In this document: piece after piece, positions 1 through 39,621 of the stretch
How the letters are laid out: every line of letters begins with the position of its first letter
How positions within the stretch are numbered: position 1 is the first letter of the stretch
DNA from: Lachnospiraceae bacterium
GTDB lineage: Bacteria > Bacillota > Clostridia > Lachnospirales > Lachnospiraceae
Length of the DNA stretch: 39,621 nucleotides
Assembly (NCBI GenBank): GCA_021771755.1
Contig: JAETOL010000029.1
Span: 1 to 39,621 of the forward strand
Reading direction: 5' to 3'
The notes under the pieces: model-generated
Seen by the model: the letters and a program-made list of their open reading frames with translations, nothing else
Told to the model about the DNA's origin: nothing
Database searches by the model: none
Translations under genes and position numbers: made by a program

Positions 1-252
1 GGCAAGCCCCTGACCCTATCCCCGATGGAGTACAAAATGCTGAACCTGTTCCGCAAAAATCCCCGGCAAGTGCTGACCCGTGGGCAGCTTTTGGAAAAGC
101 TGTGGGATATAGACGAGAGGTTTGTGGACGAACACACCTTGACAACCTCCATCAGCCGGATTCGCAGCAAGATTGAATCCGACGGCGGCGCACCCTACAT
201 TAAGACTGTTTACGGCATGGGCTATCAATGGACGGGAGGCGAGGCAAAATGA
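1..252 (+). CDS. OmpR/PhoB-family response regulator, C-terminal DNA-binding part (5' end outside window)
   Basis: The frame is open from base 1, so this is the tail of a longer gene. The ~83 residues are a winged-helix effector domain: the segment LTRGQLLEKLWD is followed by TLTTSISRIRSKIE (recognition helix region) and YIKTVYGMGYQW, the standard end of OmpR/PhoB regulators. The receiver domain lies upstream of the window. The stop overlaps the start of the next gene as ATGA, so regulator and kinase are translationally coupled. By family knowledge it binds direct-repeat DNA when phosphorylated; by inference its targets are the three repeated elements downstream at 1321, 3834 and 6955. Confidence 0.93.
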   Translation, partial: GKPLTLSPMEYKMLNLFRKNPRQVLTRGQLLEKLWDIDERFVDEHTLTTSISRIRSKIESDGGAPYIKTVYGMGYQWTGGEAK

Positions 253-1280
253 AACTTAAAGACCTTTCAGTGAAGCGGCTGTTTGGCTGGGTAGCACTGG
301 GACTTGTCCTCTCCATGTCTGGGATTACCATAGCCCTGTTTCTTGTGACAAAACAGATGGCGGTGCTGCTGACTGGTGGGGTACTGCTACTGTGCGCCCT
401 TGTGGGGATTTTTGTACTGACGCAGGTGTTTGGAAAACGGCTGTCACAGTTTACCGCTGACCTGTGCCAGACTTTAGATCACATGATTGCCGGAAATGAA
501 GCGCCAAAACGCCTGGAGGATGGCGAAACCCAGCTTGCCAGGATCGGCCACCGGCTGGCAAGGCTCTATCAGATTATGCAGGAGAACCGCCGCCGGGTGG
601 ACGAGGAACGGCAGGAGTTACAGACCCTTGTATCCGATATTTCCCATCAGGTGAAAACGCCGGTAAGCAATCTGAAAATGGCGACGGACACGCTATTGGA
701 AAATCCTATGACCGAGGCGGAGCGTACCGATTTTATCGAGGGAATCCGCAGCCAGACGGATAAGCTGGACTTTCTCTTTCAAGCCCTTGTGAAAACTTCC
801 CGGCTGGAAACGGGCGTAATCCAGTTGGATAAGAAACCGGGCCGCCTCTTTGATACTGTGGCGCAGGCCATGAGTGGGATCGTGTATGCAGCAGAGAAAA
901 AGGAAATTATCGTGGCCGTAGACTGCCCGGAGGATTTGACGGTTTACCATGACAGCAAGTGGACATCTGAAGCCCTTTTTAATCTGCTGGACAATGCGGT
1001 AAAGTACACCCCGGCAGGCGGGGAAATCACGGTGTCGGCGGTGCTGTGGGAAATGTATGTGGAGATCAAAGTGGCCGACACTGGCAAGGGTATTTCCGAA
1101 AGCAATCAGGCCGCTATTTTCCGACGCTTTTATCGTGAGGAAGAAGTACACGAACAGCAGGGCGTGGGTATAGGCCTGTATCTGGCCCGCGAGATTGTAA
1201 CGCGGCAGGGCGGCTATATCAAAGTGGTTTCGGAGCCGGGCAAGGGTTCGGAATTTTCCATTATGCTACCTACAAAATAG
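249..1280 (+). CDS. Intramembrane-sensing sensor histidine kinase (BceS/VncS-like)
   Basis: This is a 343-residue kinase. I use the ATG at 249 because it overlaps the regulator stop; an in-frame start at 228 lies inside the regulator gene. Two membrane helices (about residues 13-34 and 38-60) are separated by only a few residues, so there is almost no external sensor domain. That is typical of kinases that sense through a partner ABC permease. A HAMP-like linker precedes the dimerisation box SDISHQVKTP with the likely phospho-accepting His133. The ATPase domain shows NLLDNAVKYTP (N box), VADTGKGIS (G1) and GVGIGLYLAREI (G2). The adjacent FtsX-type permeases support a peptide-sensing or detoxification role, by analogy with Bce/Vnc systems. 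The exact ligand is unknown. Confidence 0.95.
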   Translation: MKLKDLSVKRLFGWVALGLVLSMSGITIALFLVTKQMAVLLTGGVLLLCALVGIFVLTQVFGKRLSQFTADLCQTLDHMIAGNEAPKRLEDGETQLARIGHRLARLYQIMQENRRRVDEERQELQTLVSDISHQVKTPVSNLKMATDTLLENPMTEAERTDFIEGIRSQTDKLDFLFQALVKTSRLETGVIQLDKKPGRLFDTVAQAMSGIVYAAEKKEIIVAVDCPEDLTVYHDSKWTSEALFNLLDNAVKYTPAGGEITVSAVLWEMYVEIKVADTGKGISESNQAAIFRRFYREEEVHEQQGVGIGLYLAREIVTRQGGYIKVVSEPGKGSEFSIMLPTK

Positions 1281-1284
1281 AACG

Positions 1285-1325
1285 CGGCGGACGGCCATTT
1301 CCGGCTGCCCGCCGTAAATTTTTTT
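1285..1325 (+). terminator. Rho-independent terminator after the kinase gene
   Basis: A GC-rich hairpin with outer arms CGGCGG (1285-1290) and CCGCCG (1309-1314) is followed by AAATTTTTTT. It ends the regulator-kinase transcript just before the first repeated promoter element. Confidence 0.7.
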
Positions 1326-1426
1326 GAAATGTCCGAGCCTTGTAACAATTCACCCCGATTTTCATTATAATTTTTTGGCCGCTGTAACATTTCGCGGACA
1401 TTTGGGTTTTACAATACCCTTATCAA
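1321..1426 (+). promoter_or_regulatory. Shared promoter/operator element, copy 1 of 3
   Basis: A ~105 bp element is found almost unchanged three times in this window, each time just upstream of an ABC module. Copy 1 has an inverted pair AAATGTCCG (1327-1335) / CGGACATTT (1395-1403). It also has two direct boxes, TGTAACAATTC (1341-1351) and TGTAACATTTC (1383-1393), 42 bp apart or four helical turns. A TACAAT -10 lies at 1410-1415 without a good -35, as expected for an activated promoter. The permease start follows 31 bp after the -10 hexamer. Binding by the upstream response regulator is inferred. Confidence 0.8.
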
Positions 1427-1445
1427 ATATGGAGGTGATACGCCT

Positions 1446-3833
1446 ATGACATGGCCTTTTGAAAATGACACCAGCGTCATTGTAAAGAAATTAGCAAAAC
1501 GCAATGTATCTTCAAATCGTATTTTTTGCTTTTTTAATGTTTTGACCATTGCGCTGGCAATTAGTTTGATTGTGGGAATCTCCTTATTCCAACAAGGCAG
1601 CAAAATTAGTGAACAAAAGATTTTGAATCAAATGCAGCAAGCTACCATCGGGGGGCTTACAGCAGAACAGATAGAAGTTCTGAAAAAAGAACCTGATCTT
1701 GAAGATATTGTACCCTATAAGCATAGTGATAGTTTTCTGATGGATGGGATCAAATTTGAAGCGGTTTATATGCCGACTGGTTTTGGAATTATAAAATCCT
1801 ATGAATTAGTCAGTGGAACCTGTCCAGAACAGTACAATGAAATTGCAATTGATAAAAATGTTCAATTAGAACTGGGGTATCAGCTAAATTTAGGAGATAC
1901 CATCACTTTACCAACGGCGGGGAGTAAAACAGAGGATTTCATCATTACTGGTTTTACTGATAATGTGGAAACAGGAACATTTTACTTTTATGTATCCCCA
2001 GCGTATGCAGAACAGGGCGTGTTATTATCTGATATTCCATATAGTGCCTTGATTCGTGTAAATGGCGCCACAGAAATGGGACTTATTGATTTTGAGAATA
2101 CAGTATATCGTCTGGCTTTATCCCAAGACATAAGCAGGAACCAACTTTATTTTAATAGCAAATTCTGTTCCTCACTTATTAGTGGATCAGGAATGGGAGG
2201 TGTTCTTTTAGCTACTCTTTTTATTGCATTTTCAAGCGGAATTGTCATATACAGTGTGTTCTACCTTTCGGTATCAAATCAAGTGTCGCAGATTGGACAG
2301 CTCAAAACTATTGGCATGACAGAAAAACAGATTAAGCGGATGATTCGTAAAGAGGGGTATCGTTTCTGCCTGTTCGGAATACCTGCCGGTATTACAGTAG
2401 GTATCATATTTGCATATTTATTAGAGCCGAATGGAATAACGATTATCAATGCCATAGCCACAAGTATTTTTGCAATAATATTAGGTATTATCATCGTACA
2501 AATTTCCGTATACAAGCCCGCACAAATAGCTTCAAATATTTCCCCTATTGAAGCAACAAAATATGTTGGAAACGATCCAGAACTAAAAGAAAGTAGAGTG
2601 CGCAACAGGAAAAATCATATTCGTCTCTCACCGTATTCTTTAGCCGTATTGAGCGAAAAGCAGAATCGAAAAAAACACAATCTGACGATTGCCTCGCTTG
2701 CAATCGGCGGGATTTTATTTATGGTTGGAGCCACTTTTATATCATCATGGAATCCAGATTCCTTTGCAAGAATGGGGAATTTGGAAGATGGAGAATATTA
2801 TATTACGATTAACCACAATACATTAGTTAACCCCAAACCGTATGGTATTTCGGAGTATCAAGTTGATACGCCTTTTTCACAGGAACTCATGGAAGAATTG
2901 CAACAAATCCCGGAAGTTAAAGAGATTTATGCTACGGAGAGAACCGCAGCCATTATTGAGTATCACGATGAACAATTAGAAATTCCCATTATTCCGATTA
3001 CGCCTGATAATCAGGAGGAAATTTTGAAAACGCTTCCTGCTGACTGGACATACGAAACATTGGTGGAACAAGACGCTATGGTTATATTAGGAACAAGCGT
3101 ACAGAAAGAAGTCTATCATACTTGCCCGTCAATAGGAGAAAAAGTGACATTACGATGGTTCGATGGAACTGAACACAGCATAGATATTTTGATTGCCGGT
3201 ACTTCCGAAAAAAGTATGAATGAGGGCTTTTATCTTCCAAAAGAAACCATAGAAAAGTTGTGGGGAGATATGGATTTAACAGCTTCCTTAACTTTGTCCG
3301 TACCTGAATATGAAAAAGTGGGTAAATCAGTAGAAAGCAAATTAAATGAAATACTGTCCCGACACCCTGATTTGGTAATGGAAACCTTACAAGAGGTAAA
3401 AGCATCTTCGGCAAATACGATTCATAATACCAGCGTACAAGTTTATGGGGTATCTGCCTTTGTCATTATGTTTAGCATTTTTAATCTGACAAACACCTTG
3501 ATTAGTCGTATCAGTACAAGGAGAAAAGAATTTGGAATATTGGAGTCTATCGGTATGACAAAAAAACAGATAAAGAAAATGCTGCTGCATGAAAGTGTCT
3601 TACTGATTATTCCATGCTTGATTATTACGGTTGTGGCAGGAACCTTGATGGGTTATTTGTTAGTACGGATATTGTCTGCGAATGGATTAACTTATTTTCA
3701 ATATGCTTTTCCTTTTATTCCATTACTGATTTACGGTGTCTGCTTAATAATAACACCTATTATAATTTCTGCTATCTGTCTAAAAATTCAATGCAGAAAT
3801 TCGTTGGTGGAACGGATCAAAATGGCAGACTGA
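1446..3833 (+). CDS. ABC transporter permease, FtsX/MacB-like, module 1
   Basis: A 795-residue membrane protein with the layout of large FtsX-type permeases. There is an N-terminal helix near residues 33-50, an extracytoplasmic domain, a first FtsX block near residues 245-365 (with IGQLKTIGMTEKQIKRMI), a central helix near 412-435, a second large external domain and a C-terminal FtsX block from about 660 (with EFGILESIGMTKKQIKKM). The end NSLVERIKMAD matches the ends of the other two permeases here. The start has GGAGG at 1431-1435. It follows promoter copy 1 directly with no ATPase gene, so it must borrow an ATPase or be non-functional. The gene is more AT-rich than the kinase and ATPases nearby. 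By family it would export or sense an antimicrobial peptide or lipid; the substrate is not deducible. Confidence 0.92.
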   Translation: MTWPFENDTSVIVKKLAKRNVSSNRIFCFFNVLTIALAISLIVGISLFQQGSKISEQKILNQMQQATIGGLTAEQIEVLKKEPDLEDIVPYKHSDSFLMDGIKFEAVYMPTGFGIIKSYELVSGTCPEQYNEIAIDKNVQLELGYQLNLGDTITLPTAGSKTEDFIITGFTDNVETGTFYFYVSPAYAEQGVLLSDIPYSALIRVNGATEMGLIDFENTVYRLALSQDISRNQLYFNSKFCSSLISGSGMGGVLLATLFIAFSSGIVIYSVFYLSVSNQVSQIGQLKTIGMTEKQIKRMIRKEGYRFCLFGIPAGITVGIIFAYLLEPNGITIINAIATSIFAIILGIIIVQISVYKPAQIASNISPIEATKYVGNDPELKESRVRNRKNHIRLSPYSLAVLSEKQNRKKHNLTIASLAIGGILFMVGATFISSWNPDSFARMGNLEDGEYYITINHNTLVNPKPYGISEYQVDTPFSQELMEELQQIPEVKEIYATERTAAIIEYHDEQLEIPIIPITPDNQEEILKTLPADWTYETLVEQDAMVILGTSVQKEVYHTCPSIGEKVTLRWFDGTEHSIDILIAGTSEKSMNEGFYLPKETIEKLWGDMDLTASLTLSVPEYEKVGKSVESKLNEILSRHPDLVMETLQEVKASSANTIHNTSVQVYGVSAFVIMFSIFNLTNTLISRISTRRKEFGILESIGMTKKQIKKMLLHESVLLIIPCLIITVVAGTLMGYLLVRILSANGLTYFQYAFPFIPLLIYGVCLIITPIIISAICLKIQCRNSLVERIKMAD

Positions 3834-3938
3834 TTTTGAAATGTCCGAGCATTGTAACATTTCACCCCGATTTTCAATGAAATTTTTTGGCCGCTGTAAC
3901 ATTTCGCGGACATTTGGGCTTTACAATGACCTTATCAA
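3834..3938 (+). promoter_or_regulatory. Shared promoter/operator element, copy 2 of 3
   Basis: Same element as at 1321: inverted pair AAATGTCCG (3839-3847) / CGGACATTT (3907-3915), boxes TGTAACATTTC at 3853-3863 and 3895-3905 (42 bp apart), and TACAAT at 3922-3927. It begins at the end of the permease 1 coding region with no separate terminator between them. It drives module 2. Confidence 0.82.
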
Positions 3939-3959
3939 CAAAAGTGAGGAGGCGACGCA

Positions 3960-4613
3960 ATGGAACTGCCCCCGACATTGATTTTGAATCTGGCGCTGCT
4001 GATCGTCCCGCCCGTTGTCCTCGTGCTGGTGTTCCGGCAATGGCTGGCCCGGCACATCCGCTGGACGGTTGCCTTGACTGCTCTCTGTGATGTTCTCCTG
4101 TTTTGGGATGAACTGTTCTACTATGAGAGCTTCGGCCTATTGAATTTTATGAGCATTTTACAGACTATCGACCTGAAAAAGTATTACGGCACAGAGCCGA
4201 ATATCACCCGCGCCCTTGACGGCGTGAACTTCTCCGTGGAGGACGGCGAATTTGTGGCCGTTGTGGGAACCTCCGGCAGCGGCAAATCCACCCTGCTTCA
4301 CATGATGGGCGGGCTGGACACCCCTACTTCTGGCAATGTGATTGTCCGGGACAAAGAACTGTCGAAAATGAACGACGAACAGCTTACCATCTTCCGTCGC
4401 CGCAACATCGGCTTTATCTTCCAAAACTACAATCTTGTTCCGATCCTGAATGTATATGAGAACATTGTCCTGCCGGTGGAACTGGATGGGGACACGGTGG
4501 ATCAGAAGTTTTTGGACGATATCGTTCACCTGCTGGGGCTGGAAGATAAACTGAAAAATATGCCGAACAATCTTTCCGGCGGCCAGCAGCAGCGTGTGGC
4601 TATACTATTTTGA
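3960..4613 (+). CDS. Truncated ABC ATPase (MacB/LolD-like) with an N-terminal membrane extension, module 2
   Basis: The 217-residue frame starts at an ATG behind GAGGAGG. Residues 1-63 are hydrophobic (about two membrane helices), unlike any ABC ATPase. From residue 64 (ATG at 4150) it reads as a MacB/LolD-type ATPase: SILQTIDLKKYYG, Walker A GTSGSGKST, Q-loop FIFQNYNLVP and signature LSGGQQQRVA. It stops two codons after RVAI, so Walker B, the D-loop and the H-loop are absent. ATP hydrolysis should be lost. The membrane extension may be a separate small protein fused by a deletion, with translation restarting at 4150. The frame overlaps the next permease by 4 bp. Its last 116 intact bases are identical to those of the module 3 ATPase. 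Confidence 0.85.
   Translation: MELPPTLILNLALLIVPPVVLVLVFRQWLARHIRWTVALTALCDVLLFWDELFYYESFGLLNFMSILQTIDLKKYYGTEPNITRALDGVNFSVEDGEFVAVVGTSGSGKSTLLHMMGGLDTPTSGNVIVRDKELSKMNDEQLTIFRRRNIGFIFQNYNLVPILNVYENIVLPVELDGDTVDQKFLDDIVHLLGLEDKLKNMPNNLSGGQQQRVAILF
4488..4603 (+). repeat. 116 bp perfect repeat ending at the ATPase breakpoint (copy in module 2)
   Basis: This block matches 7431-7546 base for base, while the ATPase sequence just upstream differs between the two modules at many third positions. In both copies identity ends exactly at GTGGCTAT, after which unrelated permease sequence begins. It looks like a conversion tract or shared deletion endpoint. Confidence 0.85.
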
Positions 4614-6895
4614 CGATTGCACTTGCAAGTGCATTATTATCTACGATTGTCCTTTATGGGTTTGGAGTGCCACAGGAAACACAAAATCTCAACAAAAAAA
4701 CAGCACAGATTGTATATCACGCTATTTCTGAACAACAGGGACAGGAACTATACAAGCAAGAAGAAATTGCGTGGGTTGGGGAATTTTTTAACGCCTTTTC
4801 TGAACAGGTAAATCATTCAACCGTTAATTTTACTTATGCGAATGCAGATATGCTAAAATCGCAAAGTATGCCCTATTCGGGAGATTTACCAACTGCGGAG
4901 GATGAAATTGTAGTACAGGAATCTTTTTTGGATAGTTTGGGCTATTCAAATGAATTGGGACAGACAATTCAAATCCCCTTTTCTGACGGGACTACCCATG
5001 ATTTCAAACTAACGGGGATCTTAAATGTGAAAACTGGCGACATTGGACGCTATACAGCCATTATATCAAAAGAACTGACAGAGCAGCAGTATGGAAATAA
5101 TATCGTGATGGATTATTATATTGGCTTAAAGAACGCCCCAAATATGAGCGAAGAAGAAGCCACCAGCTATGCAAACACCCTTGCACAGCAATTAAAAATC
5201 CCCGATGATAATGTTATCGTCCGTTCCACATATTTCAACTTAAAGGACGAAAATCGAGGAAGCGATATGCTGTTCTATTTCTTGATCGGCTTTATAACTT
5301 TCGTTGGTTCCGGCATTGTTATCTATTCGATTTTTTATATTTCAGTAGCAAGCAGTATCCGTAACTATGGACAGCTTCGCACAATCGGAACAACAAAACG
5401 ACAGATCAAGAAGATGGTTTACCGAGAGGGAAAATCACTTGCCGCCATTGCTATTCCTATTGGTTTGGTTATTGGAAATGTGATTGGGTACTTTTTAGTT
5501 CCCGCCGGTTGGTACTGGCTGACTACTTTATGTGTGACGGTTGGGGTTGGACTTTTTGCTTTTATTATTGTGATGATTTCCATTCGTACACCTGTAAAAA
5601 AAGCTGCGGCAGTATCTCCGATGGAGGCTTTGCGATATTCCGATTATAAAGGGACGATTAAAGAAAGTTCCGTGTTGCACCGTAAGATAACCCCTGCTTC
5701 ACTTGCTAAAATGAATCTGTCCAGACAAAAGGCAAAATCCATTTTAACAATACTTTCTCTTTCACTTGGCGGAGTATTGGTTGTACTGATTTCGACAATA
5801 TTAGTTTCTTATGATGGTGTTTCAGAGGCAAGAGGCAGGGATTTCCCTGTCGGTGAATTTAATATTAAACTTAACGCGAATCAATCCTTTGATACTGCAC
5901 ATATTTCTTTAACCAAATTGCAGCAAGAAAATCTATATAATGATGATTTTGAAAAAGCAATCGAATCCATTGATGGTGCTACCGAAACAGTGCGTTGGTA
6001 TTATACGGACGCAGAATATAGCGTAAATGGTAATTCTGGAAAATGGATTCAGGGCTTTCGCCGAGATGAGCAGCAGAATTTGGAGAAAGAACGAATTGCG
6101 GGAACGATTGATTATGATGAACTGATTGCGGGCAATGGAATTGTCTTGCTTCAAGAGCGTGCCGATCTCTATGATATAGAGGCTGCGTTAGGCGATACCG
6201 TTGAAGTGAACTATGAAACCGAATCTGGCCAAATTTACACAAAAGCCTATACGGTCATGGGCATTGTAAACGAATATGCTTACTCTGGCTTTCCAAAATG
6301 CTTTGCACTCCCAGAACAGCTTATGAATGAAGCGACCGGGATAGATTGCACAGGCACTATTTCCGTAATTACAGACACAGATAAATTCGATACGGTTGAA
6401 ACTGCATTAAATCAGCTAATAGACGGAAATGGCGATTTGGTTATGGACACCATAGCGGAGAGCATAACTTATTATAGCAGGAATCAACAACTTCCCTTTG
6501 GAGCATTGTTGATAGTAGCTATTATTGTTGTGTGCTTTTCCCTAATCAACCTTGTTAATACGACAATCACGAACTTTCTGTCTCGGAGGCAGGAAATTGG
6601 AATGTTACAGGCGATTGGTTTGAGTAAAAAGCAACTTATCAAAATGCTGTATTATGAAGGATTGATTTATTCAGTCTTTGCTACGCTTGTAACATTGATT
6701 TTGGGAACTGGATTTGGTTTCCTCTCCGTACAAGTTGTGAAAACGATAAATCCCTATTTCTATTATTCATTCCCGTGGCCGGTCGTATTGATATATTTAG
6801 CAATACTATTGATTGTGCAATTTATCTTGATTTCCTATACAACTGGAAGTTTGAAAAAGCAATCTCTTGTTGAGCAAATCAGAGCGATGGAATGA
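4610..6895 (+). CDS. ABC transporter permease, FtsX/MacB-like, module 2, N-terminally shortened
   Basis: The open frame can begin at a TTG (4610) inside the ATPase 3' end; the first residues (TIALASALLSTIVLYGF) are already in the first membrane helix. Full-length relatives begin with ~15-25 cytoplasmic residues ahead of this helix, so the natural N-terminus and start signals are missing. The rest is complete: first FtsX block with YGQLRTIGTTKRQIKKM, second with QEIGMLQAIGLSKKQLIKM, and C-terminus SLVEQIRAME. The gene is AT-rich like permease 1 and unlike the ATPase fused to it. Translation, if any, would depend on coupling to the truncated ATPase. It is probably a deletion derivative. Confidence 0.85.
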   Translation: MTIALASALLSTIVLYGFGVPQETQNLNKKTAQIVYHAISEQQGQELYKQEEIAWVGEFFNAFSEQVNHSTVNFTYANADMLKSQSMPYSGDLPTAEDEIVVQESFLDSLGYSNELGQTIQIPFSDGTTHDFKLTGILNVKTGDIGRYTAIISKELTEQQYGNNIVMDYYIGLKNAPNMSEEEATSYANTLAQQLKIPDDNVIVRSTYFNLKDENRGSDMLFYFLIGFITFVGSGIVIYSIFYISVASSIRNYGQLRTIGTTKRQIKKMVYREGKSLAAIAIPIGLVIGNVIGYFLVPAGWYWLTTLCVTVGVGLFAFIIVMISIRTPVKKAAAVSPMEALRYSDYKGTIKESSVLHRKITPASLAKMNLSRQKAKSILTILSLSLGGVLVVLISTILVSYDGVSEARGRDFPVGEFNIKLNANQSFDTAHISLTKLQQENLYNDDFEKAIESIDGATETVRWYYTDAEYSVNGNSGKWIQGFRRDEQQNLEKERIAGTIDYDELIAGNGIVLLQERADLYDIEAALGDTVEVNYETESGQIYTKAYTVMGIVNEYAYSGFPKCFALPEQLMNEATGIDCTGTISVITDTDKFDTVETALNQLIDGNGDLVMDTIAESITYYSRNQQLPFGALLIVAIIVVCFSLINLVNTTITNFLSRRQEIGMLQAIGLSKKQLIKMLYYEGLIYSVFATLVTLILGTGFGFLSVQVVKTINPYFYYSFPWPVVLIYLAILLIVQFILISYTTGSLKKQSLVEQIRAME

Positions 6896-6910
6896 CCTTT
6901 TGAGATTAGT

Positions 6911-6936
6911 GGGGTGGCATATGCTGCCCCGTTTTT
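6911..6936 (+). terminator. Rho-independent terminator after permease 2
   Basis: GGGGTGGCA pairs with TGCTGCCCC (two wobble pairs), followed by GTTTTT. It separates module 2 from promoter copy 3. Confidence 0.75.
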
Positions 6937-6954
6937 CTCCCATTTCTCAAAGAT

Positions 6955-7060
6955 TTTTTGAAATGTCCGAGCGTTGTAACATTTCGCCCTGGTTTTCAAT
7001 GTGATTTTTTGATGGCTGTAACATTTCGCGGACATTTGGGTTTTACAATGGCCTTATCAA
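6955..7060 (+). promoter_or_regulatory. Shared promoter/operator element, copy 3 of 3
   Basis: Same element again: inverted pair AAATGTCCG (6961-6969) / CGGACATTT (7029-7037), boxes TGTAACATTTC at 6975-6985 and 7017-7027 (42 bp apart), TACAAT at 7044-7049. The spacing is kept in all three copies, while the sequence between boxes varies, which argues that the boxes are the conserved functional part. Confidence 0.82.
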
Positions 7061-7091
7061 CAGGCAGGCAGCCTTGAAAGGAGTTTTGAAT

Positions 7092-7586
7092 ATGCGCGTT
7101 TTACAGACGATTGACCTGAAAAAGTATTACGGCACGGAGCCGAACATCACCCGCGCCCTGGATGGCGTGAACTTCTCTGTGGAGGACGGCGAGTTTGTGG
7201 CCGTGGTAGGAACCTCCGGCAGCGGCAAGTCTACGCTGCTTCACATGATGGGCGGGCTGGACACTCCCACCAGCGGAACCGTGATCGTCCGGGGCGAAGA
7301 ACTGGCAAAGAAAAACGATGAACAGCTTACTATCTTCCGCCGCCGCAACATTGGTTTTATCTTCCAGAACTATAACCTTGTCCCGATCCTGAATGTGTAT
7401 GAAAACATCGTCCTGCCGGTGGAGCTGGACGGGGACACGGTGGATCAGAAGTTTTTGGACGATATCGTTCACCTGCTGGGGCTGGAAGATAAACTGAAAA
7501 ATATGCCGAACAATCTTTCCGGCGGCCAGCAGCAGCGTGTGGCTATTACGAGGCGGTGTTCACCGGTATTGACGAATCCGATGTGA
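7092..7586 (+). CDS. Truncated ABC ATPase (MacB/LolD-like), module 3
   Basis: I place the start at the ATG at 7092, behind AAAGGAG; an upstream in-frame ATG at 7074 has no site. The ~164-residue product has Walker A GTSGSGKST, Q-loop FIFQNYNLVP and signature LSGGQQQRVA. After RVAI it shifts into unrelated codons (TRRCSPVLTNPM) and stops, so Walker B and the switch histidine are missing and activity is unlikely. The N-terminal two thirds are close to the module 2 ATPase with scattered silent changes. The end overlaps the next permease frame by 31 bp. Full-length relatives are about 225 residues. Confidence 0.88.
   Translation: MRVLQTIDLKKYYGTEPNITRALDGVNFSVEDGEFVAVVGTSGSGKSTLLHMMGGLDTPTSGTVIVRGEELAKKNDEQLTIFRRRNIGFIFQNYNLVPILNVYENIVLPVELDGDTVDQKFLDDIVHLLGLEDKLKNMPNNLSGGQQQRVAITRRCSPVLTNPM
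7431..7546 (+). repeat. 116 bp perfect repeat ending at the ATPase breakpoint (copy in module 3)
   Basis: Partner of 4488-4603. The downstream flank begins TACGAGGCGG here and ACTATTTTGACG there; both are interior permease codons. Confidence 0.85.
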
Positions 7587-9730
7587 TAGCCCTGAAAGAC
7601 CTGCCGGAGCTGGCCCGTGTGGGTGAATACTACTTGTTGGGCCAAGAGCATTCCTCCCAGGGATACAACGCGTCCTATGTGTACTGCGACAGCGACATGA
7701 TGTATATTGCCCGTGGGCAGATGGAGCTGACTGAAGGAAGACTCCCGGAGCGGGTGGATGAAATCGCGGCCAGCACATATTTCCTCACTGCTTACGGCTC
7801 CAATGCCAAAATCGGGGATACCGTCCGCCTGGACACCGAGAGTTTTCACGGAGACTATACCGTGACGGGTGCTCTGTCCGGCATGGGAGAGCAGGAGACC
7901 AACACCTGCGTCTTTGTTGTCTCCAAAGCGGCATTGACGGAATGGAACGGTTTTGACCCGGCCGGGTACCGTGCCTATGTGCATTTCCAAAATGACCGGC
8001 AGATGGATCAGGAAACTGTCACCGCCCGCTGCCGGGAGCTTGCTGAGCAGTACGGCCTGCCCCCTGCGGGAATGAACAGCAGCTATTTTTCTTACTACTC
8101 CAGATCCATGGACTTCGCCACCGTTGGCGCAATCGCGGCCCTGGCGCTGGCGGGCGGGTATGTGGTTATACAGAGTATGTTCCGGATCTCCATCCAAGAC
8201 AAAATACGGAGCTATGGACAGCTCCGCACCATCGGCACGACACCCAGACAGCTCCGGCGCATTGTGAAAAAAGAGAGCCGGAGGCTTGCCGGTATCGGAA
8301 TTCTGCTTGGCGTTCTTTTGGGCGTTGGTGGCGGACTGCTCCTGTTTCCCAAAGGCTTTCATGGGGGCTACTATGGGATTGCTGTCCTCCTGAGCACTGC
8401 GGCCTGCTGGATGATGGTGTCTATCTCCGTCCGCAGGCCGGTGAAAATCGCGGCCGGTATTTCACCGCTTGAGGCAGTACGTTTTGGGGCGGAACAGGAA
8501 AAGGTACGGGGTAGAGAAAAACATATCAGGCTTACCCCATTCTCTATGGGTCTGGTAAACTTTCAGCGCGACCACAAAAAGGCGGTGAGCATCGTGGCCT
8601 CCCTGAGTCTGGGCGGGATCCTCCTTTTGATTGTATCCTCCACCCTCCTGACCAGATCACCGGAGCAGGCGGCAAGGCTCTTTTTCCCGGATGGGGACTA
8701 TAAAATCTATATGTCTTCCGAACAGCCGGAGGAAGAAATCATGGCTGCCGGCAATCCGCTGGACGAGGAACTGCGGCGGGAAATCCTGACGCTGGACGGT
8801 GTGACGGACGTGCTGACCACTCGCCGGTCCATCCATGCAAGGTTTGGCACCTCCACAAATGCTTCGGCGGGCATGTGCGATATGCTGACCGATGCTAACT
8901 TTGCACTGGTGGAATCCACATTGGTATCCGGTGCCATGCCAACGAACTCCCACAGCGTTCTTTTGGACGTGAGCAACCATAAATATTACGAGGATATGGA
9001 TGTCGGCGCGGTGATTGAATTGTCTTTAGGCCAGCGGACCGCAACGGTAACCATATCTGGCCTGTTTGACTCGCACAAGATCATGAATGGGCATGGTGCG
9101 CGTGCCATGGATGCAGCGGTTCTGTTCACGCCGGAAGAACTGTTCCTGGAACTCTATCCGGAAATCAAGAGTTTTGATTACTCCTGGAGCGTTGTCAGCG
9201 ATCCCGCAAAGGCGGAGCAGGTAGAGAGCGGCCTTCAGGAGCTTCTGTCCAGCCGCAGCAACCTTGGACTGGACACCATCGGCACGCATATCGAGTATGA
9301 GAAAATGCAGAGTTCCATCATCTTCGGCGGGATGCAGACCCTCTCCTGGCTGATCTTCCTGTTTGGCGTTGTTAACCTGATCAATACGACACTTTCCAAT
9401 CAGGTGTCAAGGAAGCGGGAAAACAGTATCTTGCGTTCTGTTGGCTTGACTGAGAAGCAGCTATGCCGGATGAATATCATCGAGGGGATGTGCTATGCTT
9501 TTTTTGCGACTTTGGCTGTCCTGACTGTGGGGCTTCCGCTTTCAATCGTAATATGTGCGGAAGTCAGTAAGAAATCTTTTGCCGGGACCGTCATCCCGTA
9601 TCAGTTTCCTTTTTTGGAAATGGGTCTGTTCCTTTTTGTATTGTTTGGCATGGAGATAATCCTGTCCGTATGGATGGCGCGCAGGCAGAAAAAGCAGTCT
9701 TTGGTGGAGCAGATGCGGGCGCAGGGATAA
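7556..9730 (+). CDS. ABC transporter permease, FtsX/MacB-like, module 3, N-terminally shortened
   Basis: The frame opens with a GTG at 7556 and the first residues (FTGIDESDVIALKD) belong to the extracytoplasmic domain that normally follows the first membrane helix. The helix and start region, some 60 residues, are therefore missing. The remainder is intact: FtsX block 1 with YGQLRTIGTTPRQLRRIV, central helix near KKAVSIVASLSLGGILLL, FtsX block 2 with SILRSVGLTEKQLCRM, C-terminus SLVEQMRAQG. It is clearly more GC-rich than permeases 1 and 2. Without the first helix the topology would be wrong, so it is probably non-functional as written, unless this locus rearranges. Confidence 0.85.
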   Translation: MFTGIDESDVIALKDLPELARVGEYYLLGQEHSSQGYNASYVYCDSDMMYIARGQMELTEGRLPERVDEIAASTYFLTAYGSNAKIGDTVRLDTESFHGDYTVTGALSGMGEQETNTCVFVVSKAALTEWNGFDPAGYRAYVHFQNDRQMDQETVTARCRELAEQYGLPPAGMNSSYFSYYSRSMDFATVGAIAALALAGGYVVIQSMFRISIQDKIRSYGQLRTIGTTPRQLRRIVKKESRRLAGIGILLGVLLGVGGGLLLFPKGFHGGYYGIAVLLSTAACWMMVSISVRRPVKIAAGISPLEAVRFGAEQEKVRGREKHIRLTPFSMGLVNFQRDHKKAVSIVASLSLGGILLLIVSSTLLTRSPEQAARLFFPDGDYKIYMSSEQPEEEIMAAGNPLDEELRREILTLDGVTDVLTTRRSIHARFGTSTNASAGMCDMLTDANFALVESTLVSGAMPTNSHSVLLDVSNHKYYEDMDVGAVIELSLGQRTATVTISGLFDSHKIMNGHGARAMDAAVLFTPEELFLELYPEIKSFDYSWSVVSDPAKAEQVESGLQELLSSRSNLGLDTIGTHIEYEKMQSSIIFGGMQTLSWLIFLFGVVNLINTTLSNQVSRKRENSILRSVGLTEKQLCRMNIIEGMCYAFFATLAVLTVGLPLSIVICAEVSKKSFAGTVIPYQFPFLEMGLFLFVLFGMEIILSVWMARRQKKQSLVEQMRAQG

Positions 9731-9761
9731 AATTACCCTTAGTAAGGAAGAGTCCATATAA

Positions 9762-9794
9762 CTGTTCAGACAGGTCAGTGTATTTATTGAACAG
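9762..9794. repeat. Inverted repeat CTGTTCA / TGAACAG
   Basis: Arms at 9762-9768 and 9788-9794 with a 19-nt loop, between permease 3 and the LytTR regulator. It could be a weak terminator stem or a protein site; there is no T tract. Confidence 0.4.
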
Positions 9795-9810
9795 ATCCGC
9801 CTGAATGGTT

Positions 9811-9846
9811 AACATTCCACAGCAGTCAGAAAACATTTCACAGCAA
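9811..9846. promoter_or_regulatory. Tandem direct repeat, likely LytTR-regulator binding site
   Basis: AACATTCCACAGCA (9811-9824) recurs as AACATTTCACAGCA (9832-9845), exactly 21 bp apart. LytTR regulators such as AgrA bind pairs of ~9 bp direct repeats about 21-22 bp apart just upstream of -35 boxes. The pair ends 6 bp upstream of the -35 at 9852, the position expected for activation of the regulator's own gene. Confidence 0.65.
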
Positions 9847-9851
9847 CAGAA

Positions 9852-9880
9852 TTGCTCTGATATTACAGGCTGACTATAAT
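9852..9880 (+). promoter_or_regulatory. Promoter of the LytTR two-component operon
   Basis: TTGCTC (9852-9857), a 17-bp spacer and a perfect TATAAT (9875-9880), 33 bp before the start codon. Confidence 0.75.
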
Positions 9881-9913
9881 AAAATGAATGCCTGATGAAG
9901 AGGAGGTGGTAGA

Positions 9914-10618
9914 TTGATCCATATAGCAATCTGTGATGATGAAAAATACATATCCGACAATATAAAAGCTTTTGCCTCTGATTTTTTCCGTAAAAAGAAC
10001 AGAGAAATCCATCTCCGCACATTTTCAAGCGGCGAAGATCTGCTGGGCTATGACGGGCAGATCGACATCCTGTTTCTGGATATCCAGATGAAGGGCATGG
10101 ACGGAATTGAGACGGCAAAGCAGCTCCGGGCAGGCAAGTTCCGGGGATTCCTGGTCTTCATCACGGTACTGCGGGAGATGGTCTTCCAGTCTTTTGAGGT
10201 GCAGGCTTACGATTACCTGGTCAAGCCGGTTGAGGAAACCCAGTTTGAGAAGACAATGGAGCGCCTCTACGCTTCCATGTGCAGCGCCAGCGAAGACAGC
10301 CTGCTTGTGCAGAAGGGGTATGAAGGGCGTATCATCCAAAAGGATGAGATTGTTTTCTGTGAGATCATAGACCGGAAAATCTATCTGAACCTGGTTTCCG
10401 GGGAGGTTCTTGATTATTATGAGCGGATTGAAAATCTGGAAACGAAGCTGGGTGGCCGTTTTTTCCGGTGCCACAGGAGCTACCTTATCAATCTGAAGCA
10501 TTTAAAAGGCTATAAGAACGGAACCGCATATATGGATAGCGGCAGGGAGGTTCCCGTATCAAGGCTGCGGAGCAAGGAGTTTTCCGGTGTTGTTCTGCAG
10601 TATATGAAAAATATGTAA
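9914..10618 (+). CDS. LytTR-family response regulator (AgrA/ComE type)
   Basis: 234 residues from a TTG start with a strong AGGAGG at 9901-9906. The receiver domain (residues 1-~120) has the acidic pair D8/D9 in ICDDE, the phospho-acceptor D56 in LFLDIQMKGMDG, and the switch lysine in YLVKPVEE. The C-terminal LytTR DNA-binding domain (about 130-232) shows FFRCHRSYLINL and the motif VPVSRLRSKEF. This type controls peptide production, export or competence in Firmicutes. The partner kinase follows 56 bp downstream. No AgrB/AgrD-like signal-peptide genes are visible nearby, so the inducer is unknown. Confidence 0.95.
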   Translation: MIHIAICDDEKYISDNIKAFASDFFRKKNREIHLRTFSSGEDLLGYDGQIDILFLDIQMKGMDGIETAKQLRAGKFRGFLVFITVLREMVFQSFEVQAYDYLVKPVEETQFEKTMERLYASMCSASEDSLLVQKGYEGRIIQKDEIVFCEIIDRKIYLNLVSGEVLDYYERIENLETKLGGRFFRCHRSYLINLKHLKGYKNGTAYMDSGREVPVSRLRSKEFSGVVLQYMKNM

Positions 10619-10674
10619 GATAGCGGGAGCACAAAGTGCGGAACAATCCGTAGTATCTTAAGGAAAGGTTCCAT

Positions 10675-11985
10675 ATGGGGGTGGATAGAATGAATGTGTG
10701 TTATGATTTTTTTGTTATAGATATTATGGGGGTGATCGAGATGCCCCTCCTGTTTTATTTCCTGGTAAAAATCCTGAAAAAGAAACTTTTGCCCCCTTTC
10801 TATTTCCTGTTTACGGTATGTGCGGTGATTATCAGTGATTTTCTTCCGATCGGTACAATCATGGGATTTATGGCACTTGTCTTTCTGCTTACGGTATGCG
10901 GGGCTTTTGTCTGTCATGCGGATGTTAAATCCTCCCTTTTGTATGCGGCTTTGACGATGGAAATCGCGTTGTTATGCAATGACATTGCACGATCTCTGAC
11001 GAGCCTTGCAGCCCCATTCCTGCCTGCCGCGTTCCATGATATGACTGGTATTGCATTTATGCTGGTCAGCCAGGCGGCAGCACTTTTGCTGACCGGCATC
11101 TGCTATTATGTGGTGTACCGTTACTTTGCCGATTACAGTACGGCGGAAATGCAACAGATGTTTCTGGTTTTCATTCCCATTCTGATGATATTTATTATGA
11201 GCAGATACGTTAATACGATGGAATTTGACTTCTGGTATGCGCTTGGGAAGGATGAAGAAACTTTTGAGTATCTGTTCAGCCACTGGCAGTTGCTTGCCAT
11301 GAATCTTCTGGGACTTGCCAGTCTGTTCTGCATCCTGTTTTTCTTTAAGAAACTACAGCAGAATTTCCGGCTCGGCACAGAATTGTCACTACTGGAACAG
11401 GAAGAACATTCCTTAAATCAATATGTGGAGGAAGCGAAGGCCCGCTATGACAGGACAAAATCATTCCGCCATGATATCAGGAACCATATCGCAGTGATAA
11501 AAGACCTTTTGCGAAGCGGAAAACTGGAGGAGGCGGTAAGCTATACGGAAGATTTGGACGATATGGCGGAAAAAATGTCATTCCCTGTAAGCACCAATAA
11601 CCCGGTGGTGGATATCCTGGCAGGAAACAAACTGGGGATTGCAAAAAGCATGGGGATTGATGTGGACTGTTCCCTTCTTCTGCCATATCCCTGCGGCCTG
11701 CGGGACATTGATATCTGTATAGTCCTGTCAAATGCGCTGGATAATGCGATTCAGGCATGTAAGAGCCTGGATGCCGGCATCGAAAAACAAATCCATGTGT
11801 CCGGGCGTGTCCAGGGAGATTTTCTTATGATAGAAACTCGAAACAGTTTCTGTGGGAAAGGCGTGTTCAAAAAGGGGACAGGTTTGTCAAATGTAAAAAA
11901 GGTGGCTGAAAAATATAACGGTGCCATGAGCATAGAGATACGGGAAAATGTATTTATCCTTCATGTGCTGCTGGTCATCCCATAG
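10675..11985 (+). CDS. GHKL-domain sensor histidine kinase (AgrC-like)
   Basis: 436 residues from the ATG at 10675 (AGGAAAGG upstream); an ATG at 10690 behind GGGGGTGG is an equal alternative. The N-terminal half has about six membrane helices (to about residue 225). A coiled linker leads into the phospho-acceptor motif KSFRHDIRNHIAVIKDLL. The GHKL ATPase domain has the N box NALDNAIQAC and GTGLSNVKKVAEKYNG. It pairs with the LytTR regulator upstream. AgrC-type kinases sense small peptides; here the ligand cannot be assigned. Confidence 0.94.
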   Translation: MGVDRMNVCYDFFVIDIMGVIEMPLLFYFLVKILKKKLLPPFYFLFTVCAVIISDFLPIGTIMGFMALVFLLTVCGAFVCHADVKSSLLYAALTMEIALLCNDIARSLTSLAAPFLPAAFHDMTGIAFMLVSQAAALLLTGICYYVVYRYFADYSTAEMQQMFLVFIPILMIFIMSRYVNTMEFDFWYALGKDEETFEYLFSHWQLLAMNLLGLASLFCILFFFKKLQQNFRLGTELSLLEQEEHSLNQYVEEAKARYDRTKSFRHDIRNHIAVIKDLLRSGKLEEAVSYTEDLDDMAEKMSFPVSTNNPVVDILAGNKLGIAKSMGIDVDCSLLLPYPCGLRDIDICIVLSNALDNAIQACKSLDAGIEKQIHVSGRVQGDFLMIETRNSFCGKGVFKKGTGLSNVKKVAEKYNGAMSIEIRENVFILHVLLVIP

Positions 11986-11995
11986 CATCCAGACA

Positions 11996-12048
11996 TCCGG
12001 GTATTCTAAGTTTCGACTTTATTTCAGGCGAAGTTTAGAATACCCGGA
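11996..12048. repeat. Long inverted repeat after the AgrC-like kinase
   Basis: Arm TCCGGGTATTCTAA (11996-12009) pairs perfectly with TTAGAATACCCGGA (12035-12048), and a few further pairs extend inward. The 3' flank is CATTTCACATC, not a T tract, so it is a poor intrinsic terminator on either strand. It may be a bidirectional terminator without a tail, a transposon end or a processed-RNA stem. Confidence 0.6.
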
Positions 12049-12087
12049 CATTTCACATCATTCAGAAAACCGTCTGCGGCAAATAGG

Positions 12088-12116
12088 TTGTTTCACTGTT
12101 TTGGGAATGATAAAAT
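12088..12116 (+). promoter_or_regulatory. Promoter upstream of the DUF7662-like gene
   Basis: TTGTTT (12088-12093), 17-bp spacer, TAAAAT (12111-12116), 54 bp ahead of the start at 12171. Confidence 0.5.
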
Positions 12117-12170
12117 TAAAATCTGAAGGAAAGCAACATAAAAAGAAAATCAACATTAAAAAAGGAAAAA

Positions 12171-12383
12171 ATGAGAATGAGCAAATACAACACTTTATGG
12201 GAATATGTACAGAAAACCGGAAAGGAATCTTTTGTGTTGACCTTTGATGAAATTCAGAATATCGCAGGAATACCCATCGACCATTCTTTTCTGAAATACA
12301 AAAAGGAATTGACGGATTACGGTTATCAGGTCGGAAAAATATCCATGAAAGAGCAGACGGTATGCTTTCATAAGGCTGACTGA
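12171..12383 (+). CDS. Small DUF7662-like protein
   Basis: A 70-residue soluble protein with the pattern KYNTLWEYVQKTGKESF, FDEIQNIAGIPIDHSFL and YGYQVGKISM. I recognise this as a widespread small Firmicutes family currently named DUF7662; the role is not established. AAAGG lies 5 nt before the ATG at 12171; the ATG at 12177 is also possible. It has its own promoter and sits between the AgrC-like kinase and a broken cupin gene. It may be DNA-binding, but I see no clear helix-turn-helix. Confidence 0.7.
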   Translation: MRMSKYNTLWEYVQKTGKESFVLTFDEIQNIAGIPIDHSFLKYKKELTDYGYQVGKISMKEQTVCFHKAD

Positions 12384-12387
12384 CAAA

Positions 12388-12654
12388 CTGCATTATCAAA
12401 TTCTTGAGGAGACAGGAGCAAGTCAACCAAGACACACCCATGCTGCCTCCGAGCAAATCTGGTATGCTACACATGGTACGGGAAAGCTTTTACTGGTAGG
12501 TGATCAGGAAAAGGAATTTAAAGCTGGCGATGTGGTTCGATTTGCAGAAGAAGAGGTCCATGGATTAGTAAATGATGGTAATACGGAATTTGTATATATT
12601 TCGGTAACAACGCCGCCTGTTAATTTTGGATATGCATATAAGGAGAAGCGATAG
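12388..12654 (+). pseudogene. Cupin-domain protein remnant (5' end missing)
   Basis: The frame from about 12388 to the TAG at 12652 reads as the C-terminal ~88 residues of a single-domain cupin: HYQILEETGASQPRHTH, EQIWYATHGTGKLLL, EFKAGDVVRFAEEEVHG and a conserved tail. Metal-binding histidines of cupin motifs 1 (RHTH) and 2 (VHG) are visible. There is no start codon or ribosome site in frame, and the frame runs back into the 3' end of the DUF7662-like gene. The N-terminus was therefore lost, probably by a deletion fused to that gene. Confidence 0.8.
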
Positions 12655-12902
12655 ATTCCTGCTAAGATGCTAAGTTATAACAGCCAGACTGGTAAAGGAT
12701 TAGTGTGGGCAGCAGATTTGGAAGATACGATGTACTGTTTACCAATGATACTATGACTGGATGCTGGAACTGTTTGCTTAGGATTGATAGTTACATTTAT
12801 TTTTTGCAAAGATACGCAGTTTAGATTGTGAGAAGCAGCATTGTATGAAAGGAATACGAAAAGTAATTGTTTGAGCAAGTCGGGATTTTGGGAGTGATTA
12901 AA
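12655..12902. other. Gene-free interval
   Basis: 248 bp with no supported coding frame, hairpin or repeat. GGGAGTG shortly before 12903 is the ribosome site of the methyltransferase gene. Confidence 0.6.
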
Positions 12903-13673
12903 ATGGAAAAATTTGAAAAAACATTTGATAATGCTGCGGTGGATTATGATAAAAGTCGTCCAATGTATGTAAAAGAGATATATGAAGACATACTTAATTA
13001 TAAGCAAGTAAATCAGGATAGCCATGTACTCGAAATTGGCATGGGAACAGGAAAAGCAGCTCAGCCAATTCTCGATACACATTGCCATTTTGTTGGAATT
13101 GAACCGGGAGAGGAACTTGCGGCATTGGCAAAAGAGAAATTTCAGAAATATACAAATTTTTCACTATATCGTCAGACTTTGCAGGATTATATATGTGAAG
13201 ATAATTCTTTTGATTTAATATATGCGGCTACTGCATTTCACTGGATTCCAGAAGAATATGGATACAGGAGAGTTTATAATCTGCTGAAAAGCGGCGGTGT
13301 ATTCGCTCGTTTTGCCTATCACGCTGGCCCCGATAAAGGACGCAAAGCATTGACGGATGAAATAGATGAACTATATCGAAAATATATGCCTCGAGAAAGC
13401 CAGCCCACCGAATTTAGTAATGCGGATGCAAAAAGGATGGCCAATAAGGCACTTACATACGGATTTGTTGATGTGAGATATATGCTGTATCATACAATAA
13501 AGAATTTTACAGCCGGGGAATATATGTCGTTGCTGAAAACATACCCGGACCACATGAAGCTGGAAGCAACCGCCCGTAAGAAACTATTTGAGGGAATTTT
13601 TAAGGCCATAGAGGACAACGGCGGAACCATGACAGTGTATTATACGATGGATCTGGAATTAGCAAAAAAATAA
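12903..13673 (+). CDS. Class I SAM-dependent methyltransferase
   Basis: 256 residues. I start at the ATG at 12903 because GGGAGTG precedes it; the frame extends to 12867 without a site. Residues 6-20 (KTFDNAAVDYDKSRP) are the typical N-terminus of UbiE/Trm9-like methyltransferases. Motif I is VLEIGMGTGKAA (residues 42-53), the acidic loop is FVGIEPGEEL, and YAATAFHWIPEE is the post-II motif. The substrate is unknown. It opens a run of accessory genes in one direction. Confidence 0.88.
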   Translation: MEKFEKTFDNAAVDYDKSRPMYVKEIYEDILNYKQVNQDSHVLEIGMGTGKAAQPILDTHCHFVGIEPGEELAALAKEKFQKYTNFSLYRQTLQDYICEDNSFDLIYAATAFHWIPEEYGYRRVYNLLKSGGVFARFAYHAGPDKGRKALTDEIDELYRKYMPRESQPTEFSNADAKRMANKALTYGFVDVRYMLYHTIKNFTAGEYMSLLKTYPDHMKLEATARKKLFEGIFKAIEDNGGTMTVYYTMDLELAKK

Positions 13674-13699
13674 ATTCCGATTTACAGGGGTAAATACTT

Positions 13700-14596
13700 A
13701 TGAAAAACATTAAAAAAAGGAGGCCGGTATTAAGCTGCGTAATACTATTTGTGATATGTGGATTAGCCAGAATGATAGAATATTTTGTAATAAAGACGGA
13801 CGAAACCATCATTGCGGAAAATTTTTTGCACAAAGCTTTTGGAATTGCCGTTTTAGCGATTGTCCTTCATTCTCGTGGCAATACCTGGAAAAACATCGGA
13901 TTTATAAAGGGCAAAACGGTATCTGATATTCTGAAAGGTTTTCTGTTGGGAGGCTGCTGCTTCCTTGTGGCCTATTCCATAGAATGCCTGATGCTTTACC
14001 AAACCAATCAGAATGTATCATTTGCCTTTTATATCAGTGGGTTTACGTTAAATGGAGAAGCGATAAGGCATGACGGTTTTCTTTTCCTGCTTTTATGTAT
14101 TGTATTGAATATCATAAATGTATGGATGGAGGAAGGCGTATTCCGTGGCTTATTTATGAAAATCCTTACTGAAAAGCTATCCTTTATCCGTGCCGTATTT
14201 CTTATCGCTTTTTTGTTTGGAGTCTGGCATTGGGTTATGCCGCTTAGAGATTATGTGCAGGGGAATATATCGCTGGTGGGTTCCCTGATAATGGGTATTG
14301 GTTATATTATATTGGCTGGGATTATGAGTATAAAATGGTCGCTCCTATATAAAATGACAGGGGCATTGTGGATGGGACTTGGCGACCATTTGTTTAATAA
14401 TGTTATCGTAACGAATTTGTTGCATGTAATCTCAAATGGTGAAGCGGACAATATGCAGATTATACGAATTATGATTGGACAGATGTTATCTTTTTCTATT
14501 ATCACGATATGCTATAGGAAAATATGGAAGACCGCCAGATGTGGAAAAGGTGAAGATCAATTTATGAAAGAATTTAGCAATTTTATCAGCAAGTAG
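13700..14596 (+). CDS. CPBP (CAAX/Abi-type) intramembrane metalloprotease 1
   Basis: 298 residues with about eight membrane helices. The three family motifs are present: WMEEGVFRG (E144, E145, R149), FGVWHW (H177) and GLGDHLFNN (H230, N234). This family includes Rce1-type prenyl-protein proteases and bacterial proteins linked to bacteriocin self-immunity or processing. A second, divergent member lies 0.5 kb downstream, with a small membrane protein between them. The substrate is not known. Confidence 0.9.
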   Translation: MKNIKKRRPVLSCVILFVICGLARMIEYFVIKTDETIIAENFLHKAFGIAVLAIVLHSRGNTWKNIGFIKGKTVSDILKGFLLGGCCFLVAYSIECLMLYQTNQNVSFAFYISGFTLNGEAIRHDGFLFLLLCIVLNIINVWMEEGVFRGLFMKILTEKLSFIRAVFLIAFLFGVWHWVMPLRDYVQGNISLVGSLIMGIGYIILAGIMSIKWSLLYKMTGALWMGLGDHLFNNVIVTNLLHVISNGEADNMQIIRIMIGQMLSFSIITICYRKIWKTARCGKGEDQFMKEFSNFISK

Positions 14597-14635
14597 CAGT
14601 AATGAAAATCTGAAGCTATTGAGGAGGCATAATGT

Positions 14636-15046
14636 ATGAGAAAAATTTGGGATAATTGGTTAAAGGAGAGTGTTTATATATACTGCATTATTTATACGAT
14701 AGTAACAATTTTAAACAGTGTATTATATTTAATTCAGGGGTATAGAGATGACCCAAGTGGAAACTGGCACGAATTAACTCGTGCAGTGATTGTTTTGATA
14801 GGTGTTACAGCGTATGAAATGGCAACCAAGATGCCTATAAAAAATATATTTTTGCGTTCGATTGTGGTGTATATTCCGACGATGGGATTAGCCTTTGGGT
14901 TCATATGGTTAAATCAATTTATTGAGCCTTTGGCGAAAAGTGCATATAAGGATATTTTTATAAATTACACTTCATTATTTGTAATAGTAAGTATAGTTGC
15001 GATTATAAGAAATAACATAAAGCAGAAAAGAAACAGAAAGAAATAA
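14636..15046 (+). CDS. Small four-helix membrane protein, DUF6608-like
   Basis: 136 residues, GAGGAGG before the ATG at 14636. It has about four hydrophobic segments and a basic C-terminus (KQKRNRKK). The pattern, with ITVIVLIGVTAYEMATK-like content and a WLNQF segment, resembles small Clostridial membrane proteins named DUF6608; I give that name with moderate confidence. It sits between two CPBP protease genes, so it may be their partner or share an immunity-type role. Confidence 0.6.
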   Translation: MRKIWDNWLKESVYIYCIIYTIVTILNSVLYLIQGYRDDPSGNWHELTRAVIVLIGVTAYEMATKMPIKNIFLRSIVVYIPTMGLAFGFIWLNQFIEPLAKSAYKDIFINYTSLFVIVSIVAIIRNNIKQKRNRKK

Positions 15047-15126
15047 GAGCAAGAAAAAGCAATACAGGGAAAACTTATAAAGAAAATAGGTGTTTGTGCA
15101 AGACTTTTATGTTACAAGGAGCAATT

Positions 15127-15888
15127 ATGAGGGCAAGATACAAAAATAAGTTGAAAATTCCATTATGGGTTTCTGTCGTATATGTCTTGTCGTTTATATG
15201 CTATGTTCCTGCACTGTTAGAACAGAACGGAATTGTCATCCCCAATGGATTATTACTTTTAAAATACTTATATGTGTGCATTCCGGCTATAGCTGCTATT
15301 TTTCTGCTGATTTGTGAGCAAAACGTTAAGGCATACATTGTGCAGATGTTTTCAGGGAAAATAACTATCAAATATATTTTGATATGGGCTATATGTATGG
15401 TTGCGGGAATACTTATTTCTTATTGCTATTCGCTTATAATTGGAGTAGATGTGTTTAAAAATATATATGTGACAATAACAACACTATTAATGAGCTGTTT
15501 ATACCTGCTAATAACAGCGTTTGTTGAAGAAATAGCATGGCGAGGATTTCTGCTTGAACGACTTTCTTTTCATAAAAAAATTTATAACGTTATATTTGTT
15601 GGTATTGTTTGGGCAGTATGGCATATGCCTATGTGGATAATCAGAAATGCATTGGGTGTTGAGCAAATTATTTATCTTTGTATATGGACATTCCTTATTT
15701 CTGTTGTTTTGGGAATAACCTATTATCAATGCAGAAATATACTACTTATTGCTATTCTACACGCAACTTTTAATATCTGCTATTTGGCACCAATGCAGTA
15801 TAACATTGTTGTATTAGCAATTGTAATCTCTATTGGTACACTACTCAAAAAGCAAAAGGATTTTGTAAAATGTTTTTTTACTCGATAA
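15127..15888 (+). CDS. CPBP (CAAX/Abi-type) intramembrane metalloprotease 2
   Basis: 253 residues from the ATG at 15127, behind AAGGAG (15117-15122); an upstream in-frame start at 15094 has no site. Motifs: VEEIAWRGFLLERL (E134, E135, R139), VWAVWHMPMW (H166) and ILHATFNICY (H212, N216). It belongs to the same family as the gene at 13700 but with a different sequence and order of helices, so it is not a recent duplicate. The region is AT-rich. Confidence 0.9.
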   Translation: MRARYKNKLKIPLWVSVVYVLSFICYVPALLEQNGIVIPNGLLLLKYLYVCIPAIAAIFLLICEQNVKAYIVQMFSGKITIKYILIWAICMVAGILISYCYSLIIGVDVFKNIYVTITTLLMSCLYLLITAFVEEIAWRGFLLERLSFHKKIYNVIFVGIVWAVWHMPMWIIRNALGVEQIIYLCIWTFLISVVLGITYYQCRNILLIAILHATFNICYLAPMQYNIVVLAIVISIGTLLKKQKDFVKCFFTR

Positions 15889-15915
15889 CTCGGGATTGTT
15901 AGGGAGGAAAAACAA

Positions 15916-16665
15916 ATGGAATATATACAGGTGACGAAAGACAATATCGAAAAGGAACATATTTGCTGTGCGATTTCTAACAACAGGGATATTCAGGTAT
16001 CTTCCAAGAAAGAGTGGATGATGAAATGCTTTGATGATGGGCTTGTTTTTTTGAAAAGCAGCGAGCGTGGAAAATGCTTCATTGAGTATATTCCATCGGA
16101 AAACGCATGGGTTCCCATCATTGCAGAAAATTATATGTATATTGACTGTTTTTGGGTATCGGGTTCCTTCAAAGGGCATGGCTATTCAAATGATTTGTTA
16201 AACAGGTGTATTGAGGATAGCAAGGCAAAAGGAAAATCAGGGCTTTGTATTCTTTCCTCTGCGAAAAAGAAGCCATTTCTTTCTGACCCTAAGCATTTGC
16301 TTTATAAGGGATTTAGAGTTGCAGATACATCGGATGCGGGAATCAATCTGATGTATCTTGCATTTGATGAAGAAGCAGCGATTCCGAAATTTACAGAAGC
16401 AGCCAGGCATCCGCATATTGAAGAACAGGGGTATGTTTTATATTATACGAACCAGTGTCCGTTTAATGGCAAGTATGTTCCGATCATTGAACGGACGGCG
16501 GCAGAAAACAATATTCCATTCAAGGCGATCCGGATTGAAACAAAAGAACAGGCACAGTCAGCGCCAAGTCCTTGTACCTCTTATGCAATGTTTTATAATG
16601 GTGAGTTCTTAACAAACGAACAATTCAATGATAGAAAGTTTTTAAAACAATGCAAAAAGATTTAA
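15916..16665 (+). CDS. GNAT acetyltransferase with C-terminal YoaP domain
   Basis: 249 residues; GGAGG precedes the ATG. Residues ~1-150 are a GNAT fold with the acetyl-CoA loop in FKGHGYSNDLLNRC. The C-terminal part (about 175-245) has YYTNQCPFNGKYVP and PSPCTSYAMFYNGEFLT, the YoaP-type thioredoxin-like extension found fused to GNAT enzymes in Firmicutes. The substrate is not known. Confidence 0.85.
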   Translation: MEYIQVTKDNIEKEHICCAISNNRDIQVSSKKEWMMKCFDDGLVFLKSSERGKCFIEYIPSENAWVPIIAENYMYIDCFWVSGSFKGHGYSNDLLNRCIEDSKAKGKSGLCILSSAKKKPFLSDPKHLLYKGFRVADTSDAGINLMYLAFDEEAAIPKFTEAARHPHIEEQGYVLYYTNQCPFNGKYVPIIERTAAENNIPFKAIRIETKEQAQSAPSPCTSYAMFYNGEFLTNEQFNDRKFLKQCKKI

Positions 16666-16720
16666 ACATGCCGAAATGCAGAGTGGATGATAAGGAGTAA
16701 TAAAATTTTGGAGGGCAACT

Positions 16721-17497
16721 ATGAAAAAGAAACTGTTGATCGTTATAACGGGTATCATACTGCTGGGAGCCGCATGTATTTGGTTCTTCATAAAAAATAA
16801 GCCTGATGAGCAAATAATTATTGAACGCTTGAACGAAGCGGTATCTCATTATACGGATATGAACATAAAAGACGATGGGGCGTATTCGCTTAAAGTCTCT
16901 GATGCGCAAATACTGGTAACGACATATATGCCTGAATATATCATCTATGGGGTTTCTATAGATGAGTATACTGCCCGGCCGGGCCAAATAGATGAAACAT
17001 TAACAACAGAAAAGGAACAGGATCTGCCAATCTGTAGTTATAACAATGTGTTGCTTTATGATGAAAAAGCAGACAGATTTTATAATGTGAAATTCGAGGA
17101 GAAAGGCAGACCGGTAATCCCCAATTTTACAGAAGCAAAAGAATTGGCTTATGAACTTGAACTGCCAGACATTGATGCAGTAGAAGAGATTTCCCTCAAA
17201 AAGAATTCTGATAGTCCAATCGTGATAAACAGCAAAGATGATGTGGAAAAAATATTGGAAATTTTAGAAGGGACAAAACCTACCACAAAAAGCGGTGAAA
17301 CAGGTACGCCCGTCCGTGTGGAAAACATTATCAATGCAGACTTTATCGGGAACGGAGACGTGATATGCAGGTTATTTATCTATAAAGATGAGGGAGAATA
17401 TTTTATCGAGCAGACGGACAACGGAGTATATACGTTTTCCAAAGAAGCGTATGATCGGATAGATCACTATATTCCGTATATCAATTATGAACCGTAA
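16721..17497 (+). CDS. Membrane-anchored extracytoplasmic protein, DUF5301-like C-terminus
   Basis: 258 residues behind TTTTGGAGGG. A single N-terminal hydrophobic segment (about residues 4-25) is an uncleaved anchor or signal peptide; there is a Cys after LLGAA, but the lipobox is imperfect. The rest is acidic and soluble. The C-terminal ~95 residues (INSKDDVEKILEILEG to FSKEAYDRIDHYI) fit the DUF5301 pattern. It precedes the small membrane protein/ABC operon and could be its accessory binding protein, but this is inference. Confidence 0.65.
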   Translation: MKKKLLIVITGIILLGAACIWFFIKNKPDEQIIIERLNEAVSHYTDMNIKDDGAYSLKVSDAQILVTTYMPEYIIYGVSIDEYTARPGQIDETLTTEKEQDLPICSYNNVLLYDEKADRFYNVKFEEKGRPVIPNFTEAKELAYELELPDIDAVEEISLKKNSDSPIVINSKDDVEKILEILEGTKPTTKSGETGTPVRVENIINADFIGNGDVICRLFIYKDEGEYFIEQTDNGVYTFSKEAYDRIDHYIPYINYEP

Positions 17498-17523
17498 GAG
17501 GTGAAGTGAAGGAGGAAAAAAGA

Positions 17524-17700
17524 ATGCGTCATATTTATATTCGTGGAATCATTGGACTGATTTGGCTGATTGCGGCCATTGTATGCGGGGTATCCGGAAA
17601 TTTCCCGATGGCAGGCCTTTATCTGGTTTTAGCAGGTGCATTCCTGTATTCCGCATATGCGGCATGGAAAAAAGAAAAGAACGGCAAAGGGGGCAGGTAA
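17524..17700 (+). CDS. Small two-helix membrane protein (58 aa)
   Basis: The start is the ATG at 17524 behind AAGGAGG (17509-17515). Two hydrophobic segments (residues ~8-24 and ~29-46) are followed by a basic tail KKEKNGKGGR. The gene ends 1 bp before the ATPase gene, so it is the first cistron of the exporter operon. It could be a small subunit or immunity peptide of that exporter. No family is recognised with confidence. Confidence 0.65.
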   Translation: MRHIYIRGIIGLIWLIAAIVCGVSGNFPMAGLYLVLAGAFLYSAYAAWKKEKNGKGGR

Positions 17701-17701
17701 T

Positions 17702-18409
17702 ATGGGACAGGCGCTCCTGACTGTGGAAAACCTGAGCGCATGGTACAATAACGAGAAAATGGTACTTTCGGATTTTTCCTTTGAACTGGCTGAACATGAA
17801 GTGGCAGGATTGATCGGGCTGAACGGGGCCGGGAAAACCACATTTCTGAAGGTGCTTTCCGGGCTGCACCCTGCCTTCCGCTCAGACGGTATCTGCTTTT
17901 GCGGTTCCCCTGTGGATTTCAGAAAGCAGGATTTTAAACTCTGCCGTTATACGGTGTTTGCCGAGGACAATTCTTTTTCGTATTTTACTTTCTGGGAATA
18001 CCTGGCCTATGTATGCAGCGCTTATGGGAAGGTGGTTCCGGATGCATCGGAGTTGATACGGGGTTTTCATTTTGAAGCATATACGGATACCCTGCTGCGG
18101 GAGCTGTCAACCGGAAACCGGAAAAAAGCATTTTTGATTACAGCTTTTGCACTGAAACCCAGACTGCTTCTTTTGGACGAGCCGGTGAACGGGTTGGATT
18201 TTCAGAGTACGGAATACCTGTACCGGCAGATTTTGGGGTATAAGGAGCATGGAACTGTTCTGTTTTCCTCCCACATCCTGGAGAGCATCACGCTGACTTC
18301 TGACCGGGTATTTGTCCTGGAGGATGGAAAAATCCGGCAGACATTTGAACACGGACAGATCAATGCCGCAGATATCCGGGAGGCTCTGCATGATGAAAAT
18401 GACAGGTAA
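17702..18409 (+). CDS. ABC transporter ATPase (ABC-2/lantibiotic-export type)
   Basis: 235 residues from the ATG at 17702 (GGGGGCAGG upstream). Walker A is GLNGAGKTT, Walker B is LLLLDEPVNGLD and the H-loop is FSSHILES. The signature is LSTGNRKKAFL instead of LSGGQ: the glycine pair is lost but the loop is in place, a degeneracy seen in some BcrA/CcmA-like ATPases. It overlaps its permease by 20 bp. Confidence 0.88.
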   Translation: MGQALLTVENLSAWYNNEKMVLSDFSFELAEHEVAGLIGLNGAGKTTFLKVLSGLHPAFRSDGICFCGSPVDFRKQDFKLCRYTVFAEDNSFSYFTFWEYLAYVCSAYGKVVPDASELIRGFHFEAYTDTLLRELSTGNRKKAFLITAFALKPRLLLLDEPVNGLDFQSTEYLYRQILGYKEHGTVLFSSHILESITLTSDRVFVLEDGKIRQTFEHGQINAADIREALHDENDR

Positions 18410-19601
18410 AGCTTTTGCCAAAAAGCTGTTTGGAACAAAATATGAGCGGCTGCCCCGGGCGATTTTGATCTGCATCATTGTATTTTGGGGGCTGTATATC
18501 GCAGACTTTCAGGTGCAGGTTGCGCCCTTTGTCCGGATTCTGATGGTAAGTGCCTTTACGGCCGGCGTGATGTGGCAGGCTCTTTCTTCTAAAGATAATG
18601 CAGATGAACTGAAGGCTATGCTGATGCTGCCGCATCATAGCCGGGGATTTGTTTTCTCCTATGTGGCTGTACTGGGAGCCTATGCGGTTCTTACAAAGAC
18701 GGGGCTGCTTCTGGCTGTTTTACTGGCTGTTTCGGTATGGAAGACAATAGAAATTATCGGGATTGTAATCTGTATGATCCATGCTGTCCTTATGGCGGCC
18801 GCTGTTTATTCCCTGAGAAAATACTGGTATGCGGGTGTTCTCTGGACTGCCGTCATGTCTACGGTTATTCTGCTCTTTGGAGGCAGGCCATGGATCAGTC
18901 TGCTGTTGCTTGCAAATGGGATGTTTGCCGTTCTGTTCCTGTGGAGGGCAGACGGATATGCTTTTTATCAGTGGGAGAGTAAGAGGAGTTATGCCATCAG
19001 GCAGAAGAAAAGGGCTTCCATGCGGCGGTATTTTTTCAGATATCTCGCCTGCCACAGGAATTACCTGTTTAATACAGCTGTGATGTGGTGCGTTGCTCTT
19101 GTAATGCCTTATTTTCTGAAAGAAATAGCCGGGCTGTCTGTTGTTCCGATTGGATTTGCAGTGTTGTCTTTGAATACGCCCATCTGTATCCTGCTGTCCT
19201 GTGACCGTGATCTGGAGCAGGCGGTCCGTTTCCTGCCTGGACAGAAACGGCATTTTTGCATTCCCTACTGCCTGTTCATTTTCCTGTGCAATATGGTGGC
19301 AGATGTGATATTTCTCATAAGCTGGCAGGTACAAAACGGCGGGATCACTGTTCCGTTGGCTTTTGGGGCAGTTTTCTTTGCCTTGCAGAGCGCAGAGCTG
19401 TCTGTGATGCTGGAGTGGTTTTATCCCATCCGGAACTGGAAGATTGAAAGCGACCTGTGGCACCATCCGCGGAAATATGTGGTTCCGGCGGTCATGCTGC
19501 TGCTTGCAGGAGCCGCTTCTGCCTGGCCGCTATTATTATATGCCCTGCCGGTTCTGCTGGCTGTAGAAACTGTAGTTGCATTAGGGATCTGTTGGAGGTA
19601 A
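18390..19601 (+). CDS. ABC-2-like multi-spanning permease
   Basis: 403 residues from the ATG at 18390, inside the ATPase 3' end, with GGGAGG (18378-18383) correctly spaced; a longer frame to 18312 has no site. It has about ten hydrophobic segments and no FtsX motif. With the small protein and ATPase upstream it forms a compact exporter operon. The substrate could be a peptide or lipid. Confidence 0.78.
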   Translation: MMKMTGKAFAKKLFGTKYERLPRAILICIIVFWGLYIADFQVQVAPFVRILMVSAFTAGVMWQALSSKDNADELKAMLMLPHHSRGFVFSYVAVLGAYAVLTKTGLLLAVLLAVSVWKTIEIIGIVICMIHAVLMAAAVYSLRKYWYAGVLWTAVMSTVILLFGGRPWISLLLLANGMFAVLFLWRADGYAFYQWESKRSYAIRQKKRASMRRYFFRYLACHRNYLFNTAVMWCVALVMPYFLKEIAGLSVVPIGFAVLSLNTPICILLSCDRDLEQAVRFLPGQKRHFCIPYCLFIFLCNMVADVIFLISWQVQNGGITVPLAFGAVFFALQSAELSVMLEWFYPIRNWKIESDLWHHPRKYVVPAVMLLLAGAASAWPLLLYALPVLLAVETVVALGICWR

Positions 19602-19607
19602 ATAAAA

Positions 19608-20264
19608 TTGGAAGTATTGAGAGCAGAGAGCATTTCAAAAATATACTGCCAAAACGCGGTGTCATTGCAGGCACTGCGCAGTGTATCGGTGACGGTTCAG
19701 AAAGGGGAATTTGTCGCCATTTTGGGGAGAAGTGGTTCCGGGAAATCAACGCTTTTAAATATCCTGGCCGGTTTGGACTGCCCTTCAGAGGGAAAGGTTT
19801 ACATTGACGGTACGGATATTTTTAATCTGAGCGAAGAAAAAAGGACGCTCCTCCGGCGGGAAAAAATAGGGTTTGTATTCCAGTCATATGAATTGCTGCA
19901 TTCACTGTCTGTCATGAAAAATATCCGGCTGCCGGAGCTGAAAGCAGATGATGATTATGTGAAGGAGCTTCTCGGCACGTTGGAGATTGGGCAATATGAA
20001 ACATGTTATCCGGACCAGTTATCGGGCGGGGAACAGCAGAGGGTGGCCATCGCAAGGGCGCTGGTCAACCATCCGCCCATTCTTTTTGCTGACGAGCCGA
20101 CCGGAAATCTCGATTCCAAAACGGAGAGGATCGTCATAGATTTGTTGAAAAATCTGGCGGCAAAGTATGGGACCAGTATCCTGATGGTTACGCATAATGA
20201 AGAGCTTGTAAAGGATGCGGACCGCATGATTCGTCTAGAGGACGGTGAAATTGTCAATGGATAG
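19608..20264 (+). CDS. ABC transporter ATPase (MacB/LolD-like)
   Basis: 218 residues from a TTG at 19608 with GGAGG at 19594-19598. It is full length: Walker A GRSGSGKST, Q-loop FVFQSYELLH, signature LSGGEQQRVAIARAL, Walker B ILFADEPTGNLD, H-loop MVTHNEEL. It is the only complete MacB-type ATPase in the window. It overlaps its cognate permease by 8 bp. Whether it can also energise the ATPase-less permeases at 1446-9730 is an open question. Confidence 0.93.
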   Translation: MEVLRAESISKIYCQNAVSLQALRSVSVTVQKGEFVAILGRSGSGKSTLLNILAGLDCPSEGKVYIDGTDIFNLSEEKRTLLRREKIGFVFQSYELLHSLSVMKNIRLPELKADDDYVKELLGTLEIGQYETCYPDQLSGGEQQRVAIARALVNHPPILFADEPTGNLDSKTERIVIDLLKNLAAKYGTSILMVTHNEELVKDADRMIRLEDGEIVNG

Positions 20265-22635
20265 AAAGAAAATTTTAGCTGTAGTGAGAGGGTATCTGTT
20301 AAAAGAGAAAAGAAATACCGTCCTGACAGGCATGTTCCTCTGTTTTGTCACGGTATTTCTTCTGATTGGGAATCAGCTTTTTGTAAATGTCCAGACCGCA
20401 AACAGACGGAATGCGGAGGCTTTGGAGGGAAAGCAGCACGTGACCTATTCCGGTATTTCAGAGGAAGAGTTTCAGAAGATAAAAGCATGTGATTTCGTAG
20501 CAGATGCCGGAGTGAGTTTTCATCTGGGGCAGACGCAGGATGGGACGGCATTTGAATATGTGGATGAATGCTACCGGGCGTTGGGTGCAGACATGGCAGA
20601 GGCGAATATCAAACAGGTCATAGAAGGGCGTTGGGCGCAAAAAGAAAATGAAGTTGTGTTTACAAAAAATTATCTGGAAAGATATGGGCTAAAGCCAGGT
20701 GATACGGTTTCTGTTGACCTGACAGCTTCAGACGCAGATACGGGAGATGAGCTGTATTGTCTGCCGGGGCTTAAGCTTACCGTTGTTGGGATCATAGACA
20801 ATATGACTGGATTTACAGACCGAAAGAATGGATATGTCTCGCAGGAGCTTGCACAGAAAATCCTCCGGGAGAAAAACGGACGGGTAAGCGCTGTGGTCCG
20901 GTTCACCGATCAGGAAAAAATCTCGGAATACCATGATAAGCTGGAGGCTTATTTGGGACGGGAAGAAAATTTAAATGCGCAGATTAATTATATGCTTGCA
21001 GAGACGGTAGAAGAAGGCGGAACCCTGAAAAAGCAGAATACGTTTATGAATCTGGCTATCTGGCTGGTATGTGTCCTGATTGTGTATCATATTTTTTACA
21101 ACCGCCTTTTTGAAAGAAAACGGGACTTTATCGCTTTAAGGAAAATAGGATTTCAGACAAAGGATCTGCAGAAAATTGTCGGGATGGAATTCCTGGTTTT
21201 TGTTTTTATAGGTTCTGCGGCAGGAATCCTGGCAGGATGTTTTCTGAATAAAGCGGTATATGGGGAGATCATGAAGGCATTTGTCCATGCTTATGATGCA
21301 GAAGAGATTGTATCTCCCAGGCTATCCTGGGGCAGCATCCGGAATACGGGTATTCTTTTCACGTTTATTATGATTCCGGGCATTGTAAGCCTTATATTGC
21401 AGCTAAGGAATGTCACGCCGGTGGAGATGATGCGCGGCAAAAGAAGAAATGTAAGGAAACAGTTTCTGGCGCTTATGATCGTTTCGATCTCAGCGGTTTT
21501 GATCAGCGTGCTGGCAATCCAGGATAATCACAGTGACGAGGGCGTTCTTTTTGTAAAGGAATATGTGCCGGGGGATCTGCAGGTGACAGCAGGAAGCATC
21601 TATGAAAATATAGCGGGCGGAGAGATCCCATCCATATCGGATGCGGATTTTCAGAAAATGAAAGTGATTCCAGGCATCCGGCAGGTTCAGGATTATGAGA
21701 TCAATTACGACAGGGGGATATTTTTATGTGAGGAAAAAGAAAAATTAAACCCGGACAGTGCGAATTATGCGTCGATGCTGGAGATGGAGCAGGAAATTGA
21801 CGGAAAGAAGCAATGCTTATACAATCTGGTTTTGGTAACAACAGATAACCTGAAAGCGCTGGTTCCGTCCTATGATGAAACGAACGACGGTCCAGCCGCA
21901 GTCATGGAAATGGAACTGGCAAAGACATTGAATCTGGAAATTGGGGATGAATTGACAATCTATGACGAGCAATTGATCCAAACCGGTTCAAAAGCAGGCT
22001 GCACGAATGCCCGCGTAAAGCTTCTGGATACCCAGAATGTGATATTGTCAGAAAATCATGTAGGGGGAAATCTGCTGGTAGTGGACAGGGAAACTGCACA
22101 GTTATTTCCGGGTGAGCGATACCGCCAGGTGGTCAATGTGTGGACCGACGGGGACATGGAGGCAAAAGCGGTGTCTGATCTGGAGCATATCTCAAAAGCC
22201 TGCGGATATACGGTTCGCAATGCCGGTCGGCAAATACAGAAGTATATGGATCTGGATCATAGCCAGAGGGTCATGCATTGTTTTTTTATCATCATCCTTA
22301 CAGTGATCGGTTTACTGGTCTATTTCAATACTGTATTTGCAAATCTGCTGAGCAGGAGAAATGATTTTCGGGTTATGCATAAAATCGGCATCAGAAAAAA
22401 AGAAATGTATTGTATGGTACTGAGAGATGGTTTGCTGCAAGGTGGTATAGCGGCAGGGATCACAGCGATTGCGCAATTCGCTTTCGCTATAGGGAGGCAG
22501 GAGTCATTTTTTATGGAATTCGCAATCACCGATGCGGGTGTGATGACAGTGTGCGCTTTGTTCCCGGTTTTCATATTTGGGTATATGTTTCATAAAGGGA
22601 TGGTGACTTTTTATGTTGGAGGGAGAGCATCATGA
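20257..22635 (+). CDS. ABC transporter permease, FtsX-type, with large external domains
   Basis: 792 residues from the ATG at 20257; an in-frame GTG at 20245 is possible. Helix near residues 22-42, external domain to about 260, FtsX block 1 with DFIALRKIGFQTKDLQKI, second external domain, and C-terminal FtsX block with DFRVMHKIGIRKKEMYCM. It is distant from the three permeases at the left end. The stop overlaps (ATGA) the first codons of a broken response regulator, showing that the system once had its own two-component pair immediately downstream. Confidence 0.92.
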   Translation: MDRKKILAVVRGYLLKEKRNTVLTGMFLCFVTVFLLIGNQLFVNVQTANRRNAEALEGKQHVTYSGISEEEFQKIKACDFVADAGVSFHLGQTQDGTAFEYVDECYRALGADMAEANIKQVIEGRWAQKENEVVFTKNYLERYGLKPGDTVSVDLTASDADTGDELYCLPGLKLTVVGIIDNMTGFTDRKNGYVSQELAQKILREKNGRVSAVVRFTDQEKISEYHDKLEAYLGREENLNAQINYMLAETVEEGGTLKKQNTFMNLAIWLVCVLIVYHIFYNRLFERKRDFIALRKIGFQTKDLQKIVGMEFLVFVFIGSAAGILAGCFLNKAVYGEIMKAFVHAYDAEEIVSPRLSWGSIRNTGILFTFIMIPGIVSLILQLRNVTPVEMMRGKRRNVRKQFLALMIVSISAVLISVLAIQDNHSDEGVLFVKEYVPGDLQVTAGSIYENIAGGEIPSISDADFQKMKVIPGIRQVQDYEINYDRGIFLCEEKEKLNPDSANYASMLEMEQEIDGKKQCLYNLVLVTTDNLKALVPSYDETNDGPAAVMEMELAKTLNLEIGDELTIYDEQLIQTGSKAGCTNARVKLLDTQNVILSENHVGGNLLVVDRETAQLFPGERYRQVVNVWTDGDMEAKAVSDLEHISKACGYTVRNAGRQIQKYMDLDHSQRVMHCFFIIILTVIGLLVYFNTVFANLLSRRNDFRVMHKIGIRKKEMYCMVLRDGLLQGGIAAGITAIAQFAFAIGRQESFFMEFAITDAGVMTVCALFPVFIFGYMFHKGMVTFYVGGRAS

Positions 22636-22682
22636 AAATCTTGTTGGTTGAGGATGATATAAAAGGATACATATGGAAATGA
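22632..22682 (+). pseudogene. Response regulator fragment A (N-terminal 16 residues)
   Basis: An ATG overlapping the permease stop starts MKILLVEDDIKG, the unmistakable start of an OmpR-type receiver with its acidic pair, but the frame stops after 16 codons. Confidence 0.75.
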
Positions 22683-22840
22683 AAAACAAAAAGATATTAT
22701 ATGTTGGGGATGATTTGAGCCTGATTGAAGGATTGAAATACACACTGGAGAAAAACGGTTTTACAGTGGATAATGCCTGTACTGTAAAGGAGGCGTATCA
22801 GTTCTTCCATGCAGGACAGTATGACCTTTTATGCCTTTAA
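22673..22840 (+). pseudogene. Response regulator fragment B (N-terminal 55 residues)
   Basis: A second receiver start in another frame: KKILYVGDDLSLIEGLKY, KNGFTVDNACTVKEAYQFF, GQYDLLCL, then a stop exactly where the phospho-acceptor Asp should follow. The first acidic residue is replaced (VGDD for VEDD). Fragments A and B look like the ends of two paralogous regulators joined by a deletion; the kinase and most of both regulators are gone. Confidence 0.75.
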
Positions 22841-22899
22841 GATACATAGCGAACTGGAAGATTTAAAAACTTTTTTGTGAAAATTTAAGGGGTGGTATT

Positions 22900-23088
22900 T
22901 TGCAGATAGGACAATGGATATTGTGCCCTCTATGTGGGAACAAAACAAGGTTAAGAATACGGGAAGATACAGAAATAAGGAATTTTCCGCTATTTTGCCC
23001 TAAGTGTAAACAGGAGACTTTAATCAATGTAAAGGAAATGAATATGTCTGTTATCAAAGAGCCAGACGCTAAGACGCAGAGCCGATAA
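22900..23088 (+). CDS. Cysteine-rich KTR-domain protein (Tn916 orf6-like)
   Basis: 62 residues from a TTG with AAGGGGTGG upstream. Two CxxC zinc-binding pairs, CPLCGNKTRLRI and CPKCKQETLI, include the KTR motif, and the tail PDAKTQSR is very conserved in this family. In Tn916-family elements the equivalent gene sits between the cargo (often tetM) and the divergent orf9 regulator, the position it has here. The role is unknown; it is a good marker of an integrative element. Confidence 0.88.
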   Translation: MQIGQWILCPLCGNKTRLRIREDTEIRNFPLFCPKCKQETLINVKEMNMSVIKEPDAKTQSR

Positions 23089-23123
23089 CCTATAGAGATC
23101 ACACTCTCAGGTTATCGGCTCTG
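23077..23123. terminator. Strong hairpin overlapping the KTR gene stop
   Basis: CAGAGCCGATAACCT (23077-23091) pairs perfectly with AGGTTATCGGCTCTG (23109-23123). The stop codon of the KTR gene lies in the left arm. There is no T tract, so it may act as a bidirectional block or an RNA-stability element. Confidence 0.6.
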
Positions 23124-23276
23124 ATCCGTTCCGACATATTCTGCCATTTTTTGTCGAAAACTTTTTAAAATTATAGACGGTTCATAACTCATTCATAGGT
23201 CATTCATAACTCGGTAGTTTATAATGGCAGAAAAGAAAGAAACCAGCAGTAACAAGAAAGTCTTGTTCTACTGGTT

Positions 23277-23642
23277 TCAATCGGAATCTTCTGATTCTGG
23301 TTTGTGCTGGCTGGTCAGTAACTGCTCCGATAAAAAATCCATTGTATGAAGGAGAATTGCCTGATTTTCTTCACTGCATACCTGGAGTTTACCAATAACA
23401 TGTTCTGCCAGTTCGTTTTTTACGGTGGACTTGGCTGGGAAAAGGGAATTTGGGGAAATTCCCAACCGTTCAATCAAAAGAGATAAGGTTATGTAAGAAG
23501 GATTTTTCCTGCCTTTCTCAATATCCTGAATGGTCTTGACAGCCAAACCACACTGATCGGCCAGCTCCTGTTGGGTAAGATTGCAGTCTTTCCTTTTGGA
23601 ACGGATGCAATCTCCCAAATAGATAAGTTTGTCTTTCGGCAT
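23277..23642 (-). CDS. XRE-family (Cro/CI-like) regulator (Tn916 orf9-like position)
   Basis: 121 residues on the minus strand with AGGTGAG 5' of the ATG. Residues ~10-65 are a helix-turn-helix: LTQQELADQCGLAVKTIQDIEKGRKNPS. The C-terminal half is a probable dimerisation helix region. It is divergent from the plus-strand promoter at 23698, as orf9 is from the orf7 promoter in Tn916. It probably represses that promoter and so controls mobility genes. Confidence 0.9.
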   Translation of the reverse strand: MPKDKLIYLGDCIRSKRKDCNLTQQELADQCGLAVKTIQDIEKGRKNPSYITLSLLIERLGISPNSLFPAKSTVKNELAEHVIGKLQVCSEENQAILLHTMDFLSEQLLTSQHKPESEDSD

Positions 23643-23697
23643 GATAGCTCACCTCAAATACATTCTACCGTACCGATTAGGGAAAATACATTCCCTT

Positions 23698-23726
23698 TGA
23701 GTATGTATAAAATAGGTGTTATAGTG
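23698..23726 (+). promoter_or_regulatory. Plus-strand promoter divergent from the XRE regulator
   Basis: TTGAGT (23698-23703), 17-bp spacer, TATAGT (23721-23726). AATACATTC occurs twice just upstream (23658-23666 and 23686-23694), a possible pair of XRE operator half-sites. Confidence 0.55.
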
Positions 23727-23799
23727 CCGATTATAAAAACAGAATAAGGACCAGGGAAACACTGTGAAAAAAGGAGCATAGTAGTTCCTGAATGTAAGA

Positions 23800-23962
23800 A
23801 TGGAAAGCCCTGTCGGGGAGCCAATAAAAAAAACGGCTTCTTGCAGCAGGGTTTATTTGTGTTATGCCATCTGTGATAAGCCGTCAGGAGAAAATCATGG
23901 ATGGCATTATTTTTACGAAAGGATATAGATTCCGGTCAGGTGACCAGCGAAAAAAATCTTAG
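23800..23962 (+). promoter_or_regulatory. Candidate attenuator with a 21-codon ORF
   Basis: The leader of the presumed orf7-like transcript can form competing stems. GAGCC near 23818 can pair with GGCTT (23835-23839). ACGGCTT (23833-23839) can instead pair with AAGCCGT (23878-23884). ATGCCATC (23864-23871) can pair with GATGGCAT (23900-23907), followed by TATTTTT, a terminator shape. An ATG at 23897, 8 nt after CAGGAG, opens a 21-codon frame to 23962 (start MDGIIFTKGY). The layout suggests translation-coupled attenuation; this is inference from pairing only. Confidence 0.4.
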
Positions 23963-24005
23963 ACTACAAAAGAGTACCTTATACCCATGAACATGCACTA
24001 TACTG

Positions 24006-24030
24006 CGTGTTAGATACGCACAATAACACG
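24006..24030. repeat. Small inverted repeat CGTGTTA / TAACACG
   Basis: 7-bp perfect arms at 24006-24012 and 24024-24030, immediately before TATAAT at 24031-24036. It may be an operator or a short hairpin. Confidence 0.4.
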
Positions 24031-24048
24031 TATAATGCAAGACGAAAC

Positions 24049-24091
24049 AAAAACGCCAGAAAGCAGGTAAAGCTGCCTGGCGTTTTTGTTT
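24049..24091. terminator. Bidirectional intrinsic terminator
   Basis: AAAAACGCCAG (24049-24059) and CTGGCGTTTTT (24077-24087) form an 11-bp stem with A and T runs on either side, and the inner GCAG/CTGC extends it. Between the leader and the sigma-like gene, it would stop read-through from 23726 unless antiterminated. Confidence 0.8.
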
Positions 24092-24386
24092 GTCGATTTT
24101 TCGCAGATATTGGCGACTGGCATCTGAATATGAACTGTATCTTCCAATGGCAGCTTTATAAAACCATTACGAGGCGTCCCGAAAGTTGGTAATCCGGAGA
24201 GGGCAAATAGCTGCCAAGCCCTGGGGCTTCCAATATATTTTATATGCTTTTGGAAAAAGAGATACCGGATATGCGGGTATCCAAAGATACAGTTTTGATG
24301 CTCCCTGTCATGGGGAATTAAGATGCCGATCACCGCCGCCACTTCGATTTGATTTCTAAAAAATTTCAGATCGGAGGTAAAGAAAG
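24092..24386. other. Gene-free leader of the sigma-like gene
   Basis: About 295 bp in which I see no convincing reading frame. GGAGG at 24375-24379 is the ribosome site of the next gene. GATACC/GGTATC near 24261-24280 is a short hairpin. Confidence 0.5.
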
Positions 24387-24827
24387 GTGGCTTATAACAA
24401 AGCAAGAGAAGAACAAAAATGGAAGAACTGGAAAGAACGTGAGGAAGATAAACTCCGGGAACTGGGCATGGATGAAGCGTCCATCCAGGCATTGCGTGAA
24501 AGCGACTGGGCGGATTTTAATTCTGAAAGGCGTTACCAGGAGCATCAGATTCCGTTGTTGGACTATATGGAGTTATTATTGGCAGAAACGGAGATCCGTG
24601 AAGATCAGATCCAGAGTGTGGAAGAACTGCTGGATGCCATAGGTGATGAACGGTTACTACATATCCTGCTGGAAGCAGACAGGAAAACGCTGCAGATCGT
24701 TGTCCTTAAGATGATGGGATATGCCCCAAAAGAGATCAGTTCTTATATTGGTATGCCGGAGCAGACGGTTTATACGAAACTGAGGCGGTTACGGGAAAAA
24801 ATAAAAAAATTTGTGAAAGCTGAATAA
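24387..24827 (+). CDS. Sigma-70 region 4-like DNA-binding protein (Tn916 orf7-like)
   Basis: 146 residues from a GTG at 24387 behind GGAGG. The N-terminus is charged (AREEQKWKNWKEREEDK). The C-terminal ~60 residues hold a region 4 helix-turn-helix: YAPKEISSYIGMPEQTVYTK followed by RRLREKIKK. In Tn916-family elements the equivalent orf7 protein promotes transcription of the mobility genes under orf9 control. The following terminator at 24832 ends this message. Confidence 0.82.
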   Translation: MAYNKAREEQKWKNWKEREEDKLRELGMDEASIQALRESDWADFNSERRYQEHQIPLLDYMELLLAETEIREDQIQSVEELLDAIGDERLLHILLEADRKTLQIVVLKMMGYAPKEISSYIGMPEQTVYTKLRRLREKIKKFVKAE

Positions 24828-24831
24828 AAAC

Positions 24832-24880
24832 GGGACATCCCATCGGCTAGTAAGTAGAAAGGGGGATAGTGTCCCTTTTT
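24832..24880 (+). terminator. Rho-independent terminator after the sigma-like gene
   Basis: GGGACA (24832-24837) pairs with TGTCCC (24870-24875) followed by TTTTT; inner TCCC can pair with GGGGGA. Confidence 0.75.
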
Positions 24881-24889
24881 ACGCACATT

Positions 24890-25380
24890 GAAAATCTTAT
24901 ACCAGCATTACTGGTACGTTCCCATGGATGGTAGCGTTGCAGGATGAGCGCCATGACGGGAAAACCAGAAACAGATGCCAGTGGCGAGCCGTTGTATGAT
25001 TTATTGTACAGGCTCCCATCTGGTATCTGTTCCGGTTTTCTCCGAGCGATCCATCAGACCTGTCAGGGAGCCGCGGCTGGCTCTCCGCCATGAGCATCCA
25101 TGGGGGATAATGATACGTTTCCTGCCAGCAAGCAGAAGATGGACTCCGGGTTGTAATCAGCAAGACCCTCAGAACATTTGCGAATGGCATCCGCCAGATG
25201 CCTGCCAGTAATGTTCCCATATATGCCATGAAAGGAGTGGCACAGGCTGTCAGGGGTGCGAGGTCAAATGTGACACCGACAATGAACAACAATTTAGAAA
25301 TCAATGGAAGTGTGTCGTTGATATCAGATATATGCGGCTGTGGGGAAACCCACAGCCGTGCTTTAAAAGGATGTGTTTTT
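24890..25380 (+). ncRNA. Candidate large structured non-coding RNA
   Basis: No plausible protein frame, but unusually dense nested complementarity. CCCATGGATG (24921-24930) pairs with CATCCATGGG (25095-25104). Inside it, the arm at 24960-24979 (GAAAACC..CAGATGCC) pairs with 25022-25040 (GGTATCTG..GGTTTTC) over ~18 pairs with one mismatch and one bulge. Inside that, GAGCC (24986-24990) pairs with GGCTC. GAGCC (25068-25072) pairs with GGCTC (25079-25083). GAACATT (25172-25178) pairs with AATGTTC (25210-25216), enclosing GGCATC (25186-25191) with GATGCC (25197-25202). A 10-bp hairpin with a GAAA loop ends it (25335-25358). The strand is inferred from neighbours. No known RNA family is assigned. 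Confidence 0.5.
25335..25358 (+). terminator. Perfect 10-bp hairpin with GAAA tetraloop before the helicase gene
   Basis: CGGCTGTGGG, loop GAAA, CCCACAGCCG, then TGCTTT. It may terminate the candidate RNA (weak T tract) or be its 3' domain. Confidence 0.5.
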
Positions 25381-25419
25381 CTTTGGTATTGACGTCATGC
25401 GTGAAAGGCAGGCTATGAA

Positions 25420-27387
25420 ATGAATTATAAGAATCAATATCAAAGAAAAGCACATCGGGAGGTTGACTTTATCTTTTTGACGCTTTTGCCGCAGGCTGGC
25501 CTAAGCGTCAGGGAAGAGCAGGTAAAATTAAGCCATCAGATGTTGGACGCCCTGCTGGAAGGAAATATTGCACTCTGTGACGCAGGTGTGGGAATTGGGA
25601 AAACGTATGCATATCTGGTGGCCTGTATTTTGATGCGGAAATATTTGGTAGCAACGGGAAATGGGTGGCTGTGCGATAAGCGGCCAATCGTTATCTCCAC
25701 ATCCAGCATTGCGCTACAGGAGGCGATCATACAAGAGTATATCCCCTTTTTATCGGATGTCTTTTTGTCAGCCGGATTGATCGGTTCCCCACTAAAAGCA
25801 ATCGTGCGGAAGGGAAAGGAGCATTTTGTCTGTGATGAACGCTTGGGAGTGCGGTTAGAGGCTGTCCGGGAAAAACCTAAGAATGAGCTGCAGAAAAAAG
25901 CGTTGTTTTCTTTAAAGCAGATCTACGACATGGATGAGGTGTCTAATCTGAGCAGTTTTGACCGCAGGCTGGTCTGTGTCCCGAAGTTCTGCCCGAAAGA
26001 GTGTCCGGGAAGGACAAGCTGCCGTTACCAGATGTATCTGAAACAGGCACGGAATCCGGATATCTTTTTCCAGATCTGTAACCATAATTATCTGCTTGCG
26101 GATTCTTCCCACCGGGCTAAGGATTATAAACCGCTTTTGACGGATTACCGGGCGCTCATCGTGGATGAAGCCCATAAACTTCCGGAGGCGGCAAGGCAGA
26201 TGTATGGAAAATCACTCTGCTATGAAGATATTCTGGAAATCTGCTATTTTCTTGAACGGGAGCATCAGGGGATGGCTGCCAAGAAGCTAAAAAGTGTTTT
26301 CCATAACCTGTTCTATGTAGTCAGAGAAAATTACATGGCAAAGGATGGACCAGCATCGGCTTTCCATATGACGGAGGAATGTGCCATCGTGCTGGAAGAA
26401 GGAAAGACGCTTTTAAAGGAACTGACAGGAAAACTAAGGGGAATCGCTCCGGGATGGATACGAAATCAGCTGGAAGAAGCAGGAGAGGTGTTATCTATTT
26501 TTTCAGGCTCCGGCAAACGGTACATTCTGCATTTGGAGCAGGATAAAGGAAAACTGCCGCAGCTGTGTGCCACAAGCAGGAAGATTCCGGATATTCTCTC
26601 CGGTGTGTTATGGAGCCGGGGATTCCCGGCAATCCTGACCAGCGGCACCTTAAAGGCCGGGAATGGCTTTTCCCGCACCCGGCAGGAAAACGGGCTGGGA
26701 AAGGAAATCCGGGTAACGGAGTATGTGGCGGAATCCCCATTTGCCTATGAGAAGAACTGTTTATTGTATCTGCCACAGACACTGCAAAGGACAAAGCATG
26801 GCAGCCGGGAGGAAGCCGTCATGCTGGCACAGCATATCCAACGGCTGATCTGTTCGACTTACGGACATACGCTGGTGCTGTTCACCTCTTATTCTCTAAT
26901 GGGTAGCGTTTACCAGATTTTGCGGGACAGCCTGCCTTTCCCGATGGTGGAAGTATGGCGCAATGCTCAGGAGGAGATCATGCGGTTTAAAACATTGGAG
27001 AATGCAGTGCTGTTCGCAGCCGGCTCTTGTTGGGAAGGTGTTGATTTTCCAGGAGACATCGTATCATCGCTGATTATCGTAAGACTGCCCTTTGCTGTCC
27101 CGGATCCATTAAGGGAGGCGGAAAAAGAGCGGTATGCTACCCTGCCGGAATATATCCGGGATATTATTGTGCCGGATATGCAGAAAAAGCTGCGTCAGGG
27201 TTTCGGAAGGGCGATCCGGACGGAGAGCGATACCTGTGTAGTGTCTATCCTGGATCACCGGGCAGTAGCCGGGGGCAGGTATCATGAGGATGTCCTGTGT
27301 GCGCTTCCAGCCTGCCAGATGGCGGAGTCAATTGAGGATGTGGAAGCCTTTATCCGCAGGCAGAAACAGGAAGGATATTATATGTAG
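25420..27387 (+). CDS. DinG/XPD-type Fe-S superfamily 2 DNA helicase of the mobile element
   Basis: 655 residues. Walker A is DAGVGIGKT (54-62) and the DEAH box is in ALIVDEAHKLPEA (249-252). Between them lie four cysteines in the family's cluster pattern, C138 and then C191, C195 and C201 in FCPKECPGRTSC, a likely 4Fe-4S cluster. The C-terminal helicase motifs include AGSCWEGVDFPGD and QGFGRAIRTESDT (motif VI arginines). There is no N-terminal exonuclease domain, unlike Bacillus DinG. It precedes the recombinase trio, so a role in element replication or excision processing is plausible but inferred. Confidence 0.9.
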   Translation: MNYKNQYQRKAHREVDFIFLTLLPQAGLSVREEQVKLSHQMLDALLEGNIALCDAGVGIGKTYAYLVACILMRKYLVATGNGWLCDKRPIVISTSSIALQEAIIQEYIPFLSDVFLSAGLIGSPLKAIVRKGKEHFVCDERLGVRLEAVREKPKNELQKKALFSLKQIYDMDEVSNLSSFDRRLVCVPKFCPKECPGRTSCRYQMYLKQARNPDIFFQICNHNYLLADSSHRAKDYKPLLTDYRALIVDEAHKLPEAARQMYGKSLCYEDILEICYFLEREHQGMAAKKLKSVFHNLFYVVRENYMAKDGPASAFHMTEECAIVLEEGKTLLKELTGKLRGIAPGWIRNQLEEAGEVLSIFSGSGKRYILHLEQDKGKLPQLCATSRKIPDILSGVLWSRGFPAILTSGTLKAGNGFSRTRQENGLGKEIRVTEYVAESPFAYEKNCLLYLPQTLQRTKHGSREEAVMLAQHIQRLICSTYGHTLVLFTSYSLMGSVYQILRDSLPFPMVEVWRNAQEEIMRFKTLENAVLFAAGSCWEGVDFPGDIVSSLIIVRLPFAVPDPLREAEKERYATLPEYIRDIIVPDMQKKLRQGFGRAIRTESDTCVVSILDHRAVAGGRYHEDVLCALPACQMAESIEDVEAFIRRQKQEGYYM

Positions 27388-27483
27388 AAACAGGTTCGTG
27401 GCGTTGTTGGTACTGACCAGATCTGGAACCGTTTTGCAGCAAAAGTTCAGTGGTATTTCGGGCATTTTCAGGGGAGTTTGGAA

Positions 27484-27512
27484 TTGCTTTGTTGCCCCGG
27501 AGTGGGTATACT
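27484..27512 (+). promoter_or_regulatory. Promoter of the recombinase operon
   Basis: TTGCTT (27484-27489), 17-bp spacer, TATACT (27507-27512), 34 bp before the first recombinase start. Confidence 0.6.
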
Positions 27513-27546
27513 GTGTATAGCGTTAGAAAGGAAGGAAGTGAGTAAA

Positions 27547-28665
27547 ATGGCACAATATGTTGTAGACATGCAGACGGAGAAACAGGAAAAATTCTATTTT
27601 ATCCGGGAGAAAGAAAGCATGGATATTGTACTTTTACCTTCCAAATATCTGATGCACAAGAAACGGTCGAAGATATCACCGAATACGATCCGAAGAAGCG
27701 CATTTGCATTATCCTATTATCTGAACTTTATGAATGAAAACCAACTGCATCTGGACGATGTTTACCAAATGAAATATGCCGAACAGCATGAACACTTTAC
27801 AGACTTTCTGATATGGTTAAAAGCAGGTGAGCATAGCCGGGAGGATTATTCAAAGCTTCCGAATAACGAAACTTGCAATGCGTATTTGAAAGAAGTGTTC
27901 CGGTTCTATACTTTTATAGAACGGGAAAACGGCCAGTCAGAAAGTCTGAAGGTGCTGTCAGATGCACAGACGATTGTGCGAAATTCGATAGGCGTAAGAA
28001 GGGTACTGAACCGAAAGAGCTTTCGGGGTTATTTGAAAGAAAAAGGACATCAGGGAAAAACCATTGAGCAGGACAAGATCGTAAGTTTGCTGCAGGAATG
28101 TGCAAACTGCCGCGATCAGGTTCTGCTTTTATTATTGGCCGAGACAGGGTTTCGTATCGGGGAACTCTTAGGTGTCCGGTACAGAGAGGACATTGATTAT
28201 AAAAACCATGTAATTTATGTAAACTTTCGGGATGATAATGAGAATAACGCAAGGGCTAAGAATGCAGAATTCCGCAGGGCAAAGATCAGTGATGCGACAT
28301 TTGATATCTTGATGTTTTATATTGAAGATTACAAAGAACTGATTCTGAAACAGAAATACCTGTTTATCAATATCTCCGGTGATTACGCTGGGAAACCATT
28401 CAAAGTAAGCGGGGTGTATGCAATGTTACGCAGGCTGGAAGAAAAGACTGGCATCAAGGCATCTCCACATATGCTGAGACATTACTTCGCAAATGCGAGG
28501 CGGAAAGATGGCTGGAAACTGGAACTTATCAGCCAGGCACTCGGACATCGGAATATCGAGACCACCATGAAATATCTGAATATAACAGATGAGGAATTGA
28601 TAGAAGTCAGCGATGCATTTTACAGTAAGCATCAGGCCATGTATGGCATTCAGGATCTGTTATAG
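27547..28665 (+). CDS. Tyrosine recombinase 1 (Tn554 TnpA-like)
   Basis: 372 residues from the ATG at 27547 behind AAGGAAG; a longer frame to 27478 has no site. An N-terminal SAM-like core-binding domain is followed by the catalytic domain with Arg203 (ETGFRIGELL), His308/Arg311 (SPHMLRHYF), His334 (ALGHRNIETT) and nucleophile Tyr343 (MKYLN). All residues needed for strand exchange are present. The length is close to Tn554 TnpA (361 aa). It is the first of three tandem recombinases. Confidence 0.92.
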   Translation: MAQYVVDMQTEKQEKFYFIREKESMDIVLLPSKYLMHKKRSKISPNTIRRSAFALSYYLNFMNENQLHLDDVYQMKYAEQHEHFTDFLIWLKAGEHSREDYSKLPNNETCNAYLKEVFRFYTFIERENGQSESLKVLSDAQTIVRNSIGVRRVLNRKSFRGYLKEKGHQGKTIEQDKIVSLLQECANCRDQVLLLLLAETGFRIGELLGVRYREDIDYKNHVIYVNFRDDNENNARAKNAEFRRAKISDATFDILMFYIEDYKELILKQKYLFINISGDYAGKPFKVSGVYAMLRRLEEKTGIKASPHMLRHYFANARRKDGWKLELISQALGHRNIETTMKYLNITDEELIEVSDAFYSKHQAMYGIQDLL

Positions 28666-28680
28666 GAAGGAGGCGGTCAA

Positions 28681-30657
28681 GTGTCTGCAATCAGATTGCT
28701 GCAAGCTGGACGGCAGGAGGATATACGGCATCTTCACAGGCAGCTTATGTCAGGCGGGATATTGCAGAAGGAACTATGGGAAGAAGCGGAAAGTTTCCTT
28801 ATTAAAAAAGAAATTTATGATGTTATTCTGGCAGAGGAAAAAGATCTTCAGGAATATAAAAAATGTTTGTCGGATAGCGGCAACTATACGAAGAAGCAGG
28901 TAGTGGAGCGGTCATCCGCACTGCGGAAGATCCAGCAGTATTGGGTAGAAACGGAATACGGGGAACTGCTCTCAGAGATCCGGGAATGCCAGGTGCCAGA
29001 TGAAGCATTGAAAGGAAACATTAAGAGGTTTCTCATCCGGCAGGGAATCCATCACATCAGGGATATTGATTATTCGGTGCGGAGCAGATATGAAGCGGAA
29101 TTGCAAAAGACCGGGAATGAGCAGCGTGTGATGAAATATCTGAAGGTATTCGACCATATCAAACAGTACAGTATCCGAAATGAGATAAGCAGCCTGCCGG
29201 GAATGGCAAGGCACCGGATGCAGTATAGAGCGCAGATTATTTTCCTGCCTTACCTGCCGGATCCGGAACTGGTCAAGGATTTTGAATACGTCCAGGATAA
29301 GCAGGAACTGGTATGGGATTTTGCAAGGAGAGCAGCTGATAAATTGAAAAGGCAGGTGTTCCTGCTGTTAAACTATATATTGGAAAATCTATACCAAGAC
29401 AATCCAAAGGAAAGGCGGGTACGGTACTTACTGCCCTTGCACTGGCTGTATGATTTCTGTGTGGATGAGGGTATCGAAGATATGGAATGCCTGGAATTGA
29501 GCCATATCTGCCGATTTGAAAAAATCGTAGAGCAGAAAGTGGTCAATGTAAAAAATTCCATGCAGATCATTGATAACAGCCGGAAAATTTTATTTTTGAC
29601 AGCACCGGAGATCCACTGGCATGCCAATGTGTGGTATATGGAACGGTTCCACTTAGCAGAGGACAGGCTGAATCCGAGCAGCCCGGTGCAGCGGCTGAGC
29701 TTTATAGAAGTTACCAACCGAAAGAACCGGGAACTTCTGCAGGAATACGCAAAATACCATGTTGGAATCGGAGGGCTTACCATAGCTAATATCCGGGGAC
29801 AGCTATATGAGGTTAAGAAACTGCTGGAATATTTTAATGAAGAAATTTCCATCTGTCAGGTGGATGAAAATCAACTGGATGGCTATTTCAGGGAGCTGGA
29901 AGAAAAGGATACAAAGGATGACACGTTTAATAAAAGAATTGTGTGTTATCTGAAGTTTTATCAGTTTTTGAATGTACGGGGATATATCAAGGAAATCCCA
30001 TTCCAGCCGGAGTATTATCTGAAAAAGACGTATCCGGAGCATCATGACAGAACGGTGGAAGAAAAAGTTTATATGGAGATTCTGCATAAGCTCTACTTAT
30101 TTCCGCCGGTTCCCAAGCTGATATTTTTGCATTTGTGGTGTACCGGACTCAGGATCAGCGAAGTATGCACATTAAAAGGAGACGCCTATTATTGGGATGG
30201 GGAAGATGCATGGCTGAAAGTTTACCAGATTAAGATGAAGGCGGATAAAATGATTCCGATACCGTTTATGCTATACATGGTTATGCGGAAATACATAGAG
30301 AAGAACCATATCCACCCGAAAGATTATATATTCAAAGGGAAAAATGGCGGAGCATACCGGGTAGCGACATTTCAGAAAGTATTTCAGCATCACTGCATCA
30401 AGAACCAGATCGCAGATGGGGAATATATTTTTAAATCCCATGATTACAGGCATACGCTGGCTACCCGTTTTTATGACGATGGCGTTTCCATACAGACGAT
30501 CCGGGATTATCTCGGACATTTCTCGGAGGACATGACAAAACAGTATGTAGACTTCATGCCAAAGAGGATCGCCAAAGCGAATGATGCCTATTTTAAGAAA
30601 CCGGGAAATGACCTGGCATCATCTATCACAGTGAAGAAGCGTGGTGATAAGAAATGA
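28681..30657 (+). CDS. Tyrosine recombinase 2 (Tn554 TnpB-like)
   Basis: 658 residues from a GTG with AAGGAGG upstream. A long N-terminal half of unknown fold precedes a tyrosine recombinase domain with Arg491 (GLRISEVCTLKGD), His587/Arg590 (SHDYRHTLATRF), His613 (YLGHFSEDMT) and Tyr622 (KQYVDF). The size and position match TnpB of Tn554 (about 630 aa). The stop overlaps the next start as ATGA. It starts 15 bp after recombinase 1, so all three are one operon. Confidence 0.92.
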   Translation: MSAIRLLQAGRQEDIRHLHRQLMSGGILQKELWEEAESFLIKKEIYDVILAEEKDLQEYKKCLSDSGNYTKKQVVERSSALRKIQQYWVETEYGELLSEIRECQVPDEALKGNIKRFLIRQGIHHIRDIDYSVRSRYEAELQKTGNEQRVMKYLKVFDHIKQYSIRNEISSLPGMARHRMQYRAQIIFLPYLPDPELVKDFEYVQDKQELVWDFARRAADKLKRQVFLLLNYILENLYQDNPKERRVRYLLPLHWLYDFCVDEGIEDMECLELSHICRFEKIVEQKVVNVKNSMQIIDNSRKILFLTAPEIHWHANVWYMERFHLAEDRLNPSSPVQRLSFIEVTNRKNRELLQEYAKYHVGIGGLTIANIRGQLYEVKKLLEYFNEEISICQVDENQLDGYFRELEEKDTKDDTFNKRIVCYLKFYQFLNVRGYIKEIPFQPEYYLKKTYPEHHDRTVEEKVYMEILHKLYLFPPVPKLIFLHLWCTGLRISEVCTLKGDAYYWDGEDAWLKVYQIKMKADKMIPIPFMLYMVMRKYIEKNHIHPKDYIFKGKNGGAYRVATFQKVFQHHCIKNQIADGEYIFKSHDYRHTLATRFYDDGVSIQTIRDYLGHFSEDMTKQYVDFMPKRIAKANDAYFKKPGNDLASSITVKKRGDKK

Positions 30658-32147
30658 GAAAAAGAATTTATGTGTATGAGATGGACTGTTATAAGCAGGC
30701 ATCTGAGGAGCAGATTGAAAAAATGCATATCCGCCCGGATCGGTACTTTGATCTGGAAGGGCTTCCTTCAGAGGATGTCGGCAGGCTGTTAGAAGATTTT
30801 ATATGGGATAGAGGAAAGAAACTTGCTCCCTCCAGCCTGTCAAGTGAGCTGCTCTATTACAATAATATTAGGGATTTTCTGATTGATCGGAATATACGCA
30901 AGCTGGATGTAAAGGCAGAGGAAAAAATAATCCGTATGCTGAAAGGCTGGATGATGGAAAAGGGATATGCCTTATCAAGCAAAAAATACCGAGCGGCATA
31001 TGACAAGATTGGAATTGAAACTCCCGGCATTGTAAAGCACATGAAGAAAATCCTAAAGTTTGCGAAAGAGGATGATGACCGGGATGAGCAGGAAAAAGAT
31101 GTCTGGAACCTGAAAAATTTTGACTTTCCGATTCACTCGAACCCGATCCTGAATATGGAAACCATCAACTTTACGAAGATTACGCAGCCGGATATCCGGG
31201 AGGAAGTGAAAAAAGCAGTCTTTATGCATCTGAAGTATTCTCCGTTAGGCACGATTCAAAGTGAGATGACTGCCATAAAGCGGTTTACCAGGTTTCTTGA
31301 AAAGCGGTGTCCGGATATTAAATCCCTACAGGAACTGGAGAGGATGCATATCGAGCAGTATCTGATTTATCTGCAAACGGAAGCGCATGAACGGAAAAAT
31401 TACAGATCGGATCTTTACGCCCTGCGGAGGGTGATAGAGGATGTCGGAAATCTGTATGAACGGCAGAGCATGAGCGAACTGTTCTTAAGCAATGATTTTC
31501 CAAGCACTCCAAGGCATATCTTCAAGTTTTATACGGATGCGGAGATCAAGAGATTAAACGAACACATTTTCAAAATGGATGAGCAGGTATGCAGGGCGTT
31601 GATTATCCACCAGTTATTGGGAACACGGATATCGGATACACTGACCTTAAAGCCGGATTGTCTGAGCATGAGGGAAGGACGGTATTTTATAAGGATCGAC
31701 CAGGTGAAATCCGTAACGTATGAAAAAGCCATCAGCGAAGAAGTGGCACTGCTTATCATGAAAGCGATCGATTATACGAAAGAGCGGTATGGGGAAACAA
31801 CATACATTTTTGTAAAGAAAAATGATCCGACAAAACCTTACCAGTATAACATGATCCAAAACCAGATCATGACGATGATACGCCAGAAAGATATCCGGGA
31901 TGACAACGGTGAATTGCTGCAGTTTGGTACCCATATATTCCGGCACTGCTATGGCAAGAAATTGACGGAAATGCACGTAGATGACTGGATGATAGCAAAG
32001 CTGCTGGGGCATACCTCAACACAATCGGTGCATTATTACCGGAAAATTGGCAATAAGCTAATGGCGGATGAGACAAGAACTGCAAGAGAAAAAATGGATA
32101 TGATCCTATTAGATATCATAGAAGGATGGGATGATTATGAAATATGA
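30654..32147 (+). CDS. Tyrosine recombinase 3
   Basis: 497 residues, overlapping its neighbour by 4 bp. It has Arg325 (LLGTRISDTLTLKPD), His427/Arg430 (HIFRHCYGKKL), His453 (KLLGHTSTQS) and Tyr462 (VHYYRKIG). Tn554 itself has only two recombinases plus TnpC; three in a row is the arrangement called recombinase in trio. All three have intact active sites, so none is obviously decaying. Confidence 0.92.
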   Translation: MRKRIYVYEMDCYKQASEEQIEKMHIRPDRYFDLEGLPSEDVGRLLEDFIWDRGKKLAPSSLSSELLYYNNIRDFLIDRNIRKLDVKAEEKIIRMLKGWMMEKGYALSSKKYRAAYDKIGIETPGIVKHMKKILKFAKEDDDRDEQEKDVWNLKNFDFPIHSNPILNMETINFTKITQPDIREEVKKAVFMHLKYSPLGTIQSEMTAIKRFTRFLEKRCPDIKSLQELERMHIEQYLIYLQTEAHERKNYRSDLYALRRVIEDVGNLYERQSMSELFLSNDFPSTPRHIFKFYTDAEIKRLNEHIFKMDEQVCRALIIHQLLGTRISDTLTLKPDCLSMREGRYFIRIDQVKSVTYEKAISEEVALLIMKAIDYTKERYGETTYIFVKKNDPTKPYQYNMIQNQIMTMIRQKDIRDDNGELLQFGTHIFRHCYGKKLTEMHVDDWMIAKLLGHTSTQSVHYYRKIGNKLMADETRTAREKMDMILLDIIEGWDDYEI

Positions 32148-32562
32148 TAAAATGATAGAGATTACACAGGCCGAGAGCCGAAGGAAGATGGAGGTTGCAA
32201 AAAAAGCTATTTCTAGTATGCTTGATAATATGGAAAGGATTACCGTAGCAGAGTTAGTAAAGAGGACGGGGCTTTCCAGAGGATTTTTTTATAAAAACCA
32301 GATGGTTAGGTGTGAGCTGGATGCTGCCATCCACAGGCAGGAATCCATCTTTAAGAATCAGCATCCGGTTATAATGGACAAAGAACTTGAAGATACGATG
32401 GTTGATTTGAGGCTTGAATTATTAAAAAGCAAAACGAAAAATGAGGAACTATCAGAGCAGAATCAAGAATTACAGAAGAAAAATGAACAGTTACAACAAG
32501 AGATAGAGAGGTTGAATAAACGGTTAAGTCGGAAAGAAGTCTCCGTTCTGAAAAAACTATGA
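32137..32562 (+). CDS. TnpC/DUF6262-like coiled-coil accessory protein 1
   Basis: 141 residues from the ATG at 32137 (chosen to match its paralogue; ATG at 32131 also possible). The N-terminal ~70 residues contain ITVAELVKRTGLSRGFFYKN, a TetR-like helix-turn-helix. The C-terminal ~50 form a coiled coil (leucine repeats ELSEQNQELQKKNEQLQQEI). Tn554 TnpC, a similar small protein, influences efficiency and orientation of transposition. It overlaps the end of recombinase 3. Confidence 0.85.
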   Translation: MKYDKMIEITQAESRRKMEVAKKAISSMLDNMERITVAELVKRTGLSRGFFYKNQMVRCELDAAIHRQESIFKNQHPVIMDKELEDTMVDLRLELLKSKTKNEELSEQNQELQKKNEQLQQEIERLNKRLSRKEVSVLKKL

Positions 32563-32601
32563 AAATGGTGTGGGCAGGAGTTGGTAAGAGGATGATAGCA
32601 T

Positions 32602-32970
32602 ATGAAATATGATAAAATGGTTGAATGCAGCCAAGAGCGTAGCGAGCAGAAAGTAGAAACAGCGAAACGAGAAATTGAAAAAATGCTGGAATCAAAAGAG
32701 AAAATAACGGTTGCTGCACTAATCGAAAGGACAGGGTTTTCTAAAGGATTTTTTTACAGGAATGAGACAATGCGTAGAGCAGTAAATGAAGCTATGCATC
32801 AGCAGAGCATAACGTATAATCCTAAACAAGTTATTATTGATATGGCTATGGAGACAACGTTGATTAATGCAAAAATGACTATACAGCAGTTAAAGTCGAA
32901 AATAAAAGAATTGGAAAAAGAGAATGCAGAGTTGTGCGAAGAATTGGAAAGAGTAAAAGGAAACAGTTAG
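32602..32970 (+). CDS. TnpC/DUF6262-like coiled-coil accessory protein 2
   Basis: 122 residues. It starts with the same MKYDKM as protein 1 and keeps the core ITVAALIERTGFSKGFFYRN, but the rest has diverged and the coiled coil is shorter. The two are tandem paralogues, not a recent copy. They could form homo- or heterodimers with the recombinases. Confidence 0.85.
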   Translation: MKYDKMVECSQERSEQKVETAKREIEKMLESKEKITVAALIERTGFSKGFFYRNETMRRAVNEAMHQQSITYNPKQVIIDMAMETTLINAKMTIQQLKSKIKELEKENAELCEELERVKGNS

Positions 32971-33014
32971 ATCGTAACATAGATAAGATTCTGATATTTG
33001 AATATGAATAATCT

Positions 33015-33060
33015 AAGGCAGAATGTAATGGTAAAAACCAGGTACGTTCTGCCTTGTTTT
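33015..33060 (+). terminator. Rho-independent terminator at the end of the recombinase operon
   Basis: AAGGCAGAA..GTA pairs with TAC..TTCTGCCTT (13 pairs including one wobble), followed by GTTTTATAT. It marks the right end of the mobile-element genes. Confidence 0.85.
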
Positions 33061-33106
33061 ATATAGATATAAATAATTTGAAAGAGCAGATAACGTGATA
33101 CACATA

Positions 33107-33324
33107 ATGTGCAAAAAGTGCAAAAATCGAGGGAAAAAGACGAATGAGACGTTTTGGTATATATGGTTAAAGCCAGTGTTTACAAGGCTTGCGAGAGATG
33201 AAAAGGACAGGGGGCTAATTTTATGGTCGTGCTGATCGGTCTTGTAATCATTTTTAAGGAACAGCTTACCACTCTGGTAAAGAATATCCTGGCTAAGATT
33301 ACAAAACAGAGCAATTCAATTTAA
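33107..33324 (+). pseudogene. Flp/class III (tad) pilin gene, frameshifted
   Basis: Reading across frames gives FWYIWLKPVFTRLARDEK, then after a -1 shift at about 33200 GQGANF and MVVLIGLVIIFKEQL, then KITKQSNSI. This has the layout of a Flp pilin: basic cytoplasmic start, DEKGQG-like processing region, hydrophobic helix and short tail. No single frame covers it, and the -1 shift occurs at GATGAAAAGGACAGG. The start is unclear (ATG 33107 in one frame, or ATG 33144 behind GAGGG in another). The 33-codon frame 33223-33324 alone is too short. It abuts the mobile element's terminator. Confidence 0.6.
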
Positions 33325-33391
33325 AAAACAGAGTTTTGCGGAGCAGCCATTTTTAGGAGAGCAAAAAGGACATCAGAAAGGAAAGGTATTT

Positions 33392-34861
33392 ATGAAAAAG
33401 GGTAGTATCACGGTATTTTTGGCATTGATCTTAAGTCTTCTTTTGTCCCTGGTATGTACCAGTATCGAATCTGTGCGGATGGCTGCTGCCAGGACTCAGA
33501 TCTTGAGCAGTCTGGATATCGGACTGTATTCTCTGTTTGGACAATATGACCGCATTCTTTTGAAGGATTATGATCTTTTTTTTCTTAATGGCTCGGGAAG
33601 TCAGGGAAAACTGAACCTGTCTTCTGTGTATGATGAGCTGGAAAGCTACATGGAGCCAGTACTGAAACAAAATAGTCAGAAGCTGTCTATAAAGCAGGGC
33701 GGGTTTTCCGGTTATCGTCTGGCGACAGATCAGGATGGAGAGGTTTTCTTTCGACAGGTAGTGACTTATATGAAAAAAACATTGGGAGTTCAGGGAATCC
33801 AGAACCTGGTAGATCAGTTTCAGGAATCCGGGGAACGAGTCCGGGAAGCGGAGGAGACAGGAACTCAGTCAGAAGAGAATCAGTCAATTGAAAATTATGA
33901 TTTGGAAATGGATACAGCGGCTCAGAACAGTGAAGCGGCCCGTCAGGAAGAAGAGAATGCATCAGGAGAAGGAAGAGAACCGGAATTATCAGATGGAACA
34001 CCGCCTCCACAGACAGTCAATCCTATTCCTATACTGAAAAGAATACGAAATATGAGCCTGCTTGATCTTATTGTACCTGCTGGAACAGGAATCTCAGAAA
34101 ACACGGTAGAAAAATCCGCTCTGCTTTCCGGACGAAAATGTCAAAAGGGAATGGGAATATCGGATGAGGTGAAAAAAGATGGTTCGTATGTCTCTCAGCT
34201 TCTATTTCAGCATTATCTGGATGAACGTCTGGGTAGCTATACAGAGCCAGCCAACGGTAGTTTGAAATATCAGAAGGAGTATCTTTTATGCGGGAAATAC
34301 AGTGACAGAGAAAACCTAAAATCGGTTGCAGGAAGACTTCTTATGGTAAGAGAAGGAATCAATGCCGCGTATCTTATGACGGATCCGGCAAAAAGAGCTC
34401 AGGTTCAAAGTCTGGCACTTGCAATTGCATCTGCTTTCCTGGTTCCTCCGGCTTCTGTAATCATTGAGGCGGCTCTTTTCCTCTGCTGGTCTTTTGGGGA
34501 AAGTATTCTGGATCTTAGAGAATTGTTTCATGGAGGAAAGGTGCCTTTGGTCAAACATGCCGGGAACTGGCAGCTGGCACTGGAAAATCTGTCAGACCTT
34601 ATGGAAGGTCTGGACAGCGAGAGAAGAAGTGACGAAAGCGGACTTACATATGAGGAGTATCTTCAGCTTTTGCTCACATCGGAACGGAAACAGGATAAGC
34701 TGAGCCGAGGGATGGACATGATAGAAATGAGCATCAGAAGCAGTACAGGTCAGAATGAGTTTCGTCTGGATCATTGTATAGAAGCAATAGAGGCTTCTGT
34801 AGATGTGAGAGCAAATCGAAAAAAGACATTTATAGTAAAAAAACAGTATAGTTATATCTGA
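33392..34861 (+). CDS. DUF5702-like tad-locus protein
   Basis: 489 residues behind GGAAAGG. N-terminus MKKGSITVFLALILSLLLSL is a TadE/TadG-like type IVb pilin-like helix. A long external region follows, with an acidic, Gln/Glu-rich low-complexity stretch (about 145-205) and a hydrophobic segment near 330-370. DUF5702 proteins of this kind are encoded in Lachnospiraceae tad loci directly after the pilin gene. A role as minor pilin or surface subunit is inferred. Confidence 0.8.
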   Translation: MKKGSITVFLALILSLLLSLVCTSIESVRMAAARTQILSSLDIGLYSLFGQYDRILLKDYDLFFLNGSGSQGKLNLSSVYDELESYMEPVLKQNSQKLSIKQGGFSGYRLATDQDGEVFFRQVVTYMKKTLGVQGIQNLVDQFQESGERVREAEETGTQSEENQSIENYDLEMDTAAQNSEAARQEEENASGEGREPELSDGTPPPQTVNPIPILKRIRNMSLLDLIVPAGTGISENTVEKSALLSGRKCQKGMGISDEVKKDGSYVSQLLFQHYLDERLGSYTEPANGSLKYQKEYLLCGKYSDRENLKSVAGRLLMVREGINAAYLMTDPAKRAQVQSLALAIASAFLVPPASVIIEAALFLCWSFGESILDLRELFHGGKVPLVKHAGNWQLALENLSDLMEGLDSERRSDESGLTYEEYLQLLLTSERKQDKLSRGMDMIEMSIRSSTGQNEFRLDHCIEAIEASVDVRANRKKTFIVKKQYSYI

Positions 34862-34884
34862 AAATAGAAAAGGGGTGCAGAAAG

Positions 34885-35688
34885 GTGCTTTTTCAGAAAA
34901 AATATAAATATATAAATGGGAAGAATCAAAATAAGTTAACAGACAGTAAAAGGAGAGAAAGGATATGTACTCTGTTGCGCTTCTGGCTCCTGTTTCCCCC
35001 GATGAACAGGCGAGGCGGTCATTTTTCTGAAAAAGCATCTCTGTGCGCCTCTTTGATAAAAAAGGCCAGTATTGCAGTAGAAACGGCGTTGGTGCTGCCT
35101 TTGTTTTTTCTTGGGATGGTAACGTTGATTTCCTTTATGGATATTTATAAGATCCAGACAGAACACCTTCAGATATTATGTGAAAAGGCAAAAGAAGCGG
35201 GAATGTATGCATATGTACTGGATGGAAAGGGGCCGGCGGAGCTGACGTTTCCGGATGTGTATTCCTATCAGCCGGTGGGAGGACTGCTCCCCCTGCCGGC
35301 GGTGCGGATGCACAATACCGTGAAGATCCATGCATGGACAGGTGCAGATCACAGTACGTTTGCTGCTGGTGAAGAGCCTCCGGAAGAAATGGTTTATGTA
35401 ACAGAGTCTGGTTCGGTATACCACAGAAATCCGGGATGCAGATATTTGCACGTAGCACTGAATCAAATTCCGGGATCCAGCATATCATCTGCTCATAATG
35501 CACAGGGAGAAAAATATTATGCCTGTGAAATCTGCAGCAAAGGTCAAAAGCCGGCGGGAATGGTCTATATAACGAAAAATGGAAACAAATATCATAATCG
35601 GGAATCCTGCAGCGGACTGAAAAGAACGGTACGTCTTGTGAAAATTTCTGAAGTACAGGGAATGGGAGCCTGCGGTTCCTGTGGATAG
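34885..35688 (+). CDS. TadE-like minor pilin with duplicated Cys/His motif
   Basis: 267 residues from a GTG at 34885. The TadE-like helix SIAVETALVLPLFFLG lies near residue 62, so the first ~55 residues form an unusually long cytoplasmic segment or the real start is downstream. The C-terminal ~100 residues contain two tandem units of the pattern YVT..G..YH....C..L..C..C: VYVTESGSVYHRNPGC..CEIC and VYITKNGNKYHNRESC..CGSC. This resembles a small metal- or ligand-binding domain found in several secreted Firmicutes proteins. The duplication is unusual for a TadE protein. Confidence 0.78.
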   Translation: MLFQKKYKYINGKNQNKLTDSKRRERICTLLRFWLLFPPMNRRGGHFSEKASLCASLIKKASIAVETALVLPLFFLGMVTLISFMDIYKIQTEHLQILCEKAKEAGMYAYVLDGKGPAELTFPDVYSYQPVGGLLPLPAVRMHNTVKIHAWTGADHSTFAAGEEPPEEMVYVTESGSVYHRNPGCRYLHVALNQIPGSSISSAHNAQGEKYYACEICSKGQKPAGMVYITKNGNKYHNRESCSGLKRTVRLVKISEVQGMGACGSCG

Positions 35689-35698
35689 AGAGGTGTAT

Positions 35699-36115
35699 AT
35701 GAAAATAGAGGAAATATGTACCATAGTATTTCTGGCAGTCAATGCATGGACAGATTACAGAAAAAAAGAAATTTCATTGGTTATTACAGGAATATATGCA
35801 GCAGCAGGAATTGTGTTCAGCATTGTATCAAAACGAGGATTTGGGGATATGATGATTCCATTGGTAATAGGAGCTCTGTTTTTGCTTTTGTCTCTTATTT
35901 CCGGTGGAGACCTGGGGATGGGCGATGGATGGACTTTGCTTGCTTTGGGAATGATGATCAGAACAGATGAATATATTTCCATGATCGGTCTGAGCATGCT
36001 CCTGGCAGCTGGTGTTTCTGTCCTGCTTCTGGCAGTTTTCAGAAAAAACAGAAAAACAGAAATACCTTTTGTACCATTTTTATTTCTGGCATATATGGGA
36101 GGTGTGATGTTATGA
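35699..36115 (+). CDS. Prepilin peptidase, A24 family (TadV/CpaA-like)
   Basis: 138 residues from the ATG at 35699; the frame extends to 35681 inside the previous gene. Aspartyl protease motifs: WTDYRKKEI with Asp19 and GGDLGMGDGW with Asp76 in GxGD. It has about four membrane helices. It would cleave the Flp pilin and TadE-like proteins. It overlaps the next gene as ATGA. Confidence 0.88.
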   Translation: MKIEEICTIVFLAVNAWTDYRKKEISLVITGIYAAAGIVFSIVSKRGFGDMMIPLVIGALFLLLSLISGGDLGMGDGWTLLALGMMIRTDEYISMIGLSMLLAAGVSVLLLAVFRKNRKTEIPFVPFLFLAYMGGVML

Positions 36116-36543
36116 AAAAATATCTGAAAAAAGGAAGTTTTACCATTGAGGCTGCCTGTGTCATGGCTCTGGTATTGCTTACGGTAATAGGAATTCTTTA
36201 TCTTTGCTTTTTTGTACATAACAGGGCGTGGCTTACAGCAGCAGCCTGTGAATCTGCTCTTGCAGGAAGTATGGAGGGAATACGAGAAGGCGGGAAAGCC
36301 GGAGAGACAGCAGAGATTCGCAGCAGAGATTTGGGTAATACAGGATTTTTTGGTGCAGAAAATCTCCGGGTACAGGTGCAGGATGGCAAAAATATAAAAG
36401 TAATCTACATGGCAGATAGCAATTCGGCTTTTGGGGGACTTTCCTGGAAACTAAGAGCTGAAGGAACCTCAAAAGTGATAGACCCGGTTATATGGATTCG
36501 TAATCTGAAGGCCATGGGAGAAATATTGACAGGAGAAGAATGA
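36112..36543 (+). CDS. TadE-like minor pilin
   Basis: 143 residues with N-terminus KKGSFTIEAACVMALVLL, the TadE-type prepilin start with conserved Glu. The rest is a small external domain. It overlaps both neighbours, so it is in the same operon. Confidence 0.82.
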   Translation: MKKYLKKGSFTIEAACVMALVLLTVIGILYLCFFVHNRAWLTAAACESALAGSMEGIREGGKAGETAEIRSRDLGNTGFFGAENLRVQVQDGKNIKVIYMADSNSAFGGLSWKLRAEGTSKVIDPVIWIRNLKAMGEILTGEE

Positions 36544-37922
36544 TGCACACAGAGTTTAGAAGAGATATGGATCATAATTATCTGATCCTTCAGGAAGAGA
36601 CAACAGTGGATACATCTGCATATCAGGTACGAATGCTGACAGGAAATGTGATTCCATCTATTTTAAAATGTCATATCCAGAGTTTGGACGGCAGTCAATT
36701 TTTTTCTTATGATATTACGTCCAGACAGCCATTATCGGTTTTGTATGAGGATAAAAAATTTAAAGTACAAGATCTTCAGATGATCTTTGGCGGATTTGTA
36801 CACGTGATGGAAGAACTGACGGAGTTTTTGATGAATCCGGAGCAGCTTCTTTTGAGACCGGAATATATTTATCTGGACATTGAATCTCAAAAAGTGTATT
36901 TCTGCTGTCTTCCAGGATTCCATAGAGAGATACAGGAACAGTTCAGGGAATTGACGGAATATATCCTTCCAAAGTTGGATCATGAAGACGAACAGGCAGT
37001 GGTGCTTGGCTATGGAATTTACAAAAAGGCATTGGAGGCTGGATTCCAGCTGGAGACAGTAAAGGCAGCAGTTTATCATAAAGAAGAAACGAAAAAAGGG
37101 AACAAAGATGTTATAACAAAAGAAAAATCAATGGAAAAAACAGTGCAGGAATCAAAAGAGCCAGAGACAGATCAATGGAAAGAGGGATCGCTGCAATTGG
37201 AAACAAAAGAAAAAGAAAAGGATTTTTCAAGGAAAAAGATAAAAAAGATCGTTCCCTGGGTCATATGTATAGTATTGCTGCTGTCTGTTCCAGTGGCAAG
37301 TGCAGCCGGTTATCTTCCATGGATTCCAGTGGAAGCCGCCGTCGCAGCCGGAATACTCGCTCTCGGGCTTGGTGCACTGGCAGTCTGGATTCTGGAAAAA
37401 AGAAAACAGAAAAATTCGAGTATGTGGAGAAAAAGGAATGTGCAGCAAACAGATGTGAGAGAAGAACAGCATGAACAAGAAGGAAATAGGTGTTTTTCTG
37501 ATCAATTATCTGATGAGGATAAGGAGATAAAAGATACAGTAGGAGAGACAGGAGCTCTGATTGATAAATTACCCAAGGAGGAACTTTTTGGAGAAACCGT
37601 GGTACTGTCAGCAGGACAACAGCAGGGGCCGGCCAGTTTTGTAAGCAGAGAACCAGGAGAACTTGCTACTATTTACCTGGATCGGGAACTTACGGTAGTA
37701 GGAAAATTGATCAATGCTGCAGATGCAGTGATACCGGTTCCTACAGTCAGCCGGGTTCATGCAAGAATCCGTAAAAAAGAAGATGGATATTATCTTACAG
37801 ATCTTAATTCCAGAAATGGAACATCCGTAAATGGAAGAATGCTGAAAGGGAATGAAGAATACTTATTGCAGGATGAAGATGAGGTGGATTTTGCTCAGGC
37901 CAGGTATGTCTTTTTAAAATAA
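36540..37922 (+). CDS. DUF6382/FHA-domain membrane protein
   Basis: 460 residues. Residues 1-~170 fit the DUF6382 pattern found at the start of such proteins. Two membrane helices lie near residues 235-290, with charged linkers. The C-terminal FHA domain (about 370-460) shows VSRVHARI and LNSRNGTSVNG, the phosphothreonine-binding Ser-His and Asn-Gly motifs. In tad loci of related bacteria it is the last gene and may link pilus assembly to Ser/Thr kinase signalling. Confidence 0.85.
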   Translation: MMHTEFRRDMDHNYLILQEETTVDTSAYQVRMLTGNVIPSILKCHIQSLDGSQFFSYDITSRQPLSVLYEDKKFKVQDLQMIFGGFVHVMEELTEFLMNPEQLLLRPEYIYLDIESQKVYFCCLPGFHREIQEQFRELTEYILPKLDHEDEQAVVLGYGIYKKALEAGFQLETVKAAVYHKEETKKGNKDVITKEKSMEKTVQESKEPETDQWKEGSLQLETKEKEKDFSRKKIKKIVPWVICIVLLLSVPVASAAGYLPWIPVEAAVAAGILALGLGALAVWILEKRKQKNSSMWRKRNVQQTDVREEQHEQEGNRCFSDQLSDEDKEIKDTVGETGALIDKLPKEELFGETVVLSAGQQQGPASFVSREPGELATIYLDRELTVVGKLINAADAVIPVPTVSRVHARIRKKEDGYYLTDLNSRNGTSVNGRMLKGNEEYLLQDEDEVDFAQARYVFLK

Positions 37923-38004
37923 ATCCGTGAAGTTCATTTGTTCCCATAGAAAATAAGATGCTTTCGTCTGTCAGCAGATGGTTAACATAACAAAGATATC
38001 TGCC

Positions 38005-38033
38005 TTGTCATAGGAATTTATTTTTGGTAAAAT
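38005..38033 (+). promoter_or_regulatory. Promoter of the rhomboid gene
   Basis: TTGTCA (38005-38010), 17-bp spacer, TAAAAT (38028-38033). It overlaps an upstream in-frame TTG at 38024, ruling that out as a start. Confidence 0.7.
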
Positions 38034-38059
38034 ATTCAAAAACAGACAGAGGTGAGTCT

Positions 38060-38650
38060 TTGGAGGAAATAAAAAAAGAACCGATAACGGTCACATTGGT
38101 TGTATTAAATATTGTAGCTTTTCTGTTGGTAGAATTTACTGGATTTTCACAGGATGTCGGACATATGATAGAATGTGGAGCGGTATATCCTCCGCTGGTT
38201 ACGGAAAATGGAGAATTTTATCGCCTGTTTACCAGCATGTTCCTTCATTTTGGGATTGAACATCTGCTCAATAATATGCTGGTGCTTTTTGTTCTTGGAA
38301 GCCGTCTGGAACGAGTGGTGGGAAAAGCGCGTTTTCTTTTAATCTACCTGGCAGGAGGGCTTCTGGGAAATGTGATATCACTTGCGGCAGATCTGGGGAA
38401 AAACAGCCTGACAGTATCCGCAGGTGCTTCCGGTGCAGTGTTTGCGGTAATGGGAGCAATGATTTTTGTGGTGATTCGCAATAAAGGGCACCTGGAGGAT
38501 CTGTCTATGAAACAGATCCTCATAATGGCTGTTTTTTCCCTTTACTTTGGATTGGCCAGCACCGGCGTTGACAATGCTGCACATCTGGGAGGACTGCTCT
38601 CGGGATTTCTTTTGGCAGTTCTGGCAGGTCAGCCTCGAAGAAGAACCTGA
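38060..38650 (+). CDS. Rhomboid-family intramembrane serine protease
   Basis: 196 residues from a TTG at 38060 behind AGAGGTGAG. Six membrane helices. Ser124 lies in SAGASGAVFAV and His175 in DNAAHLGGLLSG, the catalytic dyad; HFGIEHLLNN is the L1 HxxxxN-type motif. The last 22 bp overlap the converging kinase gene. Confidence 0.92.
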   Translation: MEEIKKEPITVTLVVLNIVAFLLVEFTGFSQDVGHMIECGAVYPPLVTENGEFYRLFTSMFLHFGIEHLLNNMLVLFVLGSRLERVVGKARFLLIYLAGGLLGNVISLAADLGKNSLTVSAGASGAVFAVMGAMIFVVIRNKGHLEDLSMKQILIMAVFSLYFGLASTGVDNAAHLGGLLSGFLLAVLAGQPRRRT

Positions 38651-39306
38651 AATGTACTTCCTTCTTCGGGAACACTGTGAACCTGCAGACTGCCTTTATG
38701 AGCTTGTATGATCTGTCGGGTGACAGACAGTCCAAGGCCGGTACCTTCCGGTTTATAGGTTACAAAAGGGGTAAAAATATTTTCCATTTGACATTCTGTC
38801 ATGCCACATCCGTTGTCACTGATCTGGACAGAGACATTGCCGTCGATTAAAAATGCGGAAACGGTAATGGAACCGTGCGAGTGATGAATCGATTCCTGTG
38901 CGTTTCTTAGAAGATTCAAGAATGCCTGACGCATTTTAACCTGATCCAGAAAAAGGAGGGGGAGTTTTTCCGGAATGTCTGTAATCAGGGTAATCCCCAG
39001 ATAATCCAGTGCAGGTTTGAAGGAACTGGTGATATTGTTTAAAAAGACTGTCATATCTGTTTGGATAAGTGTAAGATGGTTTGCGTTATTATACTGAGAC
39101 AATTCGTTCAGAAGAGTCCGGATATATTCCAGATTTTCCATGACCTGATACCAGCCATCAAAATCAATTATTTCCGGATGCGCAGTTTCCATCATCTGCA
39201 GTTCACTTTGGATCAGTGCAATGGGATTTCGGATCTCATGAGTGAGTTTGGAGAGTGTCATTTGCAAATCTTTTTTCTGTTGTTCTAAAGCTGATTTTTT
39301 CTGCAT
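38629..39306 (-). CDS. Soluble sensor histidine kinase (orphan)
   Basis: 225 residues on the minus strand with GAGGTGAC before the ATG. No membrane helix or sensor domain. It has LTHEIRNPIAL with His23, N box LLRNAQESIHHS, G1 SDNGCGM and G2 GTGLGLSVTRQI. This size and layout matches truncated or cytosolic kinases of the sporulation-kinase type. No regulator is next to it; its partner is elsewhere. Confidence 0.92.
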   Translation of the reverse strand: MQKKSALEQQKKDLQMTLSKLTHEIRNPIALIQSELQMMETAHPEIIDFDGWYQVMENLEYIRTLLNELSQYNNANHLTLIQTDMTVFLNNITSSFKPALDYLGITLITDIPEKLPLLFLDQVKMRQAFLNLLRNAQESIHHSHGSITVSAFLIDGNVSVQISDNGCGMTECQMENIFTPFVTYKPEGTGLGLSVTRQIIQAHKGSLQVHSVPEEGSTFQVLLRG

Positions 39307-39325
39307 AGTCTGTCACCTCGTGTGC

Positions 39326-39354
39326 AGTGTAGCATTCATATATGTGGGAATCAA
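39326..39354 (-). promoter_or_regulatory. Minus-strand promoter of the kinase gene
   Basis: On the minus strand: TTGATT (39354-39349), 17-bp spacer, TACACT (39331-39326), 20 bp before the start codon. Confidence 0.5.
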
Positions 39355-39360
39355 GAAATT

Positions 39361-39388
39361 TCGTATTGAAAAAATCGACAAAATACGA
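39361..39388. promoter_or_regulatory. Palindrome TCGTATT / AATACGA upstream of the kinase promoter
   Basis: 7-bp perfect arms (39361-39367 and 39382-39388) around a 14-bp spacer, just upstream of the kinase -35. Probably a repressor or activator site. Confidence 0.45.
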
Positions 39389-39422
39389 GACAATAGAGTA
39401 AAATAATGTTTTATAATAGGTA

Positions 39423-39452
39423 ATTGCGAAACTCACTACGCTCGTTCGCAAT
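39423..39452. repeat. Hairpin ATTGCGAA / TTCGCAAT
   Basis: 8-bp perfect arms with a 14-nt loop in the 280-bp intergenic region between the kinase and the next gene. It may be a dispersed intergenic hairpin or a bidirectional terminator stem. Confidence 0.45.
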
Positions 39453-39534
39453 CTTGAATTAAAACAGGAAAGACTTCGTGCGGGGTTCAAAGAGCGACAT
39501 AAAAATGATGCTGTACAATAAAAATTGACAACCA

Positions 39535-39575
39535 ATTCTCAAGGATTTTGATATAATCATAATCAATACGAGAAT
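39535..39575 (+). promoter_or_regulatory. Extended -10 promoter inside nested inverted repeats
   Basis: TGATATAAT (39549-39557) is an extended -10; TTGACA at 39525-39530 is 21 bp away, too far for a standard pair. The -10 lies inside TTGAT/ATCAA arms (39548-39552/39562-39566), which lie inside ATTCTC/GAGAAT arms (39535-39540/39570-39575). This suggests tight repression. Confidence 0.5.
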
Positions 39576-39589
39576 AGGAGAAAATCAAT

Positions 39590-39621
39590 ATGGCACGAAA
39601 TCAGAGATCATATGACAACGA
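39590..39621 (+). CDS. Start of an unidentified gene (3' end outside window)
   Basis: ATG at 39590 with AGGAG upstream begins MARNQRSYDN. Too short to identify. Confidence 0.55.
   Translation, partial: MARNQRSYDN

Follow-up and report, generated by a model that had tools for sequence, protein, structure and literature searches.

The window, the whole stretch of 39,621 nucleotides that was analysed (contig JAETOL010000029.1 of assembly GCA_021771755.1, Lachnospiraceae bacterium), contains a structured RNA segment between a gene for a sigma-70 region-4-like protein and a helicase gene, whose product we take to be of the DinG type (Table 1). An XRE-type regulator gene lies divergently in front of the sigma-like gene, and genes for three tyrosine recombinases and two DUF6262 proteins follow the helicase gene on the same strand. 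The element is presumably Tn554-like. No conjugation gene was found with Pfam among the ten window proteins scanned. The helicase that an initial annotation had placed on the downstream flank of the RNA was confirmed by the PF13307 match of the gene starting at 25420.

Table 1. Features at the RNA locus (positions in the window; x separates pairing strands)
Feature	Position	Strand	Basis
XRE-type HTH_3 regulator gene	23277..23642	-	PF01381
Sigma-70 region-4-like gene	24387..24827	+	PF08281, 22.4 bits, below the curated cut-off of 25.7
Putative canT-like structured leader RNA, whole conserved extent	24841..25393	+	covarying in 25 sequences; synteny in 40 named-genome loci
Short hairpin (AAAGGG / CCCTTT) directly 5' of the boxA-like motif	24858..24878	+	relatives
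boxA-like motif CGCACATTGAAAAT	24882..24895	+	best matrix match, at a fixed place in 31/32 window-type RNAs
P1 5' arm, long-range closing helix	24906..24914	+	compensatory changes; helix at equivalent place in Tn916 canT
P2 5' arm CCCATGGATG	24921..24930	+	both-side changes
Landmark CGCCATGAC at the base of the variable arm	24949..24957	+	ordered landmark chain; identical 9-mer in Tn916 canT
Variable arm	24958..25043	+	base 24959-24968 x 25032-25041
Landmark GAGCGAT	25044..25050	+	ordered landmark chain; found in Tn916 canT
P2 3' arm CATCCATGGG	25095..25104	+	both-side changes in relatives
Landmark ATAATGATAC, start of pemK-like core	25107..25116	+	invariant in 25 aligned sequences
pemK-like core (P7, P8)	25107..25184	+	by-eye correspondence to RF02913 of serine-recombinase relatives
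P9 hairpin	25186..25202	+	both-side changes in 4/6 pairs
P1 3' arm	25205..25213	+	compensatory changes; helix at equivalent place in Tn916 canT
Pseudoknot strand 1 (TCCC)	25215..25218	+	both-side change in 1/4 pairs
P10	25245-25252 x 25271-25277	+	loop holds pseudoknot strand 2
Pseudoknot strand 2 (GGGG), within P10 loop	25253..25256	+	both-side change in 1/4 pairs
Conserved loop segment GAGGTCAAAT	25260..25269	+	25-sequence alignment
3' element: closing stem GTTGATATC x GGTATTGAC around GAAA-capped hairpin	25317..25393	+	alignment
Subgroup-specific 23-nt inverted repeat spanning the helicase start codon	25370..25456 (arms 25370-25392, 25434-25456)	+	fold z -8.8
Helicase gene	25420..27387	+	PF13307
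Three tyrosine recombinase genes	27478-28665, 28681-30657, 30654-32147	+	PF00589 in each
Two DUF6262 protein genes	32131-32562, 32602-32970	+	PF19776 in each

The predicted minimum free energy of 24890-25380 was -187.6 kcal/mol, compared to -153.3 ± 6.6 kcal/mol for 100 dinucleotide shuffles (z -5.2), none of which was as stable as the native sequence. The complementary strand was equally stable relative to its own shuffles (z -5.3), and thus fold energy by itself does not give the strand. The initial annotation had proposed a large structured RNA between the sigma-like gene and the helicase, and this proposal is borne out by the fold energy together with covariation that exceeds a phylogeny-aware null. 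Structured RNA does lie within the limits proposed for it, 24890 to 25380, but its real extent is larger, about 24841-25393. The view that the segment encodes no credible protein also held. A 135-amino-acid antisense open reading frame (ORF) in it had no Pfam match, and the length of the RNA segment differed from that of relatives by a number that was not a multiple of three in 17 of 24 cases. A protein-coding reading was rejected because there was no Pfam match and the variation in length breaks the frame.

Relatives in named genomes were found with a pattern for the 3' end of the RNA, anchored on TTGATATCAGATA..ATGCGGC, a piece that is invariant among the hits because it was the search pattern. 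The 40 loci recovered belong to hosts which, judging by genome names, are presumably Lachnospiraceae and related Clostridia. A sigma-like gene was found upstream of the RNA in 32 of the 40 loci, with six of the eight exceptions running out of sequence (not L031 and L035), and a helicase gene was found downstream in 36, with two of the four exceptions running out of sequence (not L043 and L056). The RNA was on the helicase strand in all 36 loci in which the helicase was found.

Compensatory changes in homologues lying between the same two genes, the check suggested in the initial annotation, were assessed in an alignment of 25 of the 34 distinct RNAs with enough sequence. Left out were L031 and L058, in which the 5' motif was absent from the available stretch, L067, and six RNAs with large inserts (L036, L037, L039, L042, L047, and L062). 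The tested structure of 95 pairs was a hand-edited RNAalifold consensus of the very alignment tested, which favours the structure, and 93.8% of cells paired; column shuffling gave 85.4%, and sliding the partners gave 38-45%. A change on both sides was seen in 225 cells, versus 76 after column shuffling. One of five measures, further pair types, showed no excess over shuffles (196/500). In a phylogeny-aware null that replaces substitutions along the tree, a simplified form of published covariation tests, pairing averaged 81.5% (maximum, 84.4%) versus the observed 93.8%, and both-side cells averaged 49.6 (maximum, 85) versus 222 in the count of that script. None of 300 replicates reached the observed values, and the fold was thus retained beyond the phylogeny-aware null. 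At least one pair changed on both sides was present in 12 of the 17 helices; the five helices with none included P7 and the 3' closing stem.

Several of the stems described initially were recovered. The 10-bp closing stem was located by exact search as the pairing of CCCATGGATG with CATCCATGGG; in this helix, designated P2, both-side changes were found in three of four pairs in columns 101-104 x 284-287 and in none of four in columns 95-98 x 293-296. The stem of about 18 pairs with a further hairpin corresponds to the variable arm (perfect runs, 24960-24966 x 25034-25040 and 24970-24976 x 25025-25031), the base of which had both-side changes in seven of its ten pairs. The GAAA-capped hairpin was also present, with 10 bp (25335-25344 x 25349-25358, exact search). 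A 7-bp stem enclosing a 6-bp hairpin had been described without coordinates; 25172-25178 x 25210-25216 enclosing 25186-25191 x 25197-25202 fits that description, but the outer stem of this candidate clashes with the consensus structure and is unsupported. The pairing of CATTACTGG with CCAGTAATG, put forward as evidence of alternative folds, is instead the conserved closing helix P1, since the remaining stems as far as 25202 lie inside it and relatives maintain its pairing through compensatory changes: among the 25 sequences, UA is replaced by CG in five, and AU by UA or UG in five.

The part of the RNA that is 3' of P1 is the module with the pseudoknot. The lone pseudoknot pair with changes on both sides is a UA-to-CG replacement in five sequences. 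By eye, the order of the pseudoknot strands was identical in several RNAs of the pemK type described below, and several of these RNAs have GTCGAGGACAAAT or a similar sequence as a counterpart of the conserved loop segment. The 3' closing stem, the 5' side of which lies within the search anchor, had no both-side change in the window-type set; in the more distant RNA L070 it is changed and still pairs. At the other end of the RNA, the initial annotation had placed a terminator. A short hairpin does exist there, but the terminator scan made no call at this position. A hairpin of differing sequence occupies the equivalent place in relatives (by eye), and a TTTT run precedes the boxA-like motif in 11 of the 25 sequences, including the window.

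The motif that follows this hairpin resembles the boxA sites in rRNA leaders of related genomes and differs from them in preceding a large structured RNA. It was scored with a matrix built from 16S-leader sites of five genomes, which is not fully independent because the leader sites were picked with a pattern taken from this motif and from recall. The best match lay 30 bases before the end of the searched stretch in 31 of 32 window-type RNAs and was one base off in L039. Several sequences in the boxA counts are near-identical; scores of at least 9 were obtained in 28 of 32 window-type RNAs (antisense, 0/32; shuffles, 6.6%) and in 18 of 24 pemK-type loci (antisense, 2/24; shuffles, 19%), and a match was found in all five serine-recombinase-type loci. 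Among 28 16S leaders, a site with at most two mismatches was present in 18 and a site with three mismatches in four, those of genome G138; the other six, from the window's own genome, G118, and G544, had no site or only poor ones. A plain boxA pattern was not enriched in the own genome (20 matches versus 25 for the reversed pattern).

In order to place the RNA among known families, Rfam models were run on the window and on 12 relatives. No family reached its gathering score in either, and a permissive scan of the region gave weak miRNA and leader matches only, all below cut-off. Membership in ROOL or GOLLD, for which the initial annotation had called for a scan, was thus not upheld. Of its idea that this might be a large noncoding RNA of a mobile element, a covarying structured RNA of such an element stands, but membership in ROOL, GOLLD, or another Rfam family does not.

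The family to which the RNA proved closest was the pemK RNA (RF02913), which Rfam types as Cis-reg and which was reportedly first described in Weinberg 2017. The RF02913 model itself reached its gathering score neither in the window nor in the 12 relatives, and the core of the window RNA has diverged beyond it. A covariance model built from 20 window-type 3' modules only (R1) matched seven of 391 genomes of the window's class at E values of ≤0.01, two of them within its own family. Four of the matched RNAs (L071, L072, L073, and L075; E values of 4e-5 to 6e-4 per genome) all overlap RF02913. In L071 to L073 the RNA sits, as judged from ORFs, between a sigma-like gene and genes for a SHOCT protein and a serine recombinase, with Pfam run on L073 and on the SHOCT peptide; L075 aligns with these three. 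In L070, likewise outside the family, the first 44 residues of the sigma-like protein precede the RNA, and this locus looks like a truncated relative. L074, a weak R1 match, was set aside. The serine recombinase ORF of L072 (1884-3183) is short, with further ORFs behind it that we take to resemble a group II intron reverse transcriptase; this recombinase may therefore be interrupted.

When R1 was run on 32 loci fetched for or carrying RF02913, seven matches at E values of ≤1 were obtained, six of them at or just 3' of RF02913 and one, in L137, elsewhere. The reciprocal model (R2), built from nine pemK-type RNAs only, gave 18 matches at E values of ≤1 in 27 window-type sources, with 17 inside the RNA (10 of these at ≤0.025; best, 1.5e-4) and that in L063 outside it. 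Nothing inside the RNA was matched at this threshold in the window and nine others of the 27 sources. Two matches were found in 28 other sources, and one of these was a window-type RNA. The two RNAs correspond in several ways: both RF02913 and the window core start at ATAATGATAC, neighbouring motifs on both sides are shared as judged by eye, and the models match in both directions. The Rfam model describes 61 positions, whereas the RNA as a whole is much larger.

Among 245 genomes of the class to which the window belongs, 71 had a match to RF02913 above its cut-off; none of 14 control genomes had one. In 20 hand-chosen RF02913 loci with longer flanks, the nearest upstream ORF had a sigma-70 region-4 match (E value of ≤0.01) in 10, an HTH_16 match in three, and no family in seven. 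Downstream, the nearest ORF of 180 residues or more encoded a serine recombinase in 11 loci, a tyrosine integrase in three, and a ParA-type ATPase in three; it had no family in two loci and was absent from one. L206, one of these 20 loci, was identical over 561 bases (100%) to ten plasmid records, and in two of them the gene next to it is annotated as "excisionase from transposon Tn916."

Tn916 itself carries an element for which a function has been demonstrated. According to the main text of Wirachman and Grossman 2024 (PMC11658703), canT is a 452-bp segment, 126 to 577 bp after the orf8 stop codon, that was experimentally shown to be an orientation-specific, cis-acting, processive antiterminator. 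As described there, its activity requires no other Tn916 gene and extends to unrelated terminators, and it does not complement in trans (PMC11658703). In the Tn916 copy of AP026651, RF02913 was found at +283 to +383 after orf8, and therefore the pemK RNA lies inside canT. The inactivating change canT(S3) turns ATA into TGC and was aimed at a tyrosine codon in orf5, an ORF on the antisense strand (PMC11658703). The single 83-codon antisense ORF that our script found in the Tn916 canT region has two tyrosine codons, both within ATAATGATAC; the S3 change thus probably falls in this motif, which corresponds to window positions 25107-25116.

The resemblance extends to the genes. In a Pfam check, the Tn916 cassette consists of an HTH_3 regulator on the minus strand followed on the plus strand by a Sigma70_r4 protein, an HTH_16 protein, the RNA, xis, and int, which strengthens the parallel with the window: in both, a divergent HTH_3 regulator gene and then a sigma-like gene precede the RNA, and recombination genes follow it. 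Within both RNAs, a boxA-like motif comes first, then a long-range helix, and then CGCCATGAC, GAGCGAT, and ATAATGATAC. Both are overlapped by an antisense ORF, the protein product of which is dispensable in Tn916 according to the text of PMC11658703. In contrast, the window core is diverged, its 3' module has a pseudoknot and a long 3' hairpin, no Orf8-like or HTH_16 gene lies between its sigma-like gene and the RNA, and it has a helicase and three tyrosine recombinases where Tn916 has xis and int. With small variations, the landmarks CGCCATGAC, GAGCGA, and ATAATGATAC occurred in order in 31 of 32 window-type RNAs, in none of 1920 shuffles, and in none of the 32 antisense strands; a looser pattern was matched in 16 of 31 canT/pemK-type loci and in 8 of 1550 shuffles. 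Taken together, homology of the window RNA to the RF02913-bearing RNAs and canT is well supported by these sequence comparisons.

Tn916 canT has a helix of 12 bp at the position of P1. Among 21 canT-type loci, in which L115 and L189 are one element counted twice and from which four loci had been dropped for a weak boxA score and four for the lack of a recognised core, the helix in this place exceeded the 95th percentile of shuffles in 10, seven of these at P1-like offsets, and did not stand out in 11. The best helices of L115/L189 and L123, at other offsets, were probably spurious and were rejected. In L072 an 11-bp complement (AACAGCTCAAA / TTTGAGCTGTT) was missed by the helix script, probably because its 5' part lies beyond the 40 bases searched. 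These counts weaken the support for P1 in canT-type loci. The active 452-bp canT fragment described in PMC11658703 begins 7 nt inside the boxA-like motif, and the motif may therefore not be essential.

Searches of the literature collection available found nothing linking pemK RNA, boxA, and canT. The put and EAR RNAs are much smaller than the window RNA. These two elements, put being that of HK022, and conAn2 of pLS20 are named in the text of PMC11658703 and share with the mechanism proposed here a cis-acting RNA that causes read-through of terminators; conAn2 works with a protein, ConAn1. The terms "pemk," "boxa," and "rfam" do not occur in the main text of PMC11658703.

The structure of the window RNA is conserved, its homologues include pemK RNA and canT, and the genes around it form a matching cassette; from these findings we infer antitermination by the window copy. 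Most probably it is a divergent canT-type antiterminator leader RNA before the helicase and three-recombinase operon. Of the earlier suggestions, regulation of the helicase or the recombinases comes nearest to this reading, in the form of a cis-acting leader of that operon related to canT. RNA polymerase would start upstream of the sigma-like gene and transcribe the short hairpin and then the boxA-like motif, followed by the large RNA, closed by P1 and holding ATAATGATAC and the pemK-like core, and by the pseudoknot module. The nascent RNA would render the polymerase resistant to terminators, as shown for canT in Tn916 (PMC11658703). Read-through would allow expression of the long operon for the helicase, the three recombinases, and the DUF6262 proteins and, after excision of the element, of genes across the circle junction too. 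NusB and S10 might contribute through the boxA-like motif, perhaps merely in an auxiliary way. In 25380-34000, six terminator-like sites were found versus 7.0 in shuffles, so there is no clear target for read-through downstream. The discoverers of canT consider it complicated to infer its activity from predicted structures (PMC11658703).

A leader of the same family might instead be a local attenuator or riboswitch, with the 3' hairpin as a conditional terminator set by the large domain. Such an arrangement would suit the conserved stem that encloses this hairpin, the distance of about 80 to 115 bases that separates the hairpin anchor from the helicase in 23 of the 36 loci with a helicase, and the presence of TATTTTTGTG behind the hairpin in L112, L121, and L124. 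However, the U tract behind the hairpin is broken in window-type RNAs, the terminator scan calls no terminator there in the window, and canT is processive and acts on unrelated terminators (PMC11658703), which a local attenuator would not. Thus, it seems unlikely that the RNA functions as an attenuator.

Still less likely is a trans-acting large noncoding RNA, comparable to ROOL or GOLLD, that is released from the transcript. The RNA is large, with a variable peripheral arm and a pseudoknot, as might be expected of such a molecule, but the Rfam models gave no match at gathering scores, the RNA invariably shares the strand of the helicase where a helicase was found, and its relative canT does not complement in trans in the experiments reported in PMC11658703. 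Equally improbable is a main role in blocking or timing translation of the helicase through a hairpin over its start codon. The hairpin at this start is strong (Table 1), but it was found in just three of eight loci folded, one of which is the window's own copy, and in 13 of 36 loci some 600 to 830 bases separate the RNA anchor from the helicase start. The inverted repeat that forms it is 91% complementary and contains an insertion found in close relatives of the window.

Returning to the antiterminator reading, it appears likely that pemK RNA and canT belong to a single family of large antiterminator RNAs, in which a boxA-like motif forms the entry and P1 closes the core. The family would travel as a cassette with a repressor and a sigma-like protein and work for mobility machineries that are unrelated to one another, namely Tn916 xis-int, large serine recombinases, ParA-type elements, and, in the divergent branch to which the window belongs, a DinG-type helicase with three tyrosine recombinases. 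An RNA motif that is widespread, yet classed by Rfam as cis-regulatory and no more, would thereby gain a proposed function, and the Tn916 antiterminator a comparative framework. The reading also suggests that mobile elements of gut bacteria commonly use terminator read-through as a switch.

A BLAST search of 397 genomes of the family gave matches in 14, including the own genome; in three of these (G050, G147, and G251) the match spanned only 35 to 51 bases and is probably due to chance. The R1 model found the RNA in 11 of the 397. A 9.5-kb block, 22983-32450, is common to the window and another genome at 95.7% identity. Neither the window query nor a serine-type query matched a plasmid. A viral origin was rejected, since the strict pattern was absent from viral contigs (IMG/VR) and the lone matching phage record carries the same transposon genes. 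In that record (L210, MT835648.1, unverified Bacteriophage sp.), a sigma-like gene, the RNA, a helicase, three recombinases, and DUF6262 are present, and it is probably this transposon plus its surroundings. A looser pattern matched 11 loci in viral contigs, five of the serine-recombinase type and six not; the five (L094, L096, L097, L099, and L101) carry the RNA together with SHOCT and serine recombinase genes.

Several loci had features of their own. The window's own genome has two further RF02913 RNAs, both on contigs other than that of the window (G000:C62:15413-15470 and G000:C115:3304-3404). In L107, an element with excisionase-like and integrase-like ORFs, a c-di-GMP-I riboswitch (354-443; 67.5 bits) lies about 1.1 kb upstream of the pemK-type RNA. 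In L043 ([Clostridium] symbiosum MAG S32_Bin7), the helicase and the first recombinase were not found behind the RNA, and the second half of the second recombinase gene lies there on the minus strand (3372-3936). Hespellia stercorisuis has two copies of the RNA about 11 kb apart on one contig (L055 and L056, NZ_FQZY01000006.1), and no helicase was found within 6 kb behind the L056 copy. In a variant group (L005 to L008, L034, L048, L053, L059, L061, L064, L066, and L067), about 0.8 kb separates the RNA anchor from the helicase start, and the sigma-like gene, where it is in the sequence, lies farther upstream; in L005, open frames occupy both gaps around the RNA.
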